Source of the DNA: Archangium primigenium
Lineage (GTDB): Bacteria; Myxococcota; Myxococcia; Myxococcales; Myxococcaceae
Length of the DNA: 64,000 nt
Reading direction: 5' to 3'
Assembly (NCBI RefSeq): GCF_016904885.1
Contig: NZ_JADWYI010000001.1
Location: 4,278,001-4,342,000 of the forward strand
The notes under the pieces were generated by a model that worked only from the letters and a program-made list of their open reading frames with translations, had not been told where the DNA came from and searched no databases. Below are positions 1-64,000 of this stretch, piece by piece. Both the position numbers and the translations under genes were made by a program. Numbering within the stretch: the stretch's first letter is position 1; every line of letters starts with the position of its first letter.

Positions 1-3000
1 TGGCGCCCGAGGGACAGAAGACGGCGGGAGGCGTCTTGTCCTGGACGGTGACGTCGAAGGTGCAGCTCGCCACCAGGCCCGCCGAGTCGCGCGCGGTGGC
101 CGTCACCCGCGTGGTGCCGAAGACGAAGAAGCCGCCGGACTCGTGGCTGTAGGAGACGGCGGGCGGCAGGGTGGCATCGTCATCCGTGGCCTGGGCGGGC
201 GCGTAGGTGACGGCCGCGCCGAGGGACCGCTGGGCCTCGACGGTCTGACTCGCGGGGCAGGTGATGGAGGGCGGCACGCTGTTGACGAGCCGGGCCAGCG
301 GCAGGGACCACGGCTCCTGGCCGTGTCGGCCGTCGCTCGCGCTGAAGACCACGGTGTCGCCGTAGCGGGTGAAGCCCGAGGGCTCCGAGCCGAGCCGCCA
401 GGGCGCGATGTCGTGCAGCAGGAAGGTGCCCGCCTCGGTGCCATCCGTGCGCCACAGCTCCGTGCCGTGCACGTCGTCGTTGGCGGCGAAGAGGACGAGC
501 TGCTGCTCGGGCAGCGCGAACAGGGCCTCGGCGAGCACGCCGCCCCGGGCGCCCGGGAGGATGTCCTTGACGCGCGTGGTGCCCGCCTCGGTGCCGTCCG
601 TCTTCCACAGCTCGCTGCCCGTGGTGCCATCGTCGGCGGTGAAGTACAGGTGCGAGCCCATCGCCGTGAGGGCCCGGGGCATGGCGCTTCCGGCCCCCGG
701 GAAGATGTCCTTGACGCGGGTGGTGCCCGCCTCGGTGCCGTCCGTCTTCCACAGCTCCACGCCCGAGCCGCCATCCGTGGCGGTGAAGTACAGATGGCCG
801 CCCATCCACGCGAACTGCTCGGGTCCGGAGTCCTGCCCGCCCGGCGCGATGTCCTTCACGAGGGTGGCGCTCGTGCCGTCCGTCTTCCACAGCTCGTTGC
901 CCGAGCCGGCCGCGCCCGCCACGAAGTAGAGCGCGCCGTCCCACGCGCCCGCGATGCTCAGCACGGCGGAGCGGTCCTCGCCATTGCGGATGTCGGTGAC
1001 CTGGACGGTGCCCGCCTCGGTGCCGTCCGTCTTCCACAGCGCGCGTCCCCCCGAGGTGTCCTGGGCGAGGAAGTAGAGGGCATTGCCCATGCGCACGAAG
1101 TGCAGGGGGGTGGAGCCCTCGGGGCCCGGGACCAGGTCCTTGACGAGCACCGTGCCCTCGTCGGTGCCGTCCGTGCGCCACAGCTCCACGCCGCTCTCCG
1201 CGGTCTGGCCCGCGAAGACGATCACGGTGTCCAGGGCGGCGAGCGCGATGGGGTTGGGGTAGTCGTAGAGCTGCAGCGAGACCTTGGAGGACACCTGGGT
1301 GGTGCTCGCCACGGTGCCGCCGGTGCGCCACAGCTGGTAGCCGGTGGACACGCGCGGCAGCGACGCGAAGTAGAGGAAGTCCCCGAGCGGCGTGAGCGAG
1401 GTGATGCCCTGCGTGGAGGAGAACTGCAGCTCGATGCGCGGGATGATGTCCTTGAGCGCCACGGTGCTCGTCGCGCTGCCCCGGGTCTTCCACAGGCGCG
1501 CCGCCGCGTAGGGCTCGAAGGAGGTGAAGTACAGGTCCCCCTTCCAGTTGACGAAGGGCACGGGGCTGCCGCCCCGGGTGGGCGGCGGCGTGAGGTCCGA
1601 GCCCACGGGCCGCGTGTTGGCGAGCGTGCCCCGGCTCTGCCACAGCGTGGGCACGGCGGGGTCCGGATCCAGCCCGGTGCCCGGCGCGATCGCCGTGAAG
1701 TACATGGTGTCCTGCCAGGCGGTGAACGAGGCGGGCACCGGCGCCGTGGTGCTGTCGGGCAGGAAGTTGTTGCCGATGGCCTTGGTGCCCGCGGGCGTGC
1801 CGTCACTCGTCCACACCTCGTAGCCGTAGTTGAAGGGAAGGGTCTGCGAGCCGGTGAAGTAGAGCGTGTCGCCCAGCGTGTTCATCGCCATGGGACCCCG
1901 GCCGCCCAGGGCCTTGAAGTCCACGAGCTTCTGGGTGCCCGCCTCGCTGCCGTCCGTCGCGTAGAGCGCGGTCTCCAGGCGCGAGGCGTCCTTCACCCGG
2001 AAGAACAGCCGCGAGCCCGTGGCCACGAGCAGGTCGGGCGTCTCCACGGTGTTGTCACCCGGGAAGAGGTCCGCCACCCGCCGGGTGCCCGCCTCGGTGC
2101 CGTCCGAGCGCCACAGCTCGCGCCCCGTCGCGCCATCCGTGGCGACGAAGTACACCGCGTCGCCCATCACCGTGAGCTGCACGGGATCCGAGGACAGGGG
2201 GCCTGGCCGGATGTCCTTGACGCGCACGGTGCCCGCCTCGGTGCCGTCCGACTTCCACAGCTCGTGGCCGCCCGAGCCATCGTCGCCCGCGAAGAAGAAC
2301 ACCTTGCCCAGCCGCACCAGCTCGCGCGGCGTCGTCGACGTGGACACGGTCACCTGGGCGCCCAGGCGCTGCGTGCCGTTCGTCGTGCCGTCCGAGCGCC
2401 ACACCTGGCGGGCGCCCCCGTTGCCCACGGCCGTGAAGTAGAGCGCGCCGTTGAGTTCCAGGAAGCCGCGCGGCTGGCCCTCCACCGCGCCGAGGTACAG
2501 GTCGCGCACGAGCACGGTGCCCGCCTCGGAGCCATCCGTGCGCCACAGCTCGGTGCCCGTGGTGCCGTCGTTGGCGCTGAAGAAGATCCAGCCGCTGTAC
2601 TCGAAGAAGTTCTCCGGCCGCGAGCCGCCCGCGCCCGGCTGGATGTCCTTGACCAGCACGGTGCCCGCGGTGGTGCCGTCGGTGCGCCACAGCTCCTGGC
2701 CCTGCCGGCCGTTGGTGGCGGAGAAGAAGGTGAGCCCGCGCGAGTGGAAGAGCTGGGTGGGCAGGGAGCTCGTGTTGCCCGGGGCGATGTCCGCCACGAG
2801 CGTGGGGCCCACGGACGTGAGCCGCCACAACTCCCGGCCATTCACCCCGTCATCCGCGGAGAACAGCAGGGTGGACCCGGCGGGCGTCAGGGAGGCCGCG
2901 CGCGGGGCGAGGGCGTTGTCCGCCGAGGTCCCCACGTCCACCACCTGGGCCGCGGGCCCCTCGCCCAGGGCGCGATGGGTGGCCTTCGGACGGACGGGAA

Positions 3001-3100
3001 CGGGGTTCTCGGGGCTCGGCTCCGCGCAGGCGGTCCCCAGGACCAGGACGCACAGGGGCAGCAAGCCCAGGTTCGCTTTGACCATGCGGCATTCAACCAT
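1..3100 (-). CDS. ELWxxDGT-repeat lipoprotein with HYR domain (3' end outside window)
   Basis: The minus strand is open from 3100 to the window edge. The protein starts MVECRMVKANLG, has a hydrophobic stretch ending LGTAC (a non-ideal lipobox) and is probably an exported lipoprotein. About 17 imperfect repeats with cores like ELWRTDGTEAGT follow every ~50 residues between 2823 and 433; this is the ELWxxDGT family of beta-strand-rich surface proteins. A hyalin-type HYR domain lies at ~300-40 (SITCPASQTVEAQ...SCTFDVTV). The start at 3100 is preferred because GAGG lies 5 nt upstream; an in-frame ATG at 3085 is possible. Binding partner unknown. The gene is divergent from purL. The repeats in DNA are coding, not a CRISPR. 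Confidence 0.85.
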   Translation of the reverse strand, partial: MVECRMVKANLGLLPLCVLVLGTACAEPSPENPVPVRPKATHRALGEGPAAQVVDVGTSADNALAPRAASLTPAGSTLLFSADDGVNGRELWRLTSVGPTLVADIAPGNTSSLPTQLFHSRGLTFFSATNGRQGQELWRTDGTTAGTVLVKDIQPGAGGSRPENFFEYSGWIFFSANDGTTGTELWRTDGSEAGTVLVRDLYLGAVEGQPRGFLELNGALYFTAVGNGGARQVWRSDGTTNGTQRLGAQVTVSTSTTPRELVRLGKVFFFAGDDGSGGHELWKSDGTEAGTVRVKDIRPGPLSSDPVQLTVMGDAVYFVATDGATGRELWRSDGTEAGTRRVADLFPGDNTVETPDLLVATGSRLFFRVKDASRLETALYATDGSEAGTQKLVDFKALGGRGPMAMNTLGDTLYFTGSQTLPFNYGYEVWTSDGTPAGTKAIGNNFLPDSTTAPVPASFTAWQDTMYFTAIAPGTGLDPDPAVPTLWQSRGTLANTRPVGSDLTPPPTRGGSPVPFVNWKGDLYFTSFEPYAAARLWKTRGSATSTVALKDIIPRIELQFSSTQGITSLTPLGDFLYFASLPRVSTGYQLWRTGGTVASTTQVSSKVSLQLYDYPNPIALAALDTVIVFAGQTAESGVELWRTDGTDEGTVLVKDLVPGPEGSTPLHFVRMGNALYFLAQDTSGGRALWKTDGTEAGTVQVTDIRNGEDRSAVLSIAGAWDGALYFVAGAAGSGNELWKTDGTSATLVKDIAPGGQDSGPEQFAWMGGHLYFTATDGGSGVELWKTDGTEAGTTRVKDIFPGAGSAMPRALTAMGSHLYFTADDGTTGSELWKTDGTEAGTTRVKDILPGARGGVLAEALFALPEQQLVLFAANDDVHGTELWRTDGTEAGTFLLHDIAPWRLGSEPSGFTRYGDTVVFSASDGRHGQEPWSLPLARLVNSVPPSITCPASQTVEAQRSLGAAVTYAPAQATDDDATLPPAVSYSHESGGFFVFGTTRVTATARDSAGLVASCTFDVTVQDKTPPAVFCPSGA

Positions 3101-3140
3101 ATCCGCCTCATGATCTCCTCGGATGCGACGGGCGCCACGG

Positions 3141-3146
3141 TTATAA
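3141..3146 (+). promoter_or_regulatory. Possible -10 box of purL (leaderless transcript)
   Basis: TTATAA lies only 9 nt before the purL ATG in the 55-bp divergent spacer, and no Shine-Dalgarno sequence is visible. This spacing fits a leaderless mRNA. No clear -35 is seen, so this is a suggestion. Confidence 0.3.
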
Positions 3147-3155
3147 GCGCGTCCC

Positions 3156-6100
3156 ATGCTGACCCTGCGCGGTGCCCCCGCTCTCTCCGAGTTCCGACTG
3201 GCCAAGCTGCTCGCCCGCTGCCGGGAATTGGAGCCGTCCGTCGCCTCCGTCTACGCGGAATTCGTCCATTTCCTCGACCTGGAGATGGACCTCGCCCCGA
3301 CCGAGCACGCCCTGGTGGAGTCGCTGCTGGAGTACGGTCCCCGGCTCGCCCGGCAGGCATCCCGGGGCTCGCTGCTGCTCGTCATCCCCCGGCCCGGCAC
3401 CCTGTCTCCCTGGTCCTCCAAGGCGACCGACATCTTCCACAACTGCGGCCTCAAGGGCGTGCGGCGCATCGAGCGGGGCACGGCCTACCGGGTCGCCGAC
3501 GCGGCCGGCCAGCCCCTCCCGCCCGAGCGGCTCGCCGCCCTCCGGCCCCTCCTGCACGACCGGATGACCCAGGCCGTGGTGGAGCGCGAGGAGGACGCCG
3601 CCGTGCTCTTCGCCGCCCAGACGGCCCGGTCCTTCACCACCGTGGACGTGCTCAGCGGAGGGCGCGCCGCGCTCGTCGACGCCAACCGCGCCCTGGGCCT
3701 GGCGCTGGCGGAGGACGAGATCGACTACCTGGTCGAGCGCTTCACCGCGCTCCAGCGCCACCCCACCGACGTGGAGCTGATGATGTTCGCCCAGGCCAAC
3801 AGCGAGCACTGCCGGCACAAGATCTTCAACGCCTCGTGGACGGTGGATGGCGTGGCCCAGGAGCGCTCGCTCTTCCAGGGCATCAAGAACACCTACGCGG
3901 CGCACCCGGAGGGCGTGCTGTCGGCGTACAAGGACAACGCGGCGGTGATGGAGGGCTTCGAGGTGGAGCGCTTCTTCCCGGAGCCGGAGAGCGGCGAGTA
4001 CCGCTTCCACCGCGAGCCCACGCACATCCTCATGAAGGTGGAGACGCACAACCATCCCACCGCCATCTCGCCGCACCCCGGCGCGTCCACGGGCGCGGGC
4101 GGGGAGATCCGCGACGAGGGCGCCACGGGCCGGGGCGCCAAGCCCAAGGCGGGCCTGACGGGCTTCTCGGTGTCCCACCTGCGCATCCCCGGCCACGAGC
4201 AGCCGTGGGAGGTGCCCTACGGCAAGCCCGAGCGCATCGTGTCCGCGTTGGACATCATGCTCGAGGGCCCGCTGGGCGGCGCCGCGTTCAACAACGAGTT
4301 CGGCCGGCCCAACCTGTGCGGCTACTTCCGCAGCTTCGAGCTGCAGGTGCCCACGCCCGAGGGCGTCGAGGTGCGCGGCTACCACAAGCCCATCATGCTG
4401 GCCGGAGGCCTGGGCAGCATCCGGGCCCAGCACGTGAAGAAGGGCGTGCTCCAGGCGGGCGATCGCATCATCGTGCTCGGGGGCCCGGCGATGCTCATCG
4501 GCCTGGGCGGCGGGGCGGCGTCGTCCATGGCGCAGGGCTCGAGCGCGGCGGAGCTCGATTTCGCCTCGGTGCAGCGCGACAACCCGGAGATGGAGCGGCG
4601 CTGCCAGGAGGTCATCGACCAGTGCTGGGCGCTCGGGGAGGACAACCCCATCCGCTCCATCCACGACGTGGGCGCCGGCGGCCTGTCCAACGCCGTGCCC
4701 GAGCTCATCCACGACAACGGGCTGGGAGGCCGCTTCGAGCTGCGCGAGGTGCCCAACGCCGAGCCCGGCATGTCCCCGGTGGAGATCTGGTGCAACGAGG
4801 CCCAGGAGCGCTACGTGCTGGCGGTGGCGCCCGAGGACGTCATCCGCTTCGCGGCGCTGTGCGAGCGCGAGCGCGCGCCCTTCGCGGTGCTGGGCGAGGC
4901 CACGGCCGAGCAGGTGCTGAAGGTGGGTGACCAGCGCTTCGACAACGCCCCCATCGACATCCCCATGGACGTGCTGTTCGGCAAGGCGCCGCGCATGCAC
5001 CGGGACGTGAAGTCGCGGCCGCTCGCGCACGCGGACTTCACGCCCACCGCGCCCGTGGGCGAGCTGCTCACCCGGGTGCTCGGCCACCCCACGGTGGCGG
5101 ACAAGGGCTTCCTCATCACCATCGGGGACCGCTCGGTGTCGGGCCTCACGGCGCGGGATCAGATGGTGGGCCCGTGGCAGGTGCCGGTGGCCGACTGCGC
5201 GGTGACGCTGTCGGCCCACGCGGGCTACACGGGCGAGGCCATGGCCGTGGGCGAGCGCACGCCCCTGGCGCTGCTGGACGCGGCGGCCTCGGCGCGCATG
5301 GCCGTGGGCGAGGCCGTGACGAACCTCGCCGCGGCGCGCATCGGCAAGCTCGGGGACGTGAAGCTCTCGGCCAACTGGATGGCGGCCGCGGGCAGCCCCG
5401 GCGAGGACGCCAACCTCTACGCCGCCGTGAAGGCGGTGGGCATGGAGCTGTGCCCGGCCCTGGGCCTCACCATCCCCGTGGGCAAGGACTCCATGTCCAT
5501 GCGCACCGTGTGGCAGGAGGGCGGCGCGCGCAAGGCGGTGACGTCCCCGCTCTCGCTCATCATCTCCGGGTTCGCGCCGGTGCTCGACGTGCGCCGCTCG
5601 CTCACGCCTCAACTGCGCGCGCTGGAGGAGGACACGCGGCTGCTCTTCGTGGACCTGGCGCACGGCCAGCAGCGGCTGGGCGGCTCGGTGCTGGCCCAGG
5701 TGCACGCCCAGGTGGGCGCCCGCGCTCCGGACGTGGAGAGCGCCGAGGGGCTCCGGGGCTTCTTCGCCACGATGCAGGCGCTCAACGAGGCGGGCCTCGT
5801 CCTGGCCTACCATGACCGCTCCGACGGCGGCCTCGTCACCACCCTGGTGGAGATGGCCTTCGCGGGGCACCGGGGCCTCGAGGTGGACGTGGGCGCGCTG
5901 GGCCCGGACGCCATCGCGGCGCTGTTCAACGAGGAGCTGGGCGCGGTGCTCCAGGTGCGCGCCGGGGACGTGGCGCGGGTGCGCGCGGCGTGGGCGGCGA
6001 CGGGACTGGACGCGCACGTGCACGAGCTCGGTCGGCCCCGGAAGGACCTGACGGTGCGCGTGAGCCAGGCGGGTCGGGAGCTGCTGGCCGCGGAGCTCAT

Positions 6101-7046
6101 GGCGCTCCGGGCCACGTGGTCGCGCGTGAGCCTGGAGCTGCAGAAGCTGCGCGACAACCCGCGCGGCGCCGAGGAGGAGTTCGCCACCAAGTGCGACCCC
6201 GCCAACCCCGGCCTGTCCGCCCGGCTCACCTTCGCGCCCGGCGAGGACGTGGCGGCGCCCTTCATCGCGCGGGGGGCCCGGCCCCGGGTGGCCATCCTGC
6301 GCGAGCAGGGCGTCAACAGCCAGTTGGAGATGGCGCGCTCCTTCGTGCGCGCGGGCTTCAGCGCGGTGGACGTGCACATGAGCGACATCCTCGCGGGGCG
6401 GGTGTCCCTGGCGGACTTCGCGGGCCTGGCGGCCTGTGGCGGCTTCTCCTACGGCGACGTGCTGGGCGCGGGGGGCGGCTGGGCGCGCTCCATCCTGTTC
6501 AACGCGCGGGCGCGGGACGAGTTCGCCGCCTTCTTCGCCCGGGCGGACACGTTCGGCCTGGGCATCTGCAACGGCTGCCAGATGATGGCGCAGCTGCGCG
6601 ATCTCATCCCCGGGGCCACCCACTTCCCGGCCTTCGTGCGCAACGTGTCCGAGCAGTTCGAGGCGCGGCTGGTGCAGGTGGAGGTGGGGCCGAGCCCCTC
6701 GCTCTTCTTCCGGGGCATGGAAGGCAGCCGCATCCCCATCGTGTCCTCACACGGCGAGGGCCGGGCCGAGTTCGCGAGCCCCGAGGCCGCCGCCCAGGTG
6801 GAGGGCTTCGTGCCGGTGCGCTTCGTGGACAACCACGGGCGGGTGACCGAGGCCTACCCGGCCAACCCCAACGGCTCGCCCGGGGGCCTCGCGGGCGTCA
6901 CCTCGCGGGACGGCCGGGTGACGATCATGATGCCGCACCCGGAGCGGGTGAGCCGCAGCGTGCAGTACTCGTGGTGCCCGCCGGAGTGGGGCGAGGACAG
7001 CCCCTGGATGCGCCTGTTCCGCAACGCGCGCGCGGCGCTGGGCTGA
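3156..7046 (+). CDS. purL: Phosphoribosylformylglycinamidine synthase, large single-chain form
   Basis: This enzyme converts FGAR, ATP and glutamine to FGAM, the fourth step of purine synthesis. At 1296 residues it is the large gammaproteobacterial/eukaryotic-type PurL, combining N-terminal, AIRS-like synthetase and glutaminase domains, not the split PurSLQ form. Visible signatures are the synthetase stretch HNHPTAISP, and in the C-terminal class I amidotransferase GICNGCQMM, with nucleophile Cys1138, plus [10 protein letters not shown] and PHPERV for the catalytic His/Glu region. It is a stand-alone gene: divergent from the ELWxxDGT gene upstream and facing tRNA-Cys downstream. The product is cytoplasmic. 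The end is the TGA before position 7047. Confidence 0.98.
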
Positions 7047-7102
7047 GCGGGCGTCGGGCCGCCGGGTGCTGTCCGGCCAGGCGGCCTTCGCCAGAAACAC
7101 GA

Positions 7103-7136
7103 AGGCCCGATACGAACCGGAGTTCGCATCGGGCCT
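7103..7136 (-). terminator. Rho-independent terminator of tRNA-Cys
   Basis: AGGCCCGAT pairs perfectly with ATCGGGCCT (7103-7111 with 7128-7136), with an inner GAAC/GTTC extension and a 4-nt loop. On the minus strand the hairpin is followed by TTCGTGTTT, so it most likely ends the tRNA-Cys transcript. It could also stop purL read-through on the plus strand, although no T-run follows there. Confidence 0.75.
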
Positions 7137-7143
7137 GGAGAGA

Positions 7144-7214
7144 GGCGCCACCCGGATTCGAACCGGGGAATGAAGGTTTTGCAGACCTTTGCCTTACCAC
7201 TTGGCTATGGCGCC
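7144..7214 (-). tRNA. tRNA-Cys (anticodon GCA)
   Basis: A 71-nt cloverleaf on the minus strand. The acceptor stem is GGCGCCA...GGCGCC, the anticodon loop CTGCAAA gives GCA, and the T-arm contains GGTTCGAATCC. CCA is not encoded. It is a single-gene unit with its own consensus-like promoter (7231-7259) and terminator (7103-7136). Confidence 0.96.
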
Positions 7215-7220
7215 ACGAAC

Positions 7221-7250
7221 CGTGAACGGCCTTATATGGAGCCGTTCACG
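7221..7250. promoter_or_regulatory. Perfect 10-bp inverted repeat centred on the tRNA-Cys -10 box (possible operator)
   Basis: CGTGAACGGC (7221-7230) is mirrored exactly by GCCGTTCACG (7241-7250), with a 10-bp centre that contains the -10 hexamer of the tRNA-Cys promoter. A dimeric regulator bound here would cover the -10 box and the start site. No regulator can be named from sequence. Confidence 0.5.
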
Positions 7251-7259
7251 CCGGGTCAA
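7231..7259 (-). promoter_or_regulatory. Sigma-70-type promoter of tRNA-Cys
   Basis: Read on the minus strand: TTGACC (7259-7254), a 17-bp spacer, then TATAAG (7236-7231). The tRNA begins at 7214, about 17 nt after the -10 box. This is the best vegetative promoter match in the window. Confidence 0.8.
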
Positions 7260-7385
7260 GGCACGAGAAGGGGGGAGGGCTCGATCTGTCGGCCGCCTTG
7301 AGGGAGGAGCGGACGAGGAGGGGTGGGGATGGGATTCCCGGCCCCCTGGGTTGCCACCGCAGATAACCCGACTGGGAGGTCGCGG

Positions 7386-7742
7386 GTGGCCCAAGTCCGT
7401 CTGGCATGTAGGGAGTTGTTCGTGCGGCTGGGGGACGAGGAAGTCCTCGTCCTGGATTGCCGCGACCCTTCCGATTGGGAGCGCTACGGCGCGCACATCC
7501 CGGGGGCGCTGTGGATGCCTTTCGAGGAGCTGCTCCAGGATCTGGTGATCCTTCCGGATGACGAGCTGATCGTCGTGTGCGGGTGCTCGCCGGACGGCTC
7601 CGATGCCCACCGGGTGTGTCGGCTGCTGCAGCGCCATGGGCTGCAGGTGGTGTGTCTGGAGGGAGGGCTCCAGGGGTGGCTCACCGAGGGGCTGCCCGTC
7701 GAGGAGCACTACACCGAGGCCGTGGCGTCCCAGGCGTGCTGA
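7386..7742 (+). CDS. Rhodanese-like domain protein
   Basis: A single rhodanese domain of 118 residues, probably a cytoplasmic sulfurtransferase or persulfide carrier. The fold signatures are VLVLDCRDPSDWERYGAHIPGAL near the N-terminus and GGLQGWLTEGLPV near the C-terminus. The active-site loop reads VVCGCSPDGSDA; Cys65 is in the catalytic position, but the usual Arg-Ser end of the loop is missing, so the substrate may differ. The GTG start at 7386 is chosen because GGGAGG (7374-7379) lies 6 nt upstream. An in-frame GTG at 7323 would add 21 residues that do not look conserved. It is divergent from tRNA-Cys. Confidence 0.85.
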   Translation: MAQVRLACRELFVRLGDEEVLVLDCRDPSDWERYGAHIPGALWMPFEELLQDLVILPDDELIVVCGCSPDGSDAHRVCRLLQRHGLQVVCLEGGLQGWLTEGLPVEEHYTEAVASQAC

Positions 7743-7835
7743 GGGGGGCGGGGCCCGTGAGCGGACAGATGCTGTGGACGCGCGAAACGGTGTAAAGACG
7801 CGCATCCCCGCAGTCGCGAAGGAAGTCGGACACCC

Positions 7836-8918
7836 ATGGCCAAGCTTCGTGCCGTGCTCATCGGCGCCACCGGTCTCGCCGGACAGCAGTTCATCTCGGC
7901 GCTCAAGGATCACCCCTCCATCGAGCTCACGGGCCTGGCGGCCTCCCCCCGTTCCGCGGGCAAGAGCTACGTGGAGGCGCTGCGCGCGGCCAATGGCATG
8001 ACCGCCTGGTTCGTCCCCGAGCCGCTGCCGGAGTCCATCGCGAAGATGAAGGTGCTGAGCGGCGAGGAGCTGCGCGCCACCGACTACGACATCGCCTTCT
8101 CGGCGGTGGAGTCGGATGTGGCCAAGGAGCTCGAGCCCCGGCTCGCCCGGGACATCCCCGTGTTCTCCGCGGCCAGCGCCTACCGCTACGAGGCGGACGT
8201 GCCGCTCGTGATTCCCCCGGTGAACGCGGGCCACGCGGAGCTCATCCGCGCGCAGCGCAAGCAGCGCGGCTGGAAGGGCTTCATCGTCCCCATCCCCAAT
8301 TGCACCACCACGGGCCTGGCCGTCACCCTGGCGCCGCTGGCCGAGCTCTTCGGCGTGCGCTCGGTGCTGATGACGTCCATGCAGGCCATGTCCGGCGCGG
8401 GCCGCTCGCCCGGCGTCATCGGCCTGGACATCCTGGACAACGTCATTCCCTACATCCCCAAGGAGGAGGAGAAGGTCCAGGTGGAGACCAAGAAGATCCT
8501 CGGCACCCTGGCCCAGGGCGTCATCACCCCCCATGACGTGCAGGTGTCGTGCACGTGCACCCGGGTGGCGGTGCTCGAGGGGCACACCGAGTCCGTCTTC
8601 GTCTCCCTGGAGCGCAAGGCCTCCGTGCAGGAGGTGGTGGCGGCGATGCGCGAGTGGCGCGGCGCCGAGGTGGCCCGGGCGCTTCCTTCCTCGCCCCCCC
8701 GGTGGATCGAGGTGCTCGACGAGCCCTTCCGGCCCCAGCCGCGCCTGGATCGCGACACCCACGGCGGCATGGCCACCACCGTGGGCCGGGTGCGCGAGGA
8801 CGGGGTGCTCCCCAACGGCATCAAGTACCTCCTGGTGTCGCACAACACCAAGATGGGAGCGGCCAAGGGAGCCATCCTGGTGGCCGAACTGATGCGTGCC
8901 CAGGGGCTGCTCGAATGA
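7836..8918 (+). CDS. asd: Aspartate-semialdehyde dehydrogenase (archaeal/fungal-type)
   Basis: Reduces aspartyl phosphate to aspartate semialdehyde with NADPH, at the branch point to lysine/diaminopimelate, threonine and methionine. The N-terminal Rossmann motif is [13 protein letters not shown]. The catalytic Cys156 lies in PNCTTTGL, and [12 protein letters not shown] follows. The length (360 residues) and the PNCTTT/QAMSGAG wording match the archaeal/eukaryotic subfamily rather than the E. coli type. GGAAG stands upstream of the ATG. The ferredoxin gene follows after 94 bp, with its own ribosome binding site. Confidence 0.95.
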
Positions 8919-9012
8919 GGTAGAGAAGGGGGGCCAGTTTGAGGGTGCCAACCCCCGTTCCACCCATTACTGTGCCGCCCCGCGCGGTCCCGTCTCACGA
9001 GGAGCTATTTCC

Positions 9013-9354
9013 ATGGCTTATGTCGTCGCCGAGCCTTGCATCAAGTGCAAGTACACCGACTGTGTCGAGGTGTGCCCCGTCAACTGCTTCTACGAGGGCG
9101 AGAACTTCCTGGTCATCCACCCGGACGAGTGCATCGACTGCGGCGCGTGTGAGCCCGTCTGCCCGACCAAGGCCATCTACCCGGAGACGGAGCTGCCCGG
9201 GGAGTGGAAGGAGTACCAGAAGCTCAACGCCGACTTCTCCACGAAGTGGCCCAACATCGCGGCGAAGAAGGCGGCCCTGCCCGAGGCCGAGGAGTTCAAG
9301 GACAAGAAGGGCAAGCGCCCCCAGCTGAGCACGGCCCCCGGGACCGGCAAGTAG
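9013..9354 (+). CDS. fdxA: 7Fe ferredoxin ([3Fe-4S][4Fe-4S], FdxA type)
   Basis: A 113-residue electron carrier. Cys9, Cys17 and Cys50 are placed to hold a [3Fe-4S] cluster, and Cys21, Cys40, Cys43 and Cys46 a [4Fe-4S] cluster, as in Azotobacter ferredoxin I. After CEPVCP, the ~60-residue C-terminal extension ([16 protein letters not shown]...WPNI) is typical of this family. The ATG at 9013 follows GAGGAG at good distance. A longer reading from 8896 overlaps asd and is not supported. A 13-bp hairpin at 9382 ends the transcript. Confidence 0.95.
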
Positions 9355-9381
9355 ACCCCGCGGTTCGCGGCGGTGTTCCAC

Positions 9382-9419
9382 ACGAAGGCCCCGGCGCCCC
9401 TTGGCTCCGGGGCCTTCGT
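9382..9419. terminator. Bidirectional terminator hairpin between fdxA and the converging gene
   Basis: ACGAAGGCCCCGG (9382-9394) pairs perfectly with 9407-9419 around a 12-nt loop. The stem sits between the stop of fdxA (9354) and the stop of the opposing gene (9430). There is no long T-run on either side. Confidence 0.7.
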
Positions 9420-9429
9420 CGTGCCGCCC

Positions 9430-10176
9430 TCACGTGCTCGACAGGGCGCTGAGCGCGAGGCCCCGGGCGCCCAGGGCCTCGCGCAGGCGGGCCAGGTCCG
9501 CCGGGGCCAGGGGGCGGTGTCGACCCTGGATGCGCAGGGCGACCTCGCGCGGGCCCGTGCGCTCCACCTCCACGGTGGCGTCGAAGCCGCCCCCCAGGTG
9601 CAGGGCGAGCGCGGGCCGCTGGGCCTTGACGAACACCTCCAGCTTCTCGATGAGCGCCAGGGTGGCCTGGAGCCGCGGCGACGGCGCGGCGTCCGTCCCC
9701 CCCGCGCTCCGGGACGCCGCCGGGCCCTCGCTCCCCGGGCTCGGGGCTCCCGTCGGGGCCTCCAGGGCGGGCGGCGGAGCGGCGGGGCGCGGTCCCCGGG
9801 AGGCCAGGGGGGTGGGGCCGGGGTCGCCTCCGGGCTCCCGGACCGCCTCGTGGGCGAGCAATTCCCCCAGCCGGTGGAGCACCCGGGTCTGATGTGTCTG
9901 GTGGGCCTCGGCGCGGGTGTCCCCCAGCCGATGGGCCTCGGCGCTGGCACCGCGCCGGACCTGGCCCAGGTGCTCGGCGCTGGCGAACGCGCCCCGGGGG
10001 ACCACCTGGAGGGGCCCGGCCCGCGCGAGCGTCACGGCGGCCCGCGCGGCCCCGCTCGGGGTGGGAGGCCGCCGCGTGTCCGTCCCCGGCGGGACGGGCT
10101 TCGGGAGGGGGGGAAATCGCCTCGGACTCGCGGGAGCCCGGGAGGAAGGGGCCTCGGAACGACCCTCGATCTTCAT
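9430..10176 (-). CDS. Pro/Ala/Arg-rich protein with weak FliK/HrpP-like C-terminus
   Basis: 248 residues. The first ~150 are low-complexity (Pro, Ala, Arg, Gly). The last ~80 look folded: a helix (QATLALIEKLEVFVKAQRP), then strands LALHLGGGFDATVEVER and EVALRIQGRHRPL, then the helix PADLARLREALGARG. That layout is reminiscent of the C-terminal domain of flagellar hook-length/type III needle-length proteins (FliK/HrpP), but the similarity is weak and no type III genes are nearby. The start at 10176 has GAGGA 4 nt upstream; a longer reading to 10308 has no such site. Function unknown. Confidence 0.6.
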   Translation of the reverse strand: MKIEGRSEAPSSRAPASPRRFPPLPKPVPPGTDTRRPPTPSGAARAAVTLARAGPLQVVPRGAFASAEHLGQVRRGASAEAHRLGDTRAEAHQTHQTRVLHRLGELLAHEAVREPGGDPGPTPLASRGPRPAAPPPALEAPTGAPSPGSEGPAASRSAGGTDAAPSPRLQATLALIEKLEVFVKAQRPALALHLGGGFDATVEVERTGPREVALRIQGRHRPLAPADLARLREALGARGLALSALSST

Positions 10177-10309
10177 GTGTCCTCGTGGGAGGGGGTGGTC
10201 CTCCACGCGGAGCACGGCGCATGCCAGGGCCCGGAGCGGGACGCGGCCCGACCCAGGGCTCTCGCGCCCGGGATGGGGGGCCCACGTCCCGGACCCCCCG
10301 TGGGACACC

Positions 10310-11365
10310 CTAGCGGCGGGGCTGCCCGAAGGCGCCCGGCTGGGCGGGGGCCGCGCCCATCAAGTCGTTCACCGCGAAGCGGCACTGGGCCACGGCGGCG
10401 GGGTCCACCAGGGTGTTGCCCTGGGACCAGTCGCGGTCCTGGAAGATGAGCGCGTCACGCAGCTCCACCTCGTCCACCGCCTTGGTGAAGGCCCAGAAGC
10501 GGCCGCGCACCATGAGCCGGCTGCCCTTGGGGATGCGGCTCAGGTCCAGGTACTGCGCGGGCGCGAGGCGCGCGCTGATGCGCACCTCGGGGCGCTTCTT
10601 CGCGCCGAAGATCTCCAGCTGGCCGGCGTTGGGGTCCGGCGGGTACCACACCATGCGGGCCACGGCGGTGGGGGGCGTGTCGTCCTCGACGATGGGCTGG
10701 CCCTTGCGCTTCTTGGGCTTCTTGGGCTGCTCGATGGCCACGTCCAGGAGCTCCACGTTGCCGAACGCCACCTCCTTGTCGAGGTAGTTCTCGCGGAACG
10801 TCTTCTCGGCGGCGCGCGCCATGGTGGCGTTGGCGCGGCGCACCTCGATGTCGTAGCGCTCGCGCAGCACGGGCAGCGTGAGGAAGAAGCTGTCGATGGG
10901 CCGCAGACCCTCGGACAGGTAGCGCAGCTTGCCCACGTCGATGGTGAGCACCAGCGGGCCCAGGGCGGTGGCGGTCTGCATCCAGCTGGCCGGCAGCTTG
11001 CGGTCGATGAGCACGCGCCGCACCATGGCCACGAAGTACGCCTGGGCCTGGAAGCGGGGGGTGCTCAGCTGGGTGTTGAGCGCCTGGACGAGCTGGGGGT
11101 CCAGGAAGAAGTTCTCGTCGCGCTTGTGCAGCAGCGGCGCCGTCTCGCCGAGCAGCGTGAGCATGCCGCCCACCAGCAGCGCGCAGCCCGGGTCGTTCGT
11201 GCCCTGGGACAGGCCCTGGTAGAAGCCCGTCTTGAGGAAGCGGCGGTCGAAGTCCTCCTCCTTGATGTTGGGCACGTCCGAGCCGGAACCGAAGATGACC
11301 TCCGGTTGGGCGGCGGCGGGGAGCGCGGAGAAGCCGAGGGCGAGGGCGAGCAGGGCGGAGCGCAT
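10310..11365 (-). CDS. Conserved exported protein of unknown function
   Basis: 351 residues with a clear Sec signal peptide (MRSALLALALGFSALPAAAQ, cleavage after AAA or AQ). No known domain is recognised. Visible features are two cysteines in the mature protein (DPGCALL and AQCRFAV), a Lys-rich patch PKKPKKRKGQP about two thirds along, and a C-terminal part that looks beta-rich (RISARLAPAQYLDLS, GSRLMVRGRFWAF). It is probably periplasmic. The gene lies 133 bp upstream of the FliK/HrpP-like gene on the same strand, so co-transcription is possible. Codon use matches its neighbours. Confidence 0.8.
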   Translation of the reverse strand: MRSALLALALGFSALPAAAQPEVIFGSGSDVPNIKEEDFDRRFLKTGFYQGLSQGTNDPGCALLVGGMLTLLGETAPLLHKRDENFFLDPQLVQALNTQLSTPRFQAQAYFVAMVRRVLIDRKLPASWMQTATALGPLVLTIDVGKLRYLSEGLRPIDSFFLTLPVLRERYDIEVRRANATMARAAEKTFRENYLDKEVAFGNVELLDVAIEQPKKPKKRKGQPIVEDDTPPTAVARMVWYPPDPNAGQLEIFGAKKRPEVRISARLAPAQYLDLSRIPKGSRLMVRGRFWAFTKAVDEVELRDALIFQDRDWSQGNTLVDPAAVAQCRFAVNDLMGAAPAQPGAFGQPRR

Positions 11366-11516
11366 CGGGACGAGGGTAGCACGGGCCCTGTCGTCCTCGG
11401 GGACAATGCGGGTCGGGCGGCGGGGGCAGGGCCCCTCGGCTGGCGGGAAACTTCACGGGCGGGGCTGCCTTTTCGCCTGTCTGCGCCGCCGGGTTTTGTG
11501 TACCTTGACCGGCGTC

Positions 11517-11990
11517 ATGTCGAACCCGGACACCCCCCAGCCGGTCGTTATTTCGCAGATCAAGACCGAGGCCGAACTCTTCCAGTCGCTCGCCATCCGC
11601 GAGGTGGTGTTCATCGAGGAGCAGCACGTCCCCGAGGGCATCGAGCGCGATGCGGACGACGCCATGGCCTACCACGTGCTGGCCTTCCAGGGCGGTCACG
11701 CCATTGGCACGGGGCGCATGGTGATGACCTCCGAGCCCCCTCCCGGCGAGACGGGGCGGTGGGGGAAGATCGGCCGCATGGCGGTGCTCCAGTCGCACCG
11801 CAAGGCGCGCGTGGGCTCGCGGCTGCTCGAGGCGCTGGAGACCGAGGCGCGCGAGCGCCGGTGCGACGGCGTGGTGCTGCACTCGCAGCTCTACGCGCTC
11901 GAGTTCTACAAGAAGCAGGGCTACACGCCGGTCGGCGAGGTCTTCGACGAGGCGGGCATCGACCACCTGGAGATGCGCAAGCGCTTCTAA
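11517..11990 (+). CDS. GNAT-family N-acetyltransferase
   Basis: 157 residues with the GNAT fold. The N-terminal part (IREVVFIEEQHVPEGIERDADD) is typical of the ElaA/YjcF-like branch. The acetyl-CoA loop is IGRMAVLQSHRKARVGSRLLEALE, followed by FYKKQGYTPVGEVFDEAGIDHLEMRK. It transfers an acetyl group to an unknown small molecule or protein. The ATG at 11517 is chosen because homologous sequence begins there; the upstream reading to 11232 overlaps the divergent gene. TACCTT, 10 nt before the ATG, may be a -10 box of a leaderless transcript. It converges on hrpB, with 21 bp between them. Confidence 0.88.
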   Translation: MSNPDTPQPVVISQIKTEAELFQSLAIREVVFIEEQHVPEGIERDADDAMAYHVLAFQGGHAIGTGRMVMTSEPPPGETGRWGKIGRMAVLQSHRKARVGSRLLEALETEARERRCDGVVLHSQLYALEFYKKQGYTPVGEVFDEAGIDHLEMRKRF

Positions 11991-12011
11991 CGCCCGCTCG
12001 CGCGGGGGTCG

Positions 12012-14576
12012 TCAGATGCGTCGGCCGCGCTCGGCGGGCGTCTGGGCGTGGCGCGGATCCTCGGGCCAGCTGTGCCGGGGGTACTTGCGGCACAGCTCCT
12101 TGCGCAGGGCCGGGTAGTGCCGCTCCCAGAAGCCGGCCAGGTCCGTGGTGACCTGCACGGCGCGCATGTTGGGCGCCAGCAGGTGCAGCACGAGCGGCAC
12201 GCGTCCGGCGCACACGCTGGGCCCCTGCGCCATGCCGAAGAAGTCCTGGAGCCGGGACTCGACCCAGGGCGGCTTGCCCGGCTCGTAGTTGACCTGGGCC
12301 TGACGGCCGCCGGGCAGGGCCACCTTCTCCGGGGTGTGCTGGGCGAGCAGCCGGGCCTGCTCCTTGGTGAGCCGGGCCTGGAGCGCGTCGAGCAGGGACA
12401 CGCCCTCCAGGTCCGCGAAGCTCCGGGCGCCGACACACAGGGACGCGAGCGCATCGCGCATGAAGGCGTCATCCACCGTGGGAAAGCCCGCCTCGGGGAA
12501 GGCCTGGGTGAGCAGGGCCACCCGGGTGCGCCAGTTCTGCAGGGCCTCCGGGTTCGCGAAGCGCCCCGGTCCGGCGGCCAGGGCCTGCTCCACGAGCACG
12601 CGCGCGGCCTCTTCCGAGGGTGGCGCGGGCGCGCGGGTCTCCTCGAGGACGAGGTTGCCGTAGGACAGCCGGGTGATGCGCTCCACGCGCCGGGCCTCGG
12701 CGTTCCAGCGCAGGGTGTCCAGCTCCTCGAGGGCGTCGGGGTACAGGTCGAGCAGCCACTCGGGCTCCACGGTGCTGGCGAGCCGGACGATGGCGCCCCG
12801 TCCCGGGCGCTCCTCGACGTCCACGGCGACCATGAGCTCGGCCTCCTGCACCGCGCTCGTCTCCGAGAGCTGCGCGGTGCCGCCGCCGAAGAGCAGCACC
12901 TCGGGGGCGCGGGGCTTGCGGCGGCGGGCCACCCGGTCCGGATAGCCGGCGAGCACGCTGAGCATCAGCGCCTGCTCCACGGCCTCGGGCGTGGCGGGCC
13001 GGGCGCCCTGTTCCCGCACGGCGCGCCGCAGTTGGCGCTGGACCCGGTCCACCGCCTGCACGGCGCCGGCCTCCAGGGACAGGGACTGCACGCGGCCCGA
13101 GGCGAACTGGGCGCGCTCGGCCTGGCGGAAGCGCTCGAGCAGCTCCAGCAGGTCGGACGGACCGGCCACGACCTGGGCGGCCCGGCCGGGTCCGGACATC
13201 TGGGTGCGGGCCTCCCGGCGGATGTCCCGCTCTCCCACGAGCGCGGCCAGCAGGGCCGAGTCGGCGCCCACGCCCCGCCGCTCGCCCTCGACGATGATGC
13301 GCGCCTGGCGCGGGTGCAGGGGGAAGCGGAGCAGCCGCTGGCCCACGTCCGTCACCCGGCCCTCGGCGGACACGGCGCCCAGACGGCGCAAGAGGCCCTC
13401 CGCGGCCTCGAGTGACGCGGCGGGCGGCGGCTCGAAGAAGGGGAAGGCGCCCAGGTCGTGGATGCCCGAGGCGCGCAGGGAGAGCACCGTCTCGGCCAGG
13501 TCCATTCGGCGGATTTCGGGGGCGTCCTGCTCGGGCCGGCCGTCGAAGTCGTGCTGGGTGTAGAGCCGCAGGCAGTGGCCGGAGCGGGTACGGCCGGCGC
13601 GGCCCGCGCGCTGGGTGGCGCTGGCGCGGCTCACCTTGGCGAGCTTGAGGATGGGCAGGCCGGACCAGGGCGAGTGCGAGGCCACGCGCGCCAGGCCACT
13701 GTCGATGACGGCCGCCACCCCGTCGATGGTGACGGACGTCTCGGCCACGTTGGTGGAGAGGATGATCTTCCGGCGCGAGCTCTTGCGCACGGCCCGGTCT
13801 TGCTCGGCGGGGCTCAGGTCACCGTGCAGGGGCAACAGCTCGATGTCATGGCGCTCGGCGAACTCGGCGCAGGCGTCGCGCGCCCGGCGGATCTCCCCCG
13901 CGCCCGGCAGGAACACGAGCACGTCGCCATCCAGGCCGTTGGCGTGCAGGCGCTTGATGCCGGAGAGCACCTGGGCGTCGAGGTAGCGCTCGTCGGGGGC
14001 GGGCAGGTACTCGACGCTCACGTCGAAGCGCCGGCCCTCGGAGCGCAGGGTGGGGCAGCCGCCGAGGTAGGCGCTGATGGGGGCGGCCTCGAGCGTGGCG
14101 GACATCACCACGACCTTCAGGTCGGGCCGGGGGCCCATCTGGAGCCGGCGCAAGAGCGCGAGCGAGATGTCCGCGGACAGGTGGCGCTCGTGGAACTCGT
14201 CGAGCACCACCACGGAGACATCGCGCAGGGTGGGGTCGGACAGCAGGCGGCGGCCGAGCACGCCCTCGGTGACGAAGGACAGCCGCGTCTTGGGGCCGCG
14301 CACGTCCTCGAAGCGCACCTGGTAGCCCACGGTCTCGCCCACGCGCTCGCCGATCTCCTCGGACACGCGATTGGCGGCGAGCCGGGTGGGCAGTCGCCGG
14401 GGCTGCAGGACGACGATCTCCTTGCCCTGGCCCAGGCCCGCCTCGAGCAGGGCGCGGGGCACGCGGGTCGTCTTGCCGGCGCCCGGAGGGGCCTCCAGCA
14501 CGAGCGAGGACGAGGCGCGCAGCGTGCTGACGAGCTGCGGCAGGAGCGGATCAATGGGAAGGGCGACGTCGGCCAT
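12012..14576 (-). CDS. hrpB: ATP-dependent RNA helicase HrpB
   Basis: A DEAH-family helicase of ~854 residues. In order it has Walker A PPGAGKTTR (Lys35), the Q/R-rich motif QPRRLPTRLAANRV, the DEAH-like box VVLDEFHERH (DEFH, as usual in HrpB), SATLEA, STNVAETSVTIDGV and QRAGRAGRT. The C-terminal HrpB-specific domain is also present (PWVESRLQDFFGM, ARGxPLVLHLLAPN region). The biological role of HrpB is poorly defined; RNA processing is the usual inference. ATG 14576 has GGAG 9 nt upstream; ATG 14591, five codons earlier, is an alternative. The next minus-strand gene upstream ends 39 bp away. Confidence 0.94.
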   Translation of the reverse strand: MADVALPIDPLLPQLVSTLRASSSLVLEAPPGAGKTTRVPRALLEAGLGQGKEIVVLQPRRLPTRLAANRVSEEIGERVGETVGYQVRFEDVRGPKTRLSFVTEGVLGRRLLSDPTLRDVSVVVLDEFHERHLSADISLALLRRLQMGPRPDLKVVVMSATLEAAPISAYLGGCPTLRSEGRRFDVSVEYLPAPDERYLDAQVLSGIKRLHANGLDGDVLVFLPGAGEIRRARDACAEFAERHDIELLPLHGDLSPAEQDRAVRKSSRRKIILSTNVAETSVTIDGVAAVIDSGLARVASHSPWSGLPILKLAKVSRASATQRAGRAGRTRSGHCLRLYTQHDFDGRPEQDAPEIRRMDLAETVLSLRASGIHDLGAFPFFEPPPAASLEAAEGLLRRLGAVSAEGRVTDVGQRLLRFPLHPRQARIIVEGERRGVGADSALLAALVGERDIRREARTQMSGPGRAAQVVAGPSDLLELLERFRQAERAQFASGRVQSLSLEAGAVQAVDRVQRQLRRAVREQGARPATPEAVEQALMLSVLAGYPDRVARRRKPRAPEVLLFGGGTAQLSETSAVQEAELMVAVDVEERPGRGAIVRLASTVEPEWLLDLYPDALEELDTLRWNAEARRVERITRLSYGNLVLEETRAPAPPSEEAARVLVEQALAAGPGRFANPEALQNWRTRVALLTQAFPEAGFPTVDDAFMRDALASLCVGARSFADLEGVSLLDALQARLTKEQARLLAQHTPEKVALPGGRQAQVNYEPGKPPWVESRLQDFFGMAQGPSVCAGRVPLVLHLLAPNMRAVQVTTDLAGFWERHYPALRKELCRKYPRHSWPEDPRHAQTPAERGRRI

Positions 14577-14615
14577 GGCCGGTTTCTCCATAACAGGGGC
14601 CTGGGGCCTCCGCGC

Positions 14616-15668
14616 TCAGGTCGACTCCGGAGTAGAGGACTTGGCCTCGGCCTTCTTGCGGCCGCGCTTGCCCGCCGGCTTCGCGGGCTTGCCCTCCTCG
14701 GCGGCAGGGGCCTCGACGGCGGGCTCGGACGCCCCGGGCGCCTCGGGCGTGGGGGCCTCGGCCTGGACGGGGGCCGGCAGGGGCTCGGAGGGCGCGGCGG
14801 GGGCCTCGGGCAGCGGCTCGGAAGTGGACCCGGCGAGCGCCGCGAGTTCGGCCAGCTCCGCCGCGCTCGGCTCCTCGGACGTGGAGGGCGGGGGCGCGTC
14901 GAGCGCCTCGGCGGAGGGCTCGGGCAGCTCGCTGTCGGGCACGTCCACGGTCTCGCCGAGCGGCAGTCCGCGGGCGGCGCGGCGGCGGGGCTTGCTGGCG
15001 AGGCCGGAGTTCTCGAAGGCCTCGGTCAGGGGCGCGAGGGCAGCCTCGGCGAGGGAGCGCGCCTGGCGCAGGGCGAGGTCCAGGCGCTTGCCGAGCGCGA
15101 TGAGCTCCGCGCGCAGGGGCGCGGCCTGCTCGTGGGGCAGCTGCACGGGGACGAAGCAGGACTGCCACTGGGCGTAGGCGGTGGCGACCTGCTCCAGCAC
15201 GGGGCGCACGAAGGCGAAGTCCTCGCGGGCGAGGATGCGCGAGACGTAGGAGGACTTGAGCCGGCGCTCGTAGCCGGAGACGAACTCCTGGAGCGCGTCG
15301 CGGGAGGCGCGGCGCAGCTGGGGGAACTTGAGGTGGGGAAAGAGCGCCTCGATGACGGGGGCGCGGCTGCTCGCGCAGAAGGTGATGCCGGCGTGCACCT
15401 TCTCCAGGGCGTCCACCCAGGCGTTCTGCTGGGTGTAGGCGAACTCCTCGCGCACCTCCTCGAGCTCGGGCAGGTCACGCACCTTGTCCAGGATGGCCTG
15501 GGCCGGGGCCCGCTCGGCGCGCAGCAGCCTCAGGGCCGTGGCGAGCCATTCCTTCTCGCGCTCCAGGCCCGGACGGCCGGCGAGCAGCTCCTCGGCGCTG
15601 GCCAGTCTCGAGTCGAAGGCCTCGGCGAAACGGACGAGATCGTAGGCTTCGAGCGTGGACAGCGACAT
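14616..15668 (-). CDS. Myxobacterial conserved protein with acidic Pro/Ala linker and basic tail
   Basis: 350 residues without a recognised domain. Residues 1-~215 are mostly helical (SLSTLEAYDLVRFAEAFDSRL, QEFVSGYERRLKSSYVSRIL). Residues ~225-330 are a low-complexity Pro/Ala/Glu/Ser linker. The end is strongly basic (KPAGKRGRKKAEAK) and contains GKRGRKK, similar to an AT-hook core (GRP-like but with GRK), which hints at nucleic-acid binding. There is no signal peptide. It lies between hrpB and a HAD phosphatase on the same strand. Function unknown; DNA or RNA association is only inference from the tail. Confidence 0.75.
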   Translation of the reverse strand: MSLSTLEAYDLVRFAEAFDSRLASAEELLAGRPGLEREKEWLATALRLLRAERAPAQAILDKVRDLPELEEVREEFAYTQQNAWVDALEKVHAGITFCASSRAPVIEALFPHLKFPQLRRASRDALQEFVSGYERRLKSSYVSRILAREDFAFVRPVLEQVATAYAQWQSCFVPVQLPHEQAAPLRAELIALGKRLDLALRQARSLAEAALAPLTEAFENSGLASKPRRRAARGLPLGETVDVPDSELPEPSAEALDAPPPSTSEEPSAAELAELAALAGSTSEPLPEAPAAPSEPLPAPVQAEAPTPEAPGASEPAVEAPAAEEGKPAKPAGKRGRKKAEAKSSTPEST

Positions 15669-15728
15669 GGGCGGGAGGCTCCTCCGGGGCCGGGCGGGAC
15701 GGCCGGAGATAGCATATCCGAGGGCGTC

Positions 15729-16433
15729 TCAGGCCTCGCCGAGCAGGGTGGCGAGCGCTTCGCGGTGGGTGAAATCCGCGAAGGCGTGCGTGGCGCCCGC
15801 GTCCAGGAGCTGCGCGGGGGTGAAGTGGCCGGTGCCCACGCCGATGCAGCTCGCGCCGATGCCCTTGGCGGCGTCGACGTCCTTGGGGGTGTCGCCGATG
15901 ACGACGACGCGGCAGTCCTCCAGGGGGACGCCGAGCTGGGCCGCGCCGCTGCGGGCGCCATGGCGGATGAGCTCCACGCGGTTCTCGTGGTCGCACCCGA
16001 AGCCGCCGAAGGAGAAGCGGTCGTGGATGCCCACGCGCTCGAGCTTGATGCGGGCGCCCTCGCGCACGTTGCCGGTGCCGAGCCCCACCGCGAAGCCGGG
16101 GCGGGCGAGCGCGGCATCGACGGCCTCGCGCATGCCGACGTGGAGGCGGTAGCGCGCGTCCTCCACCCGGAGCACTTCCTGGGCGAGGTGGCGCAGGTAG
16201 GTGGAGATGACGGCGGAGATGGCCTCGGGGGTGGCCGGCACGCCGATGATCTCGAGCGCCTTGCGAACGATGGCCTGATCCGTCATGCCGGACAGGCTGA
16301 AGGATTCACAGGCATCGGGGCGCTGGTGGAGCTCCTGGAAGGCGAGATCCATGGAGCGGCGGCCGGAGCCGGCGTTGTCGATGAGGGTGCCGTCGATATC
16401 GAAGAGGAGGACGGTGGGGCGCATGCGCCTCAT
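15729..16433 (-). CDS. HAD-superfamily hydrolase (phosphoglycolate phosphatase-like)
   Basis: 234 residues. Motif I is LLFDIDGTLIDN (nucleophile Asp12, acid Asp14), motif II is LGTGN, and motif IV is VVVIGDTPKDVDAAKGIG. The helical cap lies between residues ~20 and 90, as in the Gph/PGMB branch. It probably dephosphorylates a small phosphorylated metabolite, with Mg2+ as cofactor. The exact substrate cannot be read from sequence. ATG 16433 or the in-frame ATG 16424 could be the start. Its gene lies between the Ala/Pro-tailed gene and the HEAT-repeat gene on the same strand. Confidence 0.9.
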   Translation of the reverse strand: MRRMRPTVLLFDIDGTLIDNAGSGRRSMDLAFQELHQRPDACESFSLSGMTDQAIVRKALEIIGVPATPEAISAVISTYLRHLAQEVLRVEDARYRLHVGMREAVDAALARPGFAVGLGTGNVREGARIKLERVGIHDRFSFGGFGCDHENRVELIRHGARSGAAQLGVPLEDCRVVVIGDTPKDVDAAKGIGASCIGVGTGHFTPAQLLDAGATHAFADFTHREALATLLGEA

Positions 16434-16479
16434 CTAATGGAAGCGCCCCGGGGATGCGAGGGGCGCGGGGGCCCAGGGC

Positions 16480-17052
16480 TCACGGCTCGACATCACTCAG
16501 GGCCTGCTGGAGCGCCTCGCGGACCTCGGGCTGCTCTTCCTGGGCGAGCCGTTGCTCCAGGGCGCCCCGGGCCGTGGCGCCGCCCATGCGCCCGATGGCC
16601 CGGGCGGTGGGGGCGCGCACCTGGGGGTTGTCGTCGTCCAGCATGGGGAGGATCGCGGGGAGCGCGTCGACGCCCACGCGCCGCTGGAGCGAGGCCATGG
16701 CGGTCAGGCGCAAGGCGGGCGGAAGCGACGGAGTGCGGAGCAGCTGGGTGAGGTGCTCGGTGGCCTCCGGGGGCGTCACCAGGGCGAGGACCTCGATGGC
16801 GCGGATGCGCTGGGCCTCGGCGGCGTCGGGACTCTGGGCGAGCACGACGAGCTCCTTCATCGTCTCGGTCCCGAGCGCCGCCCCATCGTCCTGACGGGAT
16901 ACGTCCTGAGGGGGCGGGGAGGCGGGCTCCTGCGCGGAGGGTGCCTGGGTGGGGGCGAGGGCGAGCCACGCGGCGAGTGCGCCGAGGAGGACACGCGGCG
17001 CGGGAGGGAGCGAGAGGGGCCGGCCAGAAGCGGACGCGGGGGAGGGGCGCAT
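16480..17052 (-). CDS. Exported HEAT-repeat protein
   Basis: 190 residues. A signal peptide (PPAPRVLLGALAAWLALAP...AQ) is followed by ~45 variable residues and then four to five short alpha-helical repeats of HEAT/PBS-lyase type (AEAQRIRAIEVLALV, PALRLTAMASLQRR, NPQVRAPTARAIGRMGG, EVREALQQAL). It is probably a periplasmic scaffold; the partner is unknown. The start at 17052 has GAGG 6 nt upstream, and the upstream reading to 17319 is antisense to the DsrE gene. It is divergent from the DsrE-like gene. Confidence 0.82.
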   Translation of the reverse strand: MRPSPASASGRPLSLPPAPRVLLGALAAWLALAPTQAPSAQEPASPPPQDVSRQDDGAALGTETMKELVVLAQSPDAAEAQRIRAIEVLALVTPPEATEHLTQLLRTPSLPPALRLTAMASLQRRVGVDALPAILPMLDDDNPQVRAPTARAIGRMGGATARGALEQRLAQEEQPEVREALQQALSDVEP

Positions 17053-17130
17053 GGGCGGCCTCGGGTCGGGGGTGGAGACGGCCCTGGGTTTATAGGCCGG
17101 GACCGGGTGGGGAGTGTAGGGTGGGGGATC

Positions 17131-17523
17131 ATGGCCGGACGGGTCTTCTTCTTCTTGCAGCACGCCACGTACGAGCCCGCCTTCCAGGCGGCGACGATGG
17201 GCATCACCGCGGTGGCGATGGGCGAGCAGGTGTACTTCGTCTTCGCCTTCGAGGCGCTGCGCGCGCTGGTGGAGGGCCGCTTCGGCGAGCCGGTGGGCGC
17301 GCGCGAGGACGCGGAGCACGCGCGGGCGCTCGAACTGGGAGTGCTGGCCCCGGCGCGCATGCTGGCGGAGGCGCGGGAGCTCGGCGCGCGGCTGGTGGCG
17401 TGTGACACCACGGTAAGAATCTGTGGATACGCGCCCGAGGCGTTGACGGGGACCCTGGACGAGGTGATGGGGCTCGCGTCGTTGTGGCGACTGACGGACG
17501 GCGCACGCACTCTCGCTCTTTAG
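17131..17523 (+). CDS. DsrE/DsrF-like sulfur-relay family protein
   Basis: 130 residues of the DsrE fold: VFFFLQHATYEPAFQAATMGITAVAMGEQVYFVFAFEAL at the N-terminus, and a C-terminal GARLVACDTTVRICGYAPEAL...DEVMGLASLWRLT. Cys95 and the second Cys in VRICG are at the place where DsrE/DrsE proteins carry a reactive cysteine, so a role in persulfide transfer or redox sensing is likely but not proven. The protein is cytoplasmic. It is the first gene of a plus-strand run, 128 bp upstream of cglB. Confidence 0.8.
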   Translation: MAGRVFFFLQHATYEPAFQAATMGITAVAMGEQVYFVFAFEALRALVEGRFGEPVGAREDAEHARALELGVLAPARMLAEARELGARLVACDTTVRICGYAPEALTGTLDEVMGLASLWRLTDGARTLAL

Positions 17524-17651
17524 GGAGGCGGTGCATTGAGGCTGGCCGTGCGAAGGTGGAGGAGGCTATCCTCGCCCTGATTTCAGGGCCGGACCCTGTG
17601 TGGGCGCGAGTCGAGCTCGTGTCCCCCCCTTTCGAGGAGCGATTCCAACTT

Positions 17652-18911
17652 ATGCGCGCCAAGCTGAGCCTGTTGAGCTTCCTGGCGGTGAGTGCCCTGA
17701 GCGGAGTGCTCGCCACGGCCTGCCAGACCTATGACTTCGAGCCCGTGGAGCCGCTGGCCATCGCCCAGACGACCGAGACCCGGGTCGTCACGGCGAAGGC
17801 GAGCAAGCCGAACCTGATGTTGCTGGTGGACACGTCCGGCTCCATGACGGCGCCGGTGGATCCGTCGCGGCCGGCCTGTACGACCGGCCGGGGCCTGTGT
17901 GGCTCCGAGTCCAACCCGTGCAACACGGCGACCTGTCCCACGCGCTGGAGCGAGTTGCAGGCGGCGATGTCGGACTTCCTCGACAGCAGCGGCTCCATCG
18001 CGCGCATCGGGCTCACGACCTACCCGGATCAGAGCCAGGGGGACTCGTGTGGCGCGACGTCGTCGCTCAGCGTGCCCCTGCCCGCGGACACCGTCGAGGA
18101 CGCGACCCAGCTCGTCGCCAACGCCAACCAGGTGAAGACCCGGCTGCTGGCCATCAAGAACTCCTCGACCACGAACGAGCAGGTGCCGGTGGGCGGTACG
18201 CCCACGAGCCTGAGCCTGCGGTACGTGGGCAATCTGGCGGATCTGCAGTCGGCCAGCCGCTCGAGCTTCGTGCTGCTGCTGACGGACGGTCTGCCCAACT
18301 GCAACTCGCAGTTCGCGGACCCCTACCCGAGCCCCAAGTGCTTCTGCACGCTGACGGCCTCCTGCGAGGGCGCGCCGGACATCGGCTGCCTGGACACGGA
18401 CGCGTCGGTGGCGGCGGTGCAGGCGCTGCAGGCCAAGAAGATCCAGACCATCGTCATCGGCTTCGGCGCGGACTTCAACTCGAGCAGCGAGTCGGGCCGC
18501 CGGGGTGTGGCGACGCTCAACGGCATGGCGGACGCGGGCGGCTTCGCGCGCGAGTGCACGACGGACGCGCAGTGCGGCGCGGGCGACCGGTGTGAGACGT
18601 CGGTGGGCAAGTGCGAGCGCCGCTTCTACCAGGCGGCCAACCGCACGGAGCTGGTGAACGCGCTGCGGGAGATCACCGACAAGGTGACGGTGGACGAGCC
18701 CTGCGTGCTGAGCTTCAGCGCCTCCGAGCAGCCCAGCTCCGAGGAGCTGCTGGTGGTCTACATCAACGGCGAGCGGCTCGCGCCGGGCGCGAACACCTGG
18801 AACCTCACGCCCGCGGGCGTGGCGTTCAATGGCACGACGTGCGAGCGCATCACGAACTCCACGCCGTCCAACCCGGTGAACATCGAGGTTCGCGCCGTCC
18901 AGCGGCGCTAG
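17652..18911 (+). CDS. cglB: CglB-type gliding-motility outer-membrane lipoprotein with VWA domain
   Basis: 419 residues. The signal sequence ends VLATAC (probable lipidated Cys24). A von Willebrand factor A domain runs from ~residue 50 to ~340: the MIDAS motif DTSGSM starts at Asp60, and FVLLLTDGLPNC supplies the later metal-site residues. There are 17 cysteines in all, many suited to disulfides. In M. xanthus, CglB is the surface adhesin of focal adhesion complexes that powers A-motility, and it lies in the same neighbourhood as tuf and rpoBC, which supports the assignment. The ATG at 17652 gives a normal lipoprotein leader; GAGGAG is 12 nt upstream. The earlier frame extension is not supported. 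Confidence 0.88.
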   Translation: MRAKLSLLSFLAVSALSGVLATACQTYDFEPVEPLAIAQTTETRVVTAKASKPNLMLLVDTSGSMTAPVDPSRPACTTGRGLCGSESNPCNTATCPTRWSELQAAMSDFLDSSGSIARIGLTTYPDQSQGDSCGATSSLSVPLPADTVEDATQLVANANQVKTRLLAIKNSSTTNEQVPVGGTPTSLSLRYVGNLADLQSASRSSFVLLLTDGLPNCNSQFADPYPSPKCFCTLTASCEGAPDIGCLDTDASVAAVQALQAKKIQTIVIGFGADFNSSSESGRRGVATLNGMADAGGFARECTTDAQCGAGDRCETSVGKCERRFYQAANRTELVNALREITDKVTVDEPCVLSFSASEQPSSEELLVVYINGERLAPGANTWNLTPAGVAFNGTTCERITNSTPSNPVNIEVRAVQRR

Positions 18912-18980
18912 AAGCGATCCGGGGTGGCTTTACGTGGTGAGGGGCCGGGGCTATGTCTGCGCCCGGCCCCCGGGCCGCCC

Positions 18981-19937
18981 ATGAAGATCACCATCCTGTC
19001 GCGCTCCGCCTCCATTTCGTCCACCAAGCGCCTGGTCGAGGCCGCGCGCACGCGAGGGCATCAGGTGCGGGTGCTCAATCCGGTCCGGGTGGAGATGCAC
19101 CTGGATGGACGGCGGGCCAACCTCTACTACCGCCGCCGCCGATTGCCGCCGTGTGACGTGGTCATTCCGCGCATCGCGCAATCCATCAACAACTACGGCC
19201 TGGCGGTGGTGAACCAGTTCGCCATGGGGGGCATGGCGCTGGTGAACACGGCGCGGGCCATCGCCGAGTCACGCAACAAGATGCGCTCGTTGCAGTTGTT
19301 GTCGGCGCACGGCATCGACATTCCGGCGACGGTGATGGCGCGGGACGCGGCCGACTTGAAGGCCATGGTGGGCCTGGTGGGTGGGGTGCCGGTCCTGGTG
19401 AAGCTGTTGCAGGGCCAGGAGAAGCGCGGGGTGATGGTCTGCGAGAGCCTGCAATCGCTCGAAGCGGCGCTCGAGGCCATCCTGGGCCTGGGACACAACC
19501 TGATCGTCCAGCAATACGTGAAACACTCCGGGCAGGATGTGCGGGTGTTGGTGGTGGGAGGCAAGGCGGTGGCGGCGGTGCGCCGTCGGCCTCGGGTCGG
19601 ACGGATGTCATACACGCTGAACCGGGGCGCGCGCCTGGAGCGGCTGGAGCTGACCGACTCCCAGCGCGAGGCGGCGGAGAAGACGGCCGTGCTGGTGGGG
19701 TTGGAGGTCGCGGGGGTGGATCTGCTCGACGTGGAGGAGGGACACCCCAAGGTCTTCGAGGTCAACAGCTCCCCGGCGCTGCCGGAGATGGAATCGGCCA
19801 CGGGTCTGGACCTCGCGGGCACCATCATCGAGCGGGCCGAGCAACTGGCGACGGGGGCCCCGGCGATCGGCGCGCCCGAGCGGGCCCCGGCGGCGGTCCC
19901 TCCCCGGCGCAAGCGGGCCTCTCGGCCGCGGGCCTGA
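18981..19937 (+). CDS. RimK-like ATP-grasp alpha-L-glutamate ligase family protein
   Basis: 318 residues with the RimK layout: an N-terminal domain (MKITILSRSASISSTKRLVEAARTRGH, MHLDGRRANLYYRRRRLPPCDVVIPRI), then the ATP-grasp core (VPVLVKLLQGQEKRGV, NLIVQQYVKHSGQDVRVLVVGGKAVAAV) and the metal-binding end VAGVDLLDVEEGHPKVFEVNSSP. The family adds glutamate, or related amino acids, to proteins or small peptides; in E. coli the target is ribosomal protein S6. The C-terminal ~25 residues are Ala/Pro/Arg-rich. Start 18981 is the first ATG with good homology. It follows cglB by 69 bp; a functional link to gliding is unproven. Confidence 0.85.
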   Translation: MKITILSRSASISSTKRLVEAARTRGHQVRVLNPVRVEMHLDGRRANLYYRRRRLPPCDVVIPRIAQSINNYGLAVVNQFAMGGMALVNTARAIAESRNKMRSLQLLSAHGIDIPATVMARDAADLKAMVGLVGGVPVLVKLLQGQEKRGVMVCESLQSLEAALEAILGLGHNLIVQQYVKHSGQDVRVLVVGGKAVAAVRRRPRVGRMSYTLNRGARLERLELTDSQREAAEKTAVLVGLEVAGVDLLDVEEGHPKVFEVNSSPALPEMESATGLDLAGTIIERAEQLATGAPAIGAPERAPAAVPPRRKRASRPRA

Positions 19938-20009
19938 GGGCCCAAAGAGGTCGCCAGCGGCGGAAGAGCCGGTGATATAGGGGCGGTTCCGCATTCCGGA
20001 GGAAGAGCC

Positions 20010-20459
20010 ATGCCCCATATCCGACACATCACGACCCTGGCCGCCGCCCTGTTGGCGCTCGCCTGCTCGCCCGCCCGTGCCGAGGAGCAGGTGGACCCGG
20101 CCACGCTGTACGAGGTGAGCACCGGGGGGTCCTCCGCGCAGGTGAAGGCGGGGCAGTCGGGGGTGTTCGTGCTCGCCATCAAGAGCAAGGCGGGCGCGCA
20201 CGTGTCGGACGAGGCCCCGTTGAAGCTGGAGCTCAAGGGGACGGGCGTGGTGCCGGCGCAGGACAAGCTGGCGCTGAAGGACTCGGTGGCGAAGAAGGCG
20301 GCGGGTCAGACGTTCGTGGATCCGCGCTTCGAGGTGCCGTTCAAGGCCGACGCCGTGGGCAAGGGCCGGGTGGAGGCGAAGCTCACGTTCTTCATCTGCT
20401 CGGAGCAACTGTGCGCTCGGCAGCAGAAGACGCTCTCGGTGCCCGTGGAGGTCCTGTAG
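20010..20459 (+). CDS. Small exported protein resembling the DsbD N-terminal (alpha) domain
   Basis: 149 residues. The signal peptide is MPHIRHITTLAAALLALACSPARA. The mature part is beta-rich and ends FFICSEQLCARQQKTLSVPVEVL, with two cysteines four residues apart. That arrangement and the surrounding FxxCSExxC...LSVPV pattern recall the periplasmic alpha domain of DsbD, which passes electrons to disulfide partners; the resemblance is moderate. No DsbD membrane part is near. GGAGG precedes the ATG. It is 3 bp upstream of rlmB, so they are almost surely co-transcribed. Confidence 0.75.
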   Translation: MPHIRHITTLAAALLALACSPARAEEQVDPATLYEVSTGGSSAQVKAGQSGVFVLAIKSKAGAHVSDEAPLKLELKGTGVVPAQDKLALKDSVAKKAAGQTFVDPRFEVPFKADAVGKGRVEAKLTFFICSEQLCARQQKTLSVPVEVL

Positions 20460-20462
20460 CCC

Positions 20463-21281
20463 GTGGTGCGACAGCGACCAGCGAAGGGCAGTGAGCGGGG
20501 GGTGGAGCGGGAGCGGGGCGAGCAGCGCTACGTGTACGGGGTCAACCCGGTCATGGAGTCGCTGCGGGCGCACGCGGACCGCGTGGAGCGGCTCTTCGTC
20601 ACGGAGGGGCAGCTCGCGGCGAAGGCCGCGGCGGAGATCTTCAGCCGGGCACGGGATGCGGGGGTGCGGGTGGAGCGGGTGCCCCGCGAGCGGCTGGCGA
20701 GCCTGGCGGAAGGGGGCGTGCATCAAGGCGTGGTGGCCGAGATGCGGAGCTTCGAATACGCGGAACTCTCGGATCTGATCGAATCGGCCGCCGACTCGGG
20801 CCGCGCGCCCCTGTGGGTCGTGCTGGATGGCATCCAGGATCCCCACAACTTCGGCGCCATCATCCGCTCGGCGCACGCGTTGGGGGCCCACGGCATCGTC
20901 ATCGCGAAGGACCGGGCGGTGCAGGTCACGGGCGTGGTGGCCAAGGCCTCGGCGGGCGCGGTGGAACACTGCCCCATCGCCCGGGTGGTCAACGTGTCGC
21001 GGGCCCTCGAGGAACTCAAGGAATCGGGCGCGTGGATCGCCGCGGCGGATCCCCACTCGACGGAGCCCTTGTGGCGGGCCCGGCTCGATGGCCCCCTGGC
21101 GGTGGTGGTGGGGGCCGAGGGAGCCGGCGTGCGCCAGGGCGTCCTGGAACACTGTGACTTCCGCCTCCAGATTCCGATGCTCGGTCAGGTCGGCTCACTC
21201 AATGCGTCCGTCTCCGCGGCCATTCTGCTATACGAGGCCGCCCGGCAGCGGGGGACAGCCCGCCCGCCCGCTGGAAAGTAG
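20463..21281 (+). CDS. rlmB: 23S rRNA (guanosine-2'-O-)-methyltransferase (RlmB, SpoU/TrmH family)
   Basis: 272 residues. The N-terminal RNA-binding substrate domain begins at YVYGVNPVMESLRAHADRV. The SPOUT catalytic domain shows all three motifs: LDGIQDPHNFGAIIRSAHALG (motif 1), VVVGAEGAGV (motif 2) and IPMLGQVGSLNASVSAAILLYE (motif 3). It methylates the 2'-O of a guanosine in 23S rRNA (G2251 in E. coli). The GTG at 20463 or the next GTG at 20466 is the start. The location just upstream of the tRNA-tuf block fits a translation role. Its end is followed by the tRNA-operon promoter. Confidence 0.93.
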   Translation: MVRQRPAKGSERGVERERGEQRYVYGVNPVMESLRAHADRVERLFVTEGQLAAKAAAEIFSRARDAGVRVERVPRERLASLAEGGVHQGVVAEMRSFEYAELSDLIESAADSGRAPLWVVLDGIQDPHNFGAIIRSAHALGAHGIVIAKDRAVQVTGVVAKASAGAVEHCPIARVVNVSRALEELKESGAWIAAADPHSTEPLWRARLDGPLAVVVGAEGAGVRQGVLEHCDFRLQIPMLGQVGSLNASVSAAILLYEAARQRGTARPPAGK

Positions 21282-21303
21282 AACCCCCCCGGATGAAAAC
21301 GGC

Positions 21304-21332
21304 TTGACTCGGGGGGCAGGGACTTCTAAAAG
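21304..21332 (+). promoter_or_regulatory. Promoter of the tRNA-tuf operon with GC-rich discriminator
   Basis: TTGACT (21304-21309), a 17-bp spacer and TAAAAG (21327-21332) are followed at once by GGCGCGCC, a GC-rich discriminator of the kind found at stable-RNA promoters under growth-rate or stringent control. The first tRNA starts at 21410. Confidence 0.75.
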
Positions 21333-21409
21333 GGCGCGCCTCGACGGGGCCGGTAACGGACTCCGGCGGGGCGGATGGGCGGGTCGGGGGCAGTTGCCAG
21401 GAGTCGGAC

Positions 21410-21482
21410 GCCGGTGTAGCTCAGTCGGTAGAGCAACTGATTTGTAATCAGTAGGTCGCGGGTTCAAATCCCGCCGCCGGCC
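21410..21482 (+). tRNA. tRNA-Thr (anticodon TGT)
   Basis: Cloverleaf with acceptor GCCGGTG/CGCCGGC, D-arm AGCTCAGTCGGTAGAGC, anticodon loop TTTGTAA and T-arm GGGTTCAAATCCC. CCA is apparently not encoded. First of the four-tRNA cluster before tuf, in the same order as E. coli thrU-tyrU-glyT-thrT. Confidence 0.96.
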
Positions 21483-21568
21483 AAGCAGACGGGGCCGCGG
21501 ATGAGGGCCCGAGATGAAGAAAGCAGTAGGAAGAGCAGTGGATGTGCGGTAGTTGAAGCGAGCGGTTC

Positions 21569-21651
<83 letters not shown>

Positions 21652-21658
21652 TCGGAAT

Positions 21659-21735
<77 letters not shown>

Positions 21736-21766
21736 GTTCCAGGTTGTGTTGTAGGCGCATAGACAA

Positions 21767-21842
21767 GCCCTGATAGCTCAGTTGGCAGAGCGCATCCTTG
21801 GTAAGGATGAGGTCACCAGTTCAATCCTGGTTCAGGGCTCCA
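21767..21842 (+). tRNA. tRNA-Thr (anticodon GGT)
   Basis: Acceptor GCCCTGA/TCAGGGC with encoded CCA. Anticodon loop TTGGTAA. It ends only 19 nt before the tuf start, so the tuf mRNA 5' end is made by tRNA 3' processing. Confidence 0.96.
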
Positions 21843-21861
21843 TTTTTCGAGGAGCGTCGTA

Positions 21862-23052
<1,191 letters not shown>

Positions 23053-23059
23053 TCTCGAA

Positions 23060-23080
23060 GGGTGGGCATCTCGCCCGCCC
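23060..23080 (+). other. Hairpin after tuf
   Basis: GGGTGGGC and GCCCGCCC pair (one G-T) around a 5-nt loop, 8 bp after the tuf stop. There is no T-run; this is probably an RNA 3' structure that protects or delimits the tuf message. Confidence 0.45.
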
Positions 23081-23097
23081 TCACCCTGATTCAACCC

Positions 23098-23136
23098 CGA
23101 GGGGAAGCTGTCACGTACAGCTTTCCCTCGTGTTTA
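23098..23136 (+). terminator. Strong hairpin with T-rich tail between tuf and rpmG
   Basis: A 14-bp stem (23098-23111 with 23117-23130, one G-T pair), a 5-nt loop and TGTTTAT downstream. It looks like a rho-independent terminator, only ~14 nt before the rpmG start, so it may act as an attenuator or leave rpmG to read-through. Confidence 0.65.
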
Positions 23137-23149
23137 TCGAGATCACGCC

Positions 23150-23314
23150 ATGCCCAAGGGTAACCGCAGCATCATTTCGCTCGAGTGCACGACCTGCAAG
23201 GAGCGGAACTACTACACGACCAAGAACAAGCGGAAGAGCCAGGACAAGCTCGAGCTGAGCAAGTTCTGCCCCCGCGAGCGCAAGCATACCGTCCATAAGG
23301 AAGGTAAGGTCTAG
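23150..23314 (+). CDS. rpmG: Ribosomal protein L33
   Basis: 54 residues ([20 protein letters not shown]...), a standard L33 of the 50S subunit. The first half of the zinc ribbon is present (Cys13, Cys16). In the second half Cys40 remains but the fourth position is Glu43 (FCPRERKH), so a normal four-cysteine zinc site cannot form. His46 could be a substitute ligand. The gene lies between the tuf 3' hairpin and tRNA-Trp, as in many bacteria. No strong Shine-Dalgarno sequence is seen (GAG 9 nt upstream). Confidence 0.95.
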
Positions 23315-23341
23315 GTCGGCTGTTGTCGTCCGGTATTCTTT

Positions 23342-23417
23342 AGGCCAGTAGCTCCAACGGTAGAGCAGCGGTCTCCAAATCCGCGTGTTGGGGGTTCGAA
23401 TCCCTCCTGGCCTGCCA
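23342..23417 (+). tRNA. tRNA-Trp (anticodon CCA)
   Basis: Acceptor AGGCCAG/CTGGCCT with discriminator G and encoded CCA. Anticodon loop CTCCAAA, T-arm GGGTTCGAATCCC. It lies between rpmG and secE, a common bacterial arrangement. Confidence 0.97.
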
Positions 23418-23430
23418 GTTTTTCAGTTGC

Positions 23431-23472
23431 AGGGACCCCCGGTACCCACGTATCGGGGGTCCCTGTGTTTTG
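23431..23472 (+). terminator. Rho-independent terminator after tRNA-Trp
   Basis: AGGGACCCCCGGTA (23431-23444) pairs with 23451-23464 (one G-T) around a 6-nt loop, then GTGTTTTG. It lies 34 bp before the secE start and separates the tRNA/tuf unit from secE-nusG. Confidence 0.8.
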
Positions 23473-23505
23473 TGGTACCAGCTAGCATTCAGTCAGCGAG
23501 GAATC

Positions 23506-23948
23506 ATGGCAGCGGCATCCGAAGCCAGCCAGCAGGCCAACCGCTCGGGCATGGACCCGAAGCGGCTCGTGGTCATTTTCTTCCTCATCGCGGGACTCAT
23601 CTTCGCGTTCTTCCTGGAGCACGTGTGCGGCCTGCTCTGGGGCCGGTTCGGTTGGAGCGATCCCGACATCATCGAGGGCCTGGATTGGAAGGTCTCGACC
23701 CTGTTGGGCTTCGTGATCGCCATCGGCATCGTGCTGGGGATCTACTTCCATCCCAAGACGCATGTCGTCTCCTTGGACGTCGCCGCGGAGTTGATGAAGG
23801 TGACCTGGCCGACCTTGGACGAGACCCGGGCGTCCACCATGGCGGTCATCGTCGCCTCCATCGTGGCGGCCATTCTCCTGTTCGGCATTGATACGCTCGC
23901 CTACAACCTCATGGTGGAGTGGATCCCGGCCGTTTGGGGGAAGTTGTA

Positions 23949-23949
<1 letters not shown>
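23506..23949 (+). CDS. secE: Preprotein translocase subunit SecE
   Basis: 147 residues with three predicted membrane segments ([55 protein letters not shown]), like the three-span SecE of E. coli rather than the short one-span type. The conserved amphipathic helix [17 protein letters not shown] precedes the last span. It clamps the SecY channel in the inner membrane. ATG 23506 has GAGGA 5 nt upstream; the upstream frame extension lies in the terminator. The stop overlaps the nusG start (TAATG). Confidence 0.95.
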
Positions 23950-24491
<542 letters not shown>

Positions 24492-24596
24492 CAGTCTTCC
24501 CTGGCCGCTCACGCGTGCCGGGGATACCCAGGGTGGGAGGCCCGCTCCGTCAAGCGGTCCGCCATCACCACCAATTCGAAAGGCAGTCGTCAGGCG

Positions 24597-25043
24597 ATGA
24601 AGAAGGTCACAGGGCAGGTCAAGCTGCAGATTCCCGCCGGTAAGGCGAACCCCGCTCCTCCGATCGGCCCCGCGCTCGGTCAGCAGGGCGTGAACATCAT
24701 GGAGTTCTGCAAGCAGTTCAACGCCAAGACCCAGGCGGAGGCCAAGGAAGGCCTCATCATCCCGGTCATCATCACCGTGTACCAGGATCGCTCCTTCACC
24801 TTCATCTTGAAGACGCCCCCCGCGGCCGTCCTCATCAAGAAGGCGGCGGGCCTGCACACCGAGAAGAAGAAGGGCTCGGGCGCCAAGAAGCCGGGCAAGG
24901 AGAAGGTGGGGCAGATCACCCAGAAGCAGCTGGAGGAGATCGCCAAGAAGAAGATCGAGGACACCACCGCGGGTTCCCTCGAGGCCGCCATGCGCACCAT
25001 CTCGGGCACCGCCCGCTCGATGGGCATCGACGTCGTCGGCTAA
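24597..25043 (+). CDS. rplK: Ribosomal protein L11
   Basis: 148 residues, full length. It starts [43 protein letters not shown], the universal N-terminal domain. The RNA-binding C-terminal domain ends [21 protein letters not shown]. It forms the GTPase-associated centre with 23S rRNA and takes part in RelA activation. The 105-bp spacer after nusG may hold a promoter, but none is clear. rplA follows after 42 bp. Confidence 0.98.
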
Positions 25044-25085
25044 CTCCTTCCACTCTCACTCCTTCGATACAAGAGGACTTTCCCA

Positions 25086-25799
25086 ATGCCTCAGACCGGT
25101 AAGAAGTTCCGCGCGGCCGCCGAGAAGGTGGACCGCAACAAGCGCTACACGATCGCCGATGGCTTCCAGGCCCTCAAGCAGACCACCAGCGCGCGTGGCA
25201 CCAAGTTCGACCAGACCGTCGAGGTCGCGCTCAACCTGGGCGTGGACCCGAAGCACGCGGACCAGATGGTCCGTGGCGCCGTGGTTCTCCCTCATGGCAC
25301 GGGCGCCACGGTGCGCGTGGCCGTGTTCGCCAAGGGCGAGCGCGCCACCGACGCCGAGACCGCCGGCGCTGACGTGGTGGGCGGGGATGACCTGGCCAAG
25401 CGCATCGAGGGTGGTTTCCTCGACTTCGACACCGTCATCGCCACGCCGGACATGATGGGCGTCGTCGGCCGTCTCGGTAAGGTGCTCGGTCCCCGTGGCC
25501 TCATGCCCAACCCCAAGGTGGGCACGGTGACCATGGACGTGGCCAAGGCCGTCCGTGAAGCCAAGGGCGGTAAGGTGGAGTTCCGCGCGGAGAAGGCGGG
25601 CATCGTGCACGCCAAGCTCGGCAAGGCGTCGTTCGCCCCGGAGAAGCTCCAGGACAACTTCAACGCCCTGATCGATCTGGTCATGAAGCTCAAGCCGGCC
25701 ACCGCCAAGGGCGTCTACCTCAAGGGCATCGCCATCTCGGCGACCATGAGCCCGGGCATCAAGATCGACACCACCGAGATCCTTGCCCGTCACCGCTAG
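25086..25799 (+). CDS. rplA: Ribosomal protein L1
   Basis: 237 residues, standard two-domain L1. Signatures are [58 protein letters not shown] and the end [15 protein letters not shown]. It forms the L1 stalk and in E. coli represses its own operon (rplK-rplA). A strong hairpin at 25832 follows. Confidence 0.98.
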
Positions 25800-25831
25800 T
25801 CCGGTGGGGGAGGGCTGTTCGTCGTACCGAC

Positions 25832-25865
25832 CGGGGCGTGGCCTTTCAGTTCGAGGCCCGCCCCG
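25832..25865 (+). terminator. Hairpin between rplA and rplJ (terminator or attenuator)
   Basis: CGGGGCG (25832-25838) and GGCCT pair with AGGCC and CGCCCCG (25854-25865) with one bulged T, around a 9-nt loop. The downstream TTGTCCATCT is only mildly T-rich, so partial termination is likely. Confidence 0.55.
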
Positions 25866-26214
25866 TTGTCCATCTGACACCCTTCCAACAGATTTCGCTG
25901 GACGTTTGGCGAAGCCGCGGGTATAGCGCCCCGGCTTTTGCAATTGGAGCGCCACGTCGATGAGGCACGGCGCTCCAGACATCCCTGGTCCCAGACAGCA
26001 GGGATCCAGAGTGGGGCTCCCGCCCTCCGTTGGCAACCGGGCAACCGGTCGGAAGCGGGAAGAACACCCTGGGTTCAAACGGCTCGTGCGGAGCCACCCT
26101 GCCGAGACTGGAGGTGCGGTGTGGTGCCTTTCGAGGCTCCTCTCGCTCTGCCACCGTGGTGGCCCAGGTAATCCAGCCCGCCTTCGGGTGGGCGTCGTGA
26201 GGAGGTGAAACCAA
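25866..26214 (+). promoter_or_regulatory. rplJ-rplL leader region (candidate L10 autoregulatory leader)
   Basis: No gene is found in this ~350-bp stretch before rplJ. It contains a 7-bp hairpin with UUCG tetraloop (GCCCGCC at 26176-26182, GGTGGGC at 26187-26193) just upstream of an ideal Shine-Dalgarno AGGAGGTGA (26200-26208). Long structured leaders in this position bind the L10-L7/L12 complex and repress translation in many bacteria. A covariation search is needed to prove this motif. Confidence 0.6.
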
Positions 26215-26736
26215 GTGATCAAGAGCGAGAAGGAAGAACTCATCAAGGAGCTCAACGAGAAGTTTTCGCGGGCGCAGACCGCGATCGTCGCTGAGTTTTC
26301 CAAGCTGAACGTGGAGACGGTCACCAAGCTGCGCAAGAAGTTCCGCGACGGCAAGGTGGACTACAAGGTTCTCAAGAACACGCTGGCCAAGCGTGCCGCG
26401 AAGGGCACTCCGGTGGAGGTCATCGCCGAGGACTTCGTGGGTCCCGTGGCCATCGCCATCAGCTACGACGACGTCGTGGCCCCGGCGAAGATCCTCACGG
26501 ACTTCATCAAGGACCTGGAGACCATCAAGGTCCGCAGCGCGTCCGTGCAGGGTCGTCGCGTCGACGTCGAGGGCGTGAAGGCCCTGGCGAAGATGCCCGG
26601 TCTGCCGGAGCTGCGCGCTCAGCTGCTCGGCATGCTCAACCAGCCCGCCGGCAAGCTCGTGCGCACCATCGCGGCCCCCGGCTCCCAGCTGGCCCGCGTG
26701 CTCCAGGCCAATGTGGATCAGCAGCAGCCGAAGTAA
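26215..26736 (+). CDS. rplJ: Ribosomal protein L10
   Basis: 173 residues. It starts with GTG at 26215, 6 nt after AGGAGGTGA. The N-terminal rRNA-binding domain shows TAIVAEFSKLNVETVTKLRKKFRDGKVDYKVLKNTLAKRA. The C-terminal helix (ELRAQLLGMLNQPAGKLVRTIAAPGSQLARVLQA) carries L7/L12 dimers. Together with L7/L12 it forms the ribosomal stalk. Expression is probably controlled through the long leader upstream. Confidence 0.97.
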   Translation: MIKSEKEELIKELNEKFSRAQTAIVAEFSKLNVETVTKLRKKFRDGKVDYKVLKNTLAKRAAKGTPVEVIAEDFVGPVAIAISYDDVVAPAKILTDFIKDLETIKVRSASVQGRRVDVEGVKALAKMPGLPELRAQLLGMLNQPAGKLVRTIAAPGSQLARVLQANVDQQQPK

Positions 26737-26826
26737 TCGTCTCCAGAAGCAAACCCACCGCAACCCCCCGGTCCTTGCCTCCCACGGGGAGCGCAGACCG
26801 TTACAAGCTGAAAGAAGGACATCGAA

Positions 26827-27201
26827 ATGGCTGACCTGAACGCGATTGTCGAGCAGCTCTCCTCCCTGACGGTCATGGAGGCCGCCGAGCTGGTCAAGCA
26901 GCTCGAGGGCAAGTGGGGCGTTTCCGCCGCCGCCGTGGCCGTGGCCGCTGGCCCCGCCGCTGGCCCCGCCGCCGCTCCTGTCGAGGAGAAGACGGAGTTC
27001 AACGTCATCCTGGCCAACGCCGGGGCGAACAAGATCAACGTCATCAAGGAGATCCGCGCGATCACCGGCCTGGGCCTGAAGGAGGCCAAGGACCTGGTCG
27101 AGGGCGCTCCCAAGCCGGTGAAGGAGGGCGTCAACAAGGACGACGCCAAGAAGATCAAGGACCAGCTCGTCGCCGCTGGCGCCACCGTCGACATCAAGTA
27201 A
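26827..27201 (+). CDS. rplL: Ribosomal protein L7/L12
   Basis: 124 residues: an N-terminal dimerisation helix region ([31 protein letters not shown]), an Ala/Pro/Gly hinge rich in [10 protein letters not shown], and the C-terminal factor-binding domain ([43 protein letters not shown]...VKEG). AAAGAAGGA precedes the ATG. A perfect 9-bp hairpin follows the stop. Confidence 0.98.
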
Positions 27202-27215
27202 TTCCGATTCAGGCC

Positions 27216-27245
27216 GGCGCCGGGTTTCGGGAAATTCCCGGCGCC
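27216..27245 (+). terminator. Hairpin between rplL and rpoB (attenuator or processing site)
   Basis: GGCGCCGGG (27216-27224) pairs perfectly with CCCGGCGCC (27237-27245). No T-run follows. In E. coli the rplL-rpoB spacer holds a partial terminator and an RNase III site that lower rpoBC relative to ribosomal protein output; this hairpin is in the same place. Confidence 0.55.
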
Positions 27246-27380
27246 TCCTGACCGGTTGAGCAGGCCGGCGTGCCCGGAAAGGGTGCGCCGGTTCTGCCCT
27301 TTCCGTATTTGTAAATTTCCCGCTGCCGCTGCGCGTTTTCCGAGCTCGTCCCGCCCGAGCTTGCTCGCCCCGGAGTTTGA

Positions 27381-31610
<4,230 letters not shown>

Positions 31611-31630
31611 GTCAGCGTGCCTTCCCCCCG

Positions 31631-31657
31631 GCGCCCGCCCCCTGAGCGGGCGGGCGC
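31631..31657 (+). other. Hairpin between rpoB and rpoC
   Basis: GCGCCCGCCC (31631-31640) pairs perfectly with 31648-31657 around a 7-nt loop. There is no T-run. It lies in the 104-bp rpoB-rpoC spacer and is more likely an mRNA stability or processing structure than a full terminator, since rpoC needs the upstream promoter. Confidence 0.5.
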
Positions 31658-31714
31658 TGGCGGGTCGGCGAAACGAATTAGCGCTCACGCGCTCAAAAGA
31701 CGTTCGGAGGCAAC

Positions 31715-35935
<4,221 letters not shown>

Positions 35936-35967
35936 CCGCTCGCTCCCCATCCGTTGAGTCGTCCACG

Positions 35968-36004
35968 AAGCCGTCGCTCCCTCTGGGGGGCGGCGGCTTT
36001 TCTT
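35968..36004 (+). terminator. Terminator of the rpoBC operon
   Basis: AAGCCGTCGCTCCC (35968-35981) pairs with GGGGGCGGCGGCTT (35986-35999, with G-T pairs) around a short loop and runs into TTTTCTT. A classical rho-independent terminator, 32 bp after the rpoC stop. Confidence 0.85.
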
Positions 36005-36027
36005 ATGCGCTCCGGGGGTTTTACTAC

Positions 36028-36056
36028 TTGACTGCTGACGCTTGCTGAACTACGTA
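36028..36056 (+). promoter_or_regulatory. Promoter upstream of the phasin-like gene
   Basis: TTGACT (36028-36033), a 17-bp spacer and TACGTA (36051-36056), followed by AAAT. It starts a new unit just after the rpoC terminator. The 5' leader to the start at 36208 is ~145 nt and contains no other clear signal. Confidence 0.65.
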
Positions 36057-36207
36057 AAATCCCATCTTGGAGCTCGACCTGGGGGGCCCGGGCGATCATC
36101 CAGCACCGAGCGCCGTGAACGTGGGCGGCGTTGATTCCGGACGCGGGGCAGGCTGTCCGCGCTCTCTTCCTTACCCCCGCCATCCTGGCCTCGGGCTGGG
36201 AGGGCTC

Positions 36208-36567
36208 ATGCTGGAGACACCCATGGACAAGTCGGAGATCTCGCCCAAGCACCCCCTGTCGGAGACCTTCGAGCGGGTCTGGAGTCAGGCCCTGCTGGCC
36301 GTATCTACCGCCGAGGACGAGGCGACGCGCTGTGCCCAGCGCGTGGCCGATCTGGCCGGCTGGAGCCAGGACGAGGTGGTGCGCCAGGGTCGCATGCTGA
36401 CGGACCGGCTGACGGGTCACCGCAAGGATCTGGAGCACAACGTGGAGGAAGGCGTGCGCCGCGCGCTCATCCACTTCAAGATTCCGTGTCGGGATGAAAT
36501 CCAGGACATCGAGTCGCGCCTGATCCGGCTCGCCGCGCGCATCGACGCCATGGGCCAGAGGAAGTGA
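36208..36567 (+). CDS. Phasin-like (PhaF/PHA-granule-associated type) protein
   Basis: 119 residues, helical and without a signal peptide. A long amphipathic segment (ETFERVWSQALLAVSTAEDEATRCAQRVADLAG) is followed by RKDLEHNVEEGVRRALIHFKIPCRDEIQDIESRLIRLAARIDAM; the end matches the PhaF/PhaI pattern in which SRDEIxxLExRLxxLxxRI ends the chain. Phasins coat polyhydroxyalkanoate granules, but related proteins also serve other roles. ATG 36208 has GGGAGG upstream; ATG 36223 with GGAG is an equal alternative. The stop overlaps the next start (TGATG). Confidence 0.68.
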   Translation: MLETPMDKSEISPKHPLSETFERVWSQALLAVSTAEDEATRCAQRVADLAGWSQDEVVRQGRMLTDRLTGHRKDLEHNVEEGVRRALIHFKIPCRDEIQDIESRLIRLAARIDAMGQRK

Positions 36568-37307
36568 TGGCCGCCCCCCCTGCTCCGAGGAGAAGGGGAG
36601 AGGGGGTATTCCGGCTCCTGCACGCGCTGGGGGCCGGATGCGGCACGCTTCCATTGGTGGCGGGCGTGGCCCTGGTGTTGTCCGCCCGGGCCGTTCCGCT
36701 GCTCGCGGCCCCCGAGGCCGTGCGGCTCGCCGAGCCCACCCGCTTCGAAGGAGCGTCTCCCGACGCGACGCTCATCGACGCGGTGCTGGCCAAGCGGGCC
36801 CCCGAACTGGGTCTGACGCTGCGGCGGCAGATCGTTCAGGCCATCGCCGAGGAGGCGGGGAAGGCGGGCTATGATCCGCTGCTCATCCTCGCCCTCATCG
36901 ACGTGGAGTCGGACTTCGCGGAGGAGGCCATCTCCGAGAAGGGCGCGCGGGGGCTGATGCAGATCAAGCCCAGCACGCTGCACTTCCTGGCGGAGAAGGA
37001 AGGCCTGCGCCTGTCCCGCGAGGAGGTGGCCGCGGACCCCTCCCTGGGGGTGCGCCTGGGCATCCGCTACCTGCGGGCGCTCAATGATCGCTTCGGCGAT
37101 CTGGAATTGGCGCTCATGGCCTACAACGCGGGCCCCACCCGCATCTGGCAGGCGAAGAAGGCGGGGGAATTGGACACCTTCCGCCGCTACCCCCGTCTGG
37201 TCCGGCGCGAGTTCAAGCGCTTCCGGGAAGGCGAGGGGTTGGGTGGAGATTGGGCCCTGGCGCAACGCGAGGGCCTGGAGAACGTGCCCGAGCAGAAGAC
37301 GCCCTGA
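36567..37307 (+). CDS. Lytic transglycosylase, SLT domain
   Basis: 246 residues. A basic N-terminus and a hydrophobic segment (TLPLVAGVALVLSARAVPLLA) are an export signal or anchor. The SLT goose-lysozyme-like domain (residues ~95-210) has the catalytic Glu114 in LALIDVESDF, then AISEKGARGLMQIKPSTL and LALMAYNAGPTRI. It cleaves the MurNAc-GlcNAc bond of peptidoglycan to make room for wall growth or envelope machines. The ATG overlaps the phasin-like stop codon; GAGGAAG lies upstream. The motility/pilus lipoprotein gene tgl follows three genes later. Confidence 0.9.
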   Translation: MAAPPAPRRRGEGVFRLLHALGAGCGTLPLVAGVALVLSARAVPLLAAPEAVRLAEPTRFEGASPDATLIDAVLAKRAPELGLTLRRQIVQAIAEEAGKAGYDPLLILALIDVESDFAEEAISEKGARGLMQIKPSTLHFLAEKEGLRLSREEVAADPSLGVRLGIRYLRALNDRFGDLELALMAYNAGPTRIWQAKKAGELDTFRRYPRLVRREFKRFREGEGLGGDWALAQREGLENVPEQKTP

Positions 37308-37414
37308 GGCGCGGATCCTCGGGACTGCCCGGGTGACCCGGGGAGTTGCCGCGACGCGCTTGTCCGCTCCGGGCGGGTGCGCTATCGCTCGTGTCCAGAG
37401 GAGTCCGCCCCCCC

Positions 37415-38080
37415 ATGCGCCGCGCCATTCCCGCACTCGCCCTCCTGGCCCTGTGGCCAGTCGCCGCCCTGGCCGAGGTGTTCCTCAACGGCCAGCCCAT
37501 CGGGGGCCTGACGAACCAGACCTTCGACAAGGTCGCCTCCGTCCGCTTCGACGCGCAGGGCAACATCCACATCGAGGCGCCGGCCTATTCCGTCAGGATG
37601 GCGCCCGTGGCCGCGCCAGCCCCCGCCCCAGCGCCCGCGCCCGTGACGCCCCCGGCCCCGGCCCCCGCGGCCGTGGCGCCCCCGGCCCCGGCTCCCGCGC
37701 CCGCCGCCACGGAGCCCGCCCGCCTGACGCGTCGCTACTGGCTCGTGACGGAGCAGTCGGCGCCCGGCATGGCGGAGTTCGACATCGACGTCTTCGTCAA
37801 CGCGGTCTGGGTGCGCAAGCTGCGCAACAGCGAGGACCAGGTCCTCCTCGAGCTCACCCGCTCCCTCACGCCGGGCAAGAACACGGTGCTGTTCATGGCG
37901 CACAAAGTGGCGTCCTCGCCCCGGCGGAGCGAATCTGCCCAGCATGTGTTCAAGGTCATCATCGGCGAGGGCAACGCGGGCGGGGGCAAGGTGATGATCG
38001 ACAGTCCGCTCATCCGCTTCCAGCGCACCGCCGCGGAGGCGGAGGACGTGTCCGCGGAGTTCTCCCTCATCACGCGCTAG
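37415..38080 (+). CDS. Exported protein with Pro/Ala-rich linker, unknown function
   Basis: 221 residues. The signal peptide MRRAIPALALLALWPVAALA is followed by a short domain (EVFLNGQPIGGLTNQTFDKVASVRFDAQGNIHI), then ~45 residues of alternating Pro/Ala (37600-37715), then a C-terminal domain (RRYWLVTEQSAPGMAEFDIDVFVNAVWVRKLRNSEDQVLLELTRSLTPGKNTVLFMAHK) that looks like an immunoglobulin-like beta fold. It is probably periplasmic and tethered through the linker. No family is recognised. It is placed directly between the transglycosylase and the next unknown gene, likely one operon. Confidence 0.8.
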   Translation: MRRAIPALALLALWPVAALAEVFLNGQPIGGLTNQTFDKVASVRFDAQGNIHIEAPAYSVRMAPVAAPAPAPAPAPVTPPAPAPAAVAPPAPAPAPAATEPARLTRRYWLVTEQSAPGMAEFDIDVFVNAVWVRKLRNSEDQVLLELTRSLTPGKNTVLFMAHKVASSPRRSESAQHVFKVIIGEGNAGGGKVMIDSPLIRFQRTAAEAEDVSAEFSLITR

Positions 38081-38100
38081 CGTGGGAATGGCCGCCCAAC

Positions 38101-38568
38101 GTGTTCTCCATCGACGAGCGATTCCGAGGCCTGCCCGCCAGCCGGGAGCAGGTGTTGGTGCTGCACCAGTCCATCAACTCCCCGCACCTGGCCATCCCCT
38201 CCAAGCCGGCGGGGCCCGCGCAGGCGTTCGTGCTGGGTCTGCGCGGCGCGGGCGGCTTCGCGGTCTTCATCTACCTGTTCCTCTCCGAGGCCCGGGACTG
38301 CGCCATCTACGCGCCGGGCCGGCGGGGCACGCGCCTGGAGGACTACCAGCAGGACGAGGCCGAGGCGCTCGGCTTCGTGGAGTCCATGGGCTTCATGATG
38401 GACAACACGAACTTCCAGGCCCTGCCTGGAGCCCAGCAGGATGAGTTGTTGAAGACCTTGCCCCTCTTCTACAAGGATCCCAAGCTGGTGCCGGGTGCCG
38501 CGAAGACCCGTGCCGAGGGCAAGCGAACCGCCTCGACGAATCTGGGCCGCCTGCTGGCCTCCTTTTGA
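38101..38568 (+). CDS. Conserved cytoplasmic protein of unknown function
   Basis: 155 residues from a GTG at 38101 (VFSIDERFRGLPASREQ...). A hydrophobic stretch (GAGGFAVFIYLFL) is too short and mixed to be a certain membrane span. The segment ARDCAIYAPGRRGTRLEDYQQDEAEALGFVESMGFMMDNTNF looks well conserved in style. No known domain is recognised. The open frame continues upstream without a better start, but that part overlaps the preceding gene. tgl follows after 14 bp, so the two are probably co-expressed and may work together. Confidence 0.72.
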   Translation: MFSIDERFRGLPASREQVLVLHQSINSPHLAIPSKPAGPAQAFVLGLRGAGGFAVFIYLFLSEARDCAIYAPGRRGTRLEDYQQDEAEALGFVESMGFMMDNTNFQALPGAQQDELLKTLPLFYKDPKLVPGAAKTRAEGKRTASTNLGRLLASF

Positions 38569-38582
38569 GCCTTCCCCCCGTG

Positions 38583-39347
38583 ATGAGATCTCCCTTCATG
38601 TCGCGTTGTTCATCCATCGTCTGGCTCGTGGTGCTCCTGGGCCTGGGCTGCAAGCACGTCCCCACCGAGAAGGAGCGGGAGAGCGCGGAGATCCACTACG
38701 AGCTGGCCCTGCAGGCCCAGAAGATGGGCCACGTGCAGGAGGCCTACAAGGAACTGCAGAAGGCGCTGGAGCTCAACCCGGACTACCCGGAGGCGCACAA
38801 CGTCGTCGCCATCCTCCTGCACCTGGCCTTCAACCGGCCGGAGGAGGCCATTCCGCACTACCAGAAGGCGCTGGAGCTGCGGCCGAGCTTCTCCGAGGCC
38901 AAGACGAACCTGGGCAACGTGTACCTGTCCCAGTCGCGCTACGACGAGGCCATCAAGCTGTACGAGGAGGCCCTCAACGACATGCTCTACGTCACGCCCT
39001 ACATCGCCCAGGGCAACCTGGGGTGGGCGCAGTACAAGAAGGGCGAGACGACGCTGGGGGTGCAGAACATCAAGGCGGCGGTGACGACCAACCCGCAGTT
39101 CTGCCTCGGCTACCGCAACCTGGGCTCCATCTACGAGGAGACGGGTGAGGTTTCCGAGGCGTGCCGCTACCTGGCCCGCTATCGTGAGGCCTGCCCGGAC
39201 GTGGCGGATGCCCACCTGCGCGAGGGCGCCTGCCTGGCCAGGCAGGGCAAGGTGGAGGAGGCGCGCAAGAGCTTCACCACCTGCGAAGAGAAGGCCACGA
39301 CCGGCCCCATGAAGGAAGATTGCCACCGGCTGCTCGAGGCCTTGTAA
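38583..39347 (+). CDS. tgl: Tgl-like TPR lipoprotein, type IV pilus secretin assembly factor
   Basis: 254 residues. The lipoprotein signal ends LLGLGC (ideal lipobox) and is followed by KHVPTEKERESAEIHYELALQAQ. About six TPR units follow (for example AYKELQKALELNPDYPEAHN, AIPHYQKALELRPSFSEAKTNLGNVYLSQ). The length and repeat number match M. xanthus Tgl, the PilF/PilW-type pilotin that helps PilQ form the outer-membrane secretin for social motility. ATG 38583 is chosen; 38598 would give a shorter but still workable signal. It is followed by a RodZ-like gene. Confidence 0.85.
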   Translation: MRSPFMSRCSSIVWLVVLLGLGCKHVPTEKERESAEIHYELALQAQKMGHVQEAYKELQKALELNPDYPEAHNVVAILLHLAFNRPEEAIPHYQKALELRPSFSEAKTNLGNVYLSQSRYDEAIKLYEEALNDMLYVTPYIAQGNLGWAQYKKGETTLGVQNIKAAVTTNPQFCLGYRNLGSIYEETGEVSEACRYLARYREACPDVADAHLREGACLARQGKVEEARKSFTTCEEKATTGPMKEDCHRLLEAL

Positions 39348-39367
39348 CCCAGAAGGGTTTGCTCCCC

Positions 39368-39757
39368 GTGGACCACGTCGAATTCGGCAAATACCTGTCC
39401 CAGCAACGCGAGCTGCGCGGCATGTCACGCGACGAGGTGTCGCGCGTGACGAAGATCTCCCCGAGCCTGCTCGCCGCCCTCGAGGAAGGGCAGGTGGAGC
39501 GGCTGCCCGAGCGCGTCTTCGTCATCAACTACATCCGCTCCTACGCGACGGTCATCGGCCTGGCGCCCGAGGAAGCCGTGCTGCGCTACGACGAGGTCAG
39601 CAAGGCCACCCCCGAGCTGAGCCCCGTGGCCCTGGAGCGCGAGCGGCGGCGGCGCGCCTGGCTGGTGCTCGTCGTGCTGCTGGTGCTGCTGGCGGGCGTG
39701 GGAGCGTACGTGGCGCTCGTGCTCAGCGGGAAGTTGCCCCGGCCCCTCCCGGGTTGA
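39368..39757 (+). CDS. RodZ-like HTH protein with one C-terminal membrane segment
   Basis: 129 residues. The N-terminal helix-turn-helix (VEFGKYLSQQRELRGMSRDEVSRVTKISPSLLAALEEGQVERLPERVFVINYIRSYATVIGL) is the HTH_25 type found in RodZ and in cytoskeleton-linked proteins. One membrane span (AWLVLVVLLVLLAGVGAYVALVL) is near the end, with almost no periplasmic domain, so it is shorter than RodZ. It may link a membrane site to MreB-like filaments or DNA. The GTG at 39368 starts the conserved part. recO follows after 10 bp. Confidence 0.8.
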   Translation: MDHVEFGKYLSQQRELRGMSRDEVSRVTKISPSLLAALEEGQVERLPERVFVINYIRSYATVIGLAPEEAVLRYDEVSKATPELSPVALERERRRRAWLVLVVLLVLLAGVGAYVALVLSGKLPRPLPG

Positions 39758-39767
39758 ACCCACTCCC

Positions 39768-40502
39768 ATGGAGCGCTTCACTGACGAGGCCCTGGTCCTC
39801 TCCACTGTCGACTACGGGGAAGCCGATCGGCTGGTGACGCTCCTCACGCGCGAGCACGGCAAGCTGACGGCCTTCGCCGCGGGGGCGCGCAAGAGCAAGC
39901 GGCGCTTCGCCGGCGCGCTGGAGCCCTACATGCGGCTGCGCGTGCACCTGGTGGAGACGCGCGGGGCCACGGTGCGGCTGGACTCGGTCGATATCGTCGC
40001 GGGCTACTACGGCGCGCGCGAGGACCTGGCCCTCATCGCCCGGGCGCTCTACGCGGTGGAGCTGTGCCGCGAGCTGACGCGCGACCACGAGCCCCATCCG
40101 GAGTTGTTCGAGCTGCTCGAGGTCTACCTCCAGAAGCTCGACGCACGAGAGGCGGGCCCCACGTCGCTGCTGGCCTTCGAGCTGTCGGCGCTGGCGCACG
40201 CGGGCCTCATGCCCCGCTTCGACTCGTGCGCGCTGTGCGGCGGCATGCTCGGCCCCCAGCCCCGGTTCGATCAGGCCCATGGCGGCGCGGTGTGCGAGCT
40301 GTGCGCCGTCCGGGCCCGGGACGCGGTGGCGGTGCCGCCCGAGCTGTTGTCCGGACTCAGGGCTCTCCAGGAAGGCGAGCGCACGCCGCTGCCCGCGGAG
40401 CTCCGGGCCCGGGCCCGCGGCCTGCTCAACGTCTTCATCGCCCACCACATCGGCCGCCGGCTCAAGAGCGTGGACTTCATGGCCCAGGTGGGATTGGACT
40501 GA
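39768..40502 (+). CDS. recO: DNA repair protein RecO
   Basis: 244 residues. The N-terminal OB fold (EALVLSTVDYGEADRLVTLLTREHGKLTAFAAGARKSKRRFAGALEPYMRL) is followed by a helical part and a zinc finger with four cysteines (CALCGG...CELC). It loads RecA with RecR at gaps in DNA and promotes strand annealing. The start lies 10 bp after the HTH gene and the stop 4 bp before the kinase gene, so translation is tightly packed. Confidence 0.95.
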   Translation: MERFTDEALVLSTVDYGEADRLVTLLTREHGKLTAFAAGARKSKRRFAGALEPYMRLRVHLVETRGATVRLDSVDIVAGYYGAREDLALIARALYAVELCRELTRDHEPHPELFELLEVYLQKLDAREAGPTSLLAFELSALAHAGLMPRFDSCALCGGMLGPQPRFDQAHGGAVCELCAVRARDAVAVPPELLSGLRALQEGERTPLPAELRARARGLLNVFIAHHIGRRLKSVDFMAQVGLD

Positions 40503-40506
40503 CCCC

Positions 40507-41481
40507 ATGGACGTGGTGTGCGTGGGCGAGTGTCTGGTGGATTTCCTGCCGCAGCGGGCCGGCCAGCGCGTCCGGGACGTGACGGCCTGGGTGCCGGGCA
40601 TCGGCGGTTCGCTGGCCAACATCGCCGTGGGCGTGGCCCGTTTGGGCGGCCGCTCGGCCTGTGTGGGCGTGGTGGGCGCGGACGAGTTCGGCCACTTGCT
40701 GCGCGAGCGGCTCGCCGCCGAGGGCGTGGACGTGGGCCACCTGCGCCAGACGGAGGAGGGCCGCACGGGCCTCGTGTTCATCTCGCTGGATGACCGGGGC
40801 GAGCGCAGCTTCTGCTACTTCCGCACCCAGGCGGCCGAGTTCCTCCTGGACGCACGGGACGTGGACCTCGACTTCCTCGCGCGCGCGGGCATCGTGCACC
40901 TGGGCACCAACTCGCTGCACCTGGCCCCGGCCCGCGCGGCGGCGCTGCGCATCGTGGAGGCCACGCGGGCGGCGGGGCGCATCGTGAGTTGCGATCCCAA
41001 CCTCCGGCTCCATGCCTGGAAGGATCCCGAGGTCCTCCGCGAGCTGCTCGGGCGGCTGTTGCCCCTGTGCACCGTGGTGAAGCTCTCCGAGGAGGAGCTG
41101 GCCTTCGCCACGGGCGAGACCCGGCCGGAGGCGGCCCTGCGGGCGCTCCGGGCGCGGGGGGTGCTGCTGCCGGTGGTGACCCTGGGCGAGGCGGGCGCCG
41201 TCCTGCTCTGGCGGGACGAATTCCTCCGGGTGGAGGCCCCCCGGGTTCGGGTGGTGGACACCACCGGGGCGGGGGATGGCTTCACCTCGGCGCTGCTGCG
41301 GGGGCTGTCGCGGCGCTACCCCGACGTGGCGGCGCTGGCGGCGGCCTCCGGGGAGGACCTGCGCGAGCTGGCCCGGTTCGCGTGCGCGGTGGGCTCCCGG
41401 GTGGTGGAGCACCTGGGGGCGGTGGCGGGGCTGCCCTCGGCGGAGGACATGCGCCCCGTGCTGCCCGGGTGGCTGCGCTGA
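40507..41481 (+). CDS. PfkB-family carbohydrate kinase (fructokinase-like)
   Basis: 324 residues. The N-terminal part (VVCVGECLVDFLPQRAG, PGIGGSLANIAVGVARLGGRSACVGVVGADEFG) and the C-terminal ATP signature VVDTTGAGDGFTSALLRGL (catalytic Asp in GAGD) place it in the ribokinase/PfkB family, closest in style to fructokinases. The substrate sugar is not certain. The start is 4 bp after the recO stop. glyQ follows after 78 bp. Confidence 0.9.
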   Translation: MDVVCVGECLVDFLPQRAGQRVRDVTAWVPGIGGSLANIAVGVARLGGRSACVGVVGADEFGHLLRERLAAEGVDVGHLRQTEEGRTGLVFISLDDRGERSFCYFRTQAAEFLLDARDVDLDFLARAGIVHLGTNSLHLAPARAAALRIVEATRAAGRIVSCDPNLRLHAWKDPEVLRELLGRLLPLCTVVKLSEEELAFATGETRPEAALRALRARGVLLPVVTLGEAGAVLLWRDEFLRVEAPRVRVVDTTGAGDGFTSALLRGLSRRYPDVAALAAASGEDLRELARFACAVGSRVVEHLGAVAGLPSAEDMRPVLPGWLR

Positions 41482-41559
41482 GCGGGGAGGGTGGCTATCG
41501 CACGGAGCGCGCGGGCCGTCCTTGACGCTCCGGGACCCCCTCACTAGGGTCCGCGCGCC

Positions 41560-42546
41560 ATGTACTTCCAGGATCTGATTCTCACGCTCCAGAACCATTG
41601 GGCCAAGCAAGGGTGCATCATCACCCAGCCCTATGATCTCGAGGTGGGCGCGGGCACCATGCACCCGTCCACCTTCCTCCGCGCCCTGGGTCCCGAGCCC
41701 TGGAACGTGGCGTACGTGCAGCCCTCGCGGCGTCCCGCCGACGGCCGCTTCGGCGAGAACCCCAACCGCCTGTTCCAGCACCACCAGTTCCAGGTCATCC
41801 TCAAGCCGGCGCCCAAGAACGTCCAGCAGCTCTACCTGGACTCGCTGCGCGCCATCGGCATGGATCCGCTCGACCACGACATCCGCTTCGTGGAGGACGA
41901 CTGGGAGTCGCCCACGCTGGGCGCCTGGGGTCTGGGCTGGGAGGTGTGGTGTGACGGCATGGAGGTCACCCAGTTCACCTACTTCCAGCAGTGCGGCGGC
42001 TTCGAGTGTCGGCCCGTGGCGGCGGAGCTGACGTACGGCCTCGAGCGCATGACCATGTACCTGCAGAATGTCGAGAACGTCTACGACATCGAGTGGGTCA
42101 AGGGCGTGAAGTACCGCGAGGTGTTCCACGCGAACGAGGTGGAGATGAGCCGCTACGCGCTCCAGGAGTCGGACGCGCAGATGCTCTTCGCCCTGTTCGA
42201 CTCCTACGAGAAGGAGTGCAAGCGCCTCATCGAGCGTGAGCTGCCGCTGCCCGCCTACGACTACGCGCTCAAGTGCTCGCACGCGTTCAACCTGCTGGAT
42301 GCGCGCGGCGCCATCTCGGTGACCGAGCGCGCCAACTTCATCAAGCGCGTGCGCGACAACGCGCGCCTGTGCGCCGAGGGCTACCTCAAGATGCGCGAGA
42401 AGCTGGGCTACCCGCTGCTCAAGACGCCCTGGACGGTGGGCGAGCAGCCCCCGGTGCTCGAGGGCAAGCCGGCCAGCGACTACTGGAAGACGGTGACGTT
42501 CAACAAGCCCGAGCAGGCCGAGCAGGAGGTGTCCCGTGGCAAGTGA
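41560..42546 (+). CDS. glyQ: Glycyl-tRNA synthetase alpha subunit
   Basis: 328 residues, slightly longer than the ~300 of E. coli because of a C-terminal extension ([24 protein letters not shown]...). It starts [36 protein letters not shown], the class II catalytic core. It works with GlyS as an alpha2beta2 enzyme that charges tRNA-Gly. Its last 11 bases overlap the glyS start, so translation is coupled and a 1:1 ratio is favoured. Confidence 0.98.
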
Positions 42547-44635
42547 TCTGCTGCTGGAGATCGGCGCCGAGGAGATTCCCGCCTCGTTCGTGCTCCCCGC
42601 GCTCGAGGACTTGAAGCGCGTCATCACCGAGCGCGCCGCCGAGGCGCGGCTCAAGCACGGCGAGGTGCGCGTGTACGGCACGCCGCGCCGGCTCGCGGTG
42701 TGGGTGAAGGACGTCGCGCCCCGGGGCGAGGACATCACCCGCGAGGTGCAGGGCCCGAGCGCCAAGGCGGGCTTCGACAAGGACGGCAAGCCCACCAAGG
42801 CGGCCGAGAAGTTCGCCGAGAGCCAGAAGGTGCCGGTGGAGGCGCTCTTGCGCCTGCAGACGGCCAAGGGCGAGTACCTGGGCGCCCGGGTGGAGGAGAA
42901 GGGCCGCGCGGCGGCGGAGCTCCTGCCGGACATCCTCCACGCGGCGGTGCACGGCATCAACTTCCGCAAGACCATGCGCTGGGGTGACGTGGATCAGGCC
43001 TTCGCGCGGCCCGTGCAGTGGGTGGTGGCGCTGCTCGGCGGCGAGGTGCTGCCCGTGGTGCTCGGCGACGTGAAGAGCGGCCGGACCACCCACGGTCACC
43101 GCTTCCTGGCCCCCGAGGCCATCACGCTCGCCCAGCCGGCGGACTACGAGCAGGCGCTGGAGAAGGCCCACGTGGTGGCGGATTTCGCCAAGCGCCGCGC
43201 CGCGGTGCTCGAGCGGGTGCGCGCGGCGGCCCAGCAGGCCGGCGGCCAGCTCATGGAGGACGACTCCCTGGTGGATCAGGTGACCAACCTCGTGGAGCAG
43301 CCCAACCCCGTGGTGGGCAGCTTCGACGAGCGCCACCTGGACCTGCCCGCGGAGGTGCTGGTGCAGGAGATGAAGAGCCACCAGCGCTACTTCTCCATCC
43401 TGGATGGCCAGGGCAAGCTGATGCCGCGCTTCATCGCCGTGTCCAACACGCCGGTGCGCGACGTGAAGCTGTCCCTGCGCGGCTACGAGCGCGTGCTGCG
43501 CGCGCGTCTGGCCGACGGCCGCTTCTTCTTCGACGAGGATCGCAAGACGCCGCTCGAGTCGCGCACGGGCAAACTCGCGCGCGTGGTGTGGCAGGGGCAG
43601 CTGGGCAGCTACGCGGAGAAGGTGGAGCGCTTCCGCGCGCTGGCGGTGAAGCTGGCGGGGTGGACCGGTCATGGCGCCCTCTCGGGCACCATCGAGCGGG
43701 CGGCCACGCTGGCCAAGGCGGACCTCGTCACCGGCATGGTGGGCGAGTTCCCCGAGCTGCAGGGCGTCATGGGCCGGGAGTACGCGCGCGCGGGCGGCGA
43801 GCCCGAGGCCGTGGCCCTGGCCATCTTCGAGCACTACCTGCCGCGCTCGGCCGAGGACTCGTTGCCCACCCAGGACGCGGGCGCGCTCATCGGCCTGGCC
43901 GACCGGTTGGACACCCTCAGCGGCATCTTCGCCATCGGCAAGGGCCCCAGCGGCGCGGCGGACCCGTTCGCCCTGCGGCGCGCGTGTCTGACCACCATCC
44001 GCATCGTGCTGGATCGGGGCTACCGCTTCTCGTTGTCCCAGGCGGTGGACGCGGCGCTCGAGCAGCTCGCGCCCAAGCTCGCCAACGTCAAGCGCAAGGC
44101 GGGGGAGCCCGCCGCGCGCGAGCAGGTGCTCGACTTCTTCCGCGGCCGCCTCAAGGCGCTGTGGACGGAGCAGTACCGCACGGACGTGGTGGAGGCGGTG
44201 CTCGCGGCCGGCTTCGATGACCTGGTGGCCGCGCACAAGCGCCTCACGGCGCTCGCGGGCATCGTGGGCCAGGCGGACTTCGTGCCCCTGGCGGCGGCCT
44301 TCAAGCGCGTGGTGAACATCGTGGAGAAGCAGGGCAAGGACGTCAGCCAGGGCGACGTCTCGGCCGAGCGGCTCACCGACGACGCCGAGCGCCAGCTGCA
44401 CACGGCCTTCCTCCAGGCGCGCACGCGTGTGGGCGAGCGGGTCCGGGCGGACGACTTCTCCGGCGCGCTCAAGGAGATCACCGGCCTCAAGCCCACCGTG
44501 GACACCTTCTTCGACAAGGTGATGGTGATGGCCGAGGACAAGGACCTGCGCGAGAACCGCATCCGGCTGCTGACCGGCATCGGCACGCTGTTCAACCAGG
44601 TGGCGGACTTCTCGAAGCTCCAGTCCGAGGCCTGA
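42536..44635 (+). CDS. glyS: Glycyl-tRNA synthetase beta subunit
   Basis: 699 residues. It starts with GTG inside the end of glyQ ([23 protein letters not shown]). The HD-like and anticodon-binding parts follow, with signatures [39 protein letters not shown] and [20 protein letters not shown]. The C-terminal helical tRNA-binding region ends [27 protein letters not shown] terminator at 44663 ends the unit. Confidence 0.98.
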
Positions 44636-44662
44636 GCCCGTACGGCGGGTAGGGGGGCCGAG

Positions 44663-44688
44663 GGGGCCGGGAATTCTCCGGCCCCTTT
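44663..44688 (+). terminator. Rho-independent terminator of glyQS
   Basis: GGGGCCGG (44663-44670) pairs perfectly with CCGGCCCC (44678-44685), then TTTG. It lies 27 bp after the glyS stop. Confidence 0.75.
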
Positions 44689-44737
44689 GTAGTTGCCCAC
44701 CGGGAGGGGGGTTTCTAGACTCCGCCCCCCTTCCGAC

Positions 44738-46135
44738 ATGCGCCCCCTTCTCCTCAGTCTCGCGCTGCTTCCCGTCGCGTGCTCCGAAGCCGAGCCGCGT
44801 CCTCCGCCTCTCGACCGCTTCATCTTCCCGAGTGGCATCCACCACCGTTCCGTGGAGGGATCGGCGAACGGCGTGCTCTATGTGTCGAGCGCCAACTTCG
44901 ACCGGTGCTTCGACCAGGGCACGGTGATGGCGGTCAATCTGGACCGCGTGGGCACGGAGGGCAATCGCCTGCCGCCCATCGCCTCCGCCTCGCTGCCCGC
45001 GGCCGACGTGGTCTCCATCTCCCAGCTCAACGTGGCGCCCGAATCGCGCGTCTTCATCCAGAGCTACGCGGGCGAGCTGGGCTTCTGGCCTCGCCCGGAC
45101 GCGAGCCCCCGGATCTTCGTGACCGCGCGCGCGGATGGCGACTTCCTGCACGCCATCGACGTGCCGGAGCCGACGCGGCTGGCGTGCGTGGGCAGCTCGG
45201 GCTCCAACTGCATCGAGGGCGCCCTGTCGCTCACCCAGGTGCCCGGTCAGGTGAAGGATCTGCCCCGCGCCCCCGCGCCCTTCGGCGTGTCCGTGGGCAC
45301 CGACGGCGATGTCTGGGTGACCCACCTGAGCCCCGCGGACGCGCCCGCCCGCTCGCGCACCGGCTTCACGTCCTACGTGGTGCGCGTGCCGGGGGCGGAG
45401 CCCGCCGTGTCCATCCCGGACTTCATCGCGCTGAACCTGCCGGACCTGCCGCAGGACGGCAGCAACTCGGTCATCAGCGACTCGCGCTACGTGTTCGTCT
45501 CGGGCCGGTACGACGAATTGTTGCCGAGCCCCGCGCCGGCGCGGCGCTTCCTCTTGCGCGTGGTGGACAAGGCCAACCCCGCCCGGGTCATCGATCCGGG
45601 GCTGGACCTGAGCTTCGCCGCGAGCGAGGCGCGGGGCCTCGCGCTCACGGAGGGCACCACGCCGGACGCGCCCCGGCGGCTCTACATGGCCGTGCGCGCC
45701 CCGGACTCGCTGCTGATCCTGAACGGAGAGGGGCTGGACTCGGATTCGCCCCGGCTGTCGGTGGTGGGCTCGGCGCCCCTGCCCAACGGGCCCACCGCGG
45801 TGCAGCTCATCCGGCGCGACACCGGAAGCGAGCTCGTCCTGGTGTCGTGCAGTGATGCGGGTGTGGTGGCCATCTACGATCCCGACGTGGGCCAGGTCGT
45901 GGCCCAGGTGGCGGTGGGCCAGGTGCGGGGCACCGAGTCGCCCCGGCCTTTCGGCCTGTCGGTGCTCAAGCAGGGCAACGCGGCGCGCGTATTCGTGAGC
46001 AACTTCGGAGATGGGCGCATCTCGGTGATCGACATTCCGGACCTCGCCAGTCCCCAACAGGCCCGGCTGGTGGCCTATCTCGGCGCCCGTCAGGATCAGG
46101 GTCAGGCCGCGACGTGCACGGAGGTGCAGCAGTGA
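44738..46135 (+). CDS. Exported beta-propeller lipoprotein
   Basis: 465 residues. A lipoprotein-type leader (MRPLLLSLALLPVACSEAEP; the -3 residue is Pro, so not ideal) precedes repeated blade-like segments, such as NGVLYVSSANFD, GDVWVTHLSPADA, DSRYVFVSGRYDELL, RRLYMAVRAPDSLLILN and ARVFVSNFGDGRISVIDIPD. These resemble YVTN/NHL-type seven-bladed propellers. A few cysteines may pair. Function is unknown; a surface binding or scaffold role is likely. It overlaps the next gene by 4 bases (GTGA), which shows translational coupling. Confidence 0.82.
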   Translation: MRPLLLSLALLPVACSEAEPRPPPLDRFIFPSGIHHRSVEGSANGVLYVSSANFDRCFDQGTVMAVNLDRVGTEGNRLPPIASASLPAADVVSISQLNVAPESRVFIQSYAGELGFWPRPDASPRIFVTARADGDFLHAIDVPEPTRLACVGSSGSNCIEGALSLTQVPGQVKDLPRAPAPFGVSVGTDGDVWVTHLSPADAPARSRTGFTSYVVRVPGAEPAVSIPDFIALNLPDLPQDGSNSVISDSRYVFVSGRYDELLPSPAPARRFLLRVVDKANPARVIDPGLDLSFAASEARGLALTEGTTPDAPRRLYMAVRAPDSLLILNGEGLDSDSPRLSVVGSAPLPNGPTAVQLIRRDTGSELVLVSCSDAGVVAIYDPDVGQVVAQVAVGQVRGTESPRPFGLSVLKQGNAARVFVSNFGDGRISVIDIPDLASPQQARLVAYLGARQDQGQAATCTEVQQ

Positions 46136-48132
46136 AGCGACTCATGCTGCCGATGATGGTGGGGCTGGGGCTCGTGTGGGGCGCCTGTACGCAGAGCGCC
46201 CAGTCCCAGCTGGTCGCCGGCCTGCAGGGCACATACGACCTGTCCCGGGTGAACGATCGGCTCTTCGTCACGTCGACGGACCGCAACGAGCTGCGCGTGC
46301 TCGAGCTCAACCCGGACGCCCAGTTGCGCCGCTTCGCGCGCGCGCCCAATCCCCTCGAGCCGCTGGCCATTCCCGTGCTGCCCCGGCCGCAGGCGCTCAC
46401 CCATGACGTGCGCTACGACGAGAACGGCTCCGAGCAGCCCGGTCCCTACGTGTACGCGCGCAGCAACGGCTCGACGCTCATCTCCGTGGTCTCGGCGGAG
46501 TCGCTGCGCGAGGTGGTCCGGCTGGACACGGTGGCGCTCACCGCGGCCCTGCCGGAGCGCTCCGTGGGTCCGGTGACGGCCATCGCCGCCCGGGCCCCCG
46601 CGGCGGAGGGCGAGCCGAGCATCCTCTACTTCGCCACCCGGGAGACCACCGGCGCGCGCCTGTGGCGTGTCCGCCTGCCCGCGTCGCCGGAGGCGCTGGA
46701 GGCCCTCGACGGCGCGTACGACGTGAAGGGCTTCGGTCCGAGCACCGCGGCGCTGACGGCCAGCGAGGCCGTGAGCTCGCTGCTGGTGCTGCCCGCGGGG
46801 CGGCTCGCGGTCTCCACCCTGCGGGGCGAGACGCGCAACCCCGGGCGCAGCTTCTGGCTGGATCCGGAGGCGGGGGGGGCGGAGCAGGTCCTGGACTTCG
46901 CCGGCGGCCAGGTGCTCAAGCTCTTCACCCACGAGCGCGTCGCCGAGGCCGAGGGCCGGGCGGCCGTGGCCGAGGGGACCCGCGTCTTCGGCCTGCTGGA
47001 CCCCTCCAACTGCGCCGCGGCGCCGTGCGCGTCGGGCGTGCTGGCGGTGGAGTCCGCCACGGGCGTCGTGTCCAATGACGCCACGGGCTACCGCATGCTG
47101 CCGCTCAACTCGGGCGCGGGTCTGCCCACGGGCCTGTCGCTCTCCCGGGACACGCGGCTGAGCGTGCAGCCGGGCGAGTCGCGCACCACCGTGGTGCCCT
47201 TGCTGGGCATCGTGCCGCTGTCCACCGGCGGCATCCTGTTCTTCGACGCCCTGACCCTGCAGCAGCTCAACACCGGCGCCACCTGGGCGAGCCCCGAGCA
47301 GGCCAACACGGTGTCCGCGACGCTGTCGTTCGTGGACGTGGTGGGCAACGCCACGGACGCCTCGGCGGACCTGACCTTCTCGGGCACGTTCGGCACCACC
47401 CGGGACGAGACGTACGTGCTGGCCTACCAGGGCGTGTTCGCGGGCATGGGGGTGCTGGAGCGAGACCCCGCCAGCGCGACCTTCCGGGTGCCCGCGCTGC
47501 TGGACGAGGAGCGGCTGCCGGCCGTGCGCCCCGGGGATCGGATCGTCCTGCTGGCGGACGCCGCGGCCCAGCAGCCCTGTGGCACGGACGTGACGGTGGG
47601 GGAGATCCAGCGCGACAGCCCGGCGGTGGGCTCGGACACGCTGGTGCCCACGGGCGCGCTGCCCGAGGAGTGCGCGGGCTACCCCTTCTTCCAGGTGCGG
47701 GCCGCGGGCACGCAGCCCCTGGTGCTCGGTGGGGCGGGGGAGGCCTTCATCCGGCGCCTGGGCACGGGCGACCTGTTCACGCGCTCCAAGTCCTACTTCT
47801 TCCACCCGCCGAACTACTCGGGGCGCGCCGAGGACACGGCGGTGTCCCTCCGCGTGCTGCGCAACCTCGAGGACACCAACCGGCCGCTGGCCCGGGGAGA
47901 CCGGTACGTGGTGGGCACCCGGTCCTACTTCGCCCCGTACCTCATCTCCGTGGACCTCTCGTACTCGGACCTGCGCCGGTTCCGGCTGCCCGGACCGGTG
48001 GTGCAGGCGCGGGTGGGGGACACGGACTTCGCCTATATCGCCTATCCCTCGGCCAATGGCCTGCTGCAGGTGACCCTGACGAGCCTCGTGGCGGGGGCGG
48101 CCAATGCGCAGGGGCTGTTGCCGTATCAGTGA
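46132..48132 (+). CDS. Exported lipoprotein with propeller-like N-terminal half
   Basis: 666 residues. The GTG start at 46132 overlaps the previous stop and has a perfect GGAGGTG 5 nt upstream. The leader MKRLMLPMMVGLGLVWGAC is a lipoprotein signal (WGAC). The N-terminal half has blade-like repeats (RLFVTSTDRNELRVLEL, PSILYFATRETTGARLW); the C-terminal half has beta-rich segments (LSFVDVVGNATDASADLTFSG, VGTRSYFAPYLISVDLSYSDL). No catalytic motif is seen. Both proteins are probably outer-membrane partners. The Tad-like genes follow, but a functional link is not proven. Confidence 0.8.
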   Translation: MKRLMLPMMVGLGLVWGACTQSAQSQLVAGLQGTYDLSRVNDRLFVTSTDRNELRVLELNPDAQLRRFARAPNPLEPLAIPVLPRPQALTHDVRYDENGSEQPGPYVYARSNGSTLISVVSAESLREVVRLDTVALTAALPERSVGPVTAIAARAPAAEGEPSILYFATRETTGARLWRVRLPASPEALEALDGAYDVKGFGPSTAALTASEAVSSLLVLPAGRLAVSTLRGETRNPGRSFWLDPEAGGAEQVLDFAGGQVLKLFTHERVAEAEGRAAVAEGTRVFGLLDPSNCAAAPCASGVLAVESATGVVSNDATGYRMLPLNSGAGLPTGLSLSRDTRLSVQPGESRTTVVPLLGIVPLSTGGILFFDALTLQQLNTGATWASPEQANTVSATLSFVDVVGNATDASADLTFSGTFGTTRDETYVLAYQGVFAGMGVLERDPASATFRVPALLDEERLPAVRPGDRIVLLADAAAQQPCGTDVTVGEIQRDSPAVGSDTLVPTGALPEECAGYPFFQVRAAGTQPLVLGGAGEAFIRRLGTGDLFTRSKSYFFHPPNYSGRAEDTAVSLRVLRNLEDTNRPLARGDRYVVGTRSYFAPYLISVDLSYSDLRRFRLPGPVVQARVGDTDFAYIAYPSANGLLQVTLTSLVAGAANAQGLLPYQ

Positions 48133-48195
48133 TTTCGCGTCCCTGGATGGCCTCTGCTATCGTTCAGGCCTCCTGGCTTTAGAGAGTCAAGACTG

Positions 48196-49080
48196 ATGAT
48201 CGACCAGAATTCCCGCCCCGCTCGCAAGGTCGGCATCGCCGACCACCTGTGGGACACGTACGAAGAGATGGCCCAGCAGATGGGCTCGGATCGTGACGCG
48301 CTCATCAATCAGGCGCTGTTCATGTTCGCGCGGCTCAACGGCTTCATCGAGGTCCGCTCGTCGCGGTCCGAGGAGCCGGTGGCCTCCGCGCGTCCGGCCC
48401 CGGCCCCCGTCGCCAAGTCCTCGGCCCCCGTGCTGCAGCCGGTGAGCGGCGGGGCGTCCGCCAAGTCCGCGCCGCCGCCCCGGGATGACACCCCGGTGCC
48501 CGCGCCGCCTCCGCCCCGGCCCTCGGCGCGCGCCGAGGAGCGGCCCGGCTCGAGCAACCTGGACAACGACCCGGCCCGCCGGGAAGTGGCCGAGCGCGTG
48601 CTGGAGACGGCCGCCGAGCTCGAGCGCCTCATCAAGGGCAAGAGCAACGAGCCGCGCGAGGAGATCGACGAGGAGCCCCTGCCGGATGACGGGGACGACT
48701 CCGGCCTGGGCCTGGCGCCCGAGGACGAGCCGCTGCCGGACGAGGACGAGCCGCTGCCGGACGAGGACGAGCCGCCGCCCGACGACGAGGAGCCCGCGGT
48801 GGGGGGCCTCCTGCTGTCCATGGACAGCGCGGACCCGCAGACCATCACCAAGGAGCGCTTCGTCATCGGGCGCGGCAAGCACTGCGACCTGGTCATCAAC
48901 TCGGGCAAGGTGTCGCGCGAGCACGCCGTCATCGTCCGCGAGGGCGACGACTTCTTCATCGAGGACCTGGGCTCCTCCAACGGCACCTGGTTCAACAAGC
49001 AGCGCATCAAGCGCCGCAAGGTCGAGGACGGCGACGAGTATTTCGTCTGCAGCGAGCGCGTCCGCCTGACCTACGTCTGA
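48196..49080 (+). CDS. RHH-like N-terminus fused to FHA domain
   Basis: 294 residues. Residues ~11-50 (KVGIADHLWDTYEEMAQQMGSDRDALINQALFMFARLNGFI) look like a ribbon-helix-helix or CopG-type dimer unit. A long low-complexity linker (Pro/Ala, then acidic) includes three copies of a 7-residue EDEPLPD-type repeat. The C-terminal FHA domain (FVIGRGKHCDLVINSGKVSREHAVIV, DLGSSNGTWFNKQRI) reads phospho-threonine. It is probably a cytoplasmic adaptor or regulator linked to Ser/Thr kinases, which are abundant in myxobacteria. It is the first of three FHA genes in the Tad-like module. Confidence 0.88.
   Translation: MIDQNSRPARKVGIADHLWDTYEEMAQQMGSDRDALINQALFMFARLNGFIEVRSSRSEEPVASARPAPAPVAKSSAPVLQPVSGGASAKSAPPPRDDTPVPAPPPPRPSARAEERPGSSNLDNDPARREVAERVLETAAELERLIKGKSNEPREEIDEEPLPDDGDDSGLGLAPEDEPLPDEDEPLPDEDEPPPDDEEPAVGGLLLSMDSADPQTITKERFVIGRGKHCDLVINSGKVSREHAVIVREGDDFFIEDLGSSNGTWFNKQRIKRRKVEDGDEYFVCSERVRLTYV
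48721..48783 (+). repeat. 21-bp tandem repeat (three copies) in the FHA gene linker
   Basis: GAGGACGAGCCGCTGCCGGA-type units of 21 bp repeat at 48721, 48742 and 48763 (third copy diverged), encoding EDEPLPD, EDEPLPD and EDEPPPD. Such in-frame repeats can change length by slippage without a frameshift. Confidence 0.85.
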
Positions 49081-49195
49081 GGCGGAACCGCCTCTTCAGG
49101 GAGCGAGGCTGTTGTCTAATTGACGGACGACGGCCCTCCCTGGTTTAGTTCCCGGGCTCCGCTCCGCTCCTGGAGCGGCGAGCGGCCCTGGCTTG

Positions 49196-49732
49196 ATGAC
49201 TTCCTCTCACATCGCGCTCTGGTGCGTCCTGGGCGTGGCGCTGGTGATCTCGGTGGCCACGGACGTGGTGCGCCGGCAGATCCTGGACATCGTCACCTAT
49301 CCCTTGATGGGGGTGGCGCTGGGCGTGCGCTGGTGGAACGAGGGCGTGGGCGACCTGGAGACGGGGCTGGTGAGCGGGGGGGTGTCGGGGCTCGGGCTGG
49401 CGCTGCTGCTGCTGCCCGGGGCCCTGCGGGGTCGGATGGGGTGGGGTGACGTGAAGTTGATGGGCGGCGTGGGCGCGGTGCTGGGCTTTCCGGCGGTGAT
49501 GGCGGCCGCGGCGTTCATCTCGCTGGTGGGCGCGCTGCAGGCGGTGGTGACGCTGCTGTGGCATGGCGCCGTCTGGGAGACCCTGGGCGCCACCTTGCGG
49601 CGTTGGGCCGTGCGGGTGCGGCTGATGCACGAGGACGCGGCGGGTGCGCCGCGCCGGCACATCCCCTATGGCGTGGCGATCGCGCTGGGAACTTTCTGGG
49701 CCATGTGGTGGCAGCACGACAGATTGGGGTAG
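49196..49732 (+). CDS. CpaA-like prepilin peptidase (A24 family)
   Basis: 178 residues, all membrane: five to six spans. The catalytic aspartates are in VISVATDVVRRQILDIVTYP and GRMGWGDVKLMGGVG (GxGD motif). It processes Flp/Tad-type or other pilin-like precursors. It lacks the methylating N-terminal domain of PilD, as CpaA/TadV enzymes do. ATG 49196 or TTG 49193 begins it; no strong ribosome binding site is seen. The secretin gene follows after 29 bp. A C-terminal cytoplasmic part (RLMHEDAAGAPRRHIPYG) keeps the PYG motif seen near the end of these enzymes. Confidence 0.9.
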   Translation: MTSSHIALWCVLGVALVISVATDVVRRQILDIVTYPLMGVALGVRWWNEGVGDLETGLVSGGVSGLGLALLLLPGALRGRMGWGDVKLMGGVGAVLGFPAVMAAAAFISLVGALQAVVTLLWHGAVWETLGATLRRWAVRVRLMHEDAAGAPRRHIPYGVAIALGTFWAMWWQHDRLG

Positions 49733-49761
49733 TTCGGATGCAACGCGAAGGGATTCTCACG

Positions 49762-51210
49762 ATGCTTGGACGCTTCACCCAGGCCGCCGCGCTTGGCGCC
49801 CTGCTGACGGTGGTGGCCGCGAGTAGCGCTCAGGCCCAGGACAGCACCTCCATCAACCTGGGCGTGGGCACGCAGAAGGTGCTCACCGTTCCCGGCCTCA
49901 CGCGCATGTCGCTGGGCGATCAGTCCGTCGCCGAGGTGCGCTCGCTGGGCGGCAGTCAAATCCTCGTGATGGGCAACGCCGAGGGCAAGACGTCGCTGCT
50001 CGTCTGGAAGAGCTCCGGCCAGCGCGTCACCTACCTCATCACCGTGCGCAAGCAGGACCCCAACGAGGTCATCTCCGAGATCAAGCGCCTGCTCGGCGAG
50101 ATCGAGGGCGTCACCGTGCGCCAGGTGGGTGACCGCATCTACCTGGACGGTCAGGCCTATACCTCCGCGGACGCCGAGCGCATCGATCAGGTGGTGTCGC
50201 TCTACCCGAACGTGAAGAGCTTCGTGAAGGTGGCGCCCAACGCCAAGAAGCTCGTGGCGCAGAACCTCACGGCGGCCTACCAGAAGGCGGGCCTGCGCAA
50301 CGTGCAGGTCAACGTGGTGGGCTCCACCATCTTCCTGGAGGGCTCGGTGGAGAGCCAGCAGGACCTGCAGAAGGCCGAGCTCATCACCAAGGCGGTGGGC
50401 GAGAAGGTGGAGAGCCTGCTCGTGGTCGGCATCAAGCGGATGATCCTCTCCGAGGTGCAGTTCGTGGAGATCCGCCGCAATGGCCGCGACCGCTACGGCA
50501 TCAAGTACCCCACGGACATCAGCGGCAACGTGGCGGCCACCACCACCATCAACCAGAGCCTGTTCCCCAGCCCCTTCGGCACGGGCACCGGCGCCCTGTC
50601 CATCACCGGCGGCGCCGAGTACGCCATCGGCTTCCAGGCCAATGACGGCTACGGCCGCCTGTTGGCCCAGCCCAAGCTCGTGTGCGCGAGCGGCGAGAAG
50701 GCCGAGTTCCTCGCGGGCGGTGAGGTGCCCATCCCCCTCATCACCCAGAGCCAGTTCACCGTGGAGTACAAGCCCTACGGCGTCATCCTCAACCTGCGCC
50801 CCACCGCGGACCGCAACGGCAACATCCAGACGGAGATCGAGGCCGAGGCGAGCGAGATCGACACCTCGGTGGCCGTGTCCATCGGTGGCTCGGCGGCCAT
50901 CCCCGGCTTCCGCACCCGCAAGGTGAAGACGAACGTCACCGTGCGCCACGGCGAGACCATCGTCCTGTCCGGCGTGTTCAGCCACGACGAGCAGAAGGCC
51001 GTGTCCAAGATTCCCGGCCTGGGTCACATCCCCGTCATCGGCGAGCTGTTCAAGAACCGCGCGTTCGACTCCACCAAGCGCGAGCTGGTCATCTTCGTCA
51101 CGCCCCGCATCGTGAACCCGGACTCGGACAAGATCCGCACCATCATCGAGGACGTGAAGAGCCGCTACAAGCAGGCGCGCTCCGAGGTCAATTTCAACAT
51201 CTTCGACTGA
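49762..51210 (+). CDS. CpaC/RcpA-like secretin (Tad-type outer-membrane channel)
   Basis: 482 residues. The signal peptide is MLGRFTQAAALGALLTVVAASSAQA. The N-terminal part (KVLTVPGLTRMSLGDQSVAEVRSLGGSQILVMGNAEGKTSLLVW) is the pilus-assembly/T2SS-N domain. BON-like repeats follow (EVISEIKRLLGEIEGVTVRQVGDRIYLDG, VQVNVVGSTIFLEGSVESQQDLQKAE). The secretin core is GFQANDGYGRLLAQPKLVCASGEKAEFLAGGEVPIPL through VFSHDEQKAVSKIPGLGHIPVIGELFKNRAF. It forms the outer-membrane pore. ATG 49762 fits the signal peptide; ATG 49738 is in frame too. Confidence 0.94.
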   Translation: MLGRFTQAAALGALLTVVAASSAQAQDSTSINLGVGTQKVLTVPGLTRMSLGDQSVAEVRSLGGSQILVMGNAEGKTSLLVWKSSGQRVTYLITVRKQDPNEVISEIKRLLGEIEGVTVRQVGDRIYLDGQAYTSADAERIDQVVSLYPNVKSFVKVAPNAKKLVAQNLTAAYQKAGLRNVQVNVVGSTIFLEGSVESQQDLQKAELITKAVGEKVESLLVVGIKRMILSEVQFVEIRRNGRDRYGIKYPTDISGNVAATTTINQSLFPSPFGTGTGALSITGGAEYAIGFQANDGYGRLLAQPKLVCASGEKAEFLAGGEVPIPLITQSQFTVEYKPYGVILNLRPTADRNGNIQTEIEAEASEIDTSVAVSIGGSAAIPGFRTRKVKTNVTVRHGETIVLSGVFSHDEQKAVSKIPGLGHIPVIGELFKNRAFDSTKRELVIFVTPRIVNPDSDKIRTIIEDVKSRYKQARSEVNFNIFD

Positions 51211-51238
51211 GCCAGGCCGCCCGCCCACCCGGCGACCC

Positions 51239-51284
51239 CGAGGCCGGCCCCGACTCCCCCCCAGGGAGGTGGGCGCCGGCCTCG
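51239..51284 (+). terminator. Hairpin between the secretin and the FHA-CpaF gene
   Basis: CGAGGCCGG (51239-51247) pairs perfectly with CCGGCCTCG (51276-51284), with a long loop that can pair further. There is no T-run. It may reduce read-through, so the ATPase may have its own promoter in the remaining 80 bp, though none is clear. Confidence 0.45.
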
Positions 51285-51365
51285 TCGCGTCCGGGGGGCC
51301 GGTTTCTCGGGCCCCGGCCCGGGTCCCTCTTTGAGCCCGTGGTGGCGCTTGGTAGCATCCGCGCC

Positions 51366-53111
51366 ATGTTTCTGGTCACGCTTGAGGAGAAGGGTGGCGG
51401 CACCGAGCAGATCGAGTTCGAGAAGAACGAGATCACCATCGGACGCTTGGACGGCAACGACATTCGCCTGGCCAAGGGGAATGTCTCCAAGTTCCACTCG
51501 AAGATCGTCTCCAAGGACGGAAAGGTGATCGTGGTGGACATGAAGTCCACCAACGGCACCTTCGTCAACGGCAAGAAGATCGCCGGGCCGCAGGTCATCA
51601 AGCCGACCGATCAGATCTTCATCGGCGACTACATCATCAACGTGGAGCCCCTGGAGGAGTCCGCGCCGCAGCACACGCGCACGGCCGCCCCCGAGGAGGA
51701 GTTCTACGACGAGGAGCCCTACGAGGAGGAGGAGCCCTACGAGGAGGAGCCTCCGCCCCCGGCGGCCAACGCGCGCATGCCGGCCTCGCTCGCCTCGGCG
51801 CTCGCCAAGAACAAGAAGCGCCAGGATCCGCGCCAGGAGGCGTACACCCGGCTGCAGAAGGAAATCCACGACCGGCTCATCGAGTACCTCGACCTGCGCC
51901 GCATGGACATGGACCGGCTGGGCGACGAGGAGCTGTGGCGCCGCACCGAGAAGGCCATCCGCGACATCATCGATCAGATGGAGGCCGACGGCGAGCTGCC
52001 GCCCGAGGTGGATCGCGAGGAGCTGCTCACCGACGTCATCAACGAGGCGCTGGGCCTGGGGCCCCTGGAGGCGTTCCTCGCGTCGGATGAGATCAGCGAG
52101 ATCATGGTGAACAACGCCAACCAGATCTACATCGAGCGCAAGGGCAAGCTCATCCTGAGCGAGAAGACCTTCAGCTCGAACCAGGCGGTGCTCGGCGTCA
52201 TCGAGCGCATCGTGGCGCCCATCGGCCGGCGCATCGACGAGTCCAGCCCGCTCGTGGACGCGCGCCTCAAGGACGGCAGCCGCGTCAACGCCATCATCCC
52301 GCCGCTCGCGCTCAAGGGCCCCTGCATCACCATCCGCAAGTTCAAGAAGGACTCGCTGAAGATCCAGGATCTCATCAAGTACAAGACCGTCACGGCGCAG
52401 ATGGCCGAGTTCCTGGAGATGTGCGTCAAGGCGCGCAAGAACATCGTCATCTCCGGCGGCACGGGCTCGGGCAAGACGACCACGCTCAACATCATCAGCT
52501 CCTTCATCCCCGAGGACGAGCGCATCGTCACGGTGGAGGACGCCGCCGAGCTGCAACTGCCCCAGGATCACTGGGTGCAGCTGGAGAGCCGTCCGCCCAA
52601 CCTGGAAGGCAAGGGCGCCATCACCATCCGCGACTTGGTGAAGAACTGCCTGCGCATGCGGCCCGACCGCATCGTGGTGGGCGAGTGCCGCGCGGGCGAG
52701 ACGCTGGACATGCTCCAGGCCATGAACACCGGCCACGACGGCTCGCTCACCACGCTGCACGCCAACACGCCGCGTGACGCCATCGCCCGGCTGGAGACCA
52801 TGGTGCTCATGAGCGGCATGGAGCTGCCGGTGAAGGCCATCCGCGAGCAGATCGCCAGCGCGGTGCACATCATCGTGCAGCAGACGCGCTTCTCCGACGG
52901 CACGCGCAAGATCTGCTTCATCACCGAGGTGGCCGGCATGGAGGTGGACATCGTCACCCTCCAGGACATCTTCTACTTCAAGCAGGAAGGCTTCACGGAC
53001 GACGGCAAGGTGCGCGGCCGCTACGTGGCCAGCGGCTTCGTGCCAAAGTTCTACGATGACCTGCAGCGCAAGGGCATCCCCGTCAACATGAGCATCTTCC
53101 GCGAGGACTGA
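51366..53111 (+). CDS. FHA-CpaF fusion: Tad-type secretion ATPase
   Basis: 581 residues. An FHA domain at ~15-75 (EITIGRLDGNDIRLAKGNVSKFHSKIV, MKSTNGTFVNGKKI) is followed by an acidic DEEPYEEEEPYEEE linker and the CpaF/TadA ATPase (from ~165). Walker A is GGTGSGKTTTLN (Lys370), and IVTVEDAAELQLPQDHW, RPDRIVVGECRAGETLDMLQAMNTGHDGSLTTLHAN (His box) follow. It is the hexameric motor of a Tad/T4b-like machine at the inner membrane. The added FHA domain suggests control by threonine phosphorylation. The ATG at 51366 is chosen; the upstream extension to 51339 looks non-coding. Confidence 0.95.
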   Translation: MFLVTLEEKGGGTEQIEFEKNEITIGRLDGNDIRLAKGNVSKFHSKIVSKDGKVIVVDMKSTNGTFVNGKKIAGPQVIKPTDQIFIGDYIINVEPLEESAPQHTRTAAPEEEFYDEEPYEEEEPYEEEPPPPAANARMPASLASALAKNKKRQDPRQEAYTRLQKEIHDRLIEYLDLRRMDMDRLGDEELWRRTEKAIRDIIDQMEADGELPPEVDREELLTDVINEALGLGPLEAFLASDEISEIMVNNANQIYIERKGKLILSEKTFSSNQAVLGVIERIVAPIGRRIDESSPLVDARLKDGSRVNAIIPPLALKGPCITIRKFKKDSLKIQDLIKYKTVTAQMAEFLEMCVKARKNIVISGGTGSGKTTTLNIISSFIPEDERIVTVEDAAELQLPQDHWVQLESRPPNLEGKGAITIRDLVKNCLRMRPDRIVVGECRAGETLDMLQAMNTGHDGSLTTLHANTPRDAIARLETMVLMSGMELPVKAIREQIASAVHIIVQQTRFSDGTRKICFITEVAGMEVDIVTLQDIFYFKQEGFTDDGKVRGRYVASGFVPKFYDDLQRKGIPVNMSIFRED

Positions 53112-53119
53112 GCCCGAAC

Positions 53120-55315
53120 ATGGCAACCCTGATCATCCGTCATCCCGACGGACACGAGAGCGAGCACGAGCTCGCCGGTGAGCTGAAGATCGGCCGCCAG
53201 GCGGGAACCAATGATCTGGTTCTCGCCGAGGGAGGGGTGTCGCGCCGCCACGCGCGCTTCTTCCTCGAGGGCACCACCGTGATGGTGGAGGACGTGGGCA
53301 GCGCCAACGGCACCTTCGTGGATGGCCAGCGCATCACCGGCCCCACGCCGCTCACGGCCAGGTCCCAGGTGCTCATGGGCGACTACGCCCTGAAGCTCAA
53401 GGGCCCCGCGTCGCGCGCCACCGGCGTGCGCAAGAGCGCCAAGCCCGAGGAGGGCGAGCCCCTGGGCCTGGGCACCGGCCGCTCCACGTCCGTGCGGCCC
53501 GTCTCGCCGAGCAAGCGGCCCGGCTCGGCCCTGGCCAAACGTCCGGGAGGCGCGGCGCCGCCCGCCGACGCGGCGGAAGAGGGCCTGACCCTCAAGGGCC
53601 TCACCGGTCCCTGGGCCAACAAGCGCTATCCGCTCACCAGCAAGCTCGTGGTGGGCCGCCAGCCGCCCGCCGCGGTGGTGTTCGACGACGACTCGGTCAG
53701 CCGCCGGCACGCCGAGGTCGAGGACACCCCCCAGGGCCCCATGGTGCGCGACCTGGGCAGCGCCAACGGCACCTTCCTCAATGGCGAGCCCGTGGGCAAG
53801 GAGCCCCAGCCCCTGCTGCCCGGGGACGTCATCACCTTCGGCATGGTGGAGGTGGTGCTCGAGGGCACGAGCAAGACCATGCCCACGCTCGCGGGAGGCA
53901 CCGCCGCGCTCCGGCCCGGCGAGGACATGGCGGAGGGCGCGCCCGGCGCGGGCTCGCGCAAGCGGCTGCTCATCGTGGCCGCCGCCACGGTGGGCGTGTT
54001 GCTCGTGGCCGGCGTCGCCAAGAGCCTCTCGGGCGGCGGGGGCAAGGCCCCGGCGGCCAACCCCGTGCCCAGCGCGCTGTCCCAGACGCAGCAGGTGCAG
54101 GAGTTCCTCAGCCAGTGCCGCTCCTTCTCCTCCACGGAGATGGGCGGCGAGCCGGACTGGGCCAAGGCGGAGGCGGCCTGCTCCAAGGCGTTGGATCTGG
54201 ATCCCATCAACGGCGAGGCCAACGGCCTGATGCGCCGCATCAAGACGGAGAAGGAGGCCTCGAACTTCTTCTCCCTGGGCGCCAAGGCCATGGCGCGCCT
54301 CAAGGAAGAGGAGGCGCTGGACGCCTTCCAGAAGATTCCCAAGGAGAGCGTCTACTTCCGCCGCGCCAAGCCCAAGGTCATCGAGGCGGTGCAGCTCGTG
54401 ATGAAGCGCTCCGGGGATGACTGCAAGCGCTACATCGCCGACCGCAGCTACGCCGCGGCGGTGCCCAAGTGCGAGCGCTACATGAGCTTCGCGTGCCAGA
54501 AGATGAGCCGCGAGGACCTGGAGCCGCCCCTGGGCTTCACCCTGGTCATCGACTCGCGCCGGCGCCTGGGCCGCACCGAGTGGCGGCCCAAGGACAAGAT
54601 GTACATCGAGTTCCTCACGGCCCGGCAGAAGGTGACGCCCAACGCCGAGCCCTGGCGCTGCCCCGTGTCCGACATCTTCATGGCGGATGACACCGGGCCC
54701 AACCCCAAGACGCTCGTGGAGGACACCTTCAAGCAGCGCTACCCCCACAAGTTCATGGTCGAGGCGATGCTCGACTACTGGGGCGGCCGCGGCAACGAGG
54801 CCATCACCCTCTTGCAGCGCCTGCGCAACAACTACGAGCTGTCCCAGTACCACGCGGACGCGGACAAGCTGCTCAAGGCCGTGAGCAACGTGGACCAGCT
54901 CTTCAAGGTGGGCGAGGGCTATCTGCAGAGCGAGGACGTGGAGAAGGCCGCCGAGTCCTTCAAGGAGGCGCTCGAGGTGGACAAGGCGCTCATGGACTCG
55001 CTGGCCGAGTCGCGCCCGTCCTTCTACCGGCGCAACATCCAGCAGGACATGGCCTCCAAGTCCGTCATCCGGGGCAAGTACTGGTCCGACCGGGGCAACC
55101 AGCGCCGCGCCTGCATGGTGTGGAAGCTGGGCTTTGGCTTCTACGCGGGCAACACGGACCTCAACCTGGACGTGGGCCGCTGCTCCACCCTGGCACTCCA
55201 GGCCTTCAAGGAGGCCAGCACGTGCACCGAGGTCGACAACATCATGGACCTCGCCGTTCCCGGTGACGGCGTGGCGGAAAAGATCGCCAGCTGGAAGAAG
55301 GAAAACGGCTGCTGA
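53120..55315 (+). CDS. Double-FHA, membrane-anchored TPR protein
   Basis: 731 residues. FHA1 is at ~18-90 (ELKIGRQAGTNDLVLAEGGVSRRHARFF), FHA2 at ~165-250 (LVVGRQPPAAVVFDDDSVSRRHAEVE). Then one membrane span at ~281-303 (RLLIVAAATVGVLLVAGVAKSL) and a large periplasmic helical/TPR region (ANGLMRRIKTEKEASNFFSLGAKAMARLKEEEALDAFQKI, DVEKAAESFKEALEVDKAL). It links cytoplasmic phospho-signals to a periplasmic scaffold, plausibly for the secretion machine whose ATPase ends 8 bp upstream. No kinase gene is in this cluster. Confidence 0.9.
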   Translation: MATLIIRHPDGHESEHELAGELKIGRQAGTNDLVLAEGGVSRRHARFFLEGTTVMVEDVGSANGTFVDGQRITGPTPLTARSQVLMGDYALKLKGPASRATGVRKSAKPEEGEPLGLGTGRSTSVRPVSPSKRPGSALAKRPGGAAPPADAAEEGLTLKGLTGPWANKRYPLTSKLVVGRQPPAAVVFDDDSVSRRHAEVEDTPQGPMVRDLGSANGTFLNGEPVGKEPQPLLPGDVITFGMVEVVLEGTSKTMPTLAGGTAALRPGEDMAEGAPGAGSRKRLLIVAAATVGVLLVAGVAKSLSGGGGKAPAANPVPSALSQTQQVQEFLSQCRSFSSTEMGGEPDWAKAEAACSKALDLDPINGEANGLMRRIKTEKEASNFFSLGAKAMARLKEEEALDAFQKIPKESVYFRRAKPKVIEAVQLVMKRSGDDCKRYIADRSYAAAVPKCERYMSFACQKMSREDLEPPLGFTLVIDSRRRLGRTEWRPKDKMYIEFLTARQKVTPNAEPWRCPVSDIFMADDTGPNPKTLVEDTFKQRYPHKFMVEAMLDYWGGRGNEAITLLQRLRNNYELSQYHADADKLLKAVSNVDQLFKVGEGYLQSEDVEKAAESFKEALEVDKALMDSLAESRPSFYRRNIQQDMASKSVIRGKYWSDRGNQRRACMVWKLGFGFYAGNTDLNLDVGRCSTLALQAFKEASTCTEVDNIMDLAVPGDGVAEKIASWKKENGC

Positions 55316-55371
55316 ACGGCGCGCCACGGACGGCGTGGACAGCGGGCGGGGGGCTCGGCTAAGGCCGGGCC

Positions 55372-58047
55372 ATGGTTCCCAGTCCTCCCCCCGGCGTGTC
55401 CCGCCTCGTGCTGATCGACGCCTCCAGCTTCATCTTCCGCGCCTATCACGCCATCCCCCCCCTGACGACCCGTCAGGGGGTGCCGACCAACGCCACCCTG
55501 GGCTTCACCCGCCAGGTGCTCAAGGCGCTCAAGGAGCTGGAGCCCTCCCACGTGGCGCTCGCCTTCGACAAGGAGAGCCGCGCCGAGCGCCAGAAGATCG
55601 ATCCCAACTACAAGGCCCATCGCAAGGCGATGCCCGAGGACCTGGGCCAGCAGTTCCCCTACATCCGCCAGGTGGCGGAAGGCCTGGGGCTGCCCATCCT
55701 CGAGGTGGCCGGTTGGGAGGCGGACGACGTCATCGGCACGCTCGCCCGGCGCGCCACCGCCGAGGGCTTCCACGTCCTCGTGGTCACCGGCGACAAGGAC
55801 TTCGTGCAGATCGTCGATGACCGGGTGCACCTGTACGATCCGCAGAACGAGCGCTACACCACGCCCGCCGAGGTGAAGGAGCGGCTGGGCATCGAGCCCG
55901 CGCAGATGCGCGACTACCTGGCGCTCATCGGGGACGCCGTGGACAACGTGCCCAAGGTGCCGGGCATCGGGCCCAAGAGCGCCGTGGAGCTGCTCACCCA
56001 GTTTGGCGGCGTGGACGCGCTGCTCTCCCGGCTCTCCGAGGTGAAGAAGCCCAAGATGCGCGCCGCGCTCGAGGAGCACCGCGACAGCCTGCTGCGCGCG
56101 CGCGACCTGGTGACGTTCCGCACGGATCTCACGCTGGACGTGACGCTCGAGGCCCTCCAGCGCCAGCCCCTGCACGAGGCGCCCCTGCGCCAGCTCTTCA
56201 CCGAGCTGGAGTTCACCGCGCTGCTCCGGGAGCTGCCCACCCAGGCGCCCACGCAGCTCGCCACGGAGACGCCCCTGGTCACCACCGCGGAGGCCCTCGA
56301 GGCGCTGGCCGGGCGGGTGCGCGAGGCCGGCCGGGTGACGCTGATTCCCGCGTACGAGGGGCTGCCCCTGAACGCGTCGCTCGTGGGCCTCGGGGTGTCG
56401 CTCGCCGACGGCGCGTCGCTCTATGTCCCCTTGCGCCACGAGGGCCTGGGCGTGGAGCAGGTGCGGCTGGCCGACTTCAAGCGGGCGCTCCAGGGCGTGC
56501 TGGAGGACGCGGCCGTCAAGAAGGGCGGGCATGACCTCAAGGCCCTGGCGCTCCTGCTGGCGCGCGAGGGGATGGCCCTGAGGGGCGGGGAGGATGACGT
56601 CGAGCTGCTGAGCTACCTGCTGGATGCCTCGCGGCGCGACCACTCCCTGGAGCTGCTCGCCCGGGAGCGGCTGCACGTGGAGCTGCCGCCCCCGCCCACG
56701 ACGGGGGGCCGCAAGGCGCGTCCCCTCAAGGAGTACGCCCCCGGCGAGGTGGCCGCGGCCTTCGGCGGCCGCGCGGACGTGGCGCGACAGCTCGCCCCCG
56801 GGCTCTGGGAGGAGCTCGGCCCCCTCGGGCTCGACAAGCTCGCGCACGAGCTGGAGCTGCCGCTCGTGCCGCTCTTGGCGAGCATGGAGTCGCGGGGCGT
56901 GAAGGTGGACGTGAAGACGCTGCGGCGCATCTCCGAGCAGGTGGGCGCCGACTGCGACGCCAAGGTGAAGCAGATCCACGAGCTGGCGGGCACCGAGTTC
57001 AACGTGGGCTCCAACCCGCAGCTCGCCGAGGTGCTCTACAAGAAGCTGGAATTGCCCGTGCTCAAGCGCGGCAAGACGGGCCCCTCCACGGACCAGGAGG
57101 TGCTGGAGAAGCTCGCCGAGCAGCACGCGCTGCCGCGCGCCATCATCGAGTACCGCTCGCTGTCCAAGCTCAAGAGCACCTACCTGGACACGCTGCCGGA
57201 GCTGGTGGGCCCGGACGGGCGCCTGCACACGACGTTTCACCAGGCGGCCACGGCCACGGGCCGGCTGTCCTCGTCGGACCCGAACCTGCAGAACATCCCC
57301 ATCCGCACCGAGCTGGGCCTGGAGATCCGCCGGGCCTTCATCGCCGAGGAGGGCCACCAGCTCGTCTCCGCGGACTACAGCCAGATCGAGCTGCGGCTGC
57401 TCGCGCACATCGCCGGGGACGAGGTGCTGCTGGACGCCTTCGCCCAGGACGAGGACATCCACAGCCGCACCGCGGCGGAGATCTTCGGCGTGCCGCAGGC
57501 GGAGGTGACGCGGGATCAACGCCGGGTGGCGAAGATGGTCAACTTCGGCATCGCCTACGGCCTGTCGCCCTACGGCCTGTCCACGCGGCTGAACATCCCC
57601 GAGGAGGACGCGCGCGACATCATCGAGCGCTACTTCACGCGCTACGCGGGCATCAAGCGCTACCTGGACGAGACGGTGAAGGTGGCGCGCGAGCGCGGCT
57701 ACGTGGAGACGCTCTTCGGCCGGCGCCGCCCCATGGGCGATTTGAACGCGAAGAACCGCCAGGTGGTGCAGGCCGCCGAGCGCGCCGCCATCAACATGCC
57801 CATCCAGGGCACGGCGGCGGACCTGATGAAGAAGGCCATGCTGGACGTGGAGGCGGAGCTGCGGCGCCAGGGCCTCCAGACGCGCATGCTCCTGCAGGTG
57901 CACGACGAATTGCTCTTCGAGGCGCCCGACGCCGAGGTGGAGCGGGTCAAGGAGCTGTCGCGCCGGTGCATGGGCGCGGTGATGACGCTGAAGATTCCCC
58001 TCAAGGTCGAGGTGGGCGCCGGAAAGACGTGGGCGGACGCGCACTGA
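55372..58047 (+). CDS. polA: DNA polymerase I
   Basis: 891 residues. The 5'-3' exonuclease domain (residues ~1-295) has VLIDASSFIFRAYHAIPPL, GWEADDVIGTLA, VTGDKDF and LIGDAVDNVPKVPGIGPKSA. The polymerase domain has TTFHQAATATGRLSSSDPNLQNIP, SADYSQIELRLLAH (motif A), RRVAKMVNFGIAYGLSPYGL (motif B) and LLQVHDELLFE (motif C). The middle 3'-5' exonuclease domain (~315-480) seems to have lost its metal-binding carboxylates: the positions of the DxE, D and YxxxD motifs read PAYE, LKAL and AFGGR. It therefore probably does not proofread, as in Taq and Bacillus Pol I. Role: Okazaki fragment and repair synthesis. Confidence 0.97.
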   Translation: MVPSPPPGVSRLVLIDASSFIFRAYHAIPPLTTRQGVPTNATLGFTRQVLKALKELEPSHVALAFDKESRAERQKIDPNYKAHRKAMPEDLGQQFPYIRQVAEGLGLPILEVAGWEADDVIGTLARRATAEGFHVLVVTGDKDFVQIVDDRVHLYDPQNERYTTPAEVKERLGIEPAQMRDYLALIGDAVDNVPKVPGIGPKSAVELLTQFGGVDALLSRLSEVKKPKMRAALEEHRDSLLRARDLVTFRTDLTLDVTLEALQRQPLHEAPLRQLFTELEFTALLRELPTQAPTQLATETPLVTTAEALEALAGRVREAGRVTLIPAYEGLPLNASLVGLGVSLADGASLYVPLRHEGLGVEQVRLADFKRALQGVLEDAAVKKGGHDLKALALLLAREGMALRGGEDDVELLSYLLDASRRDHSLELLARERLHVELPPPPTTGGRKARPLKEYAPGEVAAAFGGRADVARQLAPGLWEELGPLGLDKLAHELELPLVPLLASMESRGVKVDVKTLRRISEQVGADCDAKVKQIHELAGTEFNVGSNPQLAEVLYKKLELPVLKRGKTGPSTDQEVLEKLAEQHALPRAIIEYRSLSKLKSTYLDTLPELVGPDGRLHTTFHQAATATGRLSSSDPNLQNIPIRTELGLEIRRAFIAEEGHQLVSADYSQIELRLLAHIAGDEVLLDAFAQDEDIHSRTAAEIFGVPQAEVTRDQRRVAKMVNFGIAYGLSPYGLSTRLNIPEEDARDIIERYFTRYAGIKRYLDETVKVARERGYVETLFGRRRPMGDLNAKNRQVVQAAERAAINMPIQGTAADLMKKAMLDVEAELRRQGLQTRMLLQVHDELLFEAPDAEVERVKELSRRCMGAVMTLKIPLKVEVGAGKTWADAH

Positions 58048-58072
58048 ACGCACGCGCCCGCCCGGAAAAAGT

Positions 58073-58273
58073 GTCGACCCGTCCGGCCGTCAGAAGGCTC
58101 GCGGAGACCCCCATCCCCGCGGCTTTCAGCGGCCATGTCCGCGGGCGCCCCATACCCCCGTATGGGCACCCGCGCCGTTTCGCGCCTCGGGCCCAGAATG
58201 GCCCGGCAGCGCGCCCCCATCAACCGCCCCCGGATGCGTCCTGGAAGGGACGCATCACTCCGGACGGGTCGAC
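58073..58273. other. Structured convergent intergenic element with 14-bp terminal inverted repeat
   Basis: GTCGACCCGTCCGG (58073-58086) is mirrored exactly at 58260-58273. Inside are a 7-bp hairpin pair (58116-58122 with 58139-58145), a hairpin around CCCATAC/GTATGGG (58149-58166, extended by GCGGG/CCCGC at 58141-58173), CGGGCC/GGCCCG (58188-58205) and GATGCGTCC/GGACGCATC (58233-58256). It sits between convergent genes: polA stop at 58047, opposing stop at 58288. No target-site duplication is seen. It may be a mobile palindromic element or a strong bidirectional RNA structure. Confidence 0.6.
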
Positions 58274-58287
58274 CCAACCTGAAGAAG

Positions 58288-58806
58288 TCAGTGCGCGGCG
58301 GCCTGCAGCTCGCCCGTGACGGCCTGCTCGCGCACGGCCGGCGCCTTCTCGAAGCTCTGCACCACCAGGCCCGCGAAGGGCACGCGCGGCTTGGGCGCGT
58401 AGCGGTTGCTCAGGTGCTCCAGCAGGTCCGTCGAGGAGATGGCCGCCTCGTCCACCGCGTTGTTCACCACGGCCCGCTCCGAGTCGCCTCCGCCGAGCGT
58501 CTCCACCGCGTCCAGGAGGCAGCGGCGCAGGGCGGCGAACTCCTCGTTGAGGGCGCGCGTGCCGCGCTGGGGCGACAACCGGAGCACCGCCCGCGTGCGG
58601 CTCCAGGCACTGCCCTCCTTGCCCTCCAACGTGCGGCCAATCTCCCGGATGAAGGGCTCCACCAGGCTGTCCAACTGGTTGCGCGGCGGCGCGCCTTCCT
58701 TGCGGGCCTCGGCGAAGCGCGCCCGGCGCCATGCCGCCGCGAGCCGCTCGGGCTGCCCCGCGAAAACCCTCGCCACCCCTGCCCGACGCCGTGCCTGCTC
58801 CGCCAT
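58288..58806 (-). CDS. Conserved protein of unknown function
   Basis: 172 residues, soluble and mostly helical. GAGGAAGG lies just before the ATG at 58806. Segments such as QLDSLVEPFIREIGRTLEG, ALNEEFAALRRCLLDAVETLGGG and VVNNAVDEAAISSTDLLEHLSNRYAPK are well ordered. The pattern DSLVEPFIREIG...ALRRCLLDAVE...NNAVDEAAISS is loosely like the RsbRD-type N-terminal domains of stressosome and two-component proteins, but no known domain is certain. There is no output domain. It is opposite to polA across the structured element. Confidence 0.65.
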   Translation of the reverse strand: MAEQARRRAGVARVFAGQPERLAAAWRRARFAEARKEGAPPRNQLDSLVEPFIREIGRTLEGKEGSAWSRTRAVLRLSPQRGTRALNEEFAALRRCLLDAVETLGGGDSERAVVNNAVDEAAISSTDLLEHLSNRYAPKPRVPFAGLVVQSFEKAPAVREQAVTGELQAAAH

Positions 58807-58981
58807 CTCGCCTTCCTCCGCGCTTGTGCCTGGGAGTCAAGCAAGTGGCCTGCCAACGCGCGTCTTCCACCGAGTGCCGTGAATCCGCTGGGTTGGCCCG
58901 TGGCGGTGCGACTCCCACCCCCGGCAAGCTGTAGATTTTGCGCCGGGGGCGATGAACTTTGGCGGAGAGGAGCGGGAATCC

Positions 58982-60166
58982 TCAGTGCAGGGTGGGTTTG
59001 GTGGGGGTGGGTGTGCGCTCCGGGTCTTCCTCTGGCTCCGAGGTGGGAGACTCCCGCCAGTCCGTGCTTGGGGATTCGGGGGAATCGGCGGACTCCGCGT
59101 CTCCGTGGGCCTCCTGGGTGACGACGTCCGGGGGGAGGCTCAGGGTGGGGCGCTGCTGGGCGAGCTCCGCCTCGAGCTCCGCGCGCAGGGCGGCCTCCTC
59201 GGCGGCCTCGCGCGCGTCCATCTCCGCCAGGCGCCGCTCCTTGATCGTGCGCAGGCGCAGGCTGGCCGCGAGGCCCAGGGCGATGATGAGCAGCCACAAG
59301 AGCGAGGAGCTCGTCGTCAGGGGCAGCCACCCGTAGCGGGCCGAGAGCCCCTCGCGCCAGGCCTGCTCCTCCACCCACAACGAGGTGTGCAGGGCCTTGC
59401 CGAAGGCCTGCTCGAAGGGCTGACCCGTGGCCACCTCGTCCACGAGCCGGCCCATGCCCGCGGGGCCCTGGCGCGCCGCGAGCCAGCCCACGAAGGCGGC
59501 GCTCTGCGCGTAGGCGAGCTCCACGTCCGAGGGCAGATCCGGCCAGTCCTCGGCCAGGTGCTCGAAGCGGAAGACCTTCTCCTGGGCCACGGCGCTGAAG
59601 AGCGCCGCGTAGTGCGTCATGGAGAGGTTCTCGCCGGTGAGGTTCTGCGCCAGGCCCTCCTGGAACCAGCGGGGCCAGCGCGGCGCGAGCCGTCCGAGCG
59701 CCACGTGCGCCAGTTCGTGCCGCAGGGTGATCTGCCCCTCGGGGCCCGCGAGCGTCAGCGCGTCGAGCAGGACGATGCCATGGGCGGGGTAGGCGAGCGC
59801 CACGGCCCAGCCCGGGGGCTCGCCGCCGGGCAGCGCCATGCCCTCGAACTCCGCGCGCCCCACGCCCAGGCGGATCTCCGTCATGCCGGGCCAGTCGCGG
59901 CCGAGCACGTTCACGAAGGCGTCGCGCATGGACTCGATGGTGGTGGCGAGCTGGCGCGCGGCGCCCTCGGCGCGCGCGGAGTACTGGATGCGAAAGCGCG
60001 GCGTCTGCACCGAGCCCTTCACCAGGGCGGGCAGGGCGGTGGGCACCAGGGCGGGCTCGACGCCGCCATTGGCATGGCCCGCCACCTGGGGGGGCGCCAT
60101 CGCCTCCTGGGCCCCGACCGGGAAGGACCCGAAGCACAGCAGGAGCAGGAGGAGCAGATGGCGCAT
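58982..60166 (-). CDS. Membrane-anchored gluzincin metalloprotease (peptidase MA-like)
   Basis: 394 residues. The signal peptide is MRHLLLLLLLCFGSFPVGAQ. The catalytic domain (~55-300) has the zinc motif RHELAHVALG (His150, Glu151, His154) and a downstream Glu in RWFQEGLAQ, typical of the MA clan. One membrane span (SSSLLWLLIIALGLAASLRL) is followed by a cytoplasmic coiled-coil-like tail (KERRLAEMDAREAAEEAALRAELEAELAQQ) and an acidic Ser/Thr/Pro end. The active site faces the periplasm. ATG 60166 has GAGG 6 nt upstream; the start at 60220 is a shadow extension. Confidence 0.85.
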   Translation of the reverse strand: MRHLLLLLLLCFGSFPVGAQEAMAPPQVAGHANGGVEPALVPTALPALVKGSVQTPRFRIQYSARAEGAARQLATTIESMRDAFVNVLGRDWPGMTEIRLGVGRAEFEGMALPGGEPPGWAVALAYPAHGIVLLDALTLAGPEGQITLRHELAHVALGRLAPRWPRWFQEGLAQNLTGENLSMTHYAALFSAVAQEKVFRFEHLAEDWPDLPSDVELAYAQSAAFVGWLAARQGPAGMGRLVDEVATGQPFEQAFGKALHTSLWVEEQAWREGLSARYGWLPLTTSSSLLWLLIIALGLAASLRLRTIKERRLAEMDAREAAEEAALRAELEAELAQQRPTLSLPPDVVTQEAHGDAESADSPESPSTDWRESPTSEPEEDPERTPTPTKPTLH

Positions 60167-60266
60167 GGGCGGCCTCACGTGAGGCACCAGACATAGCAGC
60201 CTGGGCCCGCGCCGCGCCAAGCCTCGTGCACCCCCACCCCGCGACGCGGGGCGTCAGCGCCCCGGG

Positions 60267-60794
60267 CTACTCGGCGTTCTGCGCCTTCTTCTGGGTGAGG
60301 TACGCCACGTTGTCCTCCACGCGCGCGTAGTCCTTGTCCGCGAAGGTGCGCCCGCTGAACGTCTCCAGCAGCTTCTGGTGCGCGTCCACCACGGACTTCA
60401 CCTGCGACTCGAACTGGGTGCGCTGGCGCTTGAGCTCGTTGATGTCCTCCACCACCTGCACCAGCCGCTGGTGCGCGCCGTGGACGATCTTCTCCGCCTG
60501 ATGCTCCGCGTCCGCGAGGATGATCTCCGCCTCCTTCTTGGCGGCGACCTTCATGTCCTCGCTGATGCGCTGCGCGGTGACCATGGTCTCCTGGAGGGTG
60601 CGCTCGCGCTCCACGTGCTGCTCCAGCTTGAGCTGGGTGCGCTTGAGCTCCTCCTTGAGGCCGATGTTCTCCTTGACCACTTCCTCGAACTCGCTGGACA
60701 GCAGCTCGAGGAAGGCATCCACCTCACCCTTGGCGTAGCCCCGCAGGGCCGCCTCGAAGCGCTTCTGGCGGATGTCGAGAGGGGTGATCTTCAT
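60267..60794 (-). CDS. divIVA: DivIVA-domain protein
   Basis: 175 residues. The N-terminal membrane-binding motif MKITPLDIRQKRFEAALRGYAKGEVDAFLELL is the classic DivIVA start, with Arg and hydrophobic residues for curved membrane. A long coiled coil (EEVVKENIGLKEELKRTQLKLEQHVERERTLQETM...) follows. In other bacteria such proteins mark poles or septa and recruit partners. It lies 21 bp after proC in the same direction; this proC-divIVA pairing resembles the yggS-proC-divIVA neighbourhoods of many bacteria. Confidence 0.93.
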   Translation of the reverse strand: MKITPLDIRQKRFEAALRGYAKGEVDAFLELLSSEFEEVVKENIGLKEELKRTQLKLEQHVERERTLQETMVTAQRISEDMKVAAKKEAEIILADAEHQAEKIVHGAHQRLVQVVEDINELKRQRTQFESQVKSVVDAHQKLLETFSGRTFADKDYARVEDNVAYLTQKKAQNAE

Positions 60795-60815
60795 GCGCCC
60801 GAGTATAGGCCAGCC

Positions 60816-61643
60816 CTAGGACTTCTCCAGGAACTGCTCCCCCAACTCCCTTGCTCGCCGGGTGGCCGCCTCCACGGCGTTGATGAGCGTGGTGCGCAGC
60901 CCGCCCGCCTCCAGGGTGTGCAGCCCGGCGATCGCCGTGCCCCCGGGGCTCGTCACCTGATCCTTGAGCTGGCCGGGGTGGGCGCTCGTCTCGATGAGCA
61001 GCTGCGCGCTGCCCAGCACCGTCTGGGCGGCCAGCTTGAGCGCGGTGTAGCGCGGCAGGCCCACCTTCACGCCCGCGTCCGACAGGGCCTCGATGATGAG
61101 GAAGATGTAGGCGGGGCCGCTGCCGGACAGGCCCGTCACGGCGTCCAGCAGGTTCTCGTCCACCACGGTGGTGGTGCCCACGGACTGGAAGATGCGGCTG
61201 GCCACCGCCAGGTCCTCCTCGCTCGCGTGCTCCCCGGGCGACAGGGCACAGGCCCCCGCGCCCACGAGCGAGGGCGTGTTGGGCATGGTGCGGATGATGC
61301 GCGAGCCCCCGCCCAGCCGCCGCTCCAGGGCGGAGATGGGCACGCCCGCGGCCACCGAGACGAAGAGCTTCTCGGGCCCCGCGGCGGGCGCCACCTGCAC
61401 GAGCACCTTGTCCAGCGCCTGCGGCTTGACGGCGAGCACCACCACGTCCGCCTCGCGCACCGCGGTGAGGTTGTCCAGGGTGGTGCGCACCCCGTAGGTG
61501 CTCCGCAGCGCGTCCAGGCGCTCCGGGCGGCGGGCCGTGGCGAGGATCGACTCGGGCCGGGCGGTGCCCGCGCGCAACAGGCCCTTGATGAGCGCCTCGG
61601 CCATGTTGCCGGCGCCGAGGAAGGCGATGGTCCGTTCAAGCAT
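60816..61643 (-). CDS. proC: Pyrroline-5-carboxylate reductase
   Basis: 275 residues. The N-terminal Rossmann fold is TIAFLGAGNMAEALIKGLL. VLAVKPQALDKV and IIRTMPNTPSLVGAGACAL precede the C-terminal helical dimer domain with AVTGLSGSGPAYIFLIIEALSDAGVKVGL and QVTSPGGTAIAGLHTLE. It makes proline from pyrroline-5-carboxylate with NAD(P)H. ATG 61643 begins the Rossmann fold; the earlier start at 61682 adds 13 basic residues without support. Confidence 0.96.
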   Translation of the reverse strand: MLERTIAFLGAGNMAEALIKGLLRAGTARPESILATARRPERLDALRSTYGVRTTLDNLTAVREADVVVLAVKPQALDKVLVQVAPAAGPEKLFVSVAAGVPISALERRLGGGSRIIRTMPNTPSLVGAGACALSPGEHASEEDLAVASRIFQSVGTTTVVDENLLDAVTGLSGSGPAYIFLIIEALSDAGVKVGLPRYTALKLAAQTVLGSAQLLIETSAHPGQLKDQVTSPGGTAIAGLHTLEAGGLRTTLINAVEAATRRARELGEQFLEKS

Positions 61644-61803
61644 CCGCCGGGTTCTAGCGTGAAACCCGGAGCGCCGACACACGCCGTGGGGGCGGAGTTT
61701 TCCAGCCCCCTCGCGTGCTCATTTCTTGACAGGGGATCGGATCGTGCGACCTTGGCGCTCGCTACGACCCTGTAGCGCCTGACACGGACGAGGTGGCACA
61801 CCC

Positions 61804-62316
61804 ATGAGCGCGGCGGTTGCGACGAGCTGGAACTGGCGGACCCTGGAGAACGTCGAGGTCGAGTGCACCCACTGTGGCGTGCGGATGACCAGTCAAGCGG
61901 GGCCTCGCATCAAGTACTTCCGCTGCGATTCGTGCCGACGCTGGGTGTCCAGCACCTACACCGAGGTCTTCCGGGCGGACGCGAAGATGCGCACCCACCC
62001 GGTGAAGGACACGAGCGCCGCGGACGAGCGCTTCCTGGCCGCCAAGGGCAAGCTGGACGCGTGGATGGCGGCCCTGGAGGAGCAGGATCCGCACCAGGTG
62101 CTGGGCGTGTCCCCGAGGGATTCGCTGGAGGTGGTGCGCACGCGCTTCCGCGAACTGGCGCTCGAGCGGCACCCGGACCGGGGCGGTTCGGAGGCGCAGA
62201 TGCGCGAGCTGAACCTGGCCTACGAGAAGATCCTCCGCCACCGCGAGCGCGCCGAGGTGCGCCAGCCGGTGCGCCCGCCCGTACGGGCCGCGGTGCTGCC
62301 CGCGCGCGGCCGGTAG
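61804..62316 (+). CDS. Zinc-ribbon plus J-domain protein
   Basis: 170 residues. An N-terminal zinc ribbon has CTHCGVRM and CDSCRRWV (four cysteines in two CxxC pairs). The J-domain is at ~92-150 (DPHQVLGVSPRDSLEVVRTRFRELALERHPDRGGSEAQMRELNLAYEKIL) with the His-Pro-Asp triad intact, so it can stimulate an Hsp70. GAGGTG lies 7 nt upstream of the ATG. TTGACA at 61726 may be a -35 box, though the -10 is not clear. The client is unknown. It is divergent from proC and convergent with the pilin genes. Confidence 0.9.
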   Translation: MSAAVATSWNWRTLENVEVECTHCGVRMTSQAGPRIKYFRCDSCRRWVSSTYTEVFRADAKMRTHPVKDTSAADERFLAAKGKLDAWMAALEEQDPHQVLGVSPRDSLEVVRTRFRELALERHPDRGGSEAQMRELNLAYEKILRHRERAEVRQPVRPPVRAAVLPARGR

Positions 62317-62330
62317 GGCGGGGGGAGGGA

Positions 62331-62356
62331 GCGCCCGGGCACGCCCGGACGGGCGC
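62331..62356. terminator. Hairpin between the J-domain gene and the converging pilin gene
   Basis: GCGCCCG (62331-62337) pairs perfectly with CGGGCGC (62350-62356). No T-run. It lies between the two facing stops at 62316 and 62358. Confidence 0.55.
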
Positions 62357-62357
62357 C

Positions 62358-62996
62358 TCACTGGGTGGTGTTCTGATCACCCGTGGCGCCGCCGCTGCGC
62401 TGCCCCTTGTAGTTGTCGCCGGGCACGTGGATGAGCACCACCTCCAGGACCTTGTTGCGCCGGGTCTCGCTCGTGTCCGAGAGCACCTGGCCGTGCCAGC
62501 CGAAGGGGTCCTCCGTCACCTCGCGCGGGGACTCCACCACGTCGCGCAGCTGCAGCCGCGGGATGAGGCACTCGGCCCGGAGGACGATCTGCAGATCGTT
62601 GTCCGAGAAGGGGTTGTTGGGCGTGTCGTCCACGTTGTCGCGGACGGTGACGCGGAAGTCGGGGGGCAGGGCGGCGGTGACGGGCTGGCCGTCCATCCGC
62701 CCGAAGGAGCCGGGGGCCCAGTCCTCGCGCTTGGCCCCGGGGTTGCTGAAGCCCCGGGCGGGATCGAGGATGCTGTTGGGCCCCCCCCACTCGGCGAAGC
62801 GCAGCCCGTAGAACTTGCGGCCGTACTGGGCGGCGGACTCGGCGCACGTCTGCGCGTCGATGTCGCGCACGGAGCGGTTGCTGCGCTCCTGCTCCGCGCC
62901 GGTATACGTGAGCACGCCAAAGATGATGAGCGCCAGGATCACGGTGATCCCCAGGGCGGTCAACAGGGTGGAACCACGAGGAGCTTGGGGCTTCAT
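62358..62996 (-). CDS. PilX-like minor pilin / pilus assembly protein
   Basis: 212 residues. The N-terminus KPQAPRGSTLLTALGITVILALIIFGVLTYTGAEQERSNRSVRDIDAQTCAESAAQYGRKF has the PilX style: a short basic leader, a Gly-Ser processing point and a hydrophobic stalk helix (pilin-type). The C-terminal part is variable. It would be part of the tip complex that primes type IV pili, along with PilW-like and PilY1 proteins. ATG 62996 has GGAG upstream. The PilW-like gene ends 17 bp upstream, and both are read on the minus strand. Confidence 0.78.
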   Translation of the reverse strand: MKPQAPRGSTLLTALGITVILALIIFGVLTYTGAEQERSNRSVRDIDAQTCAESAAQYGRKFYGLRFAEWGGPNSILDPARGFSNPGAKREDWAPGSFGRMDGQPVTAALPPDFRVTVRDNVDDTPNNPFSDNDLQIVLRAECLIPRLQLRDVVESPREVTEDPFGWHGQVLSDTSETRRNKVLEVVLIHVPGDNYKGQRSGGATGDQNTTQ

Positions 62997-63013
62997 GTCG
63001 CGTCTCCGGCCTG

Positions 63014-64000
63014 TCAGATGCGCGAGGCGGCGAGGTTCTTGAGGAGTACCACGGTGCTGAGCACCCGGCGGCGGAAACCACTGGCTTCGGGTTGGGCGGT
63101 GGGTCCCGACAGATCCAGACCCCGCTCGAAGGGCGTCATCTCGCCCTTGGCCTGCAGGTCGCCCTTGTCCCCGATGAGGGGCGCGCTCGTGCGCGCCGAG
63201 AGGCTGACGCGAGCGTAGAGCAGGTACGGATCGGTGAAGCCGGCCGTGGGGCCGACGTCGCTGAAGCCGTCGTGGATGCCATCGCCGTTGGAGTCCGAGG
63301 CCCACTGCACCTGCAAGTCCTCCACGTCGCGCGCCAGCACGGAGGTGTTCAGCACGGCGCCCGTGCGGGGATGCAGCGTGTCCATGACCAGGTCGCCGCG
63401 CTCGGGGTGCTGCTCCGAGGCGGGCACGTAGGCAATCCGGTAGCGCACGATCTGCACCGGGAACACGCTGGCGCCCATGTCGATCCGGATGCCGTTCTGC
63501 TCCTGGAGCGTCTCGGGGATCATCCCGCCGGTGCGCACCTCGACGCGCGGGGTTCCGCCGTCCAACTGGGCCCGGTCCACGGGCACGAGCATGGCGCGCT
63601 GGAAGTTGGTGATGAGGGCGCTGTCGCCCTCCTCGAAGTGTTGCGCCACCACGCCGGGCGTGGTCGCCCGGCGGGGATCCGGTGTCACGTAGAACCGGCT
63701 GTTGGTCAGATCGCTCAGCAGCTCGCTGCGCCGGTCGGCCTTGTAGCGCAGGAGCGTGATCGTGTCGGGGGCCTGGGGCATCTTCGGCCCGAGCGGGGCG
63801 ACGCCGTTCTGGAAGATGAGCGCGGAGCGCATCACGCGGTTGCCCGATTCATCCAGATAGGCGTACTGGGTGCCGCCCACGCCGGTGGCCGCCAGGGCGC
63901 GCGAGAGGGTGCGCAGGGCGGCGCGGGACTCCTCGTTGGCATCCGACAGCAGCTGCTGGTTGCGCCGCATGCGGCCGGCGGCCAGCAGCACGGCCACCGC
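63014..64000 (-). CDS. PilW-like minor pilin (5' end outside window)
   Basis: The frame is open at the window end; 329 codons are visible. The first visible residues, AVAVLLAAGRMRRNQQLLSDANEESRAALRTLSRALAATG, are the end of a pilin-like stalk helix, which matches PilW. The remainder is beta-rich (MRSALIFQNGVAPLG, IRYRIAYVPASEQHPERGDLVMDTLHP) and holds DSNGDGIHDGFSD, a Ca2+-binding-like loop. It works with the PilX-like protein in pilus tip assembly. The true start and the prepilin cleavage site lie past 64000. Confidence 0.75.
   Translation of the reverse strand, partial: AVAVLLAAGRMRRNQQLLSDANEESRAALRTLSRALAATGVGGTQYAYLDESGNRVMRSALIFQNGVAPLGPKMPQAPDTITLLRYKADRRSELLSDLTNSRFYVTPDPRRATTPGVVAQHFEEGDSALITNFQRAMLVPVDRAQLDGGTPRVEVRTGGMIPETLQEQNGIRIDMGASVFPVQIVRYRIAYVPASEQHPERGDLVMDTLHPRTGAVLNTSVLARDVEDLQVQWASDSNGDGIHDGFSDVGPTAGFTDPYLLYARVSLSARTSAPLIGDKGDLQAKGEMTPFERGLDLSGPTAQPEASGFRRRVLSTVVLLKNLAASRI

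Follow-up and report, generated by a model that had tools for sequence, protein, structure and literature searches.

A conserved structured RNA behind a small open reading frame in Myxococcaceae, with G-rich loops complementary to the small RNA Pxr

What is the palindromic element that lies beside polA in Archangium primigenium: a mobile sequence, a terminator, or a structured RNA, and what might it do? The element was analyzed within a stretch of 64,000 nucleotides (the window). An earlier note on this DNA had described a perfect 14-bp inverted repeat, and the description was borne out: the arm GTCGACCCGTCCGG at 58073-58086 is matched, after a spacing of 173 nt, by its exact complement at 58260-58273. 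The repeat lies in a 240-bp spacer (58048-58287) between the polA stop (58047) and the end, at 58288, of a 172-aa ORF on the minus strand, which the earlier note had overlooked.

The inverted repeat as the closing stem of a conserved RNA

As the earlier note had argued, the repeat was not a product of chance. An inverted repeat of at least 14 bp arose in none of 2000 dinucleotide shuffles of the spacer, in which the longest exact one was 13 bp, seen once. No exact inverted repeat of this length occurred in 532 segments of 240 bp taken at a step of 120 bp, none of which spans the 58073/58273 pair. The inner hairpins were also real: a 9-bp stem (GATGCGTCC/GGACGCATC) was found at 58233-58256, and folding yielded the hairpins P5, P6, and P7 as well. 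The 211-nt stretch had fold z-scores of -7.9 on the plus strand and -5.6 on the minus strand, and none of 200 shuffles was as stable on either strand; taken alone, this single-sequence score favors the plus strand.

In relatives, blastn gave matches in 12 of 59 genomes, including the own genome. One of the 12 (L013, in G034) was unrelated to the locus and was rejected as a copy; the true G034 copy was located at C32. Ten sequences were aligned with plain MAFFT (alignment A1), and the contig-end copy L011 was excluded. The RNAalifold consensus of A1 contained 64 pairs, of which 16 showed two-sided changes, and 96.1% of the cells paired. Its covariation score was reached by 0/500 shuffles, and slid versions fell to 33-45% pairing. 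Four of five measures stood at 0/500 shuffles, and the fifth (further pair types) was reached by 151/500. We then used a larger alignment (A3), which consisted of 27 family copies and 18 full-length copies from named records (45 sequences, 38 distinct; L056 lacks its 5' end, and some organisms enter twice). In A3, 97.3% of the pair cells held, 28 of the 64 pairs showed two-sided changes, and all five measures stood at 0/500 shuffles. Because A3 was fitted to the covariance model, its counts lean towards that model; the independent A1 count does not. Compensatory changes in the helices thus exceeded both the shuffled and the slid controls. It is virtually certain that a conserved structured RNA exists at this locus, which was one of the options of the earlier note, and the 14-bp repeat is the closing stem (P1) of this multibranch RNA of about 200 nt on the minus strand.

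The strand was judged by structure. For the alignment, the minus-strand consensus fold had an energy of -103.5 kcal/mol (z -11.2) and the plus-strand fold one of -59.3 kcal/mol (z -6.0), each judged with 60 column shuffles, and these models indicated that the minus strand is the transcribed one. A plus-strand RNA behind polA was ruled out by this strand comparison, together with genomes in which polA has moved away. The RNA occupies 58073-58273 on the minus strand and is described by the covariance models R1 and R2. The 5' arm of P1 (58260-58273) and its 3' arm (58073-58086), both on the minus strand, were each recovered from the repeat, the consensus fold, and covariation. The stem of the P2 hairpin (58233-58256, minus strand) covaried and its loop was unconserved, so this loop was taken as an internal control.

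A scan of 57000-59500 with Rfam 15 returned just a chance match to Ysr141 (E 0.27, 15.5/196 bits), which lay outside the element. Four diverse element loci (L030, L038, L050, and L052) likewise gave no Rfam match at gathering score. By these sequence comparisons, the family is a new one, outside every known RNA family tested in Rfam 15. A literature search that covered few subscription journals found nothing naming this RNA or a sponge of the small RNA Pxr.

Position behind the ORF, distribution, and descent

The 172-aa ORF (58288-58806, minus strand; here called "down") immediately precedes the RNA in 26 of 27 loci, and the 27th (L056) begins inside the RNA. Across the 15 loci measured, between 6 and 36 nt separate its stop codon from the RNA; the window has 14 nt. 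In M. xanthus, the counterpart of the RNA is found behind a 174-aa ORF beside polA, with its sequence in L073. Upstream of the ORF, the motif TGGC-N7-TTGC was found at 58841-58855 (minus strand), which has the -24/-12 spacing of sigma54 promoters and which we take to be a sigma54-type promoter motif. In 53/53 loci, the motif precedes the start codon by 48-92 nt, counted from the beginning of the protein match where no start codon had been assigned; five of these loci lack the RNA, and some represent organisms counted twice. The 64-kb window holds six occurrences on both strands, the one upstream of the ORF included. Farther upstream, a stretch like CCAA..GGCTGATTTCACTG (about 58870-58910, minus strand) recurred before the motif in many of the loci listed, and, judged from its sequence, it could be a regulator site. 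The same-strand genes beyond it are Peptidase_MA_2 (58982-60220), DivIVA (60267-60794), and pyrroline-5-carboxylate reductase (60816-61682).

The protein encoded by this ORF is specific to the family. Neither Pfam nor NCBIfam holds a family that it matches at threshold, no PDB sequence scored below E 0.46, and a Foldseek search with its AlphaFold2 model (pLDDT 84.7), which is mostly helical, gave nothing at E 0.001 or better. The best VIA-align scores of the model (Z about 8) were to phycobiliproteins and globins. Since such a Z lies within the chance range for helical folds, the weak likeness of the predicted fold to the globin/phycobilin type is a lead only.

The element had been described as lying after polA. 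This holds in the window, where polA (55372-58047, plus strand) adjoins the element as a convergent neighbor outside the unit, and it does not hold where polA is distant and the RNA stays behind the small ORF. Among the 27 RNA loci, polA was found at 22 and was close in 21. In five genomes of genus g8, it was either 1.1 kb distant or absent from the neighboring 1.5 kb. Because polA in these five genomes lies at least 1 kb away while the RNA remains directly behind the ORF, the link to polA is incidental.

The suggestion of a large bidirectional terminator stood in part. A U-tract (58066-58070, minus strand) lies directly behind P1, and the aligned relatives are also T-rich there; on the plus strand, no terminator-like site was found at the element. 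A second, terminator-like 14-bp hairpin, followed by ACGUCUUUCC, lies at 58031-58063 on the minus strand and overlaps the 3' end of polA. Such a hairpin, with 14-19 pairs (G-U allowed), follows the RNA in 31 of the 36 loci listed; L073 is cut by a contig end. Its loop holds GGGG in 20 of the 36 loci, a count that leaves out L062, where the hairpin is another one; that of the window does not. The extra G5 hairpin was also considered as a genome-wide repeat and rejected: exact matches numbered 0 to 1 per genome in six genomes, and with up to three mismatches there were 2 to 9 matches per genome versus 4 to 11 for the reversed pattern. These features are consistent with a structured 3' UTR or terminator that just protects the 3' end of the messenger and halts transcription before the convergent polA, and the closeness of polA in most loci fits this explanation too. 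For termination, however, the 170-nt multibranch interior would be superfluous, and its loops are kept in 37-38 of 38 members while the stems and the P2 loop vary. Moreover, in three relatives the same ORF faces a convergent polA or histidine kinase gene across a short spacer with no RNA. We therefore regard termination or end protection as an unlikely sole role.

A covariance model built from A1 found one copy each in 27 of 58 Myxococcaceae genomes, belonging to 8 of 26 genera. Named carriers include Archangium, Hyalangium, Corallococcus, Citreicoccus, Pyxidicoccus, and Myxococcus, with M. xanthus AM003 among them. The 24 named loci comprised 18 with the full RNA, four cut by a contig end inside it, and two (L078 and L079) without it. 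In the four cut loci (L063, L065, L066, and L077), the contigs stop as if assembly or sequencing failed at the structure. One record (L072, BNCN01000010.1), titled Comamonas sp. KCTC 72670, holds a Myxococcus-type locus and is for this reason probably mislabeled or contaminated. The second model, R2, gave nothing convincing in 31 further family genomes and four further order genomes, and on a phylum draw of 58 genomes, under stricter filters, it returned eight carriers, all previously known. Two weak R2 matches were seen. That in G014 (E 0.024) was rejected, since it reads by eye as coding sequence away from the RNA locus, presumably purL; that in G037 had an E of 0.65.

The relatives without the RNA were also compared. 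In a search of 32 family genomes, the ORF was present in the own genome and in three RNA-less ones (G011, G014, and G026). In G011, the ORF is followed after about 20 nt by polA, and in G014 and G026 a convergent histidine kinase gene comes after it. With all filters off, no divergent RNA was detected behind the ORF in L078, L079, L114, L115, and L116; the best score in these loci was 13.5 bits and lay elsewhere. The pairs L078/L115 and L079/L116 appear to be two organisms, each entered twice, and a convergent histidine kinase gene follows their ORF. G077 lacks both the ORF and the RNA, and its genus otherwise has the RNA. The distances between elements correlated with those between host proteins (Mantel r 0.88; 0/999 permutations as high; 26 genomes). 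Based on the distribution of carriers, the RNA-less relatives, and this correlation, the RNA was probably acquired a single time, by the ancestor of the core genera, and has been inherited vertically since.

This history did not bear out the proposal of a non-autonomous palindromic mobile element. A search for further genomic copies found none in the own genome or in the carriers: each of the 27 carrier genomes holds one copy, which sits at the same locus in the 26 with flanking sequence. No target-site duplication was visible by eye at the element borders, as had been stated, or in comparison with the RNA-less site of G011. A MITE/REP-like palindrome inserted beside polA would account for the terminal inverted repeat and for the RNA-less site in a related genus. 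It was rejected on the single copy and the vertical descent; the covariation and the lack of a visible target duplication also speak against it, and it can for practical purposes be set aside.

G-rich loops and the small RNA Pxr

Within the RNA, three hairpins on the minus strand carry G runs: P5 (58182-58213), P6 (58140-58174; loop GGGGG at 58155-58159), and P7 (58100-58121; loop UGGGGG with its G run at 58108-58112). Among the 38 distinct members, GGGG lay in the apical loop or within 3 nt of it in 37 at P5, in 38 at P6, and in 38 at P7 (30 of these as UGGGG), compared with eight at P2. The sole exception at P5 is the window itself, whose loop is AUUCU. The joiner between P4 and P5 (58213-58221, minus strand), with GAUGGGGGC, holds GGGG in 19/38 members. 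G makes up 50% of the letters that are unpaired in the RNA, and shuffling them yielded GGGG in 48% of cases at P5, 14% at P6, and 11% at P7. Since half of these letters are G and the P5 shuffles reach 48%, only the joint, conserved occurrence is telling: GGGG was present at P5, P6, and P7 together in 37/38 members versus 0.6% when the unpaired letters of each member were shuffled. In the window, GGGG was found in 15 of 345 hairpin loops on the plus strand and in 11 of 314 on the minus strand, the latter count including P6 and P7.

The presence of several nearly identical loops within a single RNA might indicate a scaffold with repeated G-loop sites for an RNA-binding protein, or a tertiary, G-quadruplex-like core. 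In CsrB and RsmZ, GGA loops form repeated binding sites for CsrA, and the present RNA resembles them in carrying repeated purine loops; its loops are GGGGG instead of GGA. The base before the G run was U or C in 38/38 members at P6 and in 38/38 at P7, which also suits a protein site. In contrast, a search of 15 of the 27 carrier genomes detected CsrA in none, compared with 3 of 14 control genomes, so a CsrA sponge was rejected, and no candidate protein emerged for the scaffold. A protein-binding or quadruplex-like role therefore seems unlikely on the whole.

A small RNA of the same hosts offers another possible partner. According to one report, Pxr exerts negative control over fruiting-body development in M. 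xanthus, and its function, though not its accumulation, is abolished when base five of the SL1 loop is changed from C to A or when this loop is deleted; the direct targets were described there as still under investigation (PMC5684412). The accessible portions of PMC5684412, PMC11928866, PMC5568312, and PMC10217877 name no partner for this C-rich loop. In PMC10217877, no Pxr-S was reported after 0.5 h of starvation, and it was suggested that Pxr-S may need a stabilizing partner. In the present study, a Pxr query was pieced together from oligonucleotides printed in PMC5568312. It matched 50 of 62 genomes, which comprised all 27 RNA carriers and 23 others. Because Pxr is much older and wider in range, a partnership would postdate Pxr, and the 27/27 co-occurrence proves little. 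The C7 loop of SL1 is UUCCCCCCCA in 30/30 pxr loci read. When two pxr loci were scanned with Rfam, L087 matched RF01812 with 129 bits and L104 fell below the gathering score. L104, from the own genome (G000:C1 8811591-8812977), contains five pxr-like matches in tandem, and the four copies listed all retain an intact C7 loop. No relation between the number of G-loops and the pxr copy number was seen by eye.

The complementarity between the two RNAs was compared in 26 genomes that hold both, with G006 omitted since its RNA is cut. In all 26, the RNA contains several perfect complements of 5-8 nt to the Pxr C7 loop. In each genome, at least three of them have a mean unpaired probability of at least 0.5 in the RNA's own fold; the remaining ones lie within stems. 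A U immediately preceded the G run in 84 of 113 loops, as the A after the Pxr C7 would want. In M. xanthus, the P5 loop holds GGGUGGGGG, the complement of Pxr CCCCCACCC, a stretch whose final CC belongs to the Pxr stem. The duplexes predicted with the Pxr loop, computed as bare loop duplexes without loop-loop geometry, ranged from -8.9 to -15.1 kcal/mol for the G-loops versus -1.3 and 0.1 kcal/mol for two P2 loops. The corresponding duplexes of P5, P6, and P7 with the 16S anti-SD sequence were weaker (-5.5 to -8.9 kcal/mol), and for the loop of the extra hairpin the two were about equal (anti-SD -11.8 versus Pxr -11.6 kcal/mol). Since its exposed G-rich loops are complementary to the C-rich loop on which Pxr depends, the RNA is a possible Pxr partner, and we tentatively suggest, at somewhat under even odds, that pairing with Pxr or a similar C-rich RNA is its main function.

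Several observations count against this suggestion or weaken it. G5 runs can pair with any C-rich RNA, which counts against specificity for Pxr. The inactivating Pxr mutation weakened the model duplexes by just 0.4-4 kcal/mol and that of the extra hairpin not at all, so its effect on some loops is small. The wider range of Pxr and the window's own P5 loop, which lacks GGGG, are further points against it. In addition, published target prediction points elsewhere, with pxrA proposed as a Pxr target through SL3 (PMC11928866).

Proposed mechanism and relation to known systems

We propose that a messenger with a sigma54-type promoter encodes the 172-aa protein and ends in the multibranch RNA of about 200 nt, in which the long closing stem P1 holds P2 to P7. 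P5, P6, and P7 present GGGG(G) loops, as does the following terminator-like hairpin in four of the eight genera. These loops may pair with the invariant C7 loop of Pxr, with several contacts per molecule, and the 3' UTR, whole or processed, could then titrate or stabilize Pxr, or let Pxr act on the messenger of the ORF. Transcription, a separate RNA species, Pxr binding, and an effect on development are all hypothetical steps of this scheme. As a whole, an RNA borne in a 3' UTR and acting through pairing with Pxr is the best explanation that we can offer, at a probability of roughly 0.4. It fits the way the loops are conserved, the range of hosts, the lack of any CsrA match in the 15 carriers searched, and the reported lack of hfq in M. 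xanthus (PMC5684412). A more specific version appears rather unlikely, namely a starvation-switched, sigma54-driven 3'-UTR sponge in which three to six G-rich loops and joiners would kiss the Pxr C7 loop and help to release the block on development, as a layer of the core Myxococcaceae that postdates Pxr.

The same loop complementarity might instead mean that the messenger itself is the Pxr target, with Pxr pairing with the 3' UTR loops and controlling the stability of the mRNA without titration. The attachment of the RNA to one ORF in 26/26 loci with flanking sequence, and the absence of both from G077, would agree with such control. Several redundant sites resemble titration more, and three relatives keep the ORF without the RNA; we consider regulation of the messenger alone quite improbable.

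The proposed RNA resembles 3'-UTR-derived regulatory RNAs and sponges in its position behind a stop codon; its release from the mRNA would be part of the proposal. The GcvB sponge attributed to Miyakoshi et al. 2015 is said to be an example of this class. A closer likeness, by description, is to RosA of Bacillus subtilis (RsaI in Staphylococcus aureus), which PMC8216469 presents as a G-rich sponge of the C-rich sRNAs RoxS and FsrA, about 200 nt long; several of its G-rich regions are accessible and complement the C-rich region of the sRNAs. Judged from sequence and predicted pairing, the RNA described here likewise has, in 26/26 genomes compared, unpaired G-rich sites that complement the functional C-rich site of an sRNA present in the same genome. 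Unlike in RosA, the G runs here occupy the apical loops of a closed multibranch fold, and the RNA belongs to a 3' UTR downstream of a sigma54-type promoter motif, with the sponge role a proposal. If the reading through Pxr holds, the RNA would, by analogy, work like RosA.

With Pxr itself (RF01812), the RNA shares the family of hosts (Myxococcaceae), a complementary loop sequence, and a sigma54-type motif, a sigma54 promoter having been reported for Pxr in PMC5568312. TGGC-N7-TTGC preceded pxr in 20/30 loci, and it was not found before the pxr copies of the window's genome. The two RNAs differ in locus, in structure, and in range, which is narrower here. Membership in RF01812 was rejected, since L030, L050, L052, and L038 remained unmatched while the pxr locus L087 scored well.

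Collectively, these results add a covariation-supported RNA family that is absent from the Rfam scans made here, and they offer a concrete and cheap way to test which molecule contacts the C-rich loop that Pxr requires. If the proposed pairing is true, an RNA-RNA antagonism would be part of what governs the entry of myxobacteria into multicellular development, and this in bacteria that are reported to lack Hfq (PMC5684412).
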